In this document: piece after piece, positions 1 through 64,000 of the stretch
How positions within the stretch are numbered: the first letter of the stretch is position 1
Layout: each line of letters starts with the position of its first letter
Origin: Chloroflexota bacterium
Lineage (GTDB): Bacteria; Chloroflexota; Dehalococcoidia; Lucifugimonadales; Lucifugimonadaceae
DNA length: 64,000 nucleotides
Direction: 5' to 3'
NCBI GenBank assembly: GCA_013204545.1
Contig: JABMNN010000097.1
Span: forward strand, 1 to 64,000
Position numbers and translations under genes: made by a program
Notes under the pieces: generated by a model
Database searches by the model: none
What the model saw: the letters and a program-made list of their open reading frames with translations, nothing else
Told to the model about the DNA's origin: nothing

Positions 1-1
1 C

Positions 2-418
2 ATTTTGCGAGATCGGCTGGTCGACTACATCATGCCGGACGTTGCCTGGTGTGGCGGCATTAGTGAGTTTCGGAGAATCGCTGCCATGGCCGAAATTCAG
101 TACATACCCGTTAGCCCACACGATGCTCTGGGACCGATCGCAATAGCAGCGTCGTTCCAGTCATCCATGGCCATTCCGAACCTGTACCGCGAAGAGTGCT
201 TACACACATGGTTTCCGGCATTTGAAAAGATAATCACCCCATCGTTCGATGTCCGAGATGGCTCGATCTATCCGAATGGCCGACCCGGACTGGGTATTGA
301 GTTAATCCCCGGGGCGATTGACGAGTTCAGGGTCGATGTCGACTCACCCGAGGTGCAACCCGGATGGCTAAACAACGCAAATAATGCAACTGGAGGGTGG
401 GTTAATACAGACGAGTAG
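2..418 (+). CDS. Mandelate racemase/muconate lactonizing enzyme family protein (enolase superfamily), C-terminal part, 5' truncated by window edge
   Basis: Motifs DYIMPDVAWCGGISEFRRIAAMAE and SPHDALGPIA (MR-type C-terminal barrel), C-terminal RPGLGIEL. Confidence 0.85.
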   Translation: MLRDRLVDYIMPDVAWCGGISEFRRIAAMAEIQYIPVSPHDALGPIAIAASFQSSMAIPNLYREECLHTWFPAFEKIITPSFDVRDGSIYPNGRPGLGIELIPGAIDEFRVDVDSPEVQPGWLNNANNATGGWVNTDE

Positions 419-676
419 ATACAACTACATGCTCTTTGGCGGTGATGTCAGTTTCTAATTCTCTTGCCTCGCCACGGTAGGTAGGTGGTGCTCAACGGCG
501 TAAGGTCGCAGCCAACGTGCATCGGTCGAGACCGTAAATATCGGTGTGATTCCTCTGAGAACACCCTCACAACGATTTCACGGCGAGATACGCTCGCTGG
601 ACATAAACTTTCGAACAGATTTACTCTTGCGCCCCGCTAATCGACGCGACGCGCTACCTAGAGATCGGAGAACGAA

Positions 677-2038
677 GTGGCTGACCAGAAAAAATTCCTG
701 TTATCTGAAAACGATATTCCTAAGCAGTGGTACAACATTCAAGCCGACCTGCCGAACCCGGTAGCTCCCGCGCTGCACCCTGGAACCGGACAGCCTGCAG
801 GGCCTGAAGATTTCGCACCGCTGTTCCCAATGGAACTCATCATGCAGGAGGTCAGTCAGGATCGATGGATCGACATTCCAGATCCTGTGCGAGAGATGTA
901 CAGAATGTGGCGACCTACGCCGCTTATTCGAGCAACCGGTCTCGAAAAAGCTTTGGGGACTCCAGCAAAAATCTTCTATAAGTACGAAGGCGTCAGCCCA
1001 GTTGGTAGCCACAAACCCAACACGGCGATTGCTCAGGCGTATTACAACAAGATCGAAGGCACGAAGCGAATCGTCACTGAAACGGGTGCTGGTCAATGGG
1101 GGAGCGCTCTGGCATTTGCATGTCAGCAATTTGGTCTCGAATCCAAGATTTATATGGTGAAAGCGAGCTTCAATCAGAAGCCGTATCGCAAATCGATGAT
1201 GCAGACGTGGGGTGGAACCGTAACTGCCAGCCCTAGTGAAGAGACTCAGGCAGGTCGAACGATTCTGGCCGGAAATCCTGACTCACCCGGATCACTTGGT
1301 ATTGCTATCTCAGAGGCTGTTGAAGTCGCTGCAGGCGACGATTCAACCAAGTACTCGCTTGGTTCCGTACTGAATCACGTTCTAATGCACCAGACAGTTA
1401 TCGGGCAAGAAGCCGTCATGCAGATGGAAATGGCAGGTGCCTACCCTGACATTGTTATCGGCTGTGCGGGTGGTGGATCAAACCTCGCAGGAATCTCGTT
1501 CCCGTTCATCGCCGATAAGCTAGCTGGAAAGTCGAATACTCGATTTATCGCAGTCGAACCGGAAGCCTCGCCTTCCCTTACAAAGGGCCAGTTCGCCTAC
1601 GATTTCGGCGATGCCATTGGTATGACCCCTCTACTCAAGATGCACACTCTGGGCCATACGTTTGTGCCGAACCCGATTCACGCAGGTGGTTTGCGATATC
1701 ACGGTATGGCTCCGCTTGTGAGCGCGCTGTTTGACGCAGGTGTCTATGAAGCTCGTGCCTACCACCAGAATGCCTGTTTCGAAGCGGCCGTCTTGTTCGC
1801 AAGCACTGAGGGAATCATCCCTGCTCCAGAACCAACACATGCTATAAAAGCCGCGATAGACGAAGCTCTGGTGGCGAAAGAAACTGGCGAAGAGAAGAAC
1901 ATCCTGTTCCATTTGTGCGGGCATGGCCATTTGGATCTTTCGGCGTACGACAGTTACTTCGCAGGCACCATGGTCGATTACGCGCTGCCTGAGGAAGCAA
2001 TTGCCGAGGCAATGAAGTCAGTTCCACAGATGGGTTAG
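677..2038 (+). CDS. trpB: Tryptophan synthase beta chain-like, TrpB2 type (PLP dependent)
   Basis: [24 protein letters not shown] (PLP lysine), [21 protein letters not shown]; long N-terminal extension typical of TrpB2; GTG start. Confidence 0.9.
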
Positions 2039-2071
2039 AAATCCAAGTTCAGGTTTTTGCAACTGAATATG

Positions 2072-2103
2072 AAAAGGGGTCGATAATTATCGACCCCTTT
2101 TTT
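2072..2103. terminator. Bidirectional rho-independent terminator between convergent genes
   Basis: Near-perfect palindrome aaaaggggtcgataattatcgacccctttttt flanked by A and T tracts. Confidence 0.85.
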
Positions 2104-2130
2104 ACTTGCTGGAATGTTCAAACTCGAAAC

Positions 2131-2553
2131 TTACGCGTTGAACGCGCCGATTATTAATCCGCTGAGAGTTATTCCAATAGCGGTGTTCAGTTCATTGATA
2201 ACCGCCAGGCGAATCGGTTGTTGACCGAATAGATAGTGCGGAACGGCATTCCCGGCAGCGATGCCGAACCCGATTACTGCACCGACTACGAGGCCTTCTT
2301 CGAGGCCGCCGCCAATGTTGCCGATTATCAACGCCAGAGAGATCGTGGCAATAATCAACAAAACGACCATGCCGCCAAAGGTTTTCACCATGTTGGCCGA
2401 CTTGATCGTCTCATCGGTCATTCCCATGTCCTCTTTCCACATTGGAAGGAGTCCTTTCGGGCTGTACGAGACGAATCCGAGCGCCATGTTTGCTGCAAAG
2501 GCGACAATAACCGCGATCCAATTAAGATCAGCCCAGCCCCATTCGAATCCCAT
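2131..2553 (-). CDS. DUF1761-like small membrane protein
   Basis: Four hydrophobic segments; NWIAVIVAFAANMALGFVSYSPKGLLPMW resembles DUF1761 N-terminus. Confidence 0.65.
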   Translation of the reverse strand: MGFEWGWADLNWIAVIVAFAANMALGFVSYSPKGLLPMWKEDMGMTDETIKSANMVKTFGGMVVLLIIATISLALIIGNIGGGLEEGLVVGAVIGFGIAAGNAVPHYLFGQQPIRLAVINELNTAIGITLSGLIIGAFNA

Positions 2554-2894
2554 AATGTTTATCCTCCAGAATTTTTGAAACGTGCGAGATCACGCACGAT
2601 CAATGATGTAATTCGATCTTCTTTGATGTTCAGTCTGCGTTGCAGCAAGAAAGCGAAACAATTTTTACGCATTTCTACGATCTAGATACATGTCATGCTT
2701 GACTTGATTCGGAATCACGAGCAACTAGCTACACTGATCAACAAAACAAGATTCTGCCTAACTCGACAATTCGTTCCGGTGAGTCAGCGATGCTGAATTA
2801 AGTTCTGCATGACAATTGGAGGTTCTAACTGGCACCGTCGCTGGTAAAGTGTCGTGCTATGGAACCTTCGTTACCAATCCCGAGAACATAAGCC

Positions 2895-3824
2895 TTGTCG
2901 TACACCCACATCTTCGCCGGAAACACCTTCGATAGAGGCGACCACGAACGTCGTGACGAGGAGATGCTCAAGAAGATGATCCGGCAAGAGAACACGAAGT
3001 TGCTACCGTTCCACAAACTGATGCCGCTCGTACGCCGTGAACAGCAGGCAGAGTTGGCGTGGATCGGACACGAATTCCTCGATGATCTGCCGGAAGAAGC
3101 AGGCGGCCCAAAATTCCTTGGGTTCGATGCCGAGCGAAACCCTTACTTTGCCGTAGATATCTCGAAGGTTGAAGACCCTTCGTCAATCGCTGCGATTTCA
3201 CCCGGTGCATCGTTCGAGGACGGCCGTGCCGCAGCAACGGATATTTCGCAAGAACAGTCCGGAATTCTGGCCCAGGCACGATCAAATCTTAATTGGCACG
3301 CCCAACACCGCTTTTGTTCGGTATGTGGCAACGAATCGCAGAGTTTCAGGGGTGGACTTATGCGGCAATGCCCTAACTGCAAGTCACAGCACTTCCCTCG
3401 AACCGACCCTGTCGCAATCATGCTCGTCTACAAGGGCGACAAGTGTGTGATGGGACAAACGCTCGCTCGCCAGAACTCAACGTTCTACTCATGTCTCGCT
3501 GGGTTTATGGACCAAGGCGAAGCGATCGAAGAGGGTGTTCGGCGCGAGGTGATGGAAGAAGCCGGACTCAAGGTCGGCAAGGTCACCTACCACTCGTCGC
3601 AACCCTGGCCATTCCCGTCGTCACTGATGATCGGATGCCATGCAGAAGCAATATCCGACGAGATCGTTGTTGATCCGGGTGAAATGGCCGATGTTCGCTG
3701 GTTCACAAAGGACGAGGTGAAGCTCACGCTCGAAGACAAGCTCGAAGGAGTGAACATTCCCGGACCAATCGCCATCGCCCACCACCTGATCAAAGCATGG
3801 GCGTACGACACCGCTAATATTTAG
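2895..3824 (+). CDS. nudC: NAD(+) diphosphatase (NADH pyrophosphatase), Nudix family
   Basis: Zinc ribbon CSVCG...CPNC, Nudix box GEAIEEGVRREVMEEAGL, NudC signature SQPWPFPSS. Confidence 0.9.
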   Translation: MSYTHIFAGNTFDRGDHERRDEEMLKKMIRQENTKLLPFHKLMPLVRREQQAELAWIGHEFLDDLPEEAGGPKFLGFDAERNPYFAVDISKVEDPSSIAAISPGASFEDGRAAATDISQEQSGILAQARSNLNWHAQHRFCSVCGNESQSFRGGLMRQCPNCKSQHFPRTDPVAIMLVYKGDKCVMGQTLARQNSTFYSCLAGFMDQGEAIEEGVRREVMEEAGLKVGKVTYHSSQPWPFPSSLMIGCHAEAISDEIVVDPGEMADVRWFTKDEVKLTLEDKLEGVNIPGPIAIAHHLIKAWAYDTANI

Positions 3825-3840
3825 GTGGAGTGAGAACTGG

Positions 3841-4634
3841 TTGTCACCGAAGTACATACAGACCAAAAGTGAGCTTGTCGATCAGCTGGCCGACCAGATC
3901 GCTGGATTGAACGTGTCCATTGAGGCCTTTGACCGTGGCACTCGCAGCGAGGCGAAGAGGCTGGCGAGTCTGTGCGTGTCCTAGTTCACGACACCGGATC
4001 TTCTCAGTCTCTGTTCGGGTTGCTAGGGATGAAGCAAAATGATTTTTTCAGTGCTTCAATTCCCTGGAATCACAACAACCCGATCAGCCATAACGGACTA
4101 ATCGGAATTTCGATGGTTCTAGGGCAGTCCGCCGAATTTTTCGCTCCTCTCGATGAGGAAATCCCTAGTATCGAACATCGTTGGATTAAATTTGACGAGT
4201 CGTGGAACGAAGTAATTTTCGTTGATCGGGAACGCCGAACAGTTACACGTAGTGAACTTGTACGGTTCATTGCCAACAAAGATGGCGGGGCCCATGTCGA
4301 TCCGCTTCTCCAAGAAATTTACGCTGATCTATCAAGGGGCAATTCCCTCGGATGGACATAGAAAATTGAATCTACAACTAAGACAATTGAGCGACCTCAT
4401 TTACATGCGATGAGACAGATCGCTCATGAGATCCTGCGGACTATCGATCCAGGAATGCCACCGACAATCCCGGCTAAGCCTGAAGGTGGGTTTAAGGCGA
4501 TTGGCATGCAATTGACTGTTAGTGATGGCAAGCCTGGCAATGGCCATCCCAGTGTTACAAAGGTCGGCAGGAACCAACCTTGCCCCTGTGGAAGCGGTAA
4601 AAAATACAAAATATGTGCGCTTGCGCTCACATAG
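3841..4634 (+). pseudogene. Disrupted SEC-C-motif hypothetical protein (one frameshift near 3970, in-frame TAG at 4359-4361)
   Basis: Three collinear pieces: 3841-3984 (..FDRGTRSEAKRLAS), 3972-4361 (VRVLVHDTGSSQSLFGLLG..GNSLGWT), then same-frame continuation to 4634 ending [17 protein letters not shown] (SEC-C). Confidence 0.7.
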
Positions 4635-4689
4635 TTCTAAATCTGGATCGGGCTGAACTGGTCATACTCACCACTCGTAAACCACCACC

Positions 4690-5121
4690 TCACTCGATGA
4701 ATTCGAGCCAGTTGCCTTCGGGATCACGCGCGTAGACTATTCCGTGTCTTGACCCATCTTCATTCTGGCGAATGATCGGGTTTGTCACGAATTCGATTCC
4801 CTTTGCTGAAAGATCGTGGTGCGTCTTCTCGATGTTCTCGACGTTGAAGCAGATGTGGTTTGTGCCTACTCGGGTCATGTTGTTGTCGCGCTCTACAGAC
4901 TCGGGCTCGTGGTACTTCACAAGTTCGATGCGGTAACCATCTTTAAATCCAACGAACACCAACGTTCGACGTGAACCGGCAATTCCGGTGTGATTACCTT
5001 CAGGTGGAGCATTCGATTCAACCCGATTAAATTCACTTAAGCCAAGATCGTCACAGTAAAACCTGACCATCTTTTCGAGATCGCTAACTACGATCCCGGT
5101 GTGATTGAATCCCGATACCAA
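4690..5121 (-). CDS. VOC (glyoxalase/bleomycin resistance/dioxygenase) family protein
   Basis: FNHTGIVVSDLEKMVRFYCDDLGL ... NHICFNVENIEKTHHDLSAKGIEF ... YARDPEGNWLEFIE. Confidence 0.9.
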   Translation of the reverse strand: MVSGFNHTGIVVSDLEKMVRFYCDDLGLSEFNRVESNAPPEGNHTGIAGSRRTLVFVGFKDGYRIELVKYHEPESVERDNNMTRVGTNHICFNVENIEKTHHDLSAKGIEFVTNPIIRQNEDGSRHGIVYARDPEGNWLEFIE

Positions 5122-5130
5122 CCGATCCTC

Positions 5131-6138
5131 CTACCCAGGCAGAACATCCTTGAACAGCCTGAGCATGTTGCCTCCAGCTATCATTTCGATCTCCGCAGCA
5201 GTGAAACCTGCCCCGACCAGCGGATCCCACAGGTTCGGTAGTTCGCTCGAATCTTCGAGTCCCTTCGTCCACGTCAGGTCTTCCTGATTGGTGTTTCGCA
5301 AATACGGAACGTCACGCGTCGGATCACCAAGCACCCAATCTGGACCTAGCCCGACAACATCGATTCCGCCAACATCGGCAACGTACCTGATTTGCCTTAC
5401 AACATCAGATATTTCAGCTTGGGGGCCGTTTGCTCCCAAGACCAACCGCGAACAGAAGTGCATCCCAATCACACCACCATTTTCTGCCATCGCACGAATC
5501 TGGTCGTCCCACAAATTTTGTGATTTATCAGCAATCGCACGACCGCCAGAATGTGAGTTCAATATCGGCTTTGAAGTCGCTTCAAGGGCATCCAGAATAG
5601 TCTGTGGAGCCGAGTGTGAAACATCGACAATCATCCCGCGTTCATTCATATTTTCGATCGTCGTACGCCCAAAATTCGTAAGACCCGGCTGCGTAGGATC
5701 GTGTTCCTGATCCTGAGATGCGCTCAACTTGTTCGGCATCGCCCAGTTGAATTGAACGTGTCGCAATCCAAGCTGAAACCAAGCATCAAGTAGATCTGGA
5801 TCAGAACCAAGTATCTTTCCGCCTTCGTTGCCCGCGATAACTGCCAGCTGCCCCATGTGACGAGCGGTTTCGAGGTCACGAAATTCCCTGACAATACGAA
5901 CGTTATTTTCAGGCTCGCTCGCAACCGCGTGCAAATTAGTTAACGCACCAAGACCACGATCGCGGAAACCGTCGTAGCTATCGTAGGCGTGGTCGTACTC
6001 TTCTTTCGTCGGAGCATCGATCCATGAATCGACCGTTAGGTGGACGATCTTGCCACTCACGCCACCAGCGAGATCACGTTGAAAATCTTCTGCTCGCTGC
6101 ATGTGATCGTGGGCGAGATAAACCGGGAAGTCTGGCAC
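5131..6138 (-). CDS. Membrane dipeptidase, peptidase family M19
   Basis: LRHVQFNW, MIVDVSHSAPQTILDALEATSKPILNSHSGGRAI, GGVIGMHF, VVGLGPDW. Confidence 0.88.
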   Translation of the reverse strand: MPDFPVYLAHDHMQRAEDFQRDLAGGVSGKIVHLTVDSWIDAPTKEEYDHAYDSYDGFRDRGLGALTNLHAVASEPENNVRIVREFRDLETARHMGQLAVIAGNEGGKILGSDPDLLDAWFQLGLRHVQFNWAMPNKLSASQDQEHDPTQPGLTNFGRTTIENMNERGMIVDVSHSAPQTILDALEATSKPILNSHSGGRAIADKSQNLWDDQIRAMAENGGVIGMHFCSRLVLGANGPQAEISDVVRQIRYVADVGGIDVVGLGPDWVLGDPTRDVPYLRNTNQEDLTWTKGLEDSSELPNLWDPLVGAGFTAAEIEMIAGGNMLRLFKDVLPG

Positions 6139-6141
6139 TAG

Positions 6142-7152
6142 TTATTCCTCAAGATCCAATAGGCTTACAAGACCGTTATGCCAGTCGTAGCCGTGGGGTC
6201 GACGTTCGGCGTTAATTGCCGGGCTAGACCAGTAATACAGCACAAGCGAACGAGCTGGGGAGTGGAATTCCTCCAACGTGTTACCAAAATAATCGGTGAG
6301 GCGCCCAAGATACTGACCCGACTCGACCATTTCGCCTTCTTTTATGGCGGGATGCCAAACTCCAGATTGTTCGGAATTTATCTGCGAACGATTGCCCTTC
6401 AGTAGTTTTTGGCGAGGTCGTGCAGGGCTGCCATCGAGCATTTTCATTGTTTGGAGGGCGGCGATATAGCCATCGAAGTGAGTTGCAGTGTCTGCTTCGG
6501 TCGGCACACCGTTCTTACCACACTCCACCCATATGTTAGCGATTCCAGCGTTGAGCAAAGCTACACAGAAAGGCGGAATGGAAGACAGTTCATGTCGAGG
6601 TTCGACGTATTCGACTTCGAACCCACGTGCCAGCTCAAGAGATCGACTACTCAATTCATTAGCACCTCGCATTGGTACCGGAACCCACGACATGAGCGAC
6701 TGCGCCATTTCGCCAGCATGAGAGTCTATTAAGTATTCAGAATCCTTCACTACATCGAACAGCGTGTCGATCAGCATATCGCTGTAGGTACCGCCGGGAT
6801 TTCCGGGTCTGATGAAGTGGACTTCCTTCTGATCGACCGGACTTAGCTGCATGTTGCGATCCATGAACGCTCGAGTCGAGATCACCGGAATCACCAGTAA
6901 TGTCCCTGATAATTCGTCAGCCTTCACATCTGAAATGAGTTTTTGGGCAGCAAGAATTCCCGAGTACTCACCAGCGTGCATGCCCGACATCACAGTCATT
7001 TGTGGTCCGGGTTTGGTGCCTTTAATGCGCGCCACTGGTATCTCGATAGTCTCACCCGAAGAGTGAGTACGTGTGACGGTCAGCTCTTCGAGGCCAGGGT
7101 CAGGTGACCAAGACCATGCGAGCTGCTCCAAATCGACTGTTCTCGGTTGCAT
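6142..7152 (-). CDS. Succinylglutamate desuccinylase/aspartoacylase family protein
   Basis: MTVMSGMHAGEYSGILAAQKL, IDSHAGE, NIWVECGKNG; 3 nt upstream of the M19 gene. Confidence 0.8.
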   Translation of the reverse strand: MQPRTVDLEQLAWSWSPDPGLEELTVTRTHSSGETIEIPVARIKGTKPGPQMTVMSGMHAGEYSGILAAQKLISDVKADELSGTLLVIPVISTRAFMDRNMQLSPVDQKEVHFIRPGNPGGTYSDMLIDTLFDVVKDSEYLIDSHAGEMAQSLMSWVPVPMRGANELSSRSLELARGFEVEYVEPRHELSSIPPFCVALLNAGIANIWVECGKNGVPTEADTATHFDGYIAALQTMKMLDGSPARPRQKLLKGNRSQINSEQSGVWHPAIKEGEMVESGQYLGRLTDYFGNTLEEFHSPARSLVLYYWSSPAINAERRPHGYDWHNGLVSLLDLEE

Positions 7153-7253
7153 TCGTGTCGGTTCTCCGTAGCGTTGCTAAACTTGCGCCGCCCAAGCATA
7201 AATCGTATGACGCGCTCGTGCATCCGTGCGATCCGCAATCACAAGGAACTCTC

Positions 7254-8423
7254 GTGAAAATCAAGTCCATCAAAGCAGTTCACGTAAAACTGCCTCAGCC
7301 ATCGCAAATCACGCCGTCACGTCGAGACTCTTGGAACAAGTCTGCGAAACGGGCAATGCCAGCGAACATGTACCCGGAATTTTCAGGCATGCCGGGCGAA
7401 ATGCCGGGTGGAGGACTTGATTCTGTTTGGGTGCAAGTAGTTGCCGAAGATGGAACTTGGGGACTCGGACAAGCCGCATTCGGCGAACCAGTGGCAGCGT
7501 TCGTAAATAATGTAATTGCTCCTATTTTGGAGGGGCGAAATTGCCTTGCTATCGAGCACCTGAACGACTTAATTCTTCGTGTTTCAAAGCGATTCGGAAC
7601 GTCGGGAACTGCCTCAACAGCCATGAGCGGAGTTGATCTCGGGCTTTGGGATCTCAAAGGTAAAATCTACGGGCTTCCCGTGTACTCGCTGCTCGGTGGA
7701 CCTGTTCGAGATTCGATCACCTGTTACGCGACTTCGGATGATCTCGATTGGTCACAAGAACTCGGATTCACCAAATTCAAGATCACCAATCCATCTCACT
7801 ACTCTGAAGGTGATGCGGGAATAAGGGCGGTTGTCGAGGATGTGGCACAGGCTCGCGAAAAAGTTGGTGCTGAACACGATCTCATGATTAATCCGGTGAT
7901 GTCGTACAACGTCGAATTCGCGCTCAGACTTCTTGAGCAGCTCAAGCCATACAACCTGCGCTGGTTCGAAGAGCCGCTCGTACCGACCGACACCGACGGG
8001 CTTGCCCATTTGCGAAGATCGGCTCCGTGGGTTGCCATCGCAACGGGTGAAGACCATCACGGTCGGCATGCGTTCCTCGATCTCGTCGAGAAGCGTGCTG
8101 TAGATATCTTGCAACCCGATCTCACATGGGGCGGCGGCATGACCGAGGTTATGAAAATTCACACCATCGGTGAAGCCGCCGGAATCGCAACGATTCCACA
8201 CGGTGGAGCGAACAATCCATTCGGACAGCACTTCGCCATGGCAGCCACTGAATCGCCAATGGCCGAATACTGGATGGGCACCGATCCGGGCGTTCCACTC
8301 GAAGAAACAATACGAATTCCCGGCACAGCCATTCCCGTGAACGGCAAAATTGTGCCTTCAAGCCAACCTGGATTCGGTATGGAGTTCGAGCCGAGCGATA
8401 TTTCAGATTGGGGGTCGAACTAG
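7254..8423 (+). CDS. Enolase superfamily protein, L-rhamnonate dehydratase-like
   Basis: GVDLGLWDLKGK, WFEEPLVPTD, ATGEDHHGR, DILQPDLTWGGGMTE, IPHGGANNPFGQHFA; likely GTG start at 7254 (MKIKSIKAVHVKLP) rather than the ORF start at 7104. Confidence 0.85.
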   Translation: MKIKSIKAVHVKLPQPSQITPSRRDSWNKSAKRAMPANMYPEFSGMPGEMPGGGLDSVWVQVVAEDGTWGLGQAAFGEPVAAFVNNVIAPILEGRNCLAIEHLNDLILRVSKRFGTSGTASTAMSGVDLGLWDLKGKIYGLPVYSLLGGPVRDSITCYATSDDLDWSQELGFTKFKITNPSHYSEGDAGIRAVVEDVAQAREKVGAEHDLMINPVMSYNVEFALRLLEQLKPYNLRWFEEPLVPTDTDGLAHLRRSAPWVAIATGEDHHGRHAFLDLVEKRAVDILQPDLTWGGGMTEVMKIHTIGEAAGIATIPHGGANNPFGQHFAMAATESPMAEYWMGTDPGVPLEETIRIPGTAIPVNGKIVPSSQPGFGMEFEPSDISDWGSN

Positions 8424-8424
8424 C

Positions 8425-9612
8425 ATGAAGATCAAAAGCGTTCGATGCGTGCAGATCAACAAACCTGCACCTCCCATCCGACCCAACACCAAGCCAGGCT
8501 GGAACACCTACGCGATTCGATCGCAGCCGATAGCTCGCTACTCCGAGTACATAAGGGTCGATGGCAACAAGCCGGGGCAGTCTGGAACAGCATGGGTTCA
8601 GATCACTGCTGAAGACGGAACGTTCGGACTCGGCTCATTTGCCCACGGATCTATGGGTGCTTCTGTGGTTGATTATTTGATTGCGCCTCTAATCGAAGGA
8701 AAAGACGTACTTGCGACAGAACTAATTAACGATCAAATCTGGCGAATGAACGAAGGTTTCCAAGGGGGAATTGCAACAGCCGCACAAAGCGGAGTCGATC
8801 TTGCTTTGTGGGACCTCAAAGGCAAGCTATTGGGTCGACCCGTCTACGAACTAATCGGCGGGCCTTCACGCGAACACGTAGAGCTATACGCAACGGGTGA
8901 CGACATCGAATGGATGCGCGAATTAGGCTTCAGTCGGTTCAAAATCAGCAATCCGTTTTTCTACGAGGAGGGCTCTGAAGGACTTTCCAAGCTAGAAGAC
9001 CACATCGCAAGCAAGCGTGAAATCGCCGGTGACGATGCTGAACTCACGTTTAATCCGGTTATGTCGTTTAATGCCGATATCGCTCTCAGGGTCGCCGAGC
9101 GACTCAGGCCTTACAACCTCCGTTGGTTCGAAGAACCGCTGTCACCGTGGGATCTTGAGGGTCACAAAGAACTCAAGCGCGCAATGACATGGACGGCGCT
9201 TGCAACAGGCGAGCACCACTACGGTCGAAAGCAGTTCCAGCAGCTAGTCGCCGCACGTGCGGTCGATATTGTTCAGCCAGATATTGAGTGGGCGGGTGGG
9301 CTTTCTGAAGTCCTCAAAATCTACACGTACGCCGAAGCTGCCGGAATCGAAACGATCACTCACATGGGCGCCAACACGGCTTGGGGCCAGCACTTTGCCT
9401 ACGCCATGCCGGAAACCACGCTCGCCGAGTGGTTCATGGATACAGACGTTGGACAGCCTTTAGCCGACAAACTAATGCCGGGTGTACCGGCACCAGTGGA
9501 TGGCAAGGTAGTGCCTTCTAACGCGCCGGGTTTCGGACTAGAAATCCCCGAAGATTGGATCGTACCGTGGGACTACGCAGACCAGAAACGAGCGGTGTAC
9601 GACGCGCCTTAG
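8425..9612 (+). CDS. Enolase superfamily protein, tandem paralog of the preceding gene
   Basis: GVDLALWDLKGKLLGRPVYELIGG, WFEEPLSPWD, ATGEHHYGR, DIVQPDIEWAGGLSE; ATG one base after the upstream stop codon. Confidence 0.87.
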   Translation: MKIKSVRCVQINKPAPPIRPNTKPGWNTYAIRSQPIARYSEYIRVDGNKPGQSGTAWVQITAEDGTFGLGSFAHGSMGASVVDYLIAPLIEGKDVLATELINDQIWRMNEGFQGGIATAAQSGVDLALWDLKGKLLGRPVYELIGGPSREHVELYATGDDIEWMRELGFSRFKISNPFFYEEGSEGLSKLEDHIASKREIAGDDAELTFNPVMSFNADIALRVAERLRPYNLRWFEEPLSPWDLEGHKELKRAMTWTALATGEHHYGRKQFQQLVAARAVDIVQPDIEWAGGLSEVLKIYTYAEAAGIETITHMGANTAWGQHFAYAMPETTLAEWFMDTDVGQPLADKLMPGVPAPVDGKVVPSNAPGFGLEIPEDWIVPWDYADQKRAVYDAP

Positions 9613-9782
9613 TTGGTGCGGTGTTTATCTCGTCTCGTGAAAACTTGCCGATGAACAGTCATCGAAGAATAATGACTGACAATTTCGTTGATCGGTGCAA
9701 AATCCGTCTCTGCTACTTGAAATAACTCCGTTCTGAACTAAACTCCCGCCAGTCAACACCAGAGCCATGAGTTAGTAACGCC

Positions 9783-10607
9783 ATGAACATCATCGACGCA
9801 CATCCACATATTTACGCTGACGATCGCCAAAAATACCCGACCATCGACGATCCGTGGAATCCCGGTGAGCCGGCAACTGCTGAAGATCTGAAGTCGAAGA
9901 TGAACGAGGCGGGCGTTGCCAAAGCCGTTTTCATCCAGACCAGCACGTTCTACGGCCACGACAATCGCTACGTGATGGATTCGACACGCCAATACTCTGA
10001 ATGGGCGACTGGAGTCGTAACTCTGAGCCCCGACGATCCGCAGCATCTCGAAGTTCTCGAAGACGCAGTCCAAAACTACTCGGTTCGCGGCCTGCGAGGC
10101 ACTAACGACCGAAACGGCAAGATCAGTTCGGTAAATGTAAAACGGCTTTGGTCGAAAGCACGTGATCTCGGCATCGTCGTGAATTGCATGGTCATGGATG
10201 ATCTTGACCGAGTTCCAGAAATCGAAGGATTAGCACGTGAACTAGACGATCTGAACATCGTGATAGACCACTGCTTTATGCTCAACACAGTTCGCAAAAC
10301 CGAAGATTCGCTGCAGGCACTTGAACGTCTCACAAAACTCCCTAACGTGCACGCCAAACTCACCAGCGGTACGCACGGTTCGGCGCGTGTCTATCCGCAT
10401 GAAGATATGCATGCCCCGCTGAAACGAGTGATCGAGGCGTTCACACCGCAACGATGCGTGTGGGGATCGAACTTTCCGAATGCCCTGTGGTCGAAAGGCA
10501 CCAGTTACGCTCAAAATTTGGCGCTTTTCACTAGTGAAATCGGACTTTCGATTTCCGACCGAGAGGCGATCTTGGGCGGAACCGCCGAACGACTCTGGTT
10601 CTCGTAA
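9783..10607 (+). CDS. Amidohydrolase family (amidohydro_2-like TIM barrel) protein
   Basis: IIDAHPHIYADD start, RGLRGT, LNIVIDHCF, FTPQRCVWGSNFP. Confidence 0.83.
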   Translation: MNIIDAHPHIYADDRQKYPTIDDPWNPGEPATAEDLKSKMNEAGVAKAVFIQTSTFYGHDNRYVMDSTRQYSEWATGVVTLSPDDPQHLEVLEDAVQNYSVRGLRGTNDRNGKISSVNVKRLWSKARDLGIVVNCMVMDDLDRVPEIEGLARELDDLNIVIDHCFMLNTVRKTEDSLQALERLTKLPNVHAKLTSGTHGSARVYPHEDMHAPLKRVIEAFTPQRCVWGSNFPNALWSKGTSYAQNLALFTSEIGLSISDREAILGGTAERLWFS

Positions 10608-10650
10608 TCGCAATTCCGCATCACCGACCGCCATTAGCGCCAAGTAAACT

Positions 10651-12018
10651 TTGACGCCACACATGACTACGACCCAACCTCAGCAACGCCCTATATTCAA
10701 GCGCCCTCTTGCCATTCACGTAATGGCAAAACCCAGCGGTGCTATTTGCAATATCGACTGTACATACTGCTTCTATCTTGAAAAAGAGAAGCTGTACCCA
10801 GATAAAGCACGTGGTTCTTGGAAGATGGGGGATACCGAGCTTGAGGCGTACGTAAAGCAGTACATCGAAGCGAACGATATTCCAGTTGTGAATTTCGCCT
10901 GGCAGGGCGGTGAACCGACGCTTCTAGGAATCGATTTCTATCGCAAAGCCGTTGAACTTCAAAAGCAGTACGCTGGTCGAAAGCAGATCACGAACGCATT
11001 TCAAACGAACGCAATTCTCATCGACGACGAATGGGGTGAGTTTCTCGCCGAGAATAAATTCTTAGTCGGTGTTTCTATCGACGGACCTGAAAGTATTCAC
11101 AATCGATACCGTGTGGGTCGAGGCGGCGAACCGACCTGGCACAAAGTGATGGCTGGGATCGAGGTGCTGAAGAAGCACAAGGTCGAATTTAATACCCTGA
11201 CTGTGTTGCACAAGCACAACGCCGATCACCCGAAAGAGCTTTACGAATTCCTAACTCGAGAAGTCGGCAGCCACTTCTTACAGTTCATTCCTATCGTAGA
11301 GCGAGTTGCCGATAAGCTTCCTGCCCACTTCCTGCAACTCGTAGGACCAGAATTCCGTGATGGTGCGACCGTTACCGAGTGGTCGGTCGGATCTGAACAG
11401 TACGGTAATTTCTTGAATGGCATTTTTGATCAATGGGTTCGAAAAGATATCGGCCAATACTTCATTCAGGTTTTCGACACGACTCTAGCCGGATGGATGA
11501 ATCAAAACCCCGGCCTGTGTATTTTCGCTGAGACGTGTGGCGACGCCATGATCATCGAGCACAACGGCGATGTTTACTCGTGCGACCACTTCGTTTACCC
11601 CGAGTACAACCTCGGCAACGTCGCCGACACGACCATCCGAGAAATGGCAGAAAGTCCTGAGCAGCGAAAGTTTGGAACCGATAAGCGAGACACCCTTCCT
11701 GACTACTGCCGAAGCTGTGAATTCAAACAAGTCTGCAATGGCGGTTGCCCGAAACAGCGGTTCATCAAGACGCCAGACGGCGAAGATGGTCTGAACTACT
11801 TGTGCGCCGGTTACAAGAAATTTTTCGGGCACACACGGCCGTATATGAACGCCATGGCCAGCGAGCTGCGCAGTGGTCAGCCAGCGTCAAACATAATGGC
11901 AAAAGCAGGAGCTATTCCTGCGATGTCAGACGATCCCTATGCAGGAGTAGGTCGAAACGACATGTGCCCCTGTGACTCCGGCAAAAAGTTCAAACGCTGC
12001 CACGGAGCGAATCGTTAA
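10651..12018 (+). CDS. Radical SAM/SPASM protein, anaerobic sulfatase maturase-like, with C-terminal SEC-C motif
   Basis: CNIDCTYCFYLEKEKLY radical SAM CxxxCxxC, FAWQGGEPTLLG, SPASM cysteines (CGDAMIIEHNGDVYSCDHFV, CRSCEFKQVCNGGCPKQR), C-terminus GRNDMCPCDSGKKFKRCH. Confidence 0.88.
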   Translation: MTPHMTTTQPQQRPIFKRPLAIHVMAKPSGAICNIDCTYCFYLEKEKLYPDKARGSWKMGDTELEAYVKQYIEANDIPVVNFAWQGGEPTLLGIDFYRKAVELQKQYAGRKQITNAFQTNAILIDDEWGEFLAENKFLVGVSIDGPESIHNRYRVGRGGEPTWHKVMAGIEVLKKHKVEFNTLTVLHKHNADHPKELYEFLTREVGSHFLQFIPIVERVADKLPAHFLQLVGPEFRDGATVTEWSVGSEQYGNFLNGIFDQWVRKDIGQYFIQVFDTTLAGWMNQNPGLCIFAETCGDAMIIEHNGDVYSCDHFVYPEYNLGNVADTTIREMAESPEQRKFGTDKRDTLPDYCRSCEFKQVCNGGCPKQRFIKTPDGEDGLNYLCAGYKKFFGHTRPYMNAMASELRSGQPASNIMAKAGAIPAMSDDPYAGVGRNDMCPCDSGKKFKRCHGANR

Positions 12019-12116
12019 TTCAAAGCCTTAACCCCAAGGTCGCCTAGCAGGTTAGAATTCCACGGGTTAATTCAAATTGCCCGATTACTATTCATCACTT
12101 TTGGGAAGCAACTCCA

Positions 12117-12872
12117 ATGGAACTCAGAACCAACCGCGCCAAGCAGAAACTAGCTAAAGGCGAAATCGTAACAATCGTCAGCGGAATTACACACCCAGAT
12201 GATATCGATGCGGTTGGCCCAATCGGTTTCGATGGAATCTGGCTCGAAGGAGAGCACGGTGCAACCGAAGCCGCCGAGCTCGGAAACCTGACTAGAGCGT
12301 GTGATATATGGGGCATGACTTCGGTCGCTCGAATCAACCTGAACGAACAGGGGCTCATCTACCGAACGCTCGATCGTGGAGCCCAAGCAATCGTAGTTCC
12401 GCACGTGAACAACGCTGCCGAAGCACGAAATGTTGTCGAAGGTGGCAAGTTCACTCCTAAAGGCAAGCGAGGAATGTTCACCAGTCGACAGGGGCTCGGC
12501 GTCGATAACTACCTCCACAAAGCCAACGACGAAACAATGCTCATTGTTCTGATCGAAGACATCATTGCGTGGGAGAACCTCGACGAGATCATTGCTGTCG
12601 ACGATATCGACGTGTTCTTTGTCGCTCCTTCCGATTTCGCAGCTTCAATGGGTCACATGGGCGACCTGCAGCATCCTGATGTAGTCGCGAAAATCAATGA
12701 CGCTCTCTCTCGAATCGTCGCCGCGGGACGAAACGCAGGTGCTCTTGCGACAAACGAAAACGTTGCAGCTTACGTAAAATTGGGCGTCAGGTTCTTCATG
12801 ACAGGAGCCGGACCATGGATCACAAGCGGCTTCAATCAGTTCGTTGCCAACGCAAACGCTGCAAAAAAGTAG
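12117..12872 (+). CDS. HpcH/HpaI aldolase family protein
   Basis: DGIWLEGEHGATEAAELGNL, RTLDRGAQAIVVPHVNNAAEA, FVAPSDFAASMG. Confidence 0.88.
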   Translation: MELRTNRAKQKLAKGEIVTIVSGITHPDDIDAVGPIGFDGIWLEGEHGATEAAELGNLTRACDIWGMTSVARINLNEQGLIYRTLDRGAQAIVVPHVNNAAEARNVVEGGKFTPKGKRGMFTSRQGLGVDNYLHKANDETMLIVLIEDIIAWENLDEIIAVDDIDVFFVAPSDFAASMGHMGDLQHPDVVAKINDALSRIVAAGRNAGALATNENVAAYVKLGVRFFMTGAGPWITSGFNQFVANANAAKK

Positions 12873-12962
12873 AATATTAGTAGTTACTCAGCGGTAATCG
12901 CGGCGAGCGGCCATAAGCTATGTCAGAGCTCAGACCAAAACCAAGAAACGAGAATCTTCGAA

Positions 12963-13988
12963 TTGAAAAGTGTGATGCCCAAACGGATGCTGGTTGTGGC
13001 GGGAATGCTCGCTCTGATAGTTCTGAGCGCGTGCCAAGCAGCTGGAAAGAATCCTGAAAACATAGCAATTCCGGTAATTCCACCAACCGTTGACATTTCC
13101 TTGTGCCAAAACGAATTCTATCCAGTGGGATCACCGGTTTTTGAAGATGTTTCACACGATCAACTCTTCGGATCCGCGGATGAGATCAAAATTCTTGACC
13201 TTGTGGTCGGTGAGGGTGATTCACCCAACATCGAAGACAAAGTAACCGTGAAATACACTGGCTGGCTCGATGGAGGTTGTGTTTTTGACTCTACCTACGC
13301 ACGTGGTGAAGATGCCAATCTTTTGCTTGTCACTCTGATTCCAGGGTGGCGACAGGCGATGGCCACGATGAAGCCCGGCGGTGTTCGCCGAGTCGAAATT
13401 CCGGCGCCCCTTGCCTACAAAGAGCTTGGTTCGCCCCCTGTTATTCCAGCAAACGCCACTTTGACCTTTCAGATTGAACTTGTAGACGTCTTAACACCCA
13501 GACAGGCCATTGCAACTGCTACTGCTATAGCAGCCAATGCCACAGCGACTCCAGTCCCTACAGCAACGCCCGAAGGAGGGCCAATAGTGTCTTGTGACAA
13601 CCCTGGTTACCCAGAATCTGCTCCACAATACGATGCTGTAACTGACGACCAGTACTCTGCCGAGCCATCTGGCATTCGTGTATTCGACTTGAAGGTCGGC
13701 GACGGCGGCACTGTTGACCCAAGCAACACGGTCGACGTGCACTACACCGGCTGGCTTGTTGCTGACGGATGTGTATTCGACTCTTCGTACTCACGTGGGG
13801 CGTCAGTTTCGTTCCCTGTTGGCGGCGTAATCCCTGGATTCCGTAACGCTATTCTCGGCATGAACGTTGGCGGACAGCGACGTGTATACATTCCAGCAGA
13901 TCAGGGCTACGGAGCTCAGGGCGCTGGCGGGGCAATTCCACCAAACGCCGATCTCGTATTCGACATCGTTCTCGACAGCGTTCGATAG
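12963..13988 (+). CDS. Lipoprotein with two tandem FKBP-type peptidyl-prolyl isomerase domains
   Basis: Lipobox VLSAC; two FKBP repeats (VKYTGWLDGGCVFDSTYARG..PGWRQAM and VHYTGWLVADGCVFDSSYSRG..GVIPGFRNAI..DQGYGAQGAGGAIPPNADLVFDIVL). Confidence 0.88.
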   Translation: MKSVMPKRMLVVAGMLALIVLSACQAAGKNPENIAIPVIPPTVDISLCQNEFYPVGSPVFEDVSHDQLFGSADEIKILDLVVGEGDSPNIEDKVTVKYTGWLDGGCVFDSTYARGEDANLLLVTLIPGWRQAMATMKPGGVRRVEIPAPLAYKELGSPPVIPANATLTFQIELVDVLTPRQAIATATAIAANATATPVPTATPEGGPIVSCDNPGYPESAPQYDAVTDDQYSAEPSGIRVFDLKVGDGGTVDPSNTVDVHYTGWLVADGCVFDSSYSRGASVSFPVGGVIPGFRNAILGMNVGGQRRVYIPADQGYGAQGAGGAIPPNADLVFDIVLDSVR

Positions 13989-14010
13989 GTCTAACACGAC
14001 CGATAACAAC

Positions 14011-14046
14011 GAAAAGCCCTCTCCTGATTGGAGAGGGCTTTTCGCG
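14011..14046 (+). terminator. Rho-independent terminator
   Basis: gaaaagccctctcctgattggagagggcttttc hairpin just downstream of the FKBP gene. Confidence 0.8.
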
Positions 14047-14163
14047 TCCAATAAGAACACGATCCACTTCTTTAGTTTTCGGCCCCTCTTCCTTACGGAG
14101 GAGGCTATTGGGTAGACTACAGTTGTGACCAAGTCACGCTAGTGGCGCCCGGAGTAATGACGC

Positions 14164-15387
14164 ATGAAAATCACCAAAGTTGAAACTATCCACGTCGACG
14201 AGTTCTGGCAGATGTGCTGGGTTCGTGTACACACTGATTCGGGCGAGATCGGACTTGGTGAAACGTGGTATTTGCCCAAATCGGTAGCAGCGGTAGTTCA
14301 CGAAATATTTGGCCCAACACTGATAGGTCGAGACCCCATGGATCGCGAAGGCATCTGGGACGAACTATTCAAGCTCTCCGGGATTTTCACGTACTCAGGA
14401 GCCGAACTACGAGCGTTATCGGCAATCGACATCGCACTCTGGGACGTCGTGGGCCAAGCACTCGATCAGCCGATCTACAACCTGTTGGGTGGTAAATCTC
14501 GCGACAAAATACGCATCTACAACACAATCGGCAGTTATGGCGACTGGCAGGACAACGAGTTCGAGCAGCGCGACCCCGTGGGATTTCTTCAAAGCCTGAT
14601 CGACGAAGGAATTACCGCCGCAAAGGCGTACTACATGGCTCCCTACGCCGCCGAATCGGGCGGAAATTTCGTTTCAGCAAAGCAGATCAAAGAAGGACTC
14701 GCCCCCCTCGCTAAGCAACGCAAGGCATTGGGCGATCAGATCGAAATCGCCCATGACGGTGGTGGACAGTGGGCGTTGGCTCCAGCAATTCGCATCACGC
14801 AAGCGATGGACGAGTACGACCTGATGTGGCAGGAAGAGATGATTCATCCTGTGAACGTCGAGACGCATCTAAAACTTGCACAGGAAACGAAAACACCAAT
14901 CTGCGCTGCCGAACGACTCATGACTCGATACGAATTCCGTGAATACATCGAAAAAGGTGCAGCCGAAATCGTGATGCCTGATCTGATATGGACTGGCGGA
15001 ATTTCGGAGACGAAGAAGATCGCAACGATGGCCGATACCTATCAGACTCCAATCGCTCCACATGACTGGACGGGTCCGATCAACGTATTCGCCTGCGCTC
15101 ACATCTCGATGAACGTCCCGAACGTGATGATTCAGGAAACCAATCGTGCCTACTACCGGGGTTGGTACGACAAGTTCATTGAGCCGAATATCGTGATCAA
15201 GGACGGCTATTTACTTGCGCCCGAAGGACCCGGTCTGGGAACACGCCTGAAGGCCGACGTCTTCAACCGCTCCGACATTCACGTAGAAGAAACCACCGAG
15301 GCCCGAGTATGGGAGCCGGTCGGATTCAATGACCCCGGCCAAAAAGTAGCCAACTTCTTCTCGCCAAACGTGCCTGAAGGTAACTGA
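14164..15387 (+). CDS. Mandelate racemase/galactonate dehydratase-like enolase superfamily protein
   Basis: IEIAHDGGGQW (Asp ligand), MWQEEMIHP, AAERLMTRYEFREY, MPDLIWTGGISETKKIA, APHDWTGPINVFA. Confidence 0.87.
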   Translation: MKITKVETIHVDEFWQMCWVRVHTDSGEIGLGETWYLPKSVAAVVHEIFGPTLIGRDPMDREGIWDELFKLSGIFTYSGAELRALSAIDIALWDVVGQALDQPIYNLLGGKSRDKIRIYNTIGSYGDWQDNEFEQRDPVGFLQSLIDEGITAAKAYYMAPYAAESGGNFVSAKQIKEGLAPLAKQRKALGDQIEIAHDGGGQWALAPAIRITQAMDEYDLMWQEEMIHPVNVETHLKLAQETKTPICAAERLMTRYEFREYIEKGAAEIVMPDLIWTGGISETKKIATMADTYQTPIAPHDWTGPINVFACAHISMNVPNVMIQETNRAYYRGWYDKFIEPNIVIKDGYLLAPEGPGLGTRLKADVFNRSDIHVEETTEARVWEPVGFNDPGQKVANFFSPNVPEGN

Positions 15388-15497
15388 TAGTGATCCAAAA
15401 GCTCACAACAATCGCCCTCGCGCTTATAGGCTTCACCAAAACAGTCGCCTGCACCTTCTCACGCTCAATTAAGTAGCCACCCGCTCGATATCGCAGA

Positions 15498-16961
15498 ATG
15501 CCCACTCACTACCTCTCCATCGATGTCGGCTCGACCTCGGTTACTGCCGTGATTATCGATATCGAGTCGAAGTCGGTTGTAGGATCGTCAACGATTGCCA
15601 ACACAGCCGAAACCACCTCAGCCCAAGACAAGAAGATCGGCCGGTCTGAGTGGGATCTTGAGCGCATGGCCGATCTTGCTATCGGCAACGCCGCAAGCCT
15701 CATCGAACGCACAAAAGCGCAGCCAACCGCAATCGGAATCACCGGTCAGCAACAAGGGTTGCAACTGCTCGATAGCGATCTCAACACAGTAGGCAGCTTC
15801 ATTTCGTGGCAGGATCAGCGGTCGAAAGATCTTCTCTCTGGCGAACTCCGCACCTATCTCGACGTTATGGGCGAACTAGGCGGTGCTGTGACAGAAGAAA
15901 ACGGACTTCCGGCGTTTGAAAACACAGGATGTCCGATTGTTACCGGCTACACGGCTCCCAATCTCTACTGGCTCAAAGCCAACGATGAACTCCCATCGAA
16001 TGTCGCTAATATTCACGGAACAACCGCTCCTGAATTCGTCGTAGCGCGACTAACGGACACCCGACCCGTCAGTGACCCGACTGACGCCGTGAGTTGGGGT
16101 GTTTACGACCTAAACAAGATGGGTTGGAATTACGACCTCATCGACTCGCTTGGCCTAAGCCGCTCTCTGTTTTCTAACCTCGCCGAATCTTGCACCCCTG
16201 CAGGTCAACTAACCGAAGCCAAAGCAAGCAAACTCGGCATCAAAGCGGGGATTCCAGTTTCCGTAGCTTCGGGTGATCACCAATGCAGCTTCGCCGGAAC
16301 GGTAGCCGACTACGAAAACACAGTAGCTATCAACATCGGCACAGGGGGGCAAGCATCGGTCTACGTCGAAAATCCTACCCCCCGTGGATGGCTCGAACTT
16401 CGACCATTTATTCAAAGCGGATACCTGCTTGCTGGCGTAGGCGTAGTCGGCGGTCGCACTTTCCGCACTCTGAGAGATTTCTTCAACAACGCCAGCCGAG
16501 TAATCGCCGGGTACGAACTAGATCCAGACGTGCTGTACGAAAAATTGGTTGAACTTGCTGCCGTAGTTCCTGCCGGTGCTGAGGGTGTCGTGGTCGATCC
16601 GTTATTCACAGGATCCCGTAGCAACCCTCGAGCGAAAGCAGCGATACGGGAACTCACTCCCGGTACATTCACGCCCGGACACATTGCACGTGCGCTCTTT
16701 GAGGCTATGGCGGCCCAGCTTGCCGATTCGTATCGCGAGGCGGCGAAACTTGGAGCAGGCGAACGTTCGATGCTCGTCGGTTCCGGAAACGGCCTCAAAC
16801 TAAACCCGGTTCTCAGAGAATCACTCGAATCCGAACTTGGTATGTCGCTCCAGCTTGGTCGACACAACGAAGAGGCGGCAATCGGAGCCGCGCTATGTGC
16901 AGCCGTCGCCGACGGCTCGTTTAATTCGATAGCCGATGCCAGCGCTGCGTTCACTGGGTAG
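15498..16961 (+). CDS. FGGY family carbohydrate kinase
   Basis: YLSIDVGSTSVTAVIID, ITGQQQGLQLLD, SWQDQRS, ASGDHQCSFAGT, INIGTGGQAS, GSGNGLKLNPVLRESLE. Confidence 0.87.
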   Translation: MPTHYLSIDVGSTSVTAVIIDIESKSVVGSSTIANTAETTSAQDKKIGRSEWDLERMADLAIGNAASLIERTKAQPTAIGITGQQQGLQLLDSDLNTVGSFISWQDQRSKDLLSGELRTYLDVMGELGGAVTEENGLPAFENTGCPIVTGYTAPNLYWLKANDELPSNVANIHGTTAPEFVVARLTDTRPVSDPTDAVSWGVYDLNKMGWNYDLIDSLGLSRSLFSNLAESCTPAGQLTEAKASKLGIKAGIPVSVASGDHQCSFAGTVADYENTVAINIGTGGQASVYVENPTPRGWLELRPFIQSGYLLAGVGVVGGRTFRTLRDFFNNASRVIAGYELDPDVLYEKLVELAAVVPAGAEGVVVDPLFTGSRSNPRAKAAIRELTPGTFTPGHIARALFEAMAAQLADSYREAAKLGAGERSMLVGSGNGLKLNPVLRESLESELGMSLQLGRHNEEAAIGAALCAAVADGSFNSIADASAAFTG

Positions 16962-17070
16962 AGACCGCACGCCGCGCTAAATTACGGCATGAATGGTTCG
17001 ATATGGTGATCTGAACCACCAGCAACAAGACTCAGCTAACGTCAATCCTGTCTCAAAAAACGTAGCCTCT

Positions 17071-18075
17071 CTAACCGTTGGGCTTGATGACGAACTTCAC
17101 GCCTTTGCCTTCGCCTGAATCGATGATCGCCTGTGGAACGTCCTGCAATTCGTAGCGACCCGAGATCACGCCATCAAGGTTCAACTTGTCGATCTCAACA
17201 GGAGTTCGAGCAAATACGTCACCGCGCCCAAATGCGCCTTTTAGGGTGACTTCTCGATAGTGAAGGTCGTACATATCGACCGGCAGCGGTGCTCCTTGTG
17301 GAACCACCCCAACCATCAGCACCTGACCACGTGGACGAACGACTTCAACACATTTGGCGACTAGCTTCGGCTGTCCAACGACTTCCGCAGCGATGTTCGC
17401 ACCGTATCCGCCGTTGTGATCCTTGATGAACTCAGTGAGATCGCTCTCGGTAGGATCGTGAAGTAGATCGGCTCCGAACTGAGTAGCCATCTCACGTCGA
17501 GCGGCTACCGGTTCCGACATGACCATGCGCTCGACACCCCGACGTTTGAGAAACGCCAGAGTGAACAGTCCCATGATGCCGCCACCAATCACTACTCCGA
17601 TGCCGTTGTCGTCAATACGCATCATTTCAGAGCCAGAAAGACAACACGATGCCGGTTCGGTCAAAGCTGCTTGCTCAAGGTCGAGAGTATCTGGAATTTT
17701 CACTGCCGATTGTGATGGAGCCGTTGCGTATTCAGCGAACATCCCAGAAGTGAGATCGGCGTTTTCGCAACGTGATTCCGACCAAGTTGTGCATGCCGAA
17801 CAAACACCGCAGTGACTCGTGGTGTTCATAACGACACGTTCGCCAATTCGGCTCTTGTCGACACCTTCACCGACGTCCACGATCACGCCCGAGCCTTCAT
17901 GACCAAGCACCTTCGGTGGCGTAGAAGGGAACAAACCCTGCGTGATGTGCACATCAGTACCACAGACGCCGATGGTATCGACCTTCACAACGACTCGTCC
18001 GGGTCGCGCTACGGGATCGGGCACCTGATCTAGAGTGAACTTACCGCCACCGTGCCAGGTCATTAGTCGCATCAT
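17071..18075 (-). CDS. Zinc-dependent medium-chain alcohol/polyol dehydrogenase
   Basis: GVCGTDVHITQG, GHEGSGVIVDVGEGVD, GVVIGGGIMGLFTLAFLKRRG. Confidence 0.88.
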   Translation of the reverse strand: MMRLMTWHGGGKFTLDQVPDPVARPGRVVVKVDTIGVCGTDVHITQGLFPSTPPKVLGHEGSGVIVDVGEGVDKSRIGERVVMNTTSHCGVCSACTTWSESRCENADLTSGMFAEYATAPSQSAVKIPDTLDLEQAALTEPASCCLSGSEMMRIDDNGIGVVIGGGIMGLFTLAFLKRRGVERMVMSEPVAARREMATQFGADLLHDPTESDLTEFIKDHNGGYGANIAAEVVGQPKLVAKCVEVVRPRGQVLMVGVVPQGAPLPVDMYDLHYREVTLKGAFGRGDVFARTPVEIDKLNLDGVISGRYELQDVPQAIIDSGEGKGVKFVIKPNG

Positions 18076-18184
18076 CGGAATCGCCTCACTCTATTCGCTG
18101 CTCATTGGATATGCAGCGGATAGTAGGCGCAACAAGCCGCCAGTTCAACGTATTTGAACCCAATTATTCTGTAACGATCTCTGG

Positions 18185-19336
18185 TTACGATCCGACTCCG
18201 CACGTTTGTAGTGCAGCAAGAACTTGGTCAGATATCTTAGAAAGATCACCTGAGCTTGTTGCGATCACGGCACTTGCGAGAGCAGACGAATCAAGTTCGG
18301 TTGAAAGGCAGGTGAGTTGTTCGATAGTTAGATCGCTAACAGGGATCGCGGTAGCAGTAGGTTCTGCCGCAGGTTCGACCGGAATTGGCACGGCACCATC
18401 TCCAATTCCACCATTTGGCTCAACTGGAATCGAGATTCCACCACCACATTTTTCAAGAGCAGCTTGGAACTCGGCTTGGGGGGCACCTGTTGGGTCGCCA
18501 AGCAGTGTCAGTGCGCCTTCTCCCAGTTCGGCGGTTATACACTCGCGGAAATCTCCGATACCGCCTGTTAATCCACCACGTGCACCGCCGCGTTGACCAC
18601 CACCAAAGATTCCACCACCGCCGAATCCACCCGCGTCTCCAACTGTAAATCCACATTTTTCGAATGCAGCGGTCGATTCCTCGGTAAGTCCAAGCCCGCT
18701 GCCTCTGCCTAGCTGGCTCAACGCATCTGCTCCGAGTTCATCGGTTATGCATTGGCGAATCTCAGGGTCAGCGATTCCGCTACCAACAAAGCCGCCGCCA
18801 CCGAATCCACCACCGTCTGGTCGGCGAGCCTGTTCGATGCCACACGCAGCGTACGCGGCGGTCAAGTCGTCAATGTTGGTGGTTCGAAGAATACCTCGAT
18901 CAAACTCACCTGACTCTAAGGTCACGTCCATCCCAAGTTCGCCTGCCAAACAAGCCTGAACAGCAGGGTCCGTGAAGTCGGTACGAGGAGCAAAGCCTGA
19001 AACAGCATCACCTGCATCAACTCCGCAAGAGTCGAGCATAGCGAGTTCTTGTGGTCCTAATCGCCCGAATAATTCAGGGCCGATCGCACCTGATTCGGGG
19101 TCGAAGTCGCCACCTAGTTGCTCGGTCAGACATTTCAGCACCTCGGGGTCAGCTAGTGCTTCTCTGATGCCCAACCCTGATGACGATTCATCACCAGCTA
19201 TCTGAGAGGCGACTGTAGGCACAGGTGTTGGTGGCTCAGCAGTTGGCTTCGTAGCAGCGGTGTCACACGCTGCAGCGACAATGGCAATCATGAGAGCGAA
19301 CGAGACCAGGATTGTGGTTCGTGAAATTCTAGGCAT
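18185..19336 (-). CDS. Lipoprotein with about five copies of a paired-Cys repeat and Gly-rich linkers; function unknown
   Basis: Lipobox-like ALMIAIVAAAC; repeats such as DPEVLKCLTEQLG..LDSCG, DPAVQACLAGELG..YAACG, DPEIRQCITDELG..FEKCG, IGDFRECITAELG..LEKCG, LTCLSTELD..LQTCG; likely start at internal Met (MPRISRTT). Confidence 0.7.
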   Translation of the reverse strand: MPRISRTTILVSFALMIAIVAAACDTAATKPTAEPPTPVPTVASQIAGDESSSGLGIREALADPEVLKCLTEQLGGDFDPESGAIGPELFGRLGPQELAMLDSCGVDAGDAVSGFAPRTDFTDPAVQACLAGELGMDVTLESGEFDRGILRTTNIDDLTAAYAACGIEQARRPDGGGFGGGGFVGSGIADPEIRQCITDELGADALSQLGRGSGLGLTEESTAAFEKCGFTVGDAGGFGGGGIFGGGQRGGARGGLTGGIGDFRECITAELGEGALTLLGDPTGAPQAEFQAALEKCGGGISIPVEPNGGIGDGAVPIPVEPAAEPTATAIPVSDLTIEQLTCLSTELDSSALASAVIATSSGDLSKISDQVLAALQTCGVGS

Positions 19337-19484
19337 GGTGACTATTCGGGTTCCAAGAAACAAATATCGATCCGACAACGGTGCGCCGTAGGTTCGCGTG
19401 AACTAAGTACATTGATAATCACGGAAGGATCATTTTGAACATGCTAATCGTTAGGTGTTTAGGAAATGTGAAGATACGATTTTC

Positions 19485-20657
19485 TCATTGAAGTACGTTG
19501 AGTAAATCGGCACAGGCTTCGAGAGATTCGAGAGTCTCCTTGCCCTGACACATCAGCACCATGTTCCCAGCGACAACGTAGTCGTAATATTTCGGGAATC
19601 CGCACCGACCGACAGGATGATCACCGTTGGAATCGCAACGACGTCTCTCAGCAAGGCCTTCTTGCCAGCGTTGATCATCTGGGTATAACGAAACGCCAGT
19701 CCCCGTGGCTTCGTTCGCAAATTCAACACCTGCTGTTATCGCCGAATCATGAGAAAAGTAGAACCGCGCTTCATATTCGAGTCGTCTGTATGGATCGGCA
19801 CCGTAGAAACCGTAGTGAGCTGCACTTGCCTCATCAAGGTCTTGCACGTCGTAGGTCTTTGACTTTTTGAAACCGGCAGATTCGAGATCAGAAATAGTGT
19901 ACTTCCGTTCTGTGTCTTCAATTCTGGCGATCATGCCATCGACCGACATTCCAATACCGCAAGCATCAACCGCGCTAGAAAATTCCACTAGTATCTCGCC
20001 GCCAAGAAACTCGCCATAGCCATCGGCGAACGACTCTCCTAACTCTTTGACCATGCATTGCTCGTTTTGAGACGAACGGCTACCTGAATATTCGGCATCG
20101 CCGCTATCGTCACCTGAATTTACTCTTGAGAGTGCAGCCAACTCGTCTTGAGTCAGGCAAAGCACAAATTCCTGGATCGCCAGCTGCGCGGGCTGACTTT
20201 GTTCATCGTCGTCACCAATAACAAGATCAGCAAGCACTCCCGCCGGTAGATCACCTAACAGTGAGGCCGCACATGCCATCGATGATCCGCTAAACGTACC
20301 CAGTTCGCCTTGAATTTGACCCGCCAGAAAGCCAACTACAAATTCGTTCGAGAAGCATCCTGACATGATGTCGTTCTCGGCAACACTCAACTCGATCTCA
20401 CCGGTAGCGAGTTCTTTAAGTCGCCCCTCGCCAAGCTCTCTTGTCAGACATTCAATATCTGCATCAGGCATTTGGGCGACGAATGCGTCGAAATTCAGCA
20501 CGGGCGACTCCGTGATTATCGCAATAGCAGGCGTGGGAGTCGGAGCCGGAGTGGATGTTGGCGGCACAGCAGTCGGCTCTGCCACAGCACTCTCGCACGC
20601 GCCGAACACGACGGCCATTAGTAGAACGAATGAGATCAGAAATGAGCTGCGATTCAC
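19485..20657 (-). CDS. Lipoprotein sharing the paired-Cys repeat, with a distinct C-terminal region
   Basis: Lipobox VVFGAC; ECLTRELGEGRLKELATGE..SGC, ACAASLLGDLPAGVLADL..LC, QCMVKELGESFADGYGEFLGGE..DACG. Confidence 0.7.
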   Translation of the reverse strand: MNRSSFLISFVLLMAVVFGACESAVAEPTAVPPTSTPAPTPTPAIAIITESPVLNFDAFVAQMPDADIECLTRELGEGRLKELATGEIELSVAENDIMSGCFSNEFVVGFLAGQIQGELGTFSGSSMACAASLLGDLPAGVLADLVIGDDDEQSQPAQLAIQEFVLCLTQDELAALSRVNSGDDSGDAEYSGSRSSQNEQCMVKELGESFADGYGEFLGGEILVEFSSAVDACGIGMSVDGMIARIEDTERKYTISDLESAGFKKSKTYDVQDLDEASAAHYGFYGADPYRRLEYEARFYFSHDSAITAGVEFANEATGTGVSLYPDDQRWQEGLAERRRCDSNGDHPVGRCGFPKYYDYVVAGNMVLMCQGKETLESLEACADLLNVLQ

Positions 20658-20793
20658 AGTATCCTCGATTTACGAACTGTCAGCTCAAATATTGCCTGAT
20701 GTCGATTGTGACACAAAAGTTTGTTGCGATCATTTACGAACAAGAAGAACTCACGTGGGGTCACTCGTCAGAACTGCGAATGAACTCGTACCC

Positions 20794-21513
20794 CTATTCT
20801 GATTCGTTCCATTTGGCTATCGATGCGCGTATTGACTGTGGCACGCCAATGTTGGGTTCGTTCACTGCATCTGGCTCGGGAGTACCAAGGACAGTTCTTA
20901 CAGGAATAACGCCACCCCAGTAATCCAGTTTGAGATCTTCTGGCTCTTCACCGGGTCCTTCTGCGCGAATTTTCGCTGAGGCTTCCTCGATTTTCATTCG
21001 AATTACCGAAGTTTGCACAAACTCGGAATCATTTGGTTTACGAGCCTCTTCCCATCGACCCGGTGTGATGTGTTCGACGAGAAGTTCCATACCGCGGAGC
21101 TTCTCGACCACATCGGTAATTTCTTTGGATTCACCAAACACTACTGCTGATCGATAGTTGATCGAGTGATGAAAATGCGATCTAGCGGCAACAATACCGT
21201 CGATATGGGTTACTTCAATCGTGAGTGGGTTACCAGCTCTAACCGCACGAGTCATGCCAGCCCCTGTCGAGCCATGCAGAATGACCGAATCACCGTCTCG
21301 AACGTAGAGCGTCGGAATTACAACTATCCCATGATCGGTTTCGAACCCAACGTGGCACATGTACCCGGCGTCAAGAATAGCGTTTACTGTTTCACGATCG
21401 TACGCAGCGCGATTCGGATTACGTTTGATTCGAGAACGTTCGCTCTGAGCCTCGCTGCCTCCGGTTGCAGCGTTCAATTCGCAGGCCTTACAACTATATT
21501 TACGAGTCTGCAC
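20794..21513 (-). CDS. Pyridoxamine 5'-phosphate oxidase-like FMN-binding protein
   Basis: CHVGFETDHGIVVIPTLYVRDGDSVILHGSTGAGMTRAVRAGNPLTIEVTHIDGIVAARSHFHHSINYRSAVVFG; exact start uncertain (overlaps leuS end). Confidence 0.8.
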   Translation of the reverse strand: MQTRKYSCKACELNAATGGSEAQSERSRIKRNPNRAAYDRETVNAILDAGYMCHVGFETDHGIVVIPTLYVRDGDSVILHGSTGAGMTRAVRAGNPLTIEVTHIDGIVAARSHFHHSINYRSAVVFGESKEITDVVEKLRGMELLVEHITPGRWEEARKPNDSEFVQTSVIRMKIEEASAKIRAEGPGEEPEDLKLDYWGGVIPVRTVLGTPEPDAVNEPNIGVPQSIRASIAKWNESE

Positions 21514-23981
21514 GGTACGTATATTTCTTTGACGATTGCCATGCCTTCTAAGTGGCGCACAACGTTCTCGGCTGACTTAGCGGCTGCGATAGCTTCATCT
21601 TGATCGATATCGGCAGCGACTTCGATCTGATCACGCAGCTTGCCGTTTATTTGTACCGCGATGGTGATGGTGTCAATAACAGTCAGTGTCTCATCGAACT
21701 TCGGACTCAACTCGAGATGAATAGACCCTGTGTGGCCCGTGCGTTGCCATAGTTCTTCCGTGATATGCGGTGCCAATGGGGCGATGTGCAGTAACAGTCG
21801 ATCTACACCTTTTCGCCACTGCGATGCTGAGACTTTTCCTGCATCAAAGCTACGCACGAGTGCGGTAGTGAGTTCCATCAGTGCTGCGATAGACGTGTTG
21901 AATTTGAACCCCTCCATATCTGTAAGCACCCGTTGGGTCGCCGAGTTCGCTGCTCGATCAAAGTCTCGTGCCGCATCTTCGTCGCCTGTTTCGCCAAATG
22001 ACGACTCGTCACGTTGAGCTACATCCCAAACTCGACCCAGCCAACGACGGATGCCATTGATTCCGGAGTCCGACCAGTCGCCGCCTTGATCCCACGGCCC
22101 CAAGAACATGAGGTAGCAGCGAAGCGTGTCGGCACCGTGCCTTTCGACCACCGGATCCGGAGTCAAAGGGTTTGATCGCTTTGAAATCTTCTTGTGATCT
22201 TTGACGAGCATCCCCTGGTTCATCAGCTTGGTATAGGGCTCGTCGAAGTCGAGGTACCCAAGATCACGCAATGCCTTATTGAAGAAACGTGAGTAGAGCA
22301 GGTGCATCACCGCGTGCTCGGCTCCGCCCATGTACTGGCTTACCGGCATCCACTGCTTCACCTTCTCGGCGTCGATAGGTTCTTCAAGCGGATTCCGACT
22401 TGCGAACCGCAACTGGTACCACGATGAACACACGAACGTGTCGAGAGTGTCGGTTTCGCGTTTGGCGTCCTTGCCACAGTCAGGACACGGAACGTGCATG
22501 AAGTCAGGGTGCTTCGCAAGCGGTGATTTGCCATCGGCTTCAAATGTCACGTTTTCAGGCAGAATTACGGGCAAATCTTGCTCTGGAACCGGCACAGTTC
22601 CGCAATCATCGCAGTAGATGATCGGGATGGGCGTTCCCCAGTAACGTTGACGCGAAATCAGCCAGTCACGAAGGTGATACGTGATGGTTCGAGTACCGAT
22701 ATTTTCACTTTCGATCTTATCGGCGATAGCTTCCTTGCCATCGGTACTCGACAGTCCATCAAACTCGCCCGAATTAACCTGAGTTCCAGCAGGGATCCAA
22801 GCCTCTTCCAACTCGCCGCCATCCCAGTTCGGTGGTGCGACAACTACTCGAATTTCGAGACCGTATTTCTTAGCAAATACGAAATCACGAGTGTCGTGAG
22901 CCGGAACGCCCATCACGGCTCCGGTGCCGTAGGTTGCCAGTACATAATCACCCACCAAAACAGGAACTCGTTCGCCGTTCAGTGGATTGATGCAGTAAGC
23001 ACCGGTTTCGACGCCTGTTTTCTCGCGCTCTGTCGAAGTTCGATCGATTTCGGTCTGTCGACCTGCCTGCGCTACGTATTCTTCCACCGCCGCTTTGTGC
23101 GAAGGCTGTGTCAACTTTTCGACAAGTGGGTGTTCAGGCGCAAGCACCACAAACGTGACGCCGTAAACGGTATCGATACGGGTGGTGAATGTTTCGATCT
23201 TCTCACCAGCGGCGAATTCACTTACATCGAAACCGATGGTCGTTCCAGTTGACCGACCGATCCAGTTCCGCTGCATCGTCTTGATCTTCTCAGGCCAATC
23301 GATCTGGTCCATTTCGAGAAGTTCATCTGCATATTTCGTAATAGCGAAGTACCACTGTGGCAAAGCGCGCTTGATCACAGGAGTTCCGCAACGTTCGCAT
23401 GCACCGTCTTTTACTTGCTCATTGGCAAGAGTTGTTTGGTCTTGCGGGCACCAGTTCGCCTGACCGTGCTTCCGGTAGGCGAGTCCGTTTTCGTAGAACT
23501 TCAAGAACCAATATTGGTTCCACTTGTAGTACTCAGGATCGGAAGTTGCGAGCTCACGTGACCAGTCGTACCCGGAACCCATCTCTCGGAATTGTCGGCG
23601 CGAGTTCTCGATGTTCTTGTAGGTCCATTCACGAGGATCTTCGCCGCGTTCGATAGCTGCGTTTTCGGCTGGAAGTCCGAACGAGTCGAAGCCCTGCGGC
23701 TGCATTACGTTGTAGCCCTGCATTCGTTTGAAACGAGCGTATGTATCGGCGGGGGCGTAGGCGTACCAGTGGCCCATGTGAAGTTCACCAGATGGGTACG
23801 GAAACATCGTTAGCGCAAAGTAGTTTTCTTTGCCTTCAACACTGTCGGCAGCTTCGTATATGCCGTCGGCTTCCCACTTCGCTTGCCATTTCTTCTCGAT
23901 GTTAGCAGGCGTGTAACGATCAAAATCGTTGTCAGATTCTCCGCCTTCTGAACCTGGTCGATTCGTACCCGTTGTAGTCAA
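21474..23981 (-). CDS. leuS: Leucyl-tRNA synthetase
   Basis: FPYPSGELHMGHWYAYAPADTYARFKRMQGYNVMQPQGFDSFGLPAENAA, KISKRSNPLTPD; open frame extends to 24032, a TTG at 23981 is one possible start. Confidence 0.93.
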   Translation of the reverse strand: MTTTGTNRPGSEGGESDNDFDRYTPANIEKKWQAKWEADGIYEAADSVEGKENYFALTMFPYPSGELHMGHWYAYAPADTYARFKRMQGYNVMQPQGFDSFGLPAENAAIERGEDPREWTYKNIENSRRQFREMGSGYDWSRELATSDPEYYKWNQYWFLKFYENGLAYRKHGQANWCPQDQTTLANEQVKDGACERCGTPVIKRALPQWYFAITKYADELLEMDQIDWPEKIKTMQRNWIGRSTGTTIGFDVSEFAAGEKIETFTTRIDTVYGVTFVVLAPEHPLVEKLTQPSHKAAVEEYVAQAGRQTEIDRTSTEREKTGVETGAYCINPLNGERVPVLVGDYVLATYGTGAVMGVPAHDTRDFVFAKKYGLEIRVVVAPPNWDGGELEEAWIPAGTQVNSGEFDGLSSTDGKEAIADKIESENIGTRTITYHLRDWLISRQRYWGTPIPIIYCDDCGTVPVPEQDLPVILPENVTFEADGKSPLAKHPDFMHVPCPDCGKDAKRETDTLDTFVCSSWYQLRFASRNPLEEPIDAEKVKQWMPVSQYMGGAEHAVMHLLYSRFFNKALRDLGYLDFDEPYTKLMNQGMLVKDHKKISKRSNPLTPDPVVERHGADTLRCYLMFLGPWDQGGDWSDSGINGIRRWLGRVWDVAQRDESSFGETGDEDAARDFDRAANSATQRVLTDMEGFKFNTSIAALMELTTALVRSFDAGKVSASQWRKGVDRLLLHIAPLAPHITEELWQRTGHTGSIHLELSPKFDETLTVIDTITIAVQINGKLRDQIEVAADIDQDEAIAAAKSAENVVRHLEGMAIVKEIYVPCRLVNIVVRPAN

Positions 23982-24117
23982 AATTCGTATCCGAACTTGT
24001 TCATGATCGTTGCAGCATTTGTAAGCGATCAAACCAACTTAGCGTGCTTGCGTGCGCGCGTCACACGTAGCGAGTGGTGAATTTTATCAATGGTTGAGGG
24101 TCAACGGAGACCGAGCG

Positions 24118-24474
24118 CTATTTCGTCGAACTCACGAGGGCCCATTTCCAGCGAACGTAGACGAGCGTGATGAGGATCAATGCTCCCCATGGCATACCAA
24201 AAGTCACAACTGCCACCGGTATCAGCGGCAGCATGGAAACAACGAAAACACCAAGCACTATTTTTCTTGTAAGAGAAGTTGAGCGACCCAGAAACTCGGT
24301 AAACCTCACCAGGCCGATTCCAGCAGATGTAGAGATCAAAGCGAAGCCTCCGGTACGCAATACCACGAGCAGTTCCTCGTCCTTGAAAGAAGGATGGAAC
24401 GCAATAACTCCGAGCGTGACAACGAAAATGATCGCCCAGCCGGTGATGATTAGGTCGCGAACGCTAGTACTCAT
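24118..24474 (-). CDS. Small hypothetical membrane protein
   Basis: Three to four hydrophobic segments; lies in the same-strand gene run. Confidence 0.55.
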   Translation of the reverse strand: MSTSVRDLIITGWAIIFVVTLGVIAFHPSFKDEELLVVLRTGGFALISTSAGIGLVRFTEFLGRSTSLTRKIVLGVFVVSMLPLIPVAVVTFGMPWGALILITLVYVRWKWALVSSTK

Positions 24475-24485
24475 GGCAGTTCAGG

Positions 24486-25268
24486 CTATCCGACCTCTAC
24501 AGAATCGCCAACACGAATCGAGCTTTGAGCTTCGACCGGGATCAGCCGAACCGCGAACGTGGGCGTTTGATGCCCGTTCGCTGCAATGAGGCTTTTCATA
24601 ATGTCTTGGTCTTGCTCACCACTTCTGGGGTTGGCATGTGTGGCAAGGCAGCGAGGAATGGTTTTTTCTACTTCGTACACGTGACCACCGATATTCACTC
24701 GACCACTCCACGAAATCTCTTCCCATGCAGTTGCGCCCACGATTACAACGTTCGCTCTGAACCTTCGGCCATCAACTGACGCACCCATGTATGATTCCAG
24801 CGCGCGTAGAGATTCTCGACTGAAAAGGGTTACACCACCCACTTCCGAATCATGGAATAGTCCCTGCCGACCATCACCAATCAAGTTCAACGGAATTCGT
24901 TCTGGGTGATTAACTAGCGGGTTAATATCTAGCGATGTTACGTACTCGCCGACGGCATCGCTCAGATCAAACCGGTCTTCTTCCGAATCAATGGATCCCT
25001 CGGCGAACAACTCCCCACCGTAGTTCAGCGACAAAATCCTAGATTCGTCATTGAAGTTGAGTTCAAGAAGTGACATCCCGGGTGTGTTCGATAGCGCAAC
25101 AAAGTTGATCTTTCTACGCCAACCCCAATCGTCGGGTGCGCCTTGATCGGCGAATCTAAACCCGAGCACACGATCGCCTTGAACCTTGCCACCAATTACG
25201 TGCAATTGGTCGCGTCGCTCGGGGGTGAACGATTTCACCGGGTGTCGATATAGCTCAACCACTTTCAT
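24486..25268 (-). CDS. MOSC domain-containing protein
   Basis: MKVVELYRHPVKSFTPERRDQL, GGVTLFSRESLRAL, EKTIPRCLATHANPRSGEQDQDIMKSLI. Confidence 0.85.
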   Translation of the reverse strand: MKVVELYRHPVKSFTPERRDQLHVIGGKVQGDRVLGFRFADQGAPDDWGWRRKINFVALSNTPGMSLLELNFNDESRILSLNYGGELFAEGSIDSEEDRFDLSDAVGEYVTSLDINPLVNHPERIPLNLIGDGRQGLFHDSEVGGVTLFSRESLRALESYMGASVDGRRFRANVVIVGATAWEEISWSGRVNIGGHVYEVEKTIPRCLATHANPRSGEQDQDIMKSLIAANGHQTPTFAVRLIPVEAQSSIRVGDSVEVG

Positions 25269-25564
25269 AAGAGGCGCTTTCCCATTGAAACAACATTATC
25301 TGTAACGTAACCAATCGAATCGTAGAAACCCAATACGCTTGAGTTCGTAGAACGAACCTGCAAATTGATCTTTACACAGCCCAGCGCTCTGAGGATATTT
25401 TCTGCGCGATCCATCATCTTCTTACCGAATCCGCTCAGTTGATTGGTAGGGTCAACCGCCAAATAGTTGATCCAACCACGATGACCTTCGTATCCAGTCA
25501 TAACGGATGCAACGATCGATTCATCATCGATTCCGACTAAAAACAAATCGGGCTGGAATGACAT
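25265..25564 (-). CDS. GNAT family N-acetyltransferase
   Basis: GWINYLAVDPTNQLSGFGKKMMDRAENILRALGCVKINLQVRSTNSSVLGFYDSIGY; ATGA overlap with the MOSC gene. Confidence 0.85.
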   Translation of the reverse strand: MSFQPDLFLVGIDDESIVASVMTGYEGHRGWINYLAVDPTNQLSGFGKKMMDRAENILRALGCVKINLQVRSTNSSVLGFYDSIGYVTDNVVSMGKRLL

Positions 25565-25686
25565 TTTAAGATCGATATCCCGATTTGGATCATTTTAAGG
25601 GCGGACAAGATCGCATCGTCGCCAAAGCGCTATTACGTCTGCTCTGTCAGATTCGATAAACCCTCGAATAATCACCTCAATAGCAC

Positions 25687-26622
25687 CTAAAAGCGCGACG
25701 AGCCACGACCTGTGTCAAAGTGCGTCTTTAGATCGGGGTTGGCGACGATGTAGTCCTTTGAATCCATCACCAAGTTTTCCTGAAGCTGAATCGTCATGCC
25801 GCCGTCAACAGCCAGAACGTGACCCGTGATAAACGATGCCTCGTTCGAACACAGAAATCCGACTGCATTCGCAATATCCTCAGGCTCACCCGTTCGACGA
25901 ACGGGATAGTGCAGTTCGAACAATCGGAATCCGGCATCGTTTCCGACCTCGTTCCACCCTTCGTTACCGCGCTCGGTCACGATGTGACCAGGAGCGATTG
26001 CATTCACCGTGATCCCTAGTGGTCCAAAGTCGATAGCCATCTGCTTCGTGAGACCAATCACTGCCGCTTTACCGGTGTTGTATATCAATGAACGGGGAGC
26101 CTGATGAAGCCCGTGAACCGACGCCATGTTCACTATTCGACCAACGTTTTGCGCTGGCGGATTGCCGTGTCGTCGACCAGCACCAGTCCAAGGCTTCTGT
26201 TCGAAGTTTGGATCGGTGCCCGATTCTTCCATGGCTGGAACGGCGCACTTGGCTCCCAAATATAGGGCTCCAACGAGCAAATCCATCCCGTTGTGCCAGT
26301 TCTCAGGTTCTACTTCTACCGCGCTACCAGCGTTGGCTGCTCCTGCGTAGGCGTTTTGAACGAGAAGATCGAGACGACCGAACGATGAAACGGCAGTTTC
26401 GACCATTTCTTCGGCAGTAGATTGCTTTGAGACGTCGCCAGCCATAAACTCGGCAATGCCTCCGGCCGCACGAATTTCCTTGACGGTGTTCGCCCCTGCG
26501 GATTCGTTCACGTCGACGATCAAAACGCTGCCGCCATCGGCTGCTATTCGTCGAGCGCACCCACCACCAATACCGAGCGCTCCACCAGTAACAATTGCGC
26601 CCCGACCGTCAAATCTGCCCAT
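25687..26622 (-). CDS. Short-chain dehydrogenase/reductase (SDR) family oxidoreductase
   Basis: GAIVTGGALGIGGGCARRIAADGG, YNTGKAAVIGLTKQMAIDFGPLGITVNAIAPGHI. Confidence 0.9.
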   Translation of the reverse strand: MGRFDGRGAIVTGGALGIGGGCARRIAADGGSVLIVDVNESAGANTVKEIRAAGGIAEFMAGDVSKQSTAEEMVETAVSSFGRLDLLVQNAYAGAANAGSAVEVEPENWHNGMDLLVGALYLGAKCAVPAMEESGTDPNFEQKPWTGAGRRHGNPPAQNVGRIVNMASVHGLHQAPRSLIYNTGKAAVIGLTKQMAIDFGPLGITVNAIAPGHIVTERGNEGWNEVGNDAGFRLFELHYPVRRTGEPEDIANAVGFLCSNEASFITGHVLAVDGGMTIQLQENLVMDSKDYIVANPDLKTHFDTGRGSSRF

Positions 26623-26671
26623 TAATTCCTCCTCTGTAGTTCGCCTGGAAGTGTGTCTACACCGATCGAGG

Positions 26672-26992
26672 TCATTGTTCCAGATTTGTAGCTACTTCGG
26701 AAGATTGGCGAGCACGGGCGATCTCACGATTCTCCAGAACTTCAACGATTGCGCTCGGGGCGTACTTGAATATTACGAATATGACTGCGAACTGCACCCA
26801 AAGCCCCGTAACGACTTGGGCCGCTGAGATCGCACCCATCAGCGAATAGTTCGGATCCCCGTCTGCATTACGCCACGCCTGTGAACTCAAGAACCAGCTT
26901 GACCCCATCTGTATCAAGATGCCAGGAATTCCGATCATCAGGAAAGTCAGAAAAGCCTTCCACGTGTACTGAGCGGCTCGCCGATACGACAT
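26672..26992 (-). CDS. Small hypothetical membrane protein
   Basis: MSYRRAAQYTWKAFLTFLMIGIPGILIQMGSSWFL, second hydrophobic segment QVVTGLWVQFAVIFVIFKYAP; start approximate. Confidence 0.5.
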   Translation of the reverse strand: MSYRRAAQYTWKAFLTFLMIGIPGILIQMGSSWFLSSQAWRNADGDPNYSLMGAISAAQVVTGLWVQFAVIFVIFKYAPSAIVEVLENREIARARQSSEVATNLEQ

Positions 26993-27140
26993 TCTCAACC
27001 TCGCAATATTTAGCTGTGTAATAAATAGATCACATGAGAATGACCTCATCCAGATCGGAAGTCAAAACCATCGACCTGCGCCATTGGACGGCGTAATCTA
27101 CCTGAATTCGACTCTCTAGCCGATTCACAGGAGAAAATTC

Positions 27141-28733
27141 GTGGCATTCGATGTAATAATTCGTGGCGGAACAGTTGTTGATGGCACAGGCGCATCGCCA
27201 GTTCGTGCCGATGTCGGCATTACTGGCGATCGCATCACTACCGTTGGCAACATACCGATGTCGGCTAGCGAATCCACCAAAACTATCGACTCCACCGGCC
27301 TGCACATCTCGCCGGGATTCATAGATGTTCATTCTCACGCTGATGCTGCGCTCCTAAACGACGGTCAACACGCCAGCGGAATACGACAGGGAGTGACAAC
27401 CGAGATCATTTCTCCCGACGGACTCACTCTCGCCCCGCTTTCGGCTGAGAACTACAAGTTGTATCGCTGGTACCTATCGGGCATTCTTGGTTTTGCGCCT
27501 GAAGGTCTCGATATGTCTTCAATTGAGGCATCACGCAAGAACTATCACCTCAAAACCGCGTGCAATGTTGCGACGTTTGCCGGACATGGTCCCATCAGAC
27601 TCGAAGCCGCTGGCATGAACGATGTACCACTGACTGGCAAGACGCTTAAAACTGCCCAGAACTTATTAAGAGAGTCGTTCGAACAGGGTGCAGTCGGATT
27701 CGCCACTGGTCTTTCGTATTACCCACATAGTTGGTCGGACACCGACGAACTATGCGCCCTCATGGAAGTGGCAAAAGAGTTTGACCGACCAATGTCGATC
27801 CACCTGCGAAACCACCACAAAGAACGTGCCTTTGGCGATGGTGGAGTTCCTGAAGCAATAGAAGTCGCACGCCGTACAGGAACCAAACTCCACTTCGAGC
27901 ACTACCGAACGTTCCCCAAAACAGCAGGGCAACTAGATCGACTAATGGAGCCAATCGACAAGGCGCAGTCGGAAGGTGTCGATATCACTCTCGAAACGTA
28001 TCCGTACCCGGTCGGATCGTCGTTCCCGCAGGCATTCTTCCCCGGCTACTTCCACGAGGGGAGCCCCGAACATATGCTCAACATCCTCACTGATGAAGGT
28101 AAGCGCACTGAGCTCATCGCGCGAATGGGTGAAATTTCGTACACGTCTGTTAAAGGAAATGTTTGGACACACATCGGTGAAGGCGGAAACAAGAATTTCG
28201 AAGGTTGGCTGTTTGAAGACGTTGCTGAAGAGTGGGGCGTGAGCATCGAAGAGATGATGTGCCGAATGATGGTCGAGACATCGCTAGCCTGCGGAATGCG
28301 GGTCGCCCCTCCCGGTAATGTTCAAAAGTGGCGACAGGTAGAAGAAGACATCATGCAGTTGATGGCTCGACCCGACTACATGGTCGGATCAGACTCCATT
28401 CCAGTTGGTGGCATGCCGCATCCACGCGCCTACGGCTGCTTCGTCCGAATGGTCGGCCGACTACGTCGAAGGTACAACTACCCGCTCGAGCAAGTTGTAC
28501 AACGCATGACCCAGAACCCTGCCGAGCGATTCGGGCTTACAGACCGAGGGGTAATCAAAGAAGGAAAATTCGCCGATCTGGTTATATTCGACGAACAAAA
28601 GATAACCGACCGATCATCCTTCGAAGATCCCAAAGTGCATCCCGAAGGCATCCCATACGTGCTTATAAACGGCAGACTAGTCGTAGAAAACGAAGCTGTG
28701 ACCGGCGTGATGGCAGGCTACGCAATTCCGTAG
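27141..28733 (+). CDS. N-acyl-D-amino-acid deacylase/D-aminoacylase-like amidohydrolase
   Basis: DVIIRGGTVVDGTGASPVRADVGI, ISPGFIDVHSHADAALL, GVTTEIIS, MVGSDSIPVGGMPHPRAYGCFVRMVG, NPAERFGLTDRGVIKEGKFADLVIFD. Confidence 0.88.
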   Translation: MAFDVIIRGGTVVDGTGASPVRADVGITGDRITTVGNIPMSASESTKTIDSTGLHISPGFIDVHSHADAALLNDGQHASGIRQGVTTEIISPDGLTLAPLSAENYKLYRWYLSGILGFAPEGLDMSSIEASRKNYHLKTACNVATFAGHGPIRLEAAGMNDVPLTGKTLKTAQNLLRESFEQGAVGFATGLSYYPHSWSDTDELCALMEVAKEFDRPMSIHLRNHHKERAFGDGGVPEAIEVARRTGTKLHFEHYRTFPKTAGQLDRLMEPIDKAQSEGVDITLETYPYPVGSSFPQAFFPGYFHEGSPEHMLNILTDEGKRTELIARMGEISYTSVKGNVWTHIGEGGNKNFEGWLFEDVAEEWGVSIEEMMCRMMVETSLACGMRVAPPGNVQKWRQVEEDIMQLMARPDYMVGSDSIPVGGMPHPRAYGCFVRMVGRLRRRYNYPLEQVVQRMTQNPAERFGLTDRGVIKEGKFADLVIFDEQKITDRSSFEDPKVHPEGIPYVLINGRLVVENEAVTGVMAGYAIP

Positions 28734-28770
28734 CTATTAGCGAAACCACCCGCCCACACGAAACGCAAAC

Positions 28771-28799
28771 CTCGCGTAGGACTATCGTACCTACGCGAG
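28771..28799. other. Perfect 10-bp inverted repeat hairpin without a T tract
   Basis: ctcgcgtagg-actatcgta-cctacgcgag, 38 nt after the deacylase stop codon. Confidence 0.6.
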
Positions 28800-28886
28800 T
28801 AACACTCATGTAATCGCACACTAAAGATCATAGTCAATAGGCAACCACCGTCCGGTATTGAGGAGACCGAGGCGGAGGAGATATTT

Positions 28887-29939
28887 TTGACTATGAACTT
28901 CTCGCGAACGAATTCCAAGATCCACGATAGAAGCGCAATCATTGGCACAGCCAATCCCGTTTCGAATCGATTCGCCGCCGCAATGTTGGCGACATTCGCA
29001 GCCCTGATCATTTCAGTATTTGGCTCTGCCCAATGGGCTAGCGCAGATTCTGGAACCACGTCTCCCGCCCCCGGTTCGGATCCAGTTCCAGGAGCACCAA
29101 CCGACGTCACGGCACACGCTGGCGATGAAGTCGCTGCAGTTTCGTGGCTTCCCGCCGCAAACAGTGTCAGTGCTTACGGTTATATTGTGACTTCCGACCC
29201 CGCGAACATCGCCGTCGAAGTGGGTGAGAACGAATTCCTCGTTCGTGTACCCGGGCTCGAGAACGGTGTCGAATACACCTTTACTGTCGTGGCATTCAAC
29301 GAGAACGGTCGCAGTGATCCGTCTGACGTTTCTAACGCAGTTACTCCATCTGCCAATGACAATCTCGATGATGACGAGTTACGACGCCTGCACAGGCATC
29401 TCCGTGAGAAGGCGGCTGAAGCACGGCAGCGATTCAAAGATGCCGAAAAGCGAGCCCTCGAAAACCTCGACACAACGAGAGACAGAGCTAAAACTCATCT
29501 CGATGAAGAGACCGACCGAGCTCATGAGTTCGTCGAGAAGACCCGAGAGATTGCCGACAGGCGAAATGAGCACGAGGCAAACAAAGCCCGCACCTGGTAT
29601 GACCATCTGCAAACACAGCTTGCTGAGAAGTTAGAACGAGCAATTGGAACTGAGCGCTACGAACAGCTACGAGAGCGCTCTACTAAAACGTTAGAGAAAG
29701 CCAGTAAAAAAGTCGACAATCGCCTTGAAAACTCTAAAGAGCAAACGGACGCAAGAGTCGACAAAGCTGAAGAAAAGGCAAGGGAACGCGTCGAGAAAGC
29801 AACTGAGCGAGCTGAAAACGTGATCGGCCGCACAGAAGAACGACTAACCGAACATGTTTCGGGCCTGCGTGATCGACTCCACGAGTTGCTACTGCGACTC
29901 CGAACGATCTGGGCAGAGCGCGCTAATGCCGCAATCTAA
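28887..29939 (+). CDS. Exported fibronectin type III domain protein with long charged helical/coiled-coil tail
   Basis: Hydrophobic signal (FAAAMLATFAALIISVFGSAQWASA), FN3 motif PGAPTDVTAHAGDEVAAVSWLPAA..YGYIVTSDP..GLENGVEYTFTVVAFNENGRSDPSDVSNAVTP, then about 190 aa K/E/R-rich region. Confidence 0.75.
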   Translation: MTMNFSRTNSKIHDRSAIIGTANPVSNRFAAAMLATFAALIISVFGSAQWASADSGTTSPAPGSDPVPGAPTDVTAHAGDEVAAVSWLPAANSVSAYGYIVTSDPANIAVEVGENEFLVRVPGLENGVEYTFTVVAFNENGRSDPSDVSNAVTPSANDNLDDDELRRLHRHLREKAAEARQRFKDAEKRALENLDTTRDRAKTHLDEETDRAHEFVEKTREIADRRNEHEANKARTWYDHLQTQLAEKLERAIGTERYEQLRERSTKTLEKASKKVDNRLENSKEQTDARVDKAEEKARERVEKATERAENVIGRTEERLTEHVSGLRDRLHELLLRLRTIWAERANAAI

Positions 29940-30399
29940 ACCGGTAATTAGCCAATAGTTCGCAGATTTAAAGGCACGCGGCAGCCTCATGCCCCCATGC
30001 CCTGGGGCGGATGCCGATTGACATCCGCCCGTCTCTTTAACTGCAATTTGATGTACGCAACCGCACCAATCGCCGTGTTGTTAGCGACTCCGAAAATCAG
30101 GAATATCGAGCGGTTCTCCATTTCGTTTTACGTTCTCTATTGAAATCGGAAAAATACTGCTCCATGTGACAGCGTCGTAGACGTCGATAGGAGGCTCGAT
30201 TTCATATTCAGCGAGCAGACGATTTTCACTGACTCAATGGCCAAAATTGAGGTTGAGCACTGAGTTCTGACAGAACCTAAATAGGTCTACTGTGAACATA
30301 TGTTCAGAATGGCATGCGCCGCGCGACGGCCCTCAGCAGAACAATCATTCCACCATTACCAACCTGATCCGATCTCGCAATAGACGCGCCTCTGGCACT

Positions 30400-30789
30400 T
30401 TACGCTCGGTGAATCAGTTCGATTCGAATATCACCAGGAGCCGCAACGAACGCAATCGATACACCACCGCCATTGTTAATCGGTCCCTCTTTTAGCACGG
30501 CACCGAGACCAACAAGTCGAGCAATATCGGAGTCCATGTCATCAGTGTCGAAGCCGAAGTGCTCGAGACCGTAGTGTGGGTCAGCATCAGCGGGGCCGAG
30601 GGTCTCGTCTGTTCGTTCAGACGAAATGTTGATCGCAAGACCACCTTCGGTCATGGTCGTGATGAACCGGTCGCCAACAGGTCGAACATTGTCCGACTTG
30701 ATCTCGACGTTAAACGCCTCAACGAACCAATCGGCGGTCTTCTTTGGGTCGCTGGACTTCAGGTGAATGTGATTTACGTTAAACGGCAT
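30400..30789 (-). CDS. VOC (glyoxalase-like) family protein
   Basis: NHIHLKSSDPKKTADWFVEAFNVEI, GLEHFGFDTDDMDSDIARLVGLGAVLKEGP, VAAPGDIRIELIHR. Confidence 0.88.
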   Translation of the reverse strand: MPFNVNHIHLKSSDPKKTADWFVEAFNVEIKSDNVRPVGDRFITTMTEGGLAINISSERTDETLGPADADPHYGLEHFGFDTDDMDSDIARLVGLGAVLKEGPINNGGGVSIAFVAAPGDIRIELIHRA

Positions 30790-30999
30790 ACTATTTCTCT
30801 ATCCTGAGATACGTGGAAGTTACTAGCGAATCAAATAATGGAAAATCGCATGCCGAGGCTACGTTCAAAGAACTCGTCCGTCAATCGAATAATGAAAATA
30901 ATCGAATGATGTCGTAAATACTCTTTGAGGATCAGAATAATTGGTGCAGCTATACTTCGACCAATAATGCCCTTCTAGCACTCGGAGACTCGATAGCCA

Positions 31000-31458
31000 T
31001 TGCCATTAATTGCTGCACGTCCGATTCGGCAGACCGACTCAAATAACGTTCGTTCCCTTGATTCGCGCATTCAAGGGGCCGATCGATCCACCACGTGGGA
31101 CACCTACGTTAAGCGGCTGCTAGCGATTATCTAACTCGACTGGCTGCAATACCCGCCGTGGGGCTGTTACGTTGCTGAAGACGAATCGGGGCTAGTTGGA
31201 TTCCTTCTTTCTGAACGACAGACCGAGGCTTACGGACTCCCACCTGGTGCGCGAATCGTAGCTATGGCTGTCGAGCCTTCAAAAAGACGCATCGGGATCG
31301 GAAAATTGCTTTTGAACGAACTAGAAAAACAGGCTCAAAGTGACGGCATTAAGCAGATATATTCAGTTCTATTGGCTGAAGATGATCGAGATGCTCTATT
31401 CCTAGAATCTGCCGGGTTCAGTCCGTCGCATATTAAGGTCTACGTCAAACACATTTAG
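31000..31458 (+). pseudogene. GNAT N-acetyltransferase interrupted by an in-frame TAA (31132-31134)
   Basis: Single reading frame from TTG 31000: PLIAARPIRQTDSNNVRSLDSRIQGADRSTTWDTYVKRLLAII*LDWLQYPPWGCYVAEDESGLVGFLLSERQ..VEPSKRRIGIGKLLLNELEKQAQ..FLESAGF. Confidence 0.7.
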
Positions 31459-31531
31459 CCGCCTAACTATTTCGATAGAGCGACGCAACCTAGCGTGGAC
31501 GTTAACGGTCATTCACAAAACGATATGCCCA

Positions 31532-32350
31532 TCACATCACGGCCAGTAGTTGTCTGTGTATTTCTGGCCAACCGATCACGACCGCTGGAAGTTCTTCGTC
31601 CTTCGACCAGTCGATAGGTTCTCCGGTATCGTCCGTAACTAGCACTCCGAGCTCACTGGCGATCAAAGCGCCTGCAGCAAAGTGCATCGGCTCAATCCCG
31701 TAGAACACTGCTGCCGGCAATCGCCCTAGGCAGACCAACGCAATCGGATACGCCGCAGATGCAAATGTGTTGATCTGGCTGGTGGAGGGAATCCATTCCA
31801 GCCCGCTCGCCAACTTTCGTCGCCATTCCTCAGGTCCATCAACCTCCAAGCCCACAGTTGATTCAGAAAGCTTTTCTCTCGGTGAAGACGAAGTAAATGG
31901 CTTTCCATTTCTAATGACTCCGCCGCCTTTAATCGCGGAAAGTCGTTCACCTAACGAAGGAAGCGAAAGTGAGGCAACGATCAGATCGCCACTACGTCGA
32001 AGGGCGATATTTACGCCCCAGTGATCCATACCTGTGCTGAACGGGACAGTTCCACAAAGTGGATCAACCAACCACGTCAGCGAATCGTCATCCGAAAGAT
32101 CTGTTTTACTCTCCTCAGAAAGTATTCGCCCCGGCGCACCCGCAACTCTGAGGGCCTCGGTTATAGCCTTATCGCTGGCAAGGTCGGCGTCTGTCACAAG
32201 CGCATTTGGCGATTTATAGAACGAATCAAGTGCCTGAGAAGTGTCAGGTCTGAATCTCACAAGTAAAACATCGCTAGCGGCCGCGGCTGCACTGTCAGCA
32301 GATCTAAGAATCTGCTGAAGATCAAGATCACTTTGATTTTGGCTATTCAA
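31532..32350 (-). CDS. Inositol monophosphatase-family protein with atypical catalytic motifs
   Basis: ILSEESK, WLVDPLCGTVPFSTGMDHWGVNIALRRSG, MHFAAGALIASELGVLVTDDTGEPI. Confidence 0.78.
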   Translation of the reverse strand: MNSQNQSDLDLQQILRSADSAAAAASDVLLVRFRPDTSQALDSFYKSPNALVTDADLASDKAITEALRVAGAPGRILSEESKTDLSDDDSLTWLVDPLCGTVPFSTGMDHWGVNIALRRSGDLIVASLSLPSLGERLSAIKGGGVIRNGKPFTSSSPREKLSESTVGLEVDGPEEWRRKLASGLEWIPSTSQINTFASAAYPIALVCLGRLPAAVFYGIEPMHFAAGALIASELGVLVTDDTGEPIDWSKDEELPAVVIGWPEIHRQLLAVM

Positions 32351-32375
32351 CTAATGCAGTCCATGTTTTCTGCGG

Positions 32376-33776
32376 TTACCTGACTGAAGTGGATGCAGGA
32401 ACGATAGATTTTACTTTCGAAATCACGCGGAGGGCGTTCTCGGCCATGTAGTTCGTTAGCAAATCAGATGCAACGGCACTATCACCGTTTCCAATGATAT
32501 TACGAGCTCTTTCAGCGATATCGTAAGCCGATTCAAATAGCTCGTTCTGCAGCATACCCAGTTCCGATCTGATCTCCGACCGAACCTCAGCACCCGCCTG
32601 CAATCCGTGGTGTGTGAGTCGGTAAAAATCCCACCATGGGCTATCACTGCTCTCCGACTCACCACCGATTCCGAGTGAGATTGGCAGTTCGCCTTCGATG
32701 AAATTCGGCAAGAACACCGTCATACACGGCGAATAAAGACCGGTCCAGTAAACAGGTAATCGTTCGTCGGTCGCACACAGGTCAGCGACAAGGCTGGCAG
32801 TCGACGCACCCATAGAATCGCCCGTAGTACGGTGTAAACAGATCGAAACATTGCCAGCAACATCGACAACCTGAGTCTCGTTCGGATTTACTCCGTCGGA
32901 GTGATCGGTTAGCACCTGCATCATTGAACGAACGTCCAGCTTTCCAGCACCGTTACTCATCATCGCGTCAGAGCGGCACTGTCTTGCCAGTCCACTCGAC
33001 GAATTCGCAGGATCGGCAAACGCGTTATTAAATGCAAAACTCTCACCAAAACCCATCTCAAACAAGCCTAATCGAGTCGCCTGTGATTTCGCACCGGGCG
33101 AGACGTGATCGGCGTCTTTACCAATTTGACCAACATTGGAGATCGACGTAACACTGTCGACCTGCTTTACCGCCCAATCATGCCCAACACACTCAACCAC
33201 ATACGCCGAGATTGGATCGGCGATCAGGAATATGTTGTCGTAAGTACGCACTCCGGCATTATTAGCAAATTTGCCCTGTCCAAATTCAGATACAAGGCCG
33301 GTAATAACGTCGACTGCCTTTTCGGCCGATTTCGACCGCTCTAGCCCTAATCGAAGAATTTCCATTCCGATCAATTTGGGTTCACTTACTTCTGGCAATA
33401 ACGATGGCAACGCCTCATTGCCGATTACGACTTGATGCTCGTTGAACCCATGTTCGTATCCAGCACACCAGTACGGCTTCGATCCAATGTGTCGGTACGT
33501 GTGATTGATCTGCGGCACATCGACAAATTGAGTTCCAGAAAATCCGACAGAATGTCCAGATGCGGGAATCTGGACCAGAGGCTGTGCTTCGTTGTGAGGT
33601 CGATCGCTGTTCTTTGCGAATACGGTGTTTCTGCTTCTCGTGGAACCGCCTAAAGCGACCATCGTGTCGCACGATTCATCCCAAAGTACGCTGCACGGTG
33701 CTTCCTTCGTTCGCATATTAAAGTTATTCCCTCCTGGCAAGCGTGGCATCAGGTTCTCATTTTCGTAATACCTCAT
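32376..33776 (-). CDS. Peptidase C69/secernin-like Ntn hydrolase
   Basis: CDTMVALGGSTRSRNTVFAKNSDRPHNEAQPLV, VVIGNEAL, GMEILRLGLERSKSAEKAVDVITGLV; true start uncertain. Confidence 0.78.
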   Translation of the reverse strand: MRYYENENLMPRLPGGNNFNMRTKEAPCSVLWDESCDTMVALGGSTRSRNTVFAKNSDRPHNEAQPLVQIPASGHSVGFSGTQFVDVPQINHTYRHIGSKPYWCAGYEHGFNEHQVVIGNEALPSLLPEVSEPKLIGMEILRLGLERSKSAEKAVDVITGLVSEFGQGKFANNAGVRTYDNIFLIADPISAYVVECVGHDWAVKQVDSVTSISNVGQIGKDADHVSPGAKSQATRLGLFEMGFGESFAFNNAFADPANSSSGLARQCRSDAMMSNGAGKLDVRSMMQVLTDHSDGVNPNETQVVDVAGNVSICLHRTTGDSMGASTASLVADLCATDERLPVYWTGLYSPCMTVFLPNFIEGELPISLGIGGESESSDSPWWDFYRLTHHGLQAGAEVRSEIRSELGMLQNELFESAYDIAERARNIIGNGDSAVASDLLTNYMAENALRVISKVKSIVPASTSVR

Positions 33777-33916
33777 TTTTCACAGGTTCTACTCAGCGGA
33801 ATCTTACATGCCCTCTTCACGAAGAATCACTGCTTTCACACAAATTGGTGGCTATCTTGAACCTATCGATTCAAACGTCGATGATCAGATGATGAATCAG
33901 CACATAGGACACCCCG

Positions 33917-34321
33917 ATGTCTCCAGAAACGATTAACTACGGTATCTTGCGAAGTACCAGCCTAAGTTTTGATGAGGCTGTGGAAGCAGTAACTGCATCT
34001 CTGGCTGAAGAGGGTTTTGGGATTCTGACCCAGATCGACGTGCAGGCCACGCTCAAGAAAAAGCTCGATATCGATCGACCAAAGTATTTGATACTCGGTG
34101 CTTGCAATCCAAACCTCGCCAATATCGTGCTCAATGCCGAGCCATGGGCTGGTTTGCTGCTGCCCTGCAACGTTGTTGTGCAAGAAATCGACGGCGGAAC
34201 CCAAATTGCATTTATGGATCCTGAAGTGATCCAGCTCGTGACACACAATTCCGAAGTGTACGATGTCGCTTGCGACGCAAAAGAGCGATTAATTCGGGTT
34301 GCAAATAGTCTTCCAGAGTAA
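33917..34321 (+). CDS. DUF302 domain-containing protein
   Basis: SFDEAVEAVTASLAEEGFGILTQIDVQATLKKKLDIDRPKYLILGACNPNLANIVLNAEPWAGLLLPCNVVVQE. Confidence 0.88.
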   Translation: MSPETINYGILRSTSLSFDEAVEAVTASLAEEGFGILTQIDVQATLKKKLDIDRPKYLILGACNPNLANIVLNAEPWAGLLLPCNVVVQEIDGGTQIAFMDPEVIQLVTHNSEVYDVACDAKERLIRVANSLPE

Positions 34322-34416
34322 AACCAGACCTCACGAGGGCTTTGAAAAACCGGTAAGCTTTCGCCCGCAGTTGTATTTTTGGCGCGACTGCGCACGGATG
34401 TCGGGGGCAGATAATT

Positions 34417-35565
34417 ATGGCCGGTAGCAAGGTTCTCGTTCTGGGCGGCGGTTTCGGAGGCGTGCAAGCGGCAATCAGCGCACGTGCTTCTCTGGACGCT
34501 TCTCATGAAGTAACAATCGTCGATCGAAATCGGGTCCCTCACTTGTGTGGAATGAACCCGCTACTTATTGTTGGCGAACGAGACACCGATAAAACAGGCA
34601 GGTCGCTAGGTCGCCTCGCCAATCGAGGAATCAAGTTCGTCGAAGCGAACATCAACTCCATCGACACGACTGGTCAAAGGGTCGAAACCTCAGCCGGCAC
34701 CCTAGATTACGACTACCTCGTCATCGCCCTCGGTGCTGCTTACGACTGGGATGCCGTTCCCTGAGCCAAAGACGCCTATTCGTTCTACGATTTCGACTAC
34801 GCACGTCAACTTCGCCGAAGACTAAGCCGACTAAAACGCGGCAAGATCGTCCTGGCGGCGTCAAAGCCACCGTACAAATGCCCGCCTGCTCCGTTCGAGA
34901 CCGCCATGATCATCAATTGGTGGGCACGAAATAAGGGAATACGTAAAGATCTTGATATCTCCGTATACATTCCAGAACCCGGGCCACTAGGAGTCGCTGG
35001 TAAAGAGGCGTCGATGCGAGTTAGAAACGCACTAGATCAGCGAGGAATCGAACTTGTCACAGGGGCAGGGGTTACTGAGGTCTCGGCGAACGGTCGTGAG
35101 GCGTCTTTTGCCGATGGCTCGATGACGACCGCAGATATCATCGCCACAATTCCAGTTCACAAAATGCCAGACATCGTTGCAGCATCCGGGGTTTCAAATA
35201 GTAAGCCGTGGGTTCCTGTGAACAAGGCAACTCTCGAAACATCCACCTCGAACGTTTTCGCCATCGGTGATGTTAATGTCGTTCCTTCTGGAGATTTTGC
35301 GATTCCGAAAGCTGGGGTTTTCGCCGCCGGACAGGGCACCAAAGTCGGCGAAGTAATCGCCAGCCGAGTAAATGAGTCTGGTGAACCAGAGCCGTACGAT
35401 GGCGTCGGCTACTGCTTCATGGCGTACTCTGGTGGACGATCAGCTACGGTTGGTGGAGAATTCCTCGCGGAGGGCGGCCCACAAACCATCTTGAGCGAAC
35501 CGACTGTCTCGGGAATGAAGAGCAAAGATCGATTCGAGCGAGACTGGCGCAACTTCAGGATCTAA
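34417..35565 (+). pseudogene. FAD/NAD(P)-dependent oxidoreductase (sulfide:quinone reductase-like) interrupted by one in-frame TGA (34762-34764)
   Basis: Both ORFs (34417-34764 and 34906-35565) are in the same frame: VLVLGGGFGGVQAA..YDWDAVP*AKDAYSFYDFDYARQLRRRLSRLKRGKIVLAASKPPYKCPPAPFETAM..NVFAIGDVN. Confidence 0.8.
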
Positions 35566-35621
35566 TAATCATGCAATTACGCCTGATATGCATAACCACG
35601 TACACCAAGTAGGAAATATCG

Positions 35622-35921
35622 ATGATCGCAGTACGACGCACATACCTTCCCAAACCCGGAACTGGCGGTCAGTTGGCCACTTTCGTGCAAAAGGCAAGCG
35701 CTGCAATGGAGGTTGCTGGATTCAGGAAGCCTACTGTGTACAAAGGCTGGCACGGATCACACGGAATGCTGCAAACCGAACAGCTCTGGGACTCAATCGC
35801 CGACTACGAAGCGTCGCGCAGTGCAGTTCGTAAAACGCCCGGCATTACTTCGATATTCGATCAGATCTACCCGTTACTTGCAGAAACCCACACCACAGAA
35901 ATCTTCGAAATAACCTCATAA
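35622..35921 (+). CDS. Small hypothetical protein, possibly dimeric alpha/beta barrel-like
   Basis: Intact ORF downstream of the oxidoreductase: RRTYLPKPGTGGQLATFVQKASAAME..DSIADYEASRSAV. Confidence 0.5.
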   Translation: MIAVRRTYLPKPGTGGQLATFVQKASAAMEVAGFRKPTVYKGWHGSHGMLQTEQLWDSIADYEASRSAVRKTPGITSIFDQIYPLLAETHTTEIFEITS

Positions 35922-35937
35922 GCGATCCGTTCAAGAG

Positions 35938-38900
35938 TTAGGGCGACCTAACGGCAACCGCCAATTCGGTTCGCCTGACAGTAATCGCGTAAGAAGATGT
36001 TATCCAGATAACTGAGACGATTAGCAAGCCTACGAAACCGATCAAGTAAGTCCAATCCGTCGAACTAACAATGGTCGGCAATACACGACCTTCAGCAAAT
36101 GTCTGAGTGGTCGCATCTACTGAGAGCCGGGCCATTAACAGGCCTACGATCACTCCGCCCACAACACCTGTGAACAAAACAACAAGTTGCTCACCAATAC
36201 TGACGACTGTTAACTCGAGACGACTCATTCCTAGACAGCTCAACACCGCCAGATTGTACCGATCTCCGGTTGGTCTGATTGCACTAAAAGCAAGAAATCC
36301 AAACGTCCCGAGCAACATCGCAACCACTGTTGTCACTATCGCTGAACCGCGCCAACCTGACACCGCCAATGGAGACACGAGTGAAGAATCAAGTAATTCT
36401 TGTCGACTAATCAAATTGTGGATCCCGGCAATTTCCTCGGACACTTCAGAGATCACAGATTGATCATTCGGATCGTCAAGCCCAATGAATAGTTCGGATA
36501 AAAATCCCGCTGAGTTAGCGCTACTCATCGACAAATAGGTCCAAAGCTGATTCGCATCTGCCACAACGAACCCACCCTTGCCGGGATCAATCGTCGGAAA
36601 ATACTCAAGCTCGCCGACGATGCGGGCAGGAATAGACTGCTCAAAAACGTTCAACACAGTTCGATCTCCCACCGAACTTCCGTTTACGATCAAAGCTTCA
36701 CGGCTAAACAAAACTGGAACGGCATCGGTAGAAGTCCGAATTACACCGCGAAACCCTTTATTAGTTCCTACGCCTAGATCGATCAATAAACCCTGACTGA
36801 TTTGTGAACCTCGAAGTTCCTCGAATCCTTCGACCGCCGTATCGATGCCCTTAACGGACGCCAGGGGTAGCCAATTTTCGACGATATCGAGTGAATCGAC
36901 AGTTGTTACTACGCCGGAAGCTACTTCCCCATCAACTTTTGCGTTGCCGGAAACTATCGCATCGACATAGATGCTCATCGGGATGCCGAGTTCGTCGTTC
37001 GTCTGTTCAAAAAATATAATCCCGACGACATCCACCGGTTTGGTAGCCTGTTCCGGCACATCGTTCATCCGAAGCTCCCATTCAGTGGAGTCCATTCGTC
37101 CGAGATTGACAGACCAAGAACGACCCGCTGCGTCCATCAATCGCAAGCTCGCTCGAACATATTCCTGACTTGAGCTCGCTTTTACTCTCAATCCAACATG
37201 AGTCGAATTGATGGCGAGCGGCATCGGAAGCAAGCTAGAATCCAGATCAGATTCTGGCTCTAAGACGAGTAGAAGTTCCTTGAGTGGTTCTGTGGAGTAA
37301 TCATTACGAAATATTCCAATACCTGCGAATTCGGCCGGTTCGACCGCAAGGAAATCGAATGGAGGGCCTTCCCCACCGTCGCGCATCGAACCGATGGCCC
37401 TGAGGCCAAGAGATGCTCCACTGACACCTTCAATGTTTCGGACGTTCTCGATAACTTCGGTTCTGGTCCCACTGTAGAAATCGACTGGAACCGCTCGAAT
37501 GTCGGAGCCGGATTGATACCCGGATTGATCGACGGCACTTTGCTCCAAGGTCCCGGCCACAGTACTCGAAAGAATTAGCGCTCCAGTTGCCGTAGCAACG
37601 ATCGCTATAGGCCATGCATAACTGACCCGCAATCTCGCGAGTGTGGCCGACAAAATATGTACCCCCGCAGGACCGCGCTTTGAGAGACCGCTCGAAATTA
37701 ATCGAGCAATCAAAGGCATCACTCGCAGAGAAACCAATATGGTCACTCCGAGAAATATGGCAGGGGAGAACACCAACAGAGGACTAATATCTGCGAGATG
37801 AGTTGCACCACCTACGACAACTGACTCCTCGGTAGTTAGATCCCAAAGAACAATCCCGCCAAACAACAAGAGGATCAGATCGAGATAGTGTCGTTGATAC
37901 CCGGGTTGTCCTTCAACGCGAGTCCCATTCAAGCGCCCAGAATCAATCGCTAGTAGTGCACCAGAGTTTGCCATCCACTGAATGAACAATAGAACAGCAA
38001 ATCCGCCGGTCAGCGACAATGCAAACGACTGCCAGACTATTCGAACCGGCATCCCCATTCCTAGCGTGATCGCCTCGTATTCAGAAAGATGCCCTATCGA
38101 CAAAATGATGCCTGCTGCCACAAAAGGGGACAACAAAGCTGGGATCAACACTATTGGAGCTGTTTCGTACAGGTAAGCTACCGCTATATGCGAACGGTCC
38201 GAGCCGCGTGCCCGCAATCGCCCCATGTCGACACGCCGTCGCGCTATCAACGCACCAACAGACGTAATCGAAAAAAATCCCGCAGCAACCAACACCACTC
38301 CGCCCATCATCAACGTCGGAATACGAGCGAAAGTGATTTGCTCACGTAATGCACTGAAACGGTTCGGGATAGGCGAAATCACGTCCGACTCTGGGAACTC
38401 CGATCGCAAGCTCCTTGCCACAGCTTCAATTTGCCACTCGGTCGCAGCTGGACCCTGATCATTGATTTGGTTGAAGTCTAGCTCTACTAGCCATCTGGCA
38501 GATCCGATTGATGCAGGCCCGCCGGTCACCAGATCGAACTGACTCTCACCAGCTACAAACAATGGCAGCGGGTGTCTGGCAATCAGTGATGGCGCAGGGG
38601 GCTCTGTCGCCTCAAATCCTAAATCGAACCAAAACTCATCAGTCAAATCAATCGGGTTGAACCTCCCGACAACTTTTAGCCTCAAATATGCTGGGTCGGC
38701 GGGGTTTGATGCCAACCAAATATCGTCGCCTACATTTACTCCGAGGATTTCAGCTCTTTTATATGGAACTGCCGTTTCACCAACCACAATTCCATTTTCG
38801 ATTTGTGTATCCGATACAGGTACTCGTCCTTCTACGAAATCAACATGATCCGAAAATCCCTCGAATCGTTGAAGAACAGCGCTATCAGAAGAACGACCGG

Positions 38901-39258
38901 GGATTATTGAGTCACGATCAAGTCCCCAATAGTGAAGTCGAGTATGAGACTCCTGAGTGACCGCAATCGGCAGGCTTCCGAGTTCCTCAAGCGAGATATT
39001 AATTCGATCGGTAGCAGCTGAAATCGAGCGCGATGTAAGAGGAAAATTATCGACTGAAATTTGAAGGTTTCTGTTCGATAGTGAGATCGTGGTAAGTACC
39101 GAACGCAACCCCAACGATTCAATAGTGTTGAGGTAAATAGGTGCTCCGGCAAGAATTGTCGTCAGGAACAGCACGCTGACCGCAAGCGTGAAAACCTGAG
39201 TGATATCAACCAGCGGATTTCGGCGAACTAGAATCAATCCGTGATACGTCCGATCCAA
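35938..39258 (-). CDS. Large ABC transporter permease-like protein, FtsX/MacB type
   Basis: 1106 aa, N-terminal TM, large extracellular segments, FtsX-like motifs IVTTVVAMLLGTFGFLAFSAIRPTGDRYNLAVLSCLGMSRLELTVVSIGEQLVVLFTGVVGGVIVGLLMARL. Confidence 0.8.
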   Translation of the reverse strand: MDRTYHGLILVRRNPLVDITQVFTLAVSVLFLTTILAGAPIYLNTIESLGLRSVLTTISLSNRNLQISVDNFPLTSRSISAATDRINISLEELGSLPIAVTQESHTRLHYWGLDRDSIIPGRSSDSAVLQRFEGFSDHVDFVEGRVPVSDTQIENGIVVGETAVPYKRAEILGVNVGDDIWLASNPADPAYLRLKVVGRFNPIDLTDEFWFDLGFEATEPPAPSLIARHPLPLFVAGESQFDLVTGGPASIGSARWLVELDFNQINDQGPAATEWQIEAVARSLRSEFPESDVISPIPNRFSALREQITFARIPTLMMGGVVLVAAGFFSITSVGALIARRRVDMGRLRARGSDRSHIAVAYLYETAPIVLIPALLSPFVAAGIILSIGHLSEYEAITLGMGMPVRIVWQSFALSLTGGFAVLLFIQWMANSGALLAIDSGRLNGTRVEGQPGYQRHYLDLILLLFGGIVLWDLTTEESVVVGGATHLADISPLLVFSPAIFLGVTILVSLRVMPLIARLISSGLSKRGPAGVHILSATLARLRVSYAWPIAIVATATGALILSSTVAGTLEQSAVDQSGYQSGSDIRAVPVDFYSGTRTEVIENVRNIEGVSGASLGLRAIGSMRDGGEGPPFDFLAVEPAEFAGIGIFRNDYSTEPLKELLLVLEPESDLDSSLLPMPLAINSTHVGLRVKASSSQEYVRASLRLMDAAGRSWSVNLGRMDSTEWELRMNDVPEQATKPVDVVGIIFFEQTNDELGIPMSIYVDAIVSGNAKVDGEVASGVVTTVDSLDIVENWLPLASVKGIDTAVEGFEELRGSQISQGLLIDLGVGTNKGFRGVIRTSTDAVPVLFSREALIVNGSSVGDRTVLNVFEQSIPARIVGELEYFPTIDPGKGGFVVADANQLWTYLSMSSANSAGFLSELFIGLDDPNDQSVISEVSEEIAGIHNLISRQELLDSSLVSPLAVSGWRGSAIVTTVVAMLLGTFGFLAFSAIRPTGDRYNLAVLSCLGMSRLELTVVSIGEQLVVLFTGVVGGVIVGLLMARLSVDATTQTFAEGRVLPTIVSSTDWTYLIGFVGLLIVSVIWITSSYAITVRRTELAVAVRSP

Positions 39259-39300
39259 CTGATTACAGGGTCTATCTCGACAGTAAAATTTTCGAGATCA

Positions 39301-40137
39301 TTATGCCTTCACACCAACGATCTCGACCTGCATGAACGCGAAGAACGCGCCTTCTGCTTGAACCCAATCGAGCCAACCGTAAGAAATATCCGCAAGATCG
39401 TTCTCAGTGGCGATTCCGTACTCAACAGCCCGTTTCGCGAGATCAGAGTGCAGTATGCGCTCCGCCCACTGCTCACCCCACCACTTAAGGCCATTCTCAT
39501 CTGAAAATGTCCATGTCGAAGTAGTGACGGTCAGATCGCTGAAACGAGCTTCAATGAACCACTGTTTTAGCCGACGACCCGCGTAGGCATCGCCGCCGTT
39601 GAGCTCAGCCACACGTCGATAAACGTCGAGGAACGCGATAAGCCTGTCGTCTGGCGGCCACAAAGCAGATGCACCCCAATCGACTTCACGAACCGCGCAA
39701 ATTCCACCCGGTTTTAGCACGCGACGGGTTTCTGTTAGTGCTCGCACTGGTTCCGATAGGTGCTGTAAAACCTGATGAGCGTACGCAGCATCGAAACTTT
39801 CGGCTTCATAGCCTGTTTCGTAGATACTGTTTACCTCGAACTTTACGTTTGTGATGCCTTTTTCAACCGCGGCTTCGCGAGCCTGTTCGATCACCACCTC
39901 TGAGCTGTCGATTCCAACTAGCGATCCATCTGGAAGCAAATGCTCTGCGAGGTCGTTGGATATAGTCCCCGGACCACATCCGAAATCCAGCAATCGCATC
40001 GGAGATTTCAGCCGAGGCAACACAAACGCTGCCGCCTCGGTTGCACGCCTTACAGCGTGAGCGGCGACTACAGAACTGTGATGCCCGTGTGTGTACTTTT
40101 CTGAGCTAGAACCCGAGATCGGACCAGTCATCTTCAA
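39301..40137 (-). CDS. Class I SAM-dependent methyltransferase
   Basis: MRLLDFGCGPGTISNDLAEHLLPDGSLVGIDSSEVVIEQAREAA, FDAAYAHQVLQHLSEPVRALTETRRVLKPGG. Confidence 0.92.
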   Translation of the reverse strand: MKMTGPISGSSSEKYTHGHHSSVVAAHAVRRATEAAAFVLPRLKSPMRLLDFGCGPGTISNDLAEHLLPDGSLVGIDSSEVVIEQAREAAVEKGITNVKFEVNSIYETGYEAESFDAAYAHQVLQHLSEPVRALTETRRVLKPGGICAVREVDWGASALWPPDDRLIAFLDVYRRVAELNGGDAYAGRRLKQWFIEARFSDLTVTTSTWTFSDENGLKWWGEQWAERILHSDLAKRAVEYGIATENDLADISYGWLDWVQAEGAFFAFMQVEIVGVKA

Positions 40138-40292
40138 TTACTTCTCTTGTTAATTAACGCGCTCGAACTGCCATCTTGAATTTGATTCAGTATCAGTGGT
40201 CAAAATAGGTTAGAAATCCACTCTGATAGGCTCAACCATGTCACAGAGAATCACGATCCACAGGCTACGGGCAAAACGAATCACCGGCGACG

Positions 40293-41468
40293 TCAGTATG
40301 CGGTCCAGTCCTCTGACACATCAACAGGTGCGATCGATCTACCCTCTTCCGCACTTTTAATTGTCGCCAACGTCGATGCTAGCTCCATTCGACCATCCTC
40401 ACCGGAATACCGAACTGGTCGTCCGTTTAATATCGAGTCAACCCAGTGCTCAAGGGCAGCCAGATGTGAGGCGTCGTAGTAGTTGTTGTTCGATTGCCAA
40501 ACCCGATCGTCAGAGTTGCCCTCATCGATTACCCTCGACTTACCGTCTCTATGCAACACAACCGCAGGAGGCTGTAAAAATCCCGGTGCTGCGCCTCCAC
40601 CCTCGCCGTAAACGACCAGCATTCCCTTGGTTCCGTAGACTGTGGTTACGAATCCAACTTCACCGACCGCATTGCCAGCTGCTTCGATCTGGTTCCATGC
40701 ACAATCGATTCCGTTAGCGAAACTCCAAACGACAGATGTAATCGCCTGCCCTGTCGGTGCTCCGGTTCCCGAAACGCGTTCGCTTGCCGTTTGTCCGGCT
40801 TTCGCATGAGATGTAATTGAGGTCACGACGGCGCCAGACACTAAATAGCGAGCGGTAGCGAAGAAGTGCGGCGCGTGATCCATGATCCACGGGAACTTGC
40901 CGCCGCCCGATAGCCTTGGGTCGATTCGCCACGGTGCGCTCGCTTCATGACTCAGTCCAGAAAGCCGCTGTGCTTCCTCGGATTTCATCACCCACGGACC
41001 CTTTGTCTCGCGAATATGCAGCACGTCACCAATGTCGCCATTGTCGATGACCGAACGCGCTGCGACGTTTGTGTGATGGAACACATAGCTCTCGCCGACC
41101 ATCAGGGTCGTGCCAGACTGCCGGTGCGCCGAAACCATCGCACTTGCCTCACCGAGCGAATGCGTCATTGGCTTCTCGCAGTAGACATGCTTGCCGGCGA
41201 GGGCTGCAACGATAGTTTGCTCGGCATGAACAAACGGCGGGGTTACAAGATCGACCGCATCGACGTTCGGATCTGCGAGCACGGCTTCGAGCGAGGTGAA
41301 CGCCTTGGCGCCGGTAGCCTCGGCCAGCTCGCCAATTTTATCGGCGGCGATATCGCAAACGGCGTAAAGATTCGCGTTCTTAGCCAGCGCAAGACCATTG
41401 AGATGTGCTGGGGCGGCCACTTTACCGATCGCGCCGATTACCGCAACGTTTAGACGTTCATAAGCCAA
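40293..41468 (-). CDS. Gfo/Idh/MocA family oxidoreductase
   Basis: NVAVIGAIGKVAAPAHLNGLALAKNANLYAVCDI, VDAVDLVTPPFVHAEQTIVAALAGKHVYCEKPMTHSLGEASAM. Confidence 0.9.
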   Translation of the reverse strand: MAYERLNVAVIGAIGKVAAPAHLNGLALAKNANLYAVCDIAADKIGELAEATGAKAFTSLEAVLADPNVDAVDLVTPPFVHAEQTIVAALAGKHVYCEKPMTHSLGEASAMVSAHRQSGTTLMVGESYVFHHTNVAARSVIDNGDIGDVLHIRETKGPWVMKSEEAQRLSGLSHEASAPWRIDPRLSGGGKFPWIMDHAPHFFATARYLVSGAVVTSITSHAKAGQTASERVSGTGAPTGQAITSVVWSFANGIDCAWNQIEAAGNAVGEVGFVTTVYGTKGMLVVYGEGGGAAPGFLQPPAVVLHRDGKSRVIDEGNSDDRVWQSNNNYYDASHLAALEHWVDSILNGRPVRYSGEDGRMELASTLATIKSAEEGRSIAPVDVSEDWTAY

Positions 41469-41500
41469 CAGCTACCACCTCTGTGATCTGCCCCGCAGGA

Positions 41501-42478
41501 TTATCGCGTTGCCAATAACATCAGTGCTTTTGGAACATCAACAACCCACGGACCATCCATACTCAGCGTCGCATAAACATCTTGATTCGGCAGAAGTTCC
41601 ACCTCACGCTCACCGTCGAGAGCGATCGTACCAGGGTGGATATCGATCTTGATCTTCTCTCCGGGAAAAAATTTACGCCATTCAAGAATTTCCACATCGG
41701 AAATCATTCCCGGAGCGATCGGAGCTCGAACCGTGGTCGCATTCGGACCAGGCTCTCCTGCCAGTCGAATGTAAAGTCCATGTCCTTCATCGATAGAAAT
41801 CGGCATGATCCTTGATCCGATCGAGGAAAGACCAATGCTTGCCGGTTCAGCCCTTGTTAGGAACATAGCGTGAAGTGTTTTTGTATCCCAAACAGCCCTT
41901 GCCCCAACGAACATCTGCGTCGAAACTGCAGCGTCTACAAGTGCATCGTCCCGCCGTTCGCCGCCAACGTAAATATCTATCCGCTTTGAACGTCTGCATG
42001 CTTCTTCAATCGACAATGCACCGATCGCCATGGATCCAGCCGCAATTCCGGCAAGAGTGCCCTCTGTATTCGCAGGAAACACATTGTTCGTTCCGGTTGA
42101 AATTGGTACGAGAGGTACCTCACCACAGCCTTTTGCAACGACGCGATTTGTGCCGTCACCACCGAGGGTCACAATACAATCGGCACCCTGTTCAGCCATC
42201 GCCCTAGCAGCATTGGTAGATGCGCCTTGATGATCGGCAACAGGCATTTCGACATAGTCGATTTTGATCTGCCCATCTACGTCATGTGCCCCAGGTCGAG
42301 CTAATCCCGAGTGATCGGGCATGACCAGAATTCGATCTGCGCCTGTAGAAACGATGCCCGCAAACACCCTACGAAGAATGTTTGCCTTCTCCTGATTCGA
42401 CACTACGCGCCCGTGCGCTACAAGTCGGCGAATATCTTTACCTGCCGCCGGGTTTGCAATTATTCCGACGGTACTCAT
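41501..42478 (-). CDS. acoX: ATP-NAD kinase-like protein, AcoX type
   Basis: VGIIANPAAGKDIRRLVAHGRVVSNQEKANILRRVFAG, DCIVTLGGDGTNRVVAKGCGEVPLVPISTGTNNVFP; adjacent to 2-oxoacid dehydrogenase E2. Confidence 0.8.
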   Translation of the reverse strand: MSTVGIIANPAAGKDIRRLVAHGRVVSNQEKANILRRVFAGIVSTGADRILVMPDHSGLARPGAHDVDGQIKIDYVEMPVADHQGASTNAARAMAEQGADCIVTLGGDGTNRVVAKGCGEVPLVPISTGTNNVFPANTEGTLAGIAAGSMAIGALSIEEACRRSKRIDIYVGGERRDDALVDAAVSTQMFVGARAVWDTKTLHAMFLTRAEPASIGLSSIGSRIMPISIDEGHGLYIRLAGEPGPNATTVRAPIAPGMISDVEILEWRKFFPGEKIKIDIHPGTIALDGEREVELLPNQDVYATLSMDGPWVVDVPKALMLLATR

Positions 42479-42511
42479 TTGATCAGTTTCTCCACTGTCA
42501 TATTTAGACGC

Positions 42512-43735
42512 TTACGCCTTCATCCAACTTGGGTCACTGAGTAATTTGGCAATCGATCGAACAAACTCAGCGGCCGGTGCTCCGTCCCATGCTCTGTGGT
42601 CGAACGCCAGATTCAGGTTGGCAATCGATCGAATTACGACTTCGCCATCGATGACGGTAGGACGTTCTTCAACAGTGCCGACTCCTAGAATTCCGATCTC
42701 CGGTGGGTTCAACAGTGGGTTAAAAGTGTCGATATTGTACGAGCTCAAATTTGTGATCGAGAACGTGCTATCGGTCATTTCGCTGATCGACAAGCTATTT
42801 GATTTTGCCTTCCTAGCAAGATCGCGAACCTCTAGTGCGATTTCGAGCAAAGATTTCTGATCGGCATTTTTTATAACTGGAACCAGAAGCCCGCCAGGAA
42901 TCGCCATGGCAACACCGACGTTCACATCAGCCAAAATTCGTACCTCATCACCGACGAGGTGTGCGTTAGCGATCGGCGACTCTTTAAGCGCCCTCGCAAC
43001 AGCCGCTATCACCAGATCCTGATACTGAGGTCGAATTTTGCTTTGCCGCCATTCACCAACTAATTCACGTTGGAACGCAATCGCGTCGGTTACGTCGGCA
43101 GTGGTCGAAAGCGTCACACTTGGAATCGCAGAGCTTTCGGTCATCCGGCGAGCGATTGTGCCACGCAAACCCGACAGCTTGATCGTTTCCTTCACAGGAA
43201 CAGTCGAAGCGGGCAGCGGTGCAGCTGCACCGGTTGTCGAGCCACTTGCAGGAGCAGCGGCGACAGCTTTCACATCATCTTCGGTAACTCGACCGCTTGG
43301 GCCGGTTCCTAAGACACCAGTAAGATCGACGCCCATTTCGGTAGCGAGTCGGCGGGCTCGTGGTGTAACAATCTGCTTGCCGCCTGCTGGTGCTACGCCA
43401 GCCGCGGCCGCCGGCTTAGCGACCACCGCTACGTAGGCCGGATCCGATGATGATCCCCGTGCCTGAATAACATCTGGAAGGTCGGCCGCGGATTCACCCA
43501 CTGCAAGAACGTGACCAAGAACAGTTCCAACGTCTACTACCCGACCTTCTTCAACGTCGATTCTACCGAGCGTACCATCGATGGTCGCCTCGACTTCAGC
43601 ATTTACCTTAGAAGACTCAATTTCAACGAGCTGATCGCCTTTAGTGATCGGGTCACCGATAGCTTTCAGCCACTTCATCACTTGGCCGTCGTTCATCCCC
43701 ATACCCCACTGTGGCAGGGTGATTGGTGCAGACAT
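42512..43735 (-). CDS. 2-oxoacid dehydrogenase E2 (dihydrolipoamide acyltransferase)
   Basis: Lipoyl domain KGDQLVEIESSKVNAEVEA, PSBD VTPRARRLATEMGVDLTGVLGTGPSGRVTEDDV, catalytic NLAFDHRAWDGAPAAEFV; start at internal ATG 43735 (MSAPITLPQWGMGM). Confidence 0.9.
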   Translation of the reverse strand: MSAPITLPQWGMGMNDGQVMKWLKAIGDPITKGDQLVEIESSKVNAEVEATIDGTLGRIDVEEGRVVDVGTVLGHVLAVGESAADLPDVIQARGSSSDPAYVAVVAKPAAAAGVAPAGGKQIVTPRARRLATEMGVDLTGVLGTGPSGRVTEDDVKAVAAAPASGSTTGAAAPLPASTVPVKETIKLSGLRGTIARRMTESSAIPSVTLSTTADVTDAIAFQRELVGEWRQSKIRPQYQDLVIAAVARALKESPIANAHLVGDEVRILADVNVGVAMAIPGGLLVPVIKNADQKSLLEIALEVRDLARKAKSNSLSISEMTDSTFSITNLSSYNIDTFNPLLNPPEIGILGVGTVEERPTVIDGEVVIRSIANLNLAFDHRAWDGAPAAEFVRSIAKLLSDPSWMKA

Positions 43736-43903
43736 AAATACCGTTCTCGGGTCGATTCGCGGACGCAACGCCAATCAACAATGTCTCGTCGCACTCGAAA
43801 TTACGACTGCAAGCGAGACTCTGGATATGGGATCAGGAATAACGCGCCGGCGGCTAGTTTAGCGCAGATGCAGGGGAGTTCGTAACTTCGAATTCAACAA
43901 TCC

Positions 43904-45295
43904 TTAGCGAGAAAGCCCATCAGCAGTCGTAAGTGCATGGTTTAGCTCATGAGATTCTGCACCACTTGGCGTTATTGCAATTCCGACGCGATCAGATCCG
44001 TCACCGGCATCCCATCTACTGATTACGAGATATCCACCAGGGCCTTCCCATGCCTCAAACACGCCCTGTAGACCGTTACCGCGCGGTGAATAATCTTCAT
44101 TGACAGACATAGATTTAGATAAGGCAGCAATGAATTCTCGGGCATCTTCGTTCGCGTCCCAATCGATCAACATGCCCAACGCGAAATCATCGGAGCCGTT
44201 TTCAAACACTGCATAAGCATCTCCGCCCCAACCTTCGGCCGCCTCGCCTGCGCTGGTCGCACCAAGGGACTCCAACCACGTACGCATGAAGAACTCACCC
44301 ATGACGTTTTCTGCCTGAACTGACCAGCCATCGCCCATCGCATCGTCTGGTATGTCGACTTCTACCGGCAGTTCACCATCGAGGTATTTTTCGGCATGAA
44401 GAACTTGTTCGGTACTTTTTGGTGGATCGACAAATACGGCATCAACCGCTGCAAACCCGCCCAACTGAATCAGTATCGAAACGAAAGTCGCCCCTTCCGT
44501 GTACGGAAACTCGAGACTTTTTTGAAGGAAATATGGCGAATCCGGAAGCTCATCCTGACTCGCGAGCGTCGACTCAAGCAGCGCGCTCAACTCGGCAAAA
44601 TCGTAGTTAGCAAGCATGTACTGAGTTTGCACCGATATGGCGTCGCCTTCGACCAATGCCGAAATAGCGAGCGACATATCGTCACCAGTCGCGAGGTCTT
44701 TTATCACCTCAAGATCGAACTTAGCATCCTGAAGTCGGTGGACGTACTCGTGGGCGTAAGTAAGCTGTGCTTCCGTATCGATGGATTCAGCACCCGATTT
44801 ATCATCACCCAGAACGAAGAATTTTTCCTTTTCAGGATCGTAGAGTCCCAGCACTTGACTACCGAACATGCTGTCGTAAATGGCTCCCAGATCAGCGTCC
44901 TGTGGGATAACTCCGAGTAGTTTAAATAAAGCCGACTCATGAACGATTTGATCGAGCACTTCGGGATCAGTTAACTCTTCTGCAAGGCGCTCTTGCATGC
45001 CAGCCTTATCGACGAATTTATGTTCAACAGGTGGTGGTGTATCGATGCCGCGAATTTCTTCGATGCTCCGTTCAATCGATGCGAGCAGATCTTCCACCGT
45101 GAGATCGGATGGGCCAGATTCAGTTGTAGAAAACGCTGTTGAGGTTGGATCGACCGGCGCAGCCGTGATAGTTGGTTCCGAATTAGATCCGCCAGAACAA
45201 CCAATTACTGTCACAAAAACAACTGTCGCGATTAACGAACGTCTGGCAAAAACCGTCGGAAAAAAAATGCTCCCCAAAACCTTAGAGGATGGCAT
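43904..45295 (-). CDS. Lipoprotein with zincin metalloprotease-like motif
   Basis: Lipobox VTVIGC; HEYVH (TYAHEYVHRLQD) followed by ALVEGDA, a likely third ligand. Confidence 0.65.
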   Translation of the reverse strand: MPSSKVLGSIFFPTVFARRSLIATVVFVTVIGCSGGSNSEPTITAAPVDPTSTAFSTTESGPSDLTVEDLLASIERSIEEIRGIDTPPPVEHKFVDKAGMQERLAEELTDPEVLDQIVHESALFKLLGVIPQDADLGAIYDSMFGSQVLGLYDPEKEKFFVLGDDKSGAESIDTEAQLTYAHEYVHRLQDAKFDLEVIKDLATGDDMSLAISALVEGDAISVQTQYMLANYDFAELSALLESTLASQDELPDSPYFLQKSLEFPYTEGATFVSILIQLGGFAAVDAVFVDPPKSTEQVLHAEKYLDGELPVEVDIPDDAMGDGWSVQAENVMGEFFMRTWLESLGATSAGEAAEGWGGDAYAVFENGSDDFALGMLIDWDANEDAREFIAALSKSMSVNEDYSPRGNGLQGVFEAWEGPGGYLVISRWDAGDGSDRVGIAITPSGAESHELNHALTTADGLSR

Positions 45296-46079
45296 CGGCT
45301 AGCTCAGTGAAGTTGAGCACTGTGACATCGGGCTTGTACATCTCGTGGGTATCCTCGAACGGCAGATCGTAACGATTGACATACGCACCACGAAGGCCAC
45401 ACGTTCGTGCGCCCATCACATCAAACGAGTTCGCAGAAACCATAATCAATTCATTAGGCTCCATGCCAAGGTTTCGTGCAGCTCGACGGTATACACCCGG
45501 CTTCGGTTTGAAGTATCCGGCCTGTTCTACCGACATAACATCATCGAAGTCGTACTTAATACGGTTTTTGACCAAGTGATCGAGGAACCAGGGATTCCCA
45601 TTTGAAAGTGCTATCAACTTGTATCGCTCACAAAGTCGATCCAAGCCAGCTACGCACTCGGGGAATGGCGAAAGCTCTTGCCAGCCCGCCATGAACGTAT
45701 CGGTCTGTTCGGGCGTCGGGTCAAGCTTGTTGAGACGTGCAACGTAGTCGAATGCCTTTTGCACAGTTTCGAGATAGCCAGAGTGACCTAGCTCAACCAG
45801 CGTGTCTTGGTACTGCTCAATGCGTTGCCTATACCGCAACTGCTGCCACATCGCCGCTGGGTCGATACCACTTGATCCTTCAGACGCCCCGCGACTATCG
45901 AGGAAAATTTTAAGGTGCGGTGTGAGTGAACCGCCCAGATCGAGAACGGTTCCAAACAGATCAAATGTAAGCGCTTTGCAATTCTCGAAAACAGGATTCA
46001 ACGGAGGCCCCACGATGTTTGGTGCGTATTCAAATTTAGGTTTCTCTTGGTACGCCCCTGAAGAAGGGAACAAAAACAA
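45282..46079 (-). CDS. HAD superfamily hydrolase, haloacid dehalogenase type II-like
   Basis: ALTFDLFGTVLDLGG, IALSNGNPWFLDHLV, YFKPKPGVYRRAARNLGM, MVSANSFDVMGARTCGLRGAYVNR; start uncertain. Confidence 0.88.
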   Translation of the reverse strand: MFLFPSSGAYQEKPKFEYAPNIVGPPLNPVFENCKALTFDLFGTVLDLGGSLTPHLKIFLDSRGASEGSSGIDPAAMWQQLRYRQRIEQYQDTLVELGHSGYLETVQKAFDYVARLNKLDPTPEQTDTFMAGWQELSPFPECVAGLDRLCERYKLIALSNGNPWFLDHLVKNRIKYDFDDVMSVEQAGYFKPKPGVYRRAARNLGMEPNELIMVSANSFDVMGARTCGLRGAYVNRYDLPFEDTHEMYKPDVTVLNFTELADAIL

Positions 46080-46138
46080 AAGCCCCGGTTACCCAGGGCC
46101 AATGGTTACTGATTACTCAGAAAATGTGCGATCAGCTA

Positions 46139-47125
46139 TTACGATTCCAGTGTGCGCTTCACGGCTGCCATGATTTTAGGTGCATCCGGGTACACGTGCT
46201 TTTCGAGCGATGGCGTATAAGGAATGTGAACTTGTTCCGAAGCTACCTTCTGGATCGGAGCCTGTAGTGACCAGAAACCCTCTTCAGCAACAATAGATGC
46301 TATCTCGGAAGCGGCGCTACAAACCTTGTGAGCAGGATCTGCAATTACCAATCGACCAGTCTTCTCAACAGATTCGAGAATTGATTTCTTGTCAAGCGGA
46401 ACCAATGTTCGTGGGTCAATTATCTCAACAGAAACGCCTTCTGCTGCGAGCTGATTGGCAGCGGAGATAGCGTGATTGACCGACCCACCAATAGCTACGA
46501 TCGTGCAATCGGTTCCCTCGCGTACTACCTTTGCAACGCCAAAAGGAACCAATAGTTCCTCACCTGGAAGATCAGCATTATCTGGAACTTCACCTCTCAT
46601 ACCGAAAAGCGTGCCATCTTCGAACACAATCGTTGGGTCGTCGTCACGGATCGCTGTTTTGAGCAATCCCTTCATGTCAGCCGGGTTCGATGGAACAACT
46701 ATCTTGAGGCCAGGCATGTTCATGAACATTGGGTACGAACGATCTGAGTGGTGAGCAGCCGAACCAGCGCCGTAAAACATTGAAGCCCGAAACACTACTG
46801 GCAGAGTAGCTTGCCCGCCGAACATGTATCGCATTTTTGCGGCCTGGCTGATGAGCTGGTCCATTGCGACCCACATAAAACTGGTCAATGTCTCCACAAT
46901 CGGCCGCATTCCAACAAGCGATGAGCCAATGGCGGCTCCAAAGAAGCCGTTTTCGGAAAGTGGGGTGTCGAGCACTCGCTTCTCGCCAAACTCGCTTAGC
47001 AAGTCGGCTGTCGCACCATAAATGGCCCGGCGAATGTCTTCACCTAAGATGAAAACACTTTCGTCGCGTCTCATCTCTTCTTGGATGGCCTGGTTGATTG
47101 CTTCTAAAAATACGGTCTGCGCCAT
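46139..47125 (-). CDS. 2-oxoacid dehydrogenase E1 subunit beta (transketolase-like)
   Basis: VFLEAINQAIQEEMRRDESVFILGEDI, DTPLSENGFFGAAIGSSLVGMRPIVE, DPRTLVPLDKKSILESVEKTGRLVI. Confidence 0.92.
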   Translation of the reverse strand: MAQTVFLEAINQAIQEEMRRDESVFILGEDIRRAIYGATADLLSEFGEKRVLDTPLSENGFFGAAIGSSLVGMRPIVETLTSFMWVAMDQLISQAAKMRYMFGGQATLPVVFRASMFYGAGSAAHHSDRSYPMFMNMPGLKIVVPSNPADMKGLLKTAIRDDDPTIVFEDGTLFGMRGEVPDNADLPGEELLVPFGVAKVVREGTDCTIVAIGGSVNHAISAANQLAAEGVSVEIIDPRTLVPLDKKSILESVEKTGRLVIADPAHKVCSAASEIASIVAEEGFWSLQAPIQKVASEQVHIPYTPSLEKHVYPDAPKIMAAVKRTLES

Positions 47126-47181
47126 GTTTATCTATTACCTGTGAACTGAGAAATATCTTGAAGAATGATTGAAAAGTTGAT

Positions 47182-48171
47182 TTATGGCAATGGAATTGGG
47201 TTTGCCCACATATCCTCAAACAGATCAGCTTCTTCAGGGAATGGACTGTTTCTAGCGAAGTCGGTCGCTCGTTCAACCTCCGCAACGGTCTCAGCATTTA
47301 TCGCGTCACACTCTTCACGAGTAGCGATTCCCTGCGAGATCAACTTGGCCTCATGAATGTCGAGCGGGTCACGCTGGCGCCACATGGCAATTTCTTCCTT
47401 TGATCGGTACTCACCCCGGGCCACCCGCCCAAGACCCAACGAGTGCTCCTCGAATCGGTAGGTGAGGCCCTCAATGAGGGTTGGCCCTTCTCCGGCACGA
47501 GCTCTCGCAACAGCCGCAGAGGTTGCCTCGTACATAGCGATAGCGTCCTGTCCGTCAACCAGTATTCCCGGCATGTTGTAGGCAGATGCTCTGTCGGAAA
47601 CGTGATCAACAGCCACGGTGTCGGCATATGAAGTCGTCACTGCGTACTGGTTGTTCTCGCAAAGGAAGATAACGGGCAATTTCCACACTGAAGCCAGGTT
47701 CATCGATTCGTGAAGCGCACCCTGATTTGAAGCTCCATCACCAAAGAACGCCATCGAAACGAACTTGTCGCCCCTAATATAGGCAGCGAGAGCGGCTCCG
47801 ACAGCAACAGGAACCGATGACCCAAGAATTCCAGATTCCCCGAGAATTCCTATCGAATAGTCGGCAAGGTGCATCGATCCGCCTTTACCTTTGCAATACC
47901 CATCAACCCGGCCGTAAAGCTCAGCCATCGCCTTATCGACGCGCCCGCCTTTAGCAATTGGGTGACCATGTGAGCGGTGATTACCAGTAATGTAATCGGT
48001 ATCTTCGAGCGCGGCACACGCTCCCACGGCTACAGCTTCTTCACCGATATACGGGTGGGCGGCTCCAGAGAACTCACCAGCCGAATGAACTTCCATAACT
48101 TTCAGTTCAAAGTTTCGGATCATCCACATTCGGCGAAGTATTAGCAACAACGTATCGCGGTCGATTTCCAC
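47182..48171 (-). CDS. 2-oxoacid dehydrogenase E1 subunit alpha (thiamine diphosphate dependent)
   Basis: HPYIGEEAVAVGACAAL, GKGGSMHLADYSIGILGESGILGSSVPVAVGAALA, FFGDGASNQGALHESMNLASVWKLPVIFLCENNQYA. Confidence 0.93.
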   Translation of the reverse strand: MEIDRDTLLLILRRMWMIRNFELKVMEVHSAGEFSGAAHPYIGEEAVAVGACAALEDTDYITGNHRSHGHPIAKGGRVDKAMAELYGRVDGYCKGKGGSMHLADYSIGILGESGILGSSVPVAVGAALAAYIRGDKFVSMAFFGDGASNQGALHESMNLASVWKLPVIFLCENNQYAVTTSYADTVAVDHVSDRASAYNMPGILVDGQDAIAMYEATSAAVARARAGEGPTLIEGLTYRFEEHSLGLGRVARGEYRSKEEIAMWRQRDPLDIHEAKLISQGIATREECDAINAETVAEVERATDFARNSPFPEEADLFEDMWANPIPLP

Positions 48172-48356
48172 GGTTAACCCTCGGGTATCTCAGGCAAAGC
48201 AAGCCGCATGCATGAATCTAGGCGACAACTGCTTCGTACATATATCAACACAATTTCCGGGGAAACAACGAGTTCAGGGGAACTAGTAGACCCACTGGAA
48301 TTGCGAGATTATATCCCCGACAGATAACAATGTGTGGCAAGTTGAAGCTAGATCGA

Positions 48357-48653
48357 TCACGCGATAGTGACAAATACGATGACCGCAACAGCTCCAATAT
48401 TCAACACAACCGCCAGCACGTACTTCGCAATGAACGATCCTTTGGACGTTTTGTGCCTAAACCTACGCATAGCCCAAATCCCGCCGGGCCACCCTCCAAT
48501 TAGTGCCCAAACTAGAAGGGTTTCCTCTTTTATTCGCCATTGACCCTTCTTGGCACGGTGCTTGTCCAGCCAAATCGCAATCATCGATCCAAGATTAATT
48601 GCAACCAAGATGGCGACGATGAAAAGTGTAATTTGTTGGGTTGATATTTCCAC
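48357..48653 (-). CDS. DUF1294-like small membrane protein
   Basis: LDKHRAKKGQWRIKEETLLVWALIGGWPGGIWAMRRFRHKTSKGSFIAKY. Confidence 0.8.
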   Translation of the reverse strand: MEISTQQITLFIVAILVAINLGSMIAIWLDKHRAKKGQWRIKEETLLVWALIGGWPGGIWAMRRFRHKTSKGSFIAKYVLAVVLNIGAVAVIVFVTIA

Positions 48654-48925
48654 TATCTATCCGATGCGCAAAAAACCGGTTGTGTCCGACCGAAATCTGA
48701 GCCAATTTTATACTGCGCTCAAACTGGGCGAAGACCGTCTGAAAATGTTAGAATCTAGTTCTCGTTTACACATTAGGTAGACGCACGCGAATCAAGCCTG
48801 ATTCAACCCTGTTTTCCCACTATTCGCACACGCACAACAAAAGCTCTATCTGTGCATGTATCAGTGGTCACTCACGGTGGAGAATCGGATCAAAAGCGGA
48901 CCGCACCACACGGTAAGGATCACGA

Positions 48926-51409
48926 ATGGCAAAGCGAAATAACGATAACGCCGATATCACTGGTGGCTCAGCCGAGTACACAGCAGACGATATCACCGTC
49001 ATGGAGGGGCTCGAGGCCGTACGGAAACGACCGGGCATGTACATCGGTACAACGGGCGCCGAAGGTGTATTCCACCTCATCCGAGAAATCGTCGATAACA
49101 GCGTTGACGAAGCTATGGCGGGTTTCGCAAGTCGAATCGATATAACAATCCACAAAGATGGTTCTGTTACCGTCATAGACGATGGCCGCGGAATTCCGGT
49201 GGACAAGCACCAGAAGACCGGCCTATCTGCCCTCGAAACGGTAATGACAACACTGCACGCCGGAGGAAAATTCGGTGGCAAGGGTTATCAGGTCTCCGGT
49301 GGGCTGCACGGAGTTGGTGCCTCCGTTGTGAACGCCCTCTCAGAGAAGACCGAAGTCACGGTGCGTCGCGATAATACTGTCAATGTTCAGCGATACGAAC
49401 GTGGTAAGTCGGTCGGCGAAATGGAAGTTCGCAAGCAAACTGAATCCGACCTACCAGGCACCGGCACAACCGTCACGTGGATGCCTGATTCAACAATCTT
49501 TCCTGAAATCAGCTACGACTGGGACATCATTTCTGCCCGATTCAAGGAAATGGCGTACCTGAATCAGGGCCTTACGATCCATCTTCGTTCGGAATGGCAC
49601 GACAGCGTTTGGCCGTTCAACGACGTGACTTACATGTTTGATGGCGGCGTTCGCAGCTTTGTACGATCACTCAACAGACGACGAGGCGCTGTACACCCGA
49701 CCGTCATGTACGCACAGGAAACTGTCGATGAGGTCATGGTCGAAGTTGCAATGCAGTACAACGAGTCGTTCATCGAAAACTGCCTTTCGTTCGCAAACGT
49801 CATCCGTACAGGAGACGGTGGTGCACACGTCACAGGATTCCGATCAGCATTGACCCGAGTACTGAACGATTTCGCAAAGAAAAACAACATGTTCGGTGCA
49901 GGTAAAGACGACATCAAGGCGCTCTCTGGAGAGGACACTCGTGAAGGCCTAATGGCAGTAATCAGCGTCAAGGTCAAAGACCCTCAATTCGAAGGCCAGA
50001 CTAAAGGTCGCCTCGGTAACCCTGAGGTAAAGTCTGCTGTAGAGCAGGTTGTAGGTCGAAAACTAGCTGAATTCCTCGAAGACAACCCTGGTGATGGCGC
50101 ACTGATAATTAATAAGTCGACCACGGCTGCCCGAGCTCGGGCGGCGGCAAAAAAGGCTCGTGACCTCGTCATTCGTAAGAACGCAATGGACGGAGGCTCG
50201 TTGCCAGGCAAGCTAGCCGACTGCACAGAGAAAAACCCTGCTGCATCAGAGATTTACATCGTTGAGGGTGAATCGGCTGGGGGATCGGCAAAACAAGGAC
50301 GTGATCGCCAGTTCCAAGCAATTCTGCCGCTTCGTGGCAAGATTCTGAACGTTGAGAAAGCAAGACCGGAGCGAATGCTTGCTCACGAAGAAATCGCCGC
50401 GCTGATTACCGCTCTTGGGGCAGGTATAGGTGAGGATTACGACGAAGCTAAACTTCGATACCACCGTGTGATCATCATGACAGACGCCGACGTTGACGGC
50501 GCACACATTCGAACACTGTTACTAACGTTCTTTTTCCGTAACATGCCGCAACTCATCGGTAACGGTCACCTCTACATCGCACAACCGCCGCTGTACCGAG
50601 CTTCACGTGGTAGGTCTGCAAAATGGCTGTATTCCGATACAGAGTTGGACGAATGGACCGCAAATCGTCTATACGGGGGGATTTCCGTCACCGCGGAATC
50701 GAACCCTGAACTTGAGCTGAAAAGCACGAAGATCGGCCGGGTTTTGACTCCAATCCGCGACTACATCGACTCGCTCGAGGTAGCCCGACTTTTGAACATT
50801 CCTGAAAATGTCATCACAAAGTTAGCTACTGATCCTGAGTATGCTTCGCTCGATTTCCGGCCTGAACGTAGGGATGAGCCAGCAAAACCAGTAGAAATTG
50901 AACAGCCATCGCTGTTTGATGATCCTGAAATTGAGTCTTCAGAAGCTACAATTGAAGAAGATGTAGAACCGGAAATTTTGCCGGATCGAACGTTCGACAT
51001 CGACGGTTACACGCTAACCAAGGACATCTTTCAGAATCCCGCCGTTGTGCGTCTGCGTCTGATCTACCCAGCGATCAAAGAGGTTGTGGAAGCTGGATTA
51101 TTCACTGTGTCAAAAGCTGACAACGTGATCGCAAAGAACGTTCCATGGAACGAACTGCCTATCACACTCGATAGCAGCTCTGATCGATCTGGCGTGAATA
51201 TCCAACGCTACAAAGGTTTAGGTGAAATGAATCCTGAGCAGTTGTGGGGAACCACAATGGATCCGACCGAACGGTTAATGCTCCGGGTTACTGCCGAAGA
51301 CGTAATGGTGGCAGATGACATGTTTAGGACTTTGATGGGTGACGACGTAGAACCCCGTCGAAACTTCATCCGAGCAAACGCACTAGAAGTGAAAAACCTC
51401 GATATTTAG
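48926..51409 (+). CDS. gyrB: DNA gyrase subunit B
   Basis: LEAVRKRPGMYIGTTG, DNSVDEA, DGRGIPVDKH, GGLHGVGASVVNALS, EGESAGGSAKQGRDR, MTDADVDGAHIRTLLLTFFFR, QRYKGLGEMNPEQLW. Confidence 0.96.
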   Translation: MAKRNNDNADITGGSAEYTADDITVMEGLEAVRKRPGMYIGTTGAEGVFHLIREIVDNSVDEAMAGFASRIDITIHKDGSVTVIDDGRGIPVDKHQKTGLSALETVMTTLHAGGKFGGKGYQVSGGLHGVGASVVNALSEKTEVTVRRDNTVNVQRYERGKSVGEMEVRKQTESDLPGTGTTVTWMPDSTIFPEISYDWDIISARFKEMAYLNQGLTIHLRSEWHDSVWPFNDVTYMFDGGVRSFVRSLNRRRGAVHPTVMYAQETVDEVMVEVAMQYNESFIENCLSFANVIRTGDGGAHVTGFRSALTRVLNDFAKKNNMFGAGKDDIKALSGEDTREGLMAVISVKVKDPQFEGQTKGRLGNPEVKSAVEQVVGRKLAEFLEDNPGDGALIINKSTTAARARAAAKKARDLVIRKNAMDGGSLPGKLADCTEKNPAASEIYIVEGESAGGSAKQGRDRQFQAILPLRGKILNVEKARPERMLAHEEIAALITALGAGIGEDYDEAKLRYHRVIIMTDADVDGAHIRTLLLTFFFRNMPQLIGNGHLYIAQPPLYRASRGRSAKWLYSDTELDEWTANRLYGGISVTAESNPELELKSTKIGRVLTPIRDYIDSLEVARLLNIPENVITKLATDPEYASLDFRPERRDEPAKPVEIEQPSLFDDPEIESSEATIEEDVEPEILPDRTFDIDGYTLTKDIFQNPAVVRLRLIYPAIKEVVEAGLFTVSKADNVIAKNVPWNELPITLDSSSDRSGVNIQRYKGLGEMNPEQLWGTTMDPTERLMLRVTAEDVMVADDMFRTLMGDDVEPRRNFIRANALEVKNLDI

Positions 51410-51436
51410 GTGCTTCATGTGTGATAACAGCTAATT

Positions 51437-51475
51437 CGAAACAGCGCCTCTGATGACAAGAGGCGCTGTTTCGCG
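51437..51475 (+). terminator. Strong hairpin, probable gyrB terminator
   Basis: 15-bp perfect stem cgaaacagcgcctct / agaggcgctgtttcg, 7-nt loop. Confidence 0.75.
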
Positions 51476-51584
51476 TCTGAAACACGCCTTCCATAGTGGG
51501 CTCTCGAACGTCCAAAAACCTCGACATTTTGGATGGAATTTCGGTCACTCAGCAGCGATCCGATTACGTAATACGCCAGCCAAC

Positions 51585-52169
51585 CTACACAGTGATAGTA
51601 ATTTTGCCTTCAGGCGTCGATTCCCACAACTTGAAGAACGGTACGCCGCGACGCTCTAGTTCGTCGCCTCCGCCCTGATGACGATCTAGAATCGCCATCA
51701 CTAATACGACCTGGCAACCAAATGCCTCTACGGCGTCAATCGCCGCAAGCAAGGCTCCGCCGGTCGATACAGTATCGTCGAACGCAGCGACTTTCATTCC
51801 GGGTTGAAGATTGCCCTCGATCTGTTTTCCGGCCCCGTGCTCTTTTTGTTCGGGTCTAACAAAAAATCCTGTCCAATTCTTGCCTTCGAGGCGTGATCTA
51901 AGCGCCAGAGACCCTACAATCGGAACGGCAGCCACCGTCGGACCACCGAATGCCTCGGCACCCGAGCCATCAATCGCAATGCTAAACGCCTTCGAAATCA
52001 GGTCTGCGCCTTCAGGGTCGGTAGAAAGCATCCGGCCGTCGAAGTAGTAGTTGCTTTTCTGGCCAGATGACAACGTGAAATCACCGAACCGGAGCGAATC
52101 AAGCTCCATAGCACGATCGTACAGGCGTGTAGCGATGCTGTTCAGGTTAGATCCTTCGGCCAATGGCAT
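51585..52169 (-). CDS. pyrE: Orotate phosphoribosyltransferase
   Basis: LRFGDFTLSSGQKSNYYFDGRMLSTDPEG, FFVRPEQKEHGAGKQIEG, VAAFDDTVSTGGALLAAIDAVEA. Confidence 0.9.
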   Translation of the reverse strand: MPLAEGSNLNSIATRLYDRAMELDSLRFGDFTLSSGQKSNYYFDGRMLSTDPEGADLISKAFSIAIDGSGAEAFGGPTVAAVPIVGSLALRSRLEGKNWTGFFVRPEQKEHGAGKQIEGNLQPGMKVAAFDDTVSTGGALLAAIDAVEAFGCQVVLVMAILDRHQGGGDELERRGVPFFKLWESTPEGKITITV

Positions 52170-52186
52170 CTGTGCGTGTTCTCCTA

Positions 52187-52798
52187 TTAGCGATAAAGAG
52201 CAGTGGTTTCAATGTACTGAGCAACGGTTTCGGATATCAGATCGCTGACTGATCGTCCTGCCCGCAAACGGCTTCGGACCAGCGTCGCTGATACGTCAAT
52301 CATCGGTCCTTCAAAATACGCTGCCCCGCTCGCTGGGTGTGACTCGTCAAACAATTCAGCGTCAAATCTCTGACCAGGGCGACCGACCGCAATGATCATT
52401 GCTAAACGAGCAATCTGGCCGGCACTCTTCCACCTATCCATCGATGCTGCCGAATCAGCACCAACGATCAAAAAGAATTCGACCGAATCGCCAAACAACT
52501 CATGTAAATCGCGCAGCGTATCGACCGTGTAAGTCGATCCATCACGAACGATGTCGATATTGGAAGCAACGAATTCAGGAATGTTGCCCAAAGCAAGTTC
52601 GACCATTTTGAATCGATCGCTGGCACTCGCCAGAGGCGGGTTTTCTCGAAGCCACTGGTCGGCCGTAACTACAAACAACACTTGATCAAGATCGAACGCG
52701 TCGAAAACGGCCCGAGCCACAGAGACGTGGCCAATATGAATCGGATCGAACGTGCCGCCAAACACTCCCACTTTCTTAGTGATGCGCGAAGGAGACAT
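52187..52798 (-). CDS. nadD: Nicotinate-nucleotide adenylyltransferase
   Basis: VGVFGGTFDPIHIGHVSVA, IDIVRDGSTYTVDTLRDL, FFLIVGADSAASMDRWK, IDVSATLVRSRLRAGRSVSDLI; ATG overlaps obg stop. Confidence 0.9.
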   Translation of the reverse strand: MSPSRITKKVGVFGGTFDPIHIGHVSVARAVFDAFDLDQVLFVVTADQWLRENPPLASASDRFKMVELALGNIPEFVASNIDIVRDGSTYTVDTLRDLHELFGDSVEFFLIVGADSAASMDRWKSAGQIARLAMIIAVGRPGQRFDAELFDESHPASGAAYFEGPMIDVSATLVRSRLRAGRSVSDLISETVAQYIETTALYR

Positions 52799-54087
52799 TA
52801 TTCCCAATCAAACTCCCAATCGCCGACAAGCACTGTGTCGCCTATCAATAAACCGGCACTATTAAGCGCTTTTGTAACTTTCAACTGTTCAAGACGTCGG
52901 TGAAACTGTAACCGCGCTTCATGTGATTCCAAATTACTGCCTTTAGCGAGTCGCACAGCCTTCGGATGGACGATACGAAGTTGGCCTTCCGGATCTCGAA
53001 TTACGACGTCGGAAGATTTCCTGATATTTGGCCGAATGATAGGAATCTCTTCTTCCGCTATAGCCTCAGCATGAGGTTCATTTTCATACGATGATCGCAG
53101 TAAATTGAACATCGCTTGTTTCAACTCTTCAATGCCCTCGTACGTGGCAGCCGAAACAAAAAGTGTTTCCGAATGAAGACCGTCAACCGTCTTTAGACTT
53201 TCTTTGATTTCGTCAATAAGCACTGCAACTTCATCGAGGTCGAGTTTATTTATCGCAAGGATCTGGGGCTTTTTAGCCAGATTTGCGTCGAACTGAGTAA
53301 TTTCCTCGTTAATGGCTTTGATTCGGGCTGGCACATCATCTTCACTGCCGTCGACAACGTGAACAAGCACTCGAGTTCGTTGAACGTGCTTAAGGAATTC
53401 GTCACCAAGTCCGATCCCAGTATGGGCTCCTTCAATCAGACCAGGAATGTCGACCGCAACAAAAGCCTGCGGACCAAACTCAACTACACCAAGAACAGGC
53501 TCAAGGGTAGTGAACGGGTAATTGGCCACTTTTGGTCGAGCTGCACTTATGGCGGTCAGTATGCTTGATTTACCAGCGTTCGGCATTCCAATGAGCCCAA
53601 CATCAGCAAGAAGTTTCAAATTTAGACGAACACGTCGTATTTCACCGTCACCGCCAGCTTCAGCAAGAAGCGGTTCTTGATGAGTTGGAGTCACAAAATG
53701 TGTGTTACCCCATCCACCACGACCACCTTCAGCAACAATCATTCGTTGACCATGCTGAGTTAAGTCGCCTATTAGCTCTTTATCTTCGCCGTCTTCCGAA
53801 ATCCATACTTCCGTTCCAATCGGGACTGAAACTTCCATTGATGAACCTTTAGCACCAGATCTATGATGTCCTTCGCCATTGTTACCGTTTTTTGCAAAGA
53901 AATGTCGTTGCCAACGAAACTTTGTGAGGGTATTTACTGACGAATCGGCAATAAAAACTACGTCGCCACCATGGCCACCATCTCCTCCACCAGGCCCACC
54001 ACGCGGTAGAAGCGCCTCTCTAATGAAAGCCACCTGTCCATTTCCACCGTTGCCGGCGCGCACTTCTATTACTGCAGAATCTAACAT
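52798..54087 (-). CDS. obg: GTPase Obg
   Basis: MLDSAVIEVRAGNGGNGQVAFIREALLPRGGPGGGDGGHGGDVVF, GLIGMPNAGKSSILTAISAARPKVANYPFTTLEPVLGVVEFG, C-terminal OCT-like domain. Confidence 0.94.
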   Translation of the reverse strand: MLDSAVIEVRAGNGGNGQVAFIREALLPRGGPGGGDGGHGGDVVFIADSSVNTLTKFRWQRHFFAKNGNNGEGHHRSGAKGSSMEVSVPIGTEVWISEDGEDKELIGDLTQHGQRMIVAEGGRGGWGNTHFVTPTHQEPLLAEAGGDGEIRRVRLNLKLLADVGLIGMPNAGKSSILTAISAARPKVANYPFTTLEPVLGVVEFGPQAFVAVDIPGLIEGAHTGIGLGDEFLKHVQRTRVLVHVVDGSEDDVPARIKAINEEITQFDANLAKKPQILAINKLDLDEVAVLIDEIKESLKTVDGLHSETLFVSAATYEGIEELKQAMFNLLRSSYENEPHAEAIAEEEIPIIRPNIRKSSDVVIRDPEGQLRIVHPKAVRLAKGSNLESHEARLQFHRRLEQLKVTKALNSAGLLIGDTVLVGDWEFDWE

Positions 54088-54409
54088 GTGAAAATCTTAA
54101 TCAATAAATATTTGTAGTTATTTAATATTCATATCAGTAAGCAATGTTGATATGTGAATAACGCTCTTAGTTTGAGTATAGAGGTACTGTTGAGAAACGG
54201 TTGGTAATGAGACGGCGTAGGAAGAAATAGTGGTTGAAAATAGTTCATCGGTTGAGGAATAGTTTTTACTAATTCACCGAAATACTTGAAGTAAACGTTG
54301 TTCAGATGTGAATTCACTTTTCTACTCAAGTAATCAGATACTTTCCACAAAAATGTAAGCGTAACAAAGGCTGAATCGACAAACGATTCACAGGGTGGCA
54401 TACCAAAAG

Positions 54410-54902
54410 TCAGAGAATTTCCATGTCTCCAGGTGAATGTCCAAAACTTGTAAGCATCATTGCAATTTCGCTTCGATGTTGCGTACCGTGATTTATCACA
54501 TGCAACATCATCTCCCAAAGAACTCTTTTACGTCTGCTGCCGTCGCTAACAAGGCGTTCGTAGGGCGTTTCCAGTTGCTCATCCGAATTGAGGTGTTTCA
54601 AGGCATTTAGTAACGTGTGTGTCAACCGAAATCCTATAATCCTCGATTGCTGTCACATCTGAGTAATATGCTGGCTGGCGATTAGGAATAGATGGAACTA
54701 GGTTGTCTTTACTGAAATTCCATCATGCAACATGGCTCTCAATTACCTCAATCATGTGAACAGTTGTGTCTCGAATCGATGGTTGACCATCAACAACTAT
54801 CTCAGTTAACTGGGCAACTGGTAATTCGCCTCCAATAACGAGTAAGTGGCGATTCGACTCACGTTGATAGGTATACAGACGATTTATGGCATCGATGAAC
54901 AC
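54410..54902 (-). pseudogene. Degraded DinB family protein (in-frame TGA at 54723-54725 and a frameshift near 54630)
   Basis: N-terminal piece from GTG 54902: VFIDAINRLYTYQRESNRHLLVIGGELPVAQLTEIVVDGQPSIRDTTVHMIEVIESHVA*; C-terminal piece 54625-54410: THTLLNALKHLNSDEQLETPYERLVSDGSRRKRVLWEMMLHVINHGTQHRSEIAMMLTSFGHSPGDMEIL. Confidence 0.7.
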
Positions 54903-55000
54903 AAGAAAGCTTCTTTCACAGTCACAAGTTTCAGATCTAAAACCATAAAGAGCTTGCTGATACAGCAGATTCTTGTGTCGGAACCGAAAAGGTTCGAAGC

Positions 55001-56404
55001 TTATTTAGCTGAAACTTTAGATCTGCGAGAGCGAATAATAATGTCCCGCACAGTCGCAAGGTGCTGACGCACCGAACTGTCGGTTTCCATTAGCTGTTCG
55101 AATCGTTTCTGAGCATACAGAACCGTCGAATGATCCTTGCCTCCGAGGGCTTGACCTACTCTAGACGAAGTCAGGTGTGCGTCTTCACGGAGCATGTACA
55201 TAGCCATTCGACGAGCCTCTGCGGTGGCTTTGTCTCTACGTTTACCTGTTATATCGTCTTGTGCGATACCGGTAAAGTCTGAAATTGCATTCAGGATTTC
55301 GTCGACAGATATCACATCTTTAGGAATCTCCGAAAGTAGGCTCTTTAACGCCTGATCCGCGAGCTCGGTTGTAACCTTGGCGCCAACCAATTGCGAATAT
55401 GCAATCACTCTGTTTAGAGCTCCTTCGAGTTCTCGCACGTTTTGATGCGCACGCTGGGCGATCTGATCGAGTACTGCTGGTTCAAGATCGGGAGCCTTGC
55501 TCTGTAAGATTGCGTAGCGAGACTCATAGTCTGGTGGCTGCAGATCAACTTCTAGGCCACCGGCGAGACGTGACTGAATGCGCTCCTGCAACAAACTTTT
55601 ACTCGCGGGCTCGTCGCCCGTGATAACAATCTGTTTGCCAGCCATATGAAGTTCGTTAAATGTGTGAAAGAAGCCCTCTTGGGTCTGTGGCTTCGAGGCA
55701 ATGAACTGAATATCGTCCACCAGAAGCACGTCGGCACTTCGGTAGCATTCTCGGAATTTGTCAGCGGAACCCTCGCGTATCGAAGTGATGTATTCGTTGG
55801 TGAATCGCTCACTACTGACATACATCACTGTAAGTCCCCTCTTTTCGAGGACATGCCCAATCGCATGCAGGAGATGAGTTTTTCCTAGCCCAACTTCAGA
55901 ATAAATATAAAGAGGGTTGTAGACAGTGCCAGGGGCCTCAGCAACTTTAGCCGCTGCCGCGTGGGCGAGCCGATTAGAGGGTCCTACAACGAAGCTGCCA
56001 AAGTTGAACGAAGGCTTGAGTGCATACGATTTAGCGTAGTCGATTTTCCCAACGTATTTGGGCGACATAGAATCGGATGTTTCTGTACTTTCAAAAACTA
56101 TATTTTTGGCATGGTTTTCGTTCGGTGAACCATGAACCTTAAACTGTACTTCGAGCTTCCTTCCGGCGACTCGAGAAACGGTTCGATGGATTGTTCCAGA
56201 AAGACGCTTTTCGAGCATTTCTGCTGCAAATGGGCTGGGCGTGGAAATCGTCAGGACGTCATCAATCAAACTTACCGTTGAAGTAGGTTTTAACCACGTT
56301 TCGTAGTTTGGCCTAGGGATTTCCAACTGGAGCTGCCCTAGTGATGCTGACCAGATCTGCCGTGCGTTATCCGTCGCCGAACCCTCACTTTTTTTTGGGC
56401 GCAA
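55001..56404 (-). CDS. dnaA: Chromosomal replication initiator protein DnaA
   Basis: FNFGSFVVGPSNRLAHAAAAKVAE, YNPLYIYSEVGLGKTHLLHAIGH, LLVDDIQFIASKPQTQEGFFHTFNELH, C-terminal ARRMAMYMLREDAHLTSSRVGQALGGKDHSTVLYA. Confidence 0.96.
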   Translation of the reverse strand: MRPKKSEGSATDNARQIWSASLGQLQLEIPRPNYETWLKPTSTVSLIDDVLTISTPSPFAAEMLEKRLSGTIHRTVSRVAGRKLEVQFKVHGSPNENHAKNIVFESTETSDSMSPKYVGKIDYAKSYALKPSFNFGSFVVGPSNRLAHAAAAKVAEAPGTVYNPLYIYSEVGLGKTHLLHAIGHVLEKRGLTVMYVSSERFTNEYITSIREGSADKFRECYRSADVLLVDDIQFIASKPQTQEGFFHTFNELHMAGKQIVITGDEPASKSLLQERIQSRLAGGLEVDLQPPDYESRYAILQSKAPDLEPAVLDQIAQRAHQNVRELEGALNRVIAYSQLVGAKVTTELADQALKSLLSEIPKDVISVDEILNAISDFTGIAQDDITGKRRDKATAEARRMAMYMLREDAHLTSSRVGQALGGKDHSTVLYAQKRFEQLMETDSSVRQHLATVRDIIIRSRRSKVSAK

Positions 56405-56723
56405 AAACCCTGAGCCAGAAGCGCTGGCTTATAAAACGATCGACCAATTTATGGAGAACCGAGACCGACAAATTCGGCAACTGGACGTTGCCTGAGGTGG
56501 TGCTGGCCTGACGGCAAGCGTACCATGCGTTAGGTTGGTGTAGGCAACCCCTTCAATGGGTCAATTGACTCAAATTATTGACGAATTTCCCAGCAATTTT
56601 GTTACAAATATCATGGCCCAGTTTGAGAGACTACAAAAATTCACTTTTCTCTATCAATGCACCCTTGAACGCACCGACATTTTCGTCGCTCCACGCCCGG
56701 CGCGACGCTTGTAAAGTAACTGC

Positions 56724-57656
56724 ATGAGAATCGTTTTTTTTGGATCTCCGACAGAAGCTGCCGACTCGCTTGGCTCGCTAATCGCGGCAGGGCACGAGGT
56801 CGCAGCTGCATACAGTCAACCCGACCGTAAGTCAGGTCGAGGGCAAACCGTAACGGCTACACCTGTCAAAATGTTTGCCACACAGAACGACATTCCCGTC
56901 TTTACTCCGAAGACCCTAAGAAACAACGAAGAGGAATTGAAACGGCTCTCGATGTTTCAGGCCGATGTGTTCGTCGTTGTTTCTTACGGGAGAATCCTGC
57001 CCCAAGAAATTCTGCAAATCCCGCCAATTGGAGTCGTAAATATTCATCCATCGCTCTTACCACTGTATCGAGGGCCAAGTCCAGTAGTGACAGCGATCCT
57101 CGACGGGCAGGGGTCTGTGGGTGTTACGGTCATGCTATTGGACGAAGGGATGGATACTGGGCCGGTACTCGCCCAATCGAAACCTGTGCAACTCACTGGA
57201 CGCGAGCGAGGCGCACAGCTTCAGGATTTCCTCTTTCGAGAGGGGGCATTGATGCTCCCAGAAGTTCTCCAGAGATTGCAGGATGGATCGTTGATTCCAC
57301 AACTGCAGGATCATAGCAAAGCTACCGGCACTAGGCTGATTGAAAGATCAGACGGGGAGATCGATTGGTCGGCCACGGCTGAGCAAATTGATCGTATGGT
57401 GCGAGCATATGATCCTTGGCCGGGTACGTTCACCAGCTGGAACGGAAAAGGGCTTAAAATCCTAGACGTCGTTATAAGCAACGAAGCGACGATTGGAGCA
57501 GGGGTTGTTGCGATCAATGAAAACCGGCTGCTAGTTGGTGCTGGCGCGCTAACAATCGAGCTCAAGCTTATTCAGCTCGAAGGGCGCCAAGTCGTTGCCG
57601 CCGCCGATTTCCTCCGGGGTTATCCAGGCATCGACGGAGCAACGTTAGGTTTGTAA
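56724..57656 (+). CDS. fmt: Methionyl-tRNA formyltransferase
   Basis: MRIVFFGSPTEAADSLGSLIAAGHEVAAAYSQPDRKSGRG, VVVSYGRILPQEILQIPPIGVVNIHPSLLPLYRGPSPV, VMLLDEGMDTGPVLAQ. Confidence 0.94.
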   Translation: MRIVFFGSPTEAADSLGSLIAAGHEVAAAYSQPDRKSGRGQTVTATPVKMFATQNDIPVFTPKTLRNNEEELKRLSMFQADVFVVVSYGRILPQEILQIPPIGVVNIHPSLLPLYRGPSPVVTAILDGQGSVGVTVMLLDEGMDTGPVLAQSKPVQLTGRERGAQLQDFLFREGALMLPEVLQRLQDGSLIPQLQDHSKATGTRLIERSDGEIDWSATAEQIDRMVRAYDPWPGTFTSWNGKGLKILDVVISNEATIGAGVVAINENRLLVGAGALTIELKLIQLEGRQVVAAADFLRGYPGIDGATLGL

Positions 57657-57660
57657 TTCG

Positions 57661-57954
57661 TTACGCTGTTTCGATCTGAACGATATCTCGGTGAGCGAGA
57701 TGGCTGCGAACAAAATCGACGTTATCTAACCAGTAGTCGCTGCTATAGAACTTAGCTTCAGCAGATGCGATATTGGCCGCGTCGTTACCGTACGATCGAA
57801 TCCAGATGAATTGTGTACGAGCGTCGTTGACCCAGCTGCTTTCGACCTTGATTCCGGCCTCTGTCATAGCAGGAATCAGTTTTGGAAATGTTTCAAGCCA
57901 ACTGTCGAGCATTCCTTTGTTAATGGTGTAAGTGCGCAGGTGAGCAATAGTCAT
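57661..57954 (-). CDS. NIPSNAP-like family protein
   Basis: AHLRTYTINKGMLDSWLETFPKLIPAMTEAGIKVESSWVNDARTQFIWIRSYG. Confidence 0.75.
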   Translation of the reverse strand: MTIAHLRTYTINKGMLDSWLETFPKLIPAMTEAGIKVESSWVNDARTQFIWIRSYGNDAANIASAEAKFYSSDYWLDNVDFVRSHLAHRDIVQIETA

Positions 57955-58097
57955 CGTTCGTAAAATCTCCGCAAGCCGATCCGGCTTTTGATGTCAGTAA
58001 AAATCAAGAAGTTGATTCTAACCATATGCTGAGAAAACCTGTGGCGCTGTCAGTAGGTTGTTACCGTCAGAAATAAATCCAGTCATAGCCCTGAATT

Positions 58098-59438
58098 CTA
58101 CGAACCTTTGAGCATTCCCATGAGTGCGCGCTTGCCCCCGGGACCTGAGATCTTCTTCATCATCTTCTGCATCTGTTTGAACTGATTTAGAAGTTGGTTG
58201 ACCTGAGTTGTAGTCGTTCCCGATCCATTCGCAATTCGTAGTCGTCGCGACCCATTTATGATCGTCGGATTTTCACGTTCGATCATAGTCATCGAGTGAA
58301 TGATTGCTTCGACCCGTGCCATTTGTCGTTCATCAATATCTTTAGCGTTGAACTTGCCTCGTAGCGAACCCATCCCGGGAATCATGCCGATAATGTCGGT
58401 CAATGATCCCATCTTCTTGATGGTTTGGAACTGCTGCAACATGTCGTTCAGATCGAACTGGTTTTTTCTAATTTTCTGTTGGAGAGCTTCGGTCTGCTCA
58501 GTATCAAACTGAACTTCAGCCTTCTCGATCAGCGACTCGATGTCACCCATACCCAAAATTCGAGAAGCAATTCGATCTGGGTGATACACCTCAAATTGGT
58601 CGGGCCGTTCCCCGACACTGATGTACTTGATTGGAACCCCAGTCGCCGATCGCATAGAGAGAGCAGCACCACCACGAGCGTCACCGTCCATTTTGGTGAG
58701 AACCATTCCGGTGATACCGATACGATCATTGAACTCACCACCGGAACGGACTGCGTCTTGACCTGTCATGGCGTCTAGAACAAGCAGAGTTTCTACCGGA
58801 GAGGTCGCGTCACGAATCTCCTCAAGCTCGCCCATTAGGGCATCGTCTATTGCGAGCCGACCTGCAGTATCGAGAATGAGGTAGTGAATATTTTCGTCGG
58901 CTGCTTTTTTGTACGCAGCTTTCGCGACTTTTACCGGAGTCGAACTAGACGGCTCTTCTGAGTAAACGGTGAGATCAAGCTGCTTTCCAAGTTGTTTAAG
59001 TTGGTCGATGGCTGCAGGACGCTGCAGGTCACAGGCCGCCATCATTACGGACTGCTTCTGCTTTCGTAACCACAGAGCGAGCTTGGCAGCGAGGGTTGTC
59101 TTACCCGCACCCTGCAATCCGACGAGCATGATGACGCTAGGTGGTCTCTCGGCTCTTGCTAGCTCAACCGCTTCTCCACCGAGAATTTGCGTTAGCTCAT
59201 CTCGAACAATACGAATTACTGATTGTCCTGGAGTGAGCGACGTGTACACCTTGTCGCCATTGGCACGTTCTTTAACGTTTGCCACGAACTGGCGCGCTAC
59301 CTTGAAGTCGACATCGGCCTCAAGAAGGGCGAGCCGAACTTCGCGCAGGGCCGCGTCAATATCTTTTTCAGATAGCTTGCCGCTATTGGTTAGCTTGCCG
59401 AAGACTCCGCCAAGCTTGTCGGAAAGTGACTCAAACAT
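58098..59438 (-). CDS. ffh: Signal recognition particle protein Ffh
   Basis: MFESLSDKLGGVFGKL, VGLQGAGKTTLAAKLALWLRKQKQSVMMAACDLQRPAAIDQL, LDTAGRLAID, TKMDGDARGGAALSMR, Met-rich M domain. Confidence 0.96.
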   Translation of the reverse strand: MFESLSDKLGGVFGKLTNSGKLSEKDIDAALREVRLALLEADVDFKVARQFVANVKERANGDKVYTSLTPGQSVIRIVRDELTQILGGEAVELARAERPPSVIMLVGLQGAGKTTLAAKLALWLRKQKQSVMMAACDLQRPAAIDQLKQLGKQLDLTVYSEEPSSSTPVKVAKAAYKKAADENIHYLILDTAGRLAIDDALMGELEEIRDATSPVETLLVLDAMTGQDAVRSGGEFNDRIGITGMVLTKMDGDARGGAALSMRSATGVPIKYISVGERPDQFEVYHPDRIASRILGMGDIESLIEKAEVQFDTEQTEALQQKIRKNQFDLNDMLQQFQTIKKMGSLTDIIGMIPGMGSLRGKFNAKDIDERQMARVEAIIHSMTMIERENPTIINGSRRLRIANGSGTTTTQVNQLLNQFKQMQKMMKKISGPGGKRALMGMLKGS

Positions 59439-59569
59439 AGTTCGAGTTTACATGCCCAACCTTCTGAATGTCATTGCGTTGAGTCCGGTGACACGGCAAT
59501 CATAGTAATTCGACCGGAAATCATGAAGCTAGCAGTGCATCCTACAAAACCGGACAGTTATCCACGGTC

Positions 59570-59887
59570 CTATTTGGCACCAAGTAACGACTCTGCTTCG
59601 GCGGTAGCGGTCTCAGGTACAAACAGAGTTGCGATTACTGTTGCTTCGGCATCCTCAGAGTTTCCGCTATCAGCAGCCGAACTTGCAATGAACCAGATCA
59701 CAAGCATTAGAACTATCGCAAGTCCAACCCAATACCCGAGACCCTCGTAACGCTTCAAAAGCGAACGATTGCCGCTATCGATTATGTTTCGTCTGGGTTG
59801 GACCCTTCTTGGCTCTTCGTTCATTTCACTCTCAGCTATCAAACGATTCGGTTCGGTACGGCCAATCATGCTCAACGACCGTGTCAC
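59570..59887 (-). CDS. Small hypothetical single-pass membrane protein
   Basis: One hydrophobic helix GYWVGLAIVLMLVIWFIASSAA; start uncertain. Confidence 0.45.
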   Translation of the reverse strand: MTRSLSMIGRTEPNRLIAESEMNEEPRRVQPRRNIIDSGNRSLLKRYEGLGYWVGLAIVLMLVIWFIASSAADSGNSEDAEATVIATLFVPETATAEAESLLGAK

Positions 59888-60116
59888 CGTCGGTCGCAGT
59901 CTCTAGTAAGGATAATCTGGGCATAAGAATGTCCCAATGTTTCTCAACATCGAACGGTGCAGATCATGGCCGACCCGTCAGATGTGGTGTTAATAGTATT
60001 CGAGCACGACTAATCACAGCAGTTTGATGTTTAAACAGTGTTGACATGATTACAACGGTCGAGATGCCCGCCTCATCGAATGCATTGGCAACATGTTCGA
60101 CTGGTACGTGATACAC

Positions 60117-60148
60117 AAGTCTCAGAGTTGCATGCAACCCTGAGACTT
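60117..60148 (-). other. Near-perfect 32-nt palindromic hairpin downstream of the CoA-transferase operon, possible terminator
   Basis: aagtctcag-a-gttgcatgcaac-c-ctgagactt; one mismatched pair; no clear T tract. Confidence 0.55.
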
Positions 60149-60183
60149 TCAGAAAAGATTTGTCCGAAGTCTAATCGCTCGAC

Positions 60184-60882
60184 CTACGCCATCAAGCCAA
60201 CTTCGCCAACTGTATCCAACGTTACTTCTGTCCGAGCTTGCACATCGGCGAACGACCAACCCGGCGCTGTTTCTCGTAAAATCATTCGACCGTTTTCGCG
60301 ATCAATTTTGATGACCGCAATGTCGGTAATGATCTCATCCACACAGCCCGGTGCAGTCAGTGGAAACGTACACTCGTTGACGATCTTCGTTATGTCGCCT
60401 CGTGCGGTGTGCTCCATCGCGATCACCACTCGCTTGGCATTCGCCGCGAGATCCATTGCGCCGCCTATGCTGCCAATTCCACGTTTTGGAATCATCCAGT
60501 TCGCCAGATCACCATTTCGTGACACCTGAAGAGCACCAAGCACAGTGACATCGATGTGACCGCCGCGAATCAGATTGAACGACTCGACCGAATCGAAGAA
60601 CGCCATTCCCGGTACAAGCTTAGGAAATTTGCCACCTGCGTCCATGAGATTCGGATCACCTTCACCGGGCGCCGAGAGTTCTTTGAAACCGAGGATGCCG
60701 TTCTCAGCGTGATACAGCAGTTCAACCCCGTTCGGCAGAAAGTCAGCACACAGCGCTGGGATGCCGATACCGAGGTTGACGGTAGATCCATCAACAAGAT
60801 CACGAGCCGCGCGCTTAGCTATCGCCGCTCGATTGAGCCGAGGTGCAGGGTCGTTTCCAACTATTGCTGGTGTGACGTTCAC
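60184..60882 (-). CDS. CoA transferase subunit B (3-oxoacid CoA-transferase type)
   Basis: VNLGIGIPALCADFLPNGVELLYHAENGILGF, RGGHIDVTVLGALQVSRNGDLANWMIPKRGIGSIGGAMDLA, EHTARGDITKIVNECTFPLTAPGCVDEIITDIAV. Confidence 0.92.
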   Translation of the reverse strand: MNVTPAIVGNDPAPRLNRAAIAKRAARDLVDGSTVNLGIGIPALCADFLPNGVELLYHAENGILGFKELSAPGEGDPNLMDAGGKFPKLVPGMAFFDSVESFNLIRGGHIDVTVLGALQVSRNGDLANWMIPKRGIGSIGGAMDLAANAKRVVIAMEHTARGDITKIVNECTFPLTAPGCVDEIITDIAVIKIDRENGRMILRETAPGWSFADVQARTEVTLDTVGEVGLMA

Positions 60883-61610
60883 GGAAGTGGATCTCCTGCT
60901 TCTCGCTGAACAATTCGATTTACATAGGTGCTCAATGTCCCGACTCTCTCCGGGTCTATTCCACCAATTTCGACAATTTCGTCCACTTCAACAATCGTTA
61001 CCTTCGCTGCCGTCGCCATTGCCGGATTGAACGCACGAGAAGTCCCGATGTATTGCAAATTGCCCCGAGCATCAGCCTTTTGTGCACGAATCAAAGCGAA
61101 GTCGGCCGTGAGCGCCTGTTCGAGCAAGTAAGTACGGCCGTTGAATTCGCGGTGTTCTTTGCCTTCAGCTACCGGTGTGCCGACCCCTGTCGGAGTGTAA
61201 AAAGCTGGAATTCCAGCTCCGGCCGCCCTGATACGTTCGATCAGCGTGCCCTGCGGAACAATATCGACCTGCGCATTTCCTTCTCGCCAGGCTTTTTCGA
61301 TTTCACTCAAGGGATTGGTTGTTCCCGGTACAGGAAACGAGCAGATGATTTTTGTCGCCTGACCACTCTCGAAAAACATGCCTTGATCTATCGGATAAAG
61401 ATGATCTGGCCATCCGTACCCGGTCGTTTTCGAAATCCCAGCGACGTTGCCGATGATCGTCAGATCACCAACTCCGAGTTCGCGAAGAGCCATCATTAGG
61501 CGAGTTGGCTGCCCTCCAGCACCACCGAATCCGCCAATCATGATCGAAGCACCCGAAGGAATATCGGCTACGGCATCGGCAAATGAGTTGGAAATCTTAT
61601 TAATTGGCAC
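60879..61610 (-). CDS. CoA transferase subunit A
   Basis: DIPSGASIMIGGFGGAGGQPTRLMMAL, GLPAFYTPTGVGT-like GIPAFYTPTGVGTPVAEGKEHREFNGRTYLLEQALTADFALIRAQKADARGNLQY; start likely GTG 61610 (or ATG 61676); ATGA overlap with subunit B. Confidence 0.9.
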   Translation of the reverse strand: MPINKISNSFADAVADIPSGASIMIGGFGGAGGQPTRLMMALRELGVGDLTIIGNVAGISKTTGYGWPDHLYPIDQGMFFESGQATKIICSFPVPGTTNPLSEIEKAWREGNAQVDIVPQGTLIERIRAAGAGIPAFYTPTGVGTPVAEGKEHREFNGRTYLLEQALTADFALIRAQKADARGNLQYIGTSRAFNPAMATAAKVTIVEVDEIVEIGGIDPERVGTLSTYVNRIVQREAGDPLP

Positions 61611-61731
61611 GGCGAGCCAGATTGTACGGTCTTTTCGATGGATGTCGCTTACACTTCGTTGAGTTTTTACTCGCATATGTTCGAATTTAGGACGGTATCG
61701 CCTATCTGTCGAACAATTATTCCCTTTGAAG

Positions 61732-62541
61732 ATGTCCTCCACCAACCGAAAGCCCAAAGGTAACGTTTTCACCCTAATTGCCCATCGAGGGTCATCGTAT
61801 GACGCGCCCGAAAACACGTTTGAGGCGTTCGATCTAGCTCTCGATCTCGGCTTCAATAATTTCGAAACCGATGTCCAGTTAACTAGTGATGGCAAAGCTG
61901 TACTAATTCACGACGACACTCTTGATCGAACAACCGATACAACGGGACTCGTCGCTGAAACCGGCATAGCGAAGGTCAAGTCACTAAATGCGGGGCTTTG
62001 GTTCGAAGGTCCTGAAGACGGCGCCGGAGTCCGCGGCCCACTCGCATACCCAGAGGCATTCGTACCAACGCTCGACGAATTCCTTGAACGATACGCTGGC
62101 AAAGCGCACGTTCACCTCGAACTTAAATCAAGCCAGCCTGAACTTGCTGCAATTTCTATGAAGTCGTTGAATCAGTGGGGGTGGCTTGACCGGCACACCG
62201 GCGATAACATCGCCCCAGGACTAACGATTTCGTCGTTTCATTTTGAGCAACTTGAACGCTCGATAGCTCTGATGCCAAACATTGCGCATGGTTGGCTACT
62301 GCAAAAAATCGACAAAGCATCCTTAAAGGTTTCTGTTGAACTTGGGCTTTCGGGTATCTACCCGAATGCAAGCAAGGTGACCGAAAAGCAGATCGCCGAC
62401 GCAAACAACGCTGGTCTGGTAGTAAGAACGTGGGGCATTGCTGATTCGAAAGCCGCTCTCAAGCGGGCGTATCGTTCAGGCGCGGTCGGTACGACGGTTG
62501 ATTGGCCAGCGAAGGCCCGTGATCTTATAACGTCGTTGTAA
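61732..62541 (+). CDS. Glycerophosphodiester phosphodiesterase family protein
   Basis: LIAHRGSSYDAPENTFEAFDLALDLGFNNFETDVQLTSDGKAVLIHDDTLDRTTDTTG, VRTWGIADSKAALKRAYRSGAVGTTVDWPAKA. Confidence 0.92.
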   Translation: MSSTNRKPKGNVFTLIAHRGSSYDAPENTFEAFDLALDLGFNNFETDVQLTSDGKAVLIHDDTLDRTTDTTGLVAETGIAKVKSLNAGLWFEGPEDGAGVRGPLAYPEAFVPTLDEFLERYAGKAHVHLELKSSQPELAAISMKSLNQWGWLDRHTGDNIAPGLTISSFHFEQLERSIALMPNIAHGWLLQKIDKASLKVSVELGLSGIYPNASKVTEKQIADANNAGLVVRTWGIADSKAALKRAYRSGAVGTTVDWPAKARDLITSL

Positions 62542-62726
62542 AGGCACCACGCTAATTCATCTTCGTTTTGGCGCAATCCTCACACAACATCCACGCTGCT
62601 TTGCGAGTGGCAGCCCGTTTAACCGCTACTTTTCACTTTGATACGTGAAATACGACTGTCTAGCCGTGGGTTCGCGCCCAACGAATAGCCGACAAACTAG
62701 CCGAGCCTAAGCGGAGTAAACAAAAA

Positions 62727-63578
62727 ATGTTCTACGACACATCTAGCTTCATTAAACCTGCCCCGCATCTACGTGATGACCGATTCCACGCACTTGTGAT
62801 GCTTCTCCCTCGTGAGTCGAAACGCCTGCTCGCACGGGCCGTTCTCCAAATACCGGAGGTAAAGCGAGCTCTCGAAGACGGCTGGTTTGTAGTTTCCCGC
62901 GGCGTAACACCCGCATACATTCTTGAGGAGCTGACTGGACAGCCCGGTGATAAGGGCAACAGCACCGCTGGCATCGTCACGAGTGGTCGACTCGCTAGCG
63001 TTATCGAAGAAGACCGTCTTGGACCTTGGGTTTTCGAGAATGGCAAGCTGTCCGAAACCCCTGCACCGAAGGCACTAGCACAGTTCAGGGCTCGCGACGT
63101 TTCGATCAAGGGTGCGAACGCTGTCGACCCGAACGGAAATATTGGCGTGCTTGCAGCCGACGGTGGTGGTGGGACAGTTGGAGGAATCTGGGGCACCATT
63201 ACCGCGCGTGGTGCCCACTGGGTCGCACCGGTCAGCCTTGAGCGTCTAATTCCAGATGTGATCGAGGCAGCTCGTGTTTGCGGGAATCATCTTTGGGATC
63301 TAACGATGGGCCAAGCAGCGGGACTAATGCCGATAGTGAACGCACAGGTCGTTACTGAAATTCAGGCACTAAACATTCTTACCGGGGTTACCGCGGTTCA
63401 TGTCGCGTCGGGTGGTGTTGCGGGAGCAGAAGGCGCAGTGATCCTTTCGCTATCAGGCGAAGAAACTGTAGTCCGAGAGGCGTTCGAACTGCTCGAAGGC
63501 ATCAAGGGCGAAGAACAGTTCGAGGCTCCTCGACTGATCCCTTACATTCGCGAGCCTGCGGCGGCTCCACAGCACTAA
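62727..63578 (+). CDS. Conserved-looking hypothetical protein, no recognised family
   Basis: Intact 283-aa ORF on the strand of its neighbours, followed by a terminator; Gly-rich segment VLAADGGGGTVGGIWGTITARGAHWVAPVSLERLIPDVIEAARVCG. Confidence 0.65.
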   Translation: MFYDTSSFIKPAPHLRDDRFHALVMLLPRESKRLLARAVLQIPEVKRALEDGWFVVSRGVTPAYILEELTGQPGDKGNSTAGIVTSGRLASVIEEDRLGPWVFENGKLSETPAPKALAQFRARDVSIKGANAVDPNGNIGVLAADGGGGTVGGIWGTITARGAHWVAPVSLERLIPDVIEAARVCGNHLWDLTMGQAAGLMPIVNAQVVTEIQALNILTGVTAVHVASGGVAGAEGAVILSLSGEETVVREAFELLEGIKGEEQFEAPRLIPYIREPAAAPQH

Positions 63579-63621
63579 TCGCTTTGTCCGATGATCAATG
63601 AGTGGAACTCGAATACGGTGA

Positions 63622-63650
63622 AAAGCGCGCCCTCATGGGCGCGCTTTCTT
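63622..63650 (+). terminator. Rho-independent terminator
   Basis: 11-bp perfect stem aaagcgcgccc-tcat-gggcgcgcttt followed by cttta. Confidence 0.8.
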
Positions 63651-63748
63651 TATTGCCAACTTATTCCGACTAGGTCATCAGTGCGGTAAAGTCAGGCTCA
63701 GAAAATTTGTCATCAGTTTGCTAAAAGAGTTTTGGGAAGAAGTAACGA

Positions 63749-64000
63749 ATGAAAATCGAGAACGTCAGACTTCGTCACGTATATGGAACCATTGAAACCG
63801 ATGGGTTGTTCTGGGAAGAGCGACTTGTTCAGCCGCTCGACGTTTATGCAGAGTTTCGTGACGTCACTAAACGTGTTGAGTGGAGCTCCGAGAAATCGAA
63901 AAATGAACTCGCTCACGATGCCTATTTCGTCCAGATCGAAACCGATGACGGAGTGATCGGAATCGGAGGGCCGATGGACAAAGCCGTCGCCTTCATAATC
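63749..64000 (+). CDS. Enolase superfamily protein, N-terminal part, truncated by window edge
   Basis: ATG 63749: MKIENVRLRHVYGTIETDGLFWEERLVQPLDVYAEF..AYFVQIETDDGVIGIGGPMDKAVAFII (MR/MLE N-terminal domain); no stop before window end, so absent from ORF track. Confidence 0.65.
   Translation, partial: MKIENVRLRHVYGTIETDGLFWEERLVQPLDVYAEFRDVTKRVEWSSEKSKNELAHDAYFVQIETDDGVIGIGGPMDKAVAFII

Follow-up and report, generated by a model that had tools for sequence, protein, structure and literature searches.

A paired-cysteine helical repeat in two adjacent lipoprotein genes of a SAR202-type Chloroflexota bacterium

The Hcp proteins of Helicobacter, built of Sel1-like repeats, are what we take to be the closest working analogue of the proteins discussed here: secreted or surface-located helical repeats with one disulfide per unit. 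The paired Cys of Hcp lie about eight residues apart in repeats of 36 residues; in the present proteins, the spacing is 31-38 residues. Hcp repeats stack as a solenoid, whereas the repeats, or beads, of the first protein described below are predicted to be separated by disordered linkers. In a Pfam scan up to E 10, the Sel1 profile matched neither protein. Within the Chloroflexota, a set of unnamed paired-Cys lipoproteins (L071 on contig C71 of genome G000, L062, L064, L069, L125, and L124) resembles both proteins in Cys spacing, in an LG-like motif after the first Cys, in a similar helical module and, in most cases, in the lipobox. These relatives differ in bead number, arrangement, and partner domains (PQQ_2/LRR, PPC, or S8). 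The literature search returned nothing on a repeat of this kind.

The host setting bears on where such proteins would act. Cultivated SAR202 bacteria named 'Candidatus Lucifugimonas marina' are monoderm, do not carry genes for peptidoglycan synthesis, and have an S-layer-like coat (PMC10444878); in a cell of this type, lipoproteins would therefore face the outside directly. The window, that is, the whole stretch of 64,000 nucleotides analysed here, has a G+C content of about 51%. By inspection, it carries three enolase/mandelate-racemase-like genes (7104-8423, 8350-9612, and 14164-15387, plus strand), which fit reported SAR202 enzyme-paralogue expansions. It also carries a lipoprotein-like open reading frame with two halves resembling FKBP-type peptidyl-prolyl isomerases (12963-13988, plus strand, by inspection), a possible folding helper for exported proteins.

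The two genes of interest, P0001 and P0002, contain the following features.

18185-19336, minus strand: P0001, five-repeat lipoprotein gene, 383 residues (open reading frame list; orthologues across the genus)
18191-18334, minus strand: P0001 terminal repeat R5, C343-C379, residues 335-382, 61 bits; the best-conserved bead
18335-18436, minus strand: conserved Pro/Gly linker before R5 of P0001; 72% mean identity across the genus, yet predicted disordered
18437-18565, minus strand: P0001 repeat R4, C266-C297, residues 258-300, 45 bits
18644-18775, minus strand: P0001 repeat R3, C196-C228, residues 188-231, 50 bits
18833-18976, minus strand: P0001 repeat R2, C129-C165, residues 121-168, 36 bits
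19016-19156, minus strand: P0001 repeat R1, C69-C104, residues 61-107, 48 bits
19265-19336, minus strand: P0001 signal peptide and lipobox-like Cys24 (sequence; helix 7-24 predicted by AlphaFold2)
19485-20657, minus strand: P0002, lipoprotein gene with three paired-Cys repeats and DUF6810, 390 residues, GTG start
19491-19898, minus strand: P0002 DUF6810 domain (PF20650), residues 254-389, with four invariant Cys; 147 bits, E 3.7e-43
19953-20081, minus strand: P0002 repeat R3, C201-C233; 17.0 bits against a shuffle maximum of 7.0
20151-20474, minus strand: P0002 predicted four-Cys helical domain, R1 plus R2 (C70, C101, C129, C167); Cys invariant, pLDDT mostly 65-90
20595-20657, minus strand: P0002 signal peptide and lipobox-like Cys21 (sequence)

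A preliminary description of this DNA had placed two lipoprotein genes on one strand here, and both reading frames lie where it put them. The strand is the minus strand, so what it called the next gene, P0002, is the upstream member of the pair, separated from P0001 by 148 bases. Scans for promoters and terminators at the pair gave no signal above chance. The signal and lipobox starts claimed for both proteins are borne out: read by eye, each sequence begins with a hydrophobic helix that ends in a lipobox Cys, as in bacterial lipoproteins, and this Cys is invariant among the aligned homologues (Cys24 in alignment A2; Cys21 in alignments A3 and A6). In P0001, the signal peptide and Cys24 are followed by a Pro/Thr linker and then the five repeats; in P0002, by the same order, Cys21 and a Pro/Thr linker lead into three Cys pairs and a C-terminal DUF6810 domain.

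Five paired-Cys segments had been read in P0001, and exactly five units are present, with Cys-Cys distances of 35, 36, 32, 31, and 36 from R1 to R5. A hidden Markov model built from 45 repeats of P0001 homologues, with the window sequence excluded, scores all five at 36-61 bits. Among orthologues, mean identity is 78% in R5, 72% in the preceding linker, and 47-56% in R2-R4; R1 is absent from several to most of them. Repeats inside one protein average only about 32% identity, against 78% for the terminal repeat between species, which indicates that the array predates the genus. The proposed origin of the array by repeat duplication holds up as well: repeat number varies, and a recent duplication is visible in L040, where R1 and R2 are 80% identical. 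In L043, the Cys of one repeat are both retained although a long Gly/Asp/Arg insertion separates them, which fits a loop within a stapled unit. The roughly three copies proposed for P0002 are likewise found, as Cys pairs 70/101, 129/167, and 201/233 (distances of 31, 38, and 32).

The C-terminal part of P0002 had been set apart as a different region. Different it is, but it can be named: it belongs to Pfam DUF6810, with 147.2 bits against a cut-off of 25 and profile positions 1-139 of 141 covered. The invariant DUF6810 Cys in P0002 homologues are C341, C352, C370, and C382. The domain is absent from P0001, which has zero Pfam matches up to E 10. Both this genome and its genus hold many paralogous lipoproteins with DUF6810. 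The literature search found no paper on the domain. Most copies, unlike P0002, are short stand-alone proteins without paired-Cys repeats; among the proteins examined, only P0002 and its orthologues combine DUF6810 with the paired-Cys module. The expansion is strong, with 18 matches in G000 (contigs C48, C99, C22, C128, with L147, C114, and others); most genomes of the genus have about 8-14 P0002-like matches, and the genes, which are short, frequently stand in tandem arrays. DUF6810 also occurs within long frames in G001, G008, and G011. A gene of G002 (L142:3-4061) carries two DUF6810 copies and ankyrin-like repeats, apparently inserted in an extracytoplasmic loop of an FtsX/MacB-like permease (permease and ankyrin identities by inspection). 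The window itself encodes a large FtsX/MacB-like permease without DUF6810 (35938-39258, minus strand, 1106 residues, by inspection), apparently of the same general type.

Cys were expected to occur in pairs, and their counts agree. Beyond the lipobox Cys, every aligned P0001 homologue has 8 or 10 Cys and every P0002 homologue has 10, so that the number after the lipobox is even in 12/12 and 9/9 homologues, respectively; gain or loss of repeats always shifts the count by two. In the wider family, the count is even in 16/17 proteins. The exception, L070, has an extra Cys ahead of its apparent start Met, and the figure is 17/17 once this residue is set aside; the 17 proteins are not all independent, and parity counts as support rather than as a probability. 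Each repeat has two invariant Cys about 31-38 residues apart, Leu/Gly after the first helix, and a place in a protein with an even Cys count. Across the family, nothing persists but the two Cys and an almost invariant Gly that follows helix 1.

AlphaFold2 models, built on thin alignments (12 sequences for P0001, 18 for P0002), suggest how these units fold. In the P0001 family, the first helix of each repeat holds Cys1, the last helix ends at Cys2, and most repeats have a short middle helix. Confidence is about 70-90 pLDDT in the repeats and mostly below 50 in the linkers (overall pTM 0.28), reaching 84-91 over most of R5; this contrast supports the suggestion of beads on flexible linkers. The idea of one helical hairpin per repeat survives in part, in that the module is helical and the models predict three short helices rather than two. 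Structure prediction, proposed earlier as a check, returned repeated ordered beads, with one departure: R1 and R2 of P0002 do not appear as separate beads, since residues 50-180 form one ordered block (pLDDT about 65-90; pTM 0.39; the model excludes the DUF6810 part). In this model, R1 and R2 together resemble a single compact domain with four Cys (C70-C167). The paired Cys very probably form disulfides within the predicted helical beads.

The preliminary description recognised no named domain for the repeat, and a match to a known family would have overturned its novelty. Scans of Pfam, NCBIfam, and PHROGs gave no credible family, PDB sequence searches gave no significant match, and Foldseek against PDB gave none at E <= 0.001 (with whole-protein models of moderate quality, so that a single-bead match could be missed). 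Weak matches to UL42, spanin, Gp45_2, and toxin-antitoxin components were rejected, as their source was either Pro-rich N-termini or the motif repeated in L069/L070; EF-hand proteins among the weak Foldseek matches (prob up to 0.14) were not accepted as evidence. Searches of plasmids for the module found none.

Besides this genome, 12 genomes of the genus carry a P0001 orthologue, in one case a contig-edge fragment, and no full-length match was found outside the genus. Wherever a contig covers the locus, the order leuS, a pyridoxamine oxidase-like gene, P0002, P0001, alcohol dehydrogenase is conserved. Several genomes of the genus do not have P0001, and G001 and G009 keep P0001 with P0002 missing at the locus; the pair is therefore neither essential nor obligatory. 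Identity is about 44-63% for P0001 (full-length pairs) and 47-69% for P0002, against 82-97% for the alcohol dehydrogenase and 78-91% for LeuS. L035 and L037, the closest pair, give dN/dS values of about 0.17 (P0001), about 0.15 (P0002), and 0.04 (alcohol dehydrogenase). Judged by these sequence comparisons, P0001 and P0002 are real genes under relaxed yet purifying constraint, diverging faster than their neighbours. Four copies look broken or decaying, with assembly error as a possible cause: P0002 of G008 (L033) has in-frame stops, the gene of G025 (L047) has one in-frame TAG, only a remnant of P0002 is present in G005 (L146), and the P0001 fragment of G015 (L044) reads Tyr at one repeat Cys.

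Beyond the locus, a search of the whole genome with the repeat profile found only P0001, P0002, a third lipoprotein on contig C71, and one chance-level match. A profile made from the repeats of P0002 found relatives elsewhere in the class, and two broader profiles found more across the phylum Chloroflexota. The module comes in two arrangements. One consists of single beads on linkers, as in P0001, L069/L070 (seven similar beads), and L134. The other is a compact four-Cys domain, as in P0002, the C71 protein, L060, L062, L064, and L068; it is often duplicated, with a spacing of roughly C-x30-34-C-x27-C-x31-45-C in which the middle distance is almost fixed, and its four Cys do not vary within the class, even at 16-25% identity. 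The module is fused, among others, to a PQQ-type propeller with LRRs in L124, to PPC domains in L125, and to a subtilase S8 domain in L065; L128 and L129 carry the module in membrane-type proteins with a hydrophobic C-terminus (by inspection). On this comparative evidence, the paired-Cys repeat is an undescribed, phylum-wide extracytoplasmic module of a familiar kind, that of disulfide-stabilised helical repeats.

These features suggest the following picture. P0001 and P0002 would be lipid-anchored at the outer surface of a SAR202-type, monoderm cell. Each bead would fold as three short helices within about 45 residues, a mini-domain whose first helix holds Cys1 in a C(L/I)xxxLG motif and whose last helix ends at Cys2 in AxxxCG; a Cys1-Cys2 disulfide would staple the bead shut, and a large hydrophobic core would not be needed. 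In P0001, five beads would be strung along Gly-rich and Pro/Thr linkers; the inner ones, variable in number and sequence, would serve as a spacer, and R5 with its conserved linker may dock to a partner or ligand. In P0002, the four-Cys domain formed from two repeats, together with the third repeat, would hold DUF6810 away from the membrane. Read loosely, with the disulfide-stapled helical bead acting in surface lipoproteins as a robust unit for spacing and interaction, this explanation as a whole is one we lean towards; a division into spacer and head, as a function, is more tentative and falls somewhat short of probable.

Whether the two proteins share a repeat at all must be weighed against convergence between Cys-rich lipoproteins of similar composition. 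R2 of P0002 has no match to the P0001-homologue model and R1 matches it weakly, as convergence would have it. However, R3 (17.0 bits) and R1 (8.2 bits) both exceed the maximum of 1000 P0002 shuffles, the A5 profile recovers R3 at E 1e-4 in a search of the whole genome, and R2 is recognisable through the wider family. In addition, a single frame in G025 (L047, with one in-frame TAG) joins a P0002-type four-Cys part to a P0001-type terminal repeat, which scores 18.7 bits (shuffle maximum 12.7); the modules of both window genes thus belong to one common type of lipoprotein architecture. Convergence is thus very improbable, and the earlier view of one family stands. Its companion claim, plain gene duplication, fares less well: since this one-gene relative has both kinds of part, module exchange or splitting is at least as likely an origin of P0001 and P0002.

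The remaining alternatives concern function. If each bead were an independent binding site for scavenging organic molecules, peptides, or metal, as in avidity receptors, the fast divergence at a fixed locus (about 44-69% identity against mostly 80-97% in the neighbours), the acidic and variable loops between the Cys, and the varying repeat number would all be natural; yet no polar site is common to all beads, and the persistence of two Cys and a Gly suggests that what the beads have in common is a scaffold and not a site, which leaves this reading unlikely. Somewhat less likely still is that the proteins are subunits of an S-layer-like coat, polymerising or cross-linking via their beads and not binding a diffusible ligand. 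They are surface-anchored and repetitive, with Gly-rich linkers, and a related SAR202 isolate has such a coat and no peptidoglycan genes (PMC10444878). Against this, P0001 is absent from several genomes of the genus and P0002 has been lost in some. S-layer proteins are usually far larger and near-universal within a lineage. The strict conservation of the Cys could also mark a redox or metal centre, cycling between dithiol and disulfide or binding metal in place of a permanent staple. We rejected this reading as highly implausible, as conserved ligands are absent: the Cys are 31-38 residues apart, neither a CxxC nor a conserved His or further metal ligand lies near them, the proteins are extracytoplasmic, and no thioredoxin-like or haem family was matched in Pfam or NCBIfam.

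The stapled bead as spacer and interaction unit has consequences beyond this locus. The ocean harbours SAR202 bacteria and their relatives in abundance, and a large share of their surface proteins has no name. A profile of the module would tie together, phylum-wide, many lipoproteins called 'hypothetical' and many multidomain surface proteins, and its definition makes surface-protein architecture testable in cultivated SAR202 strains; the result is of interest in annotation and in the study of the SAR202 cell surface, and is unsurprising in principle. With its 45 or so residues and one disulfide, the bead is also a possible compact scaffold of practical interest. We consider it quite possible, if short of probable, that this undescribed Chloroflexota-wide extracellular module, whether in its single-bead or its compact four-Cys form, acts as a general connector, stapled by disulfides, for surface receptors and display enzymes. 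If so, the connector would serve cells without peptidoglycan too, in a role like that of Ig-like, FN3, and SLH modules elsewhere.
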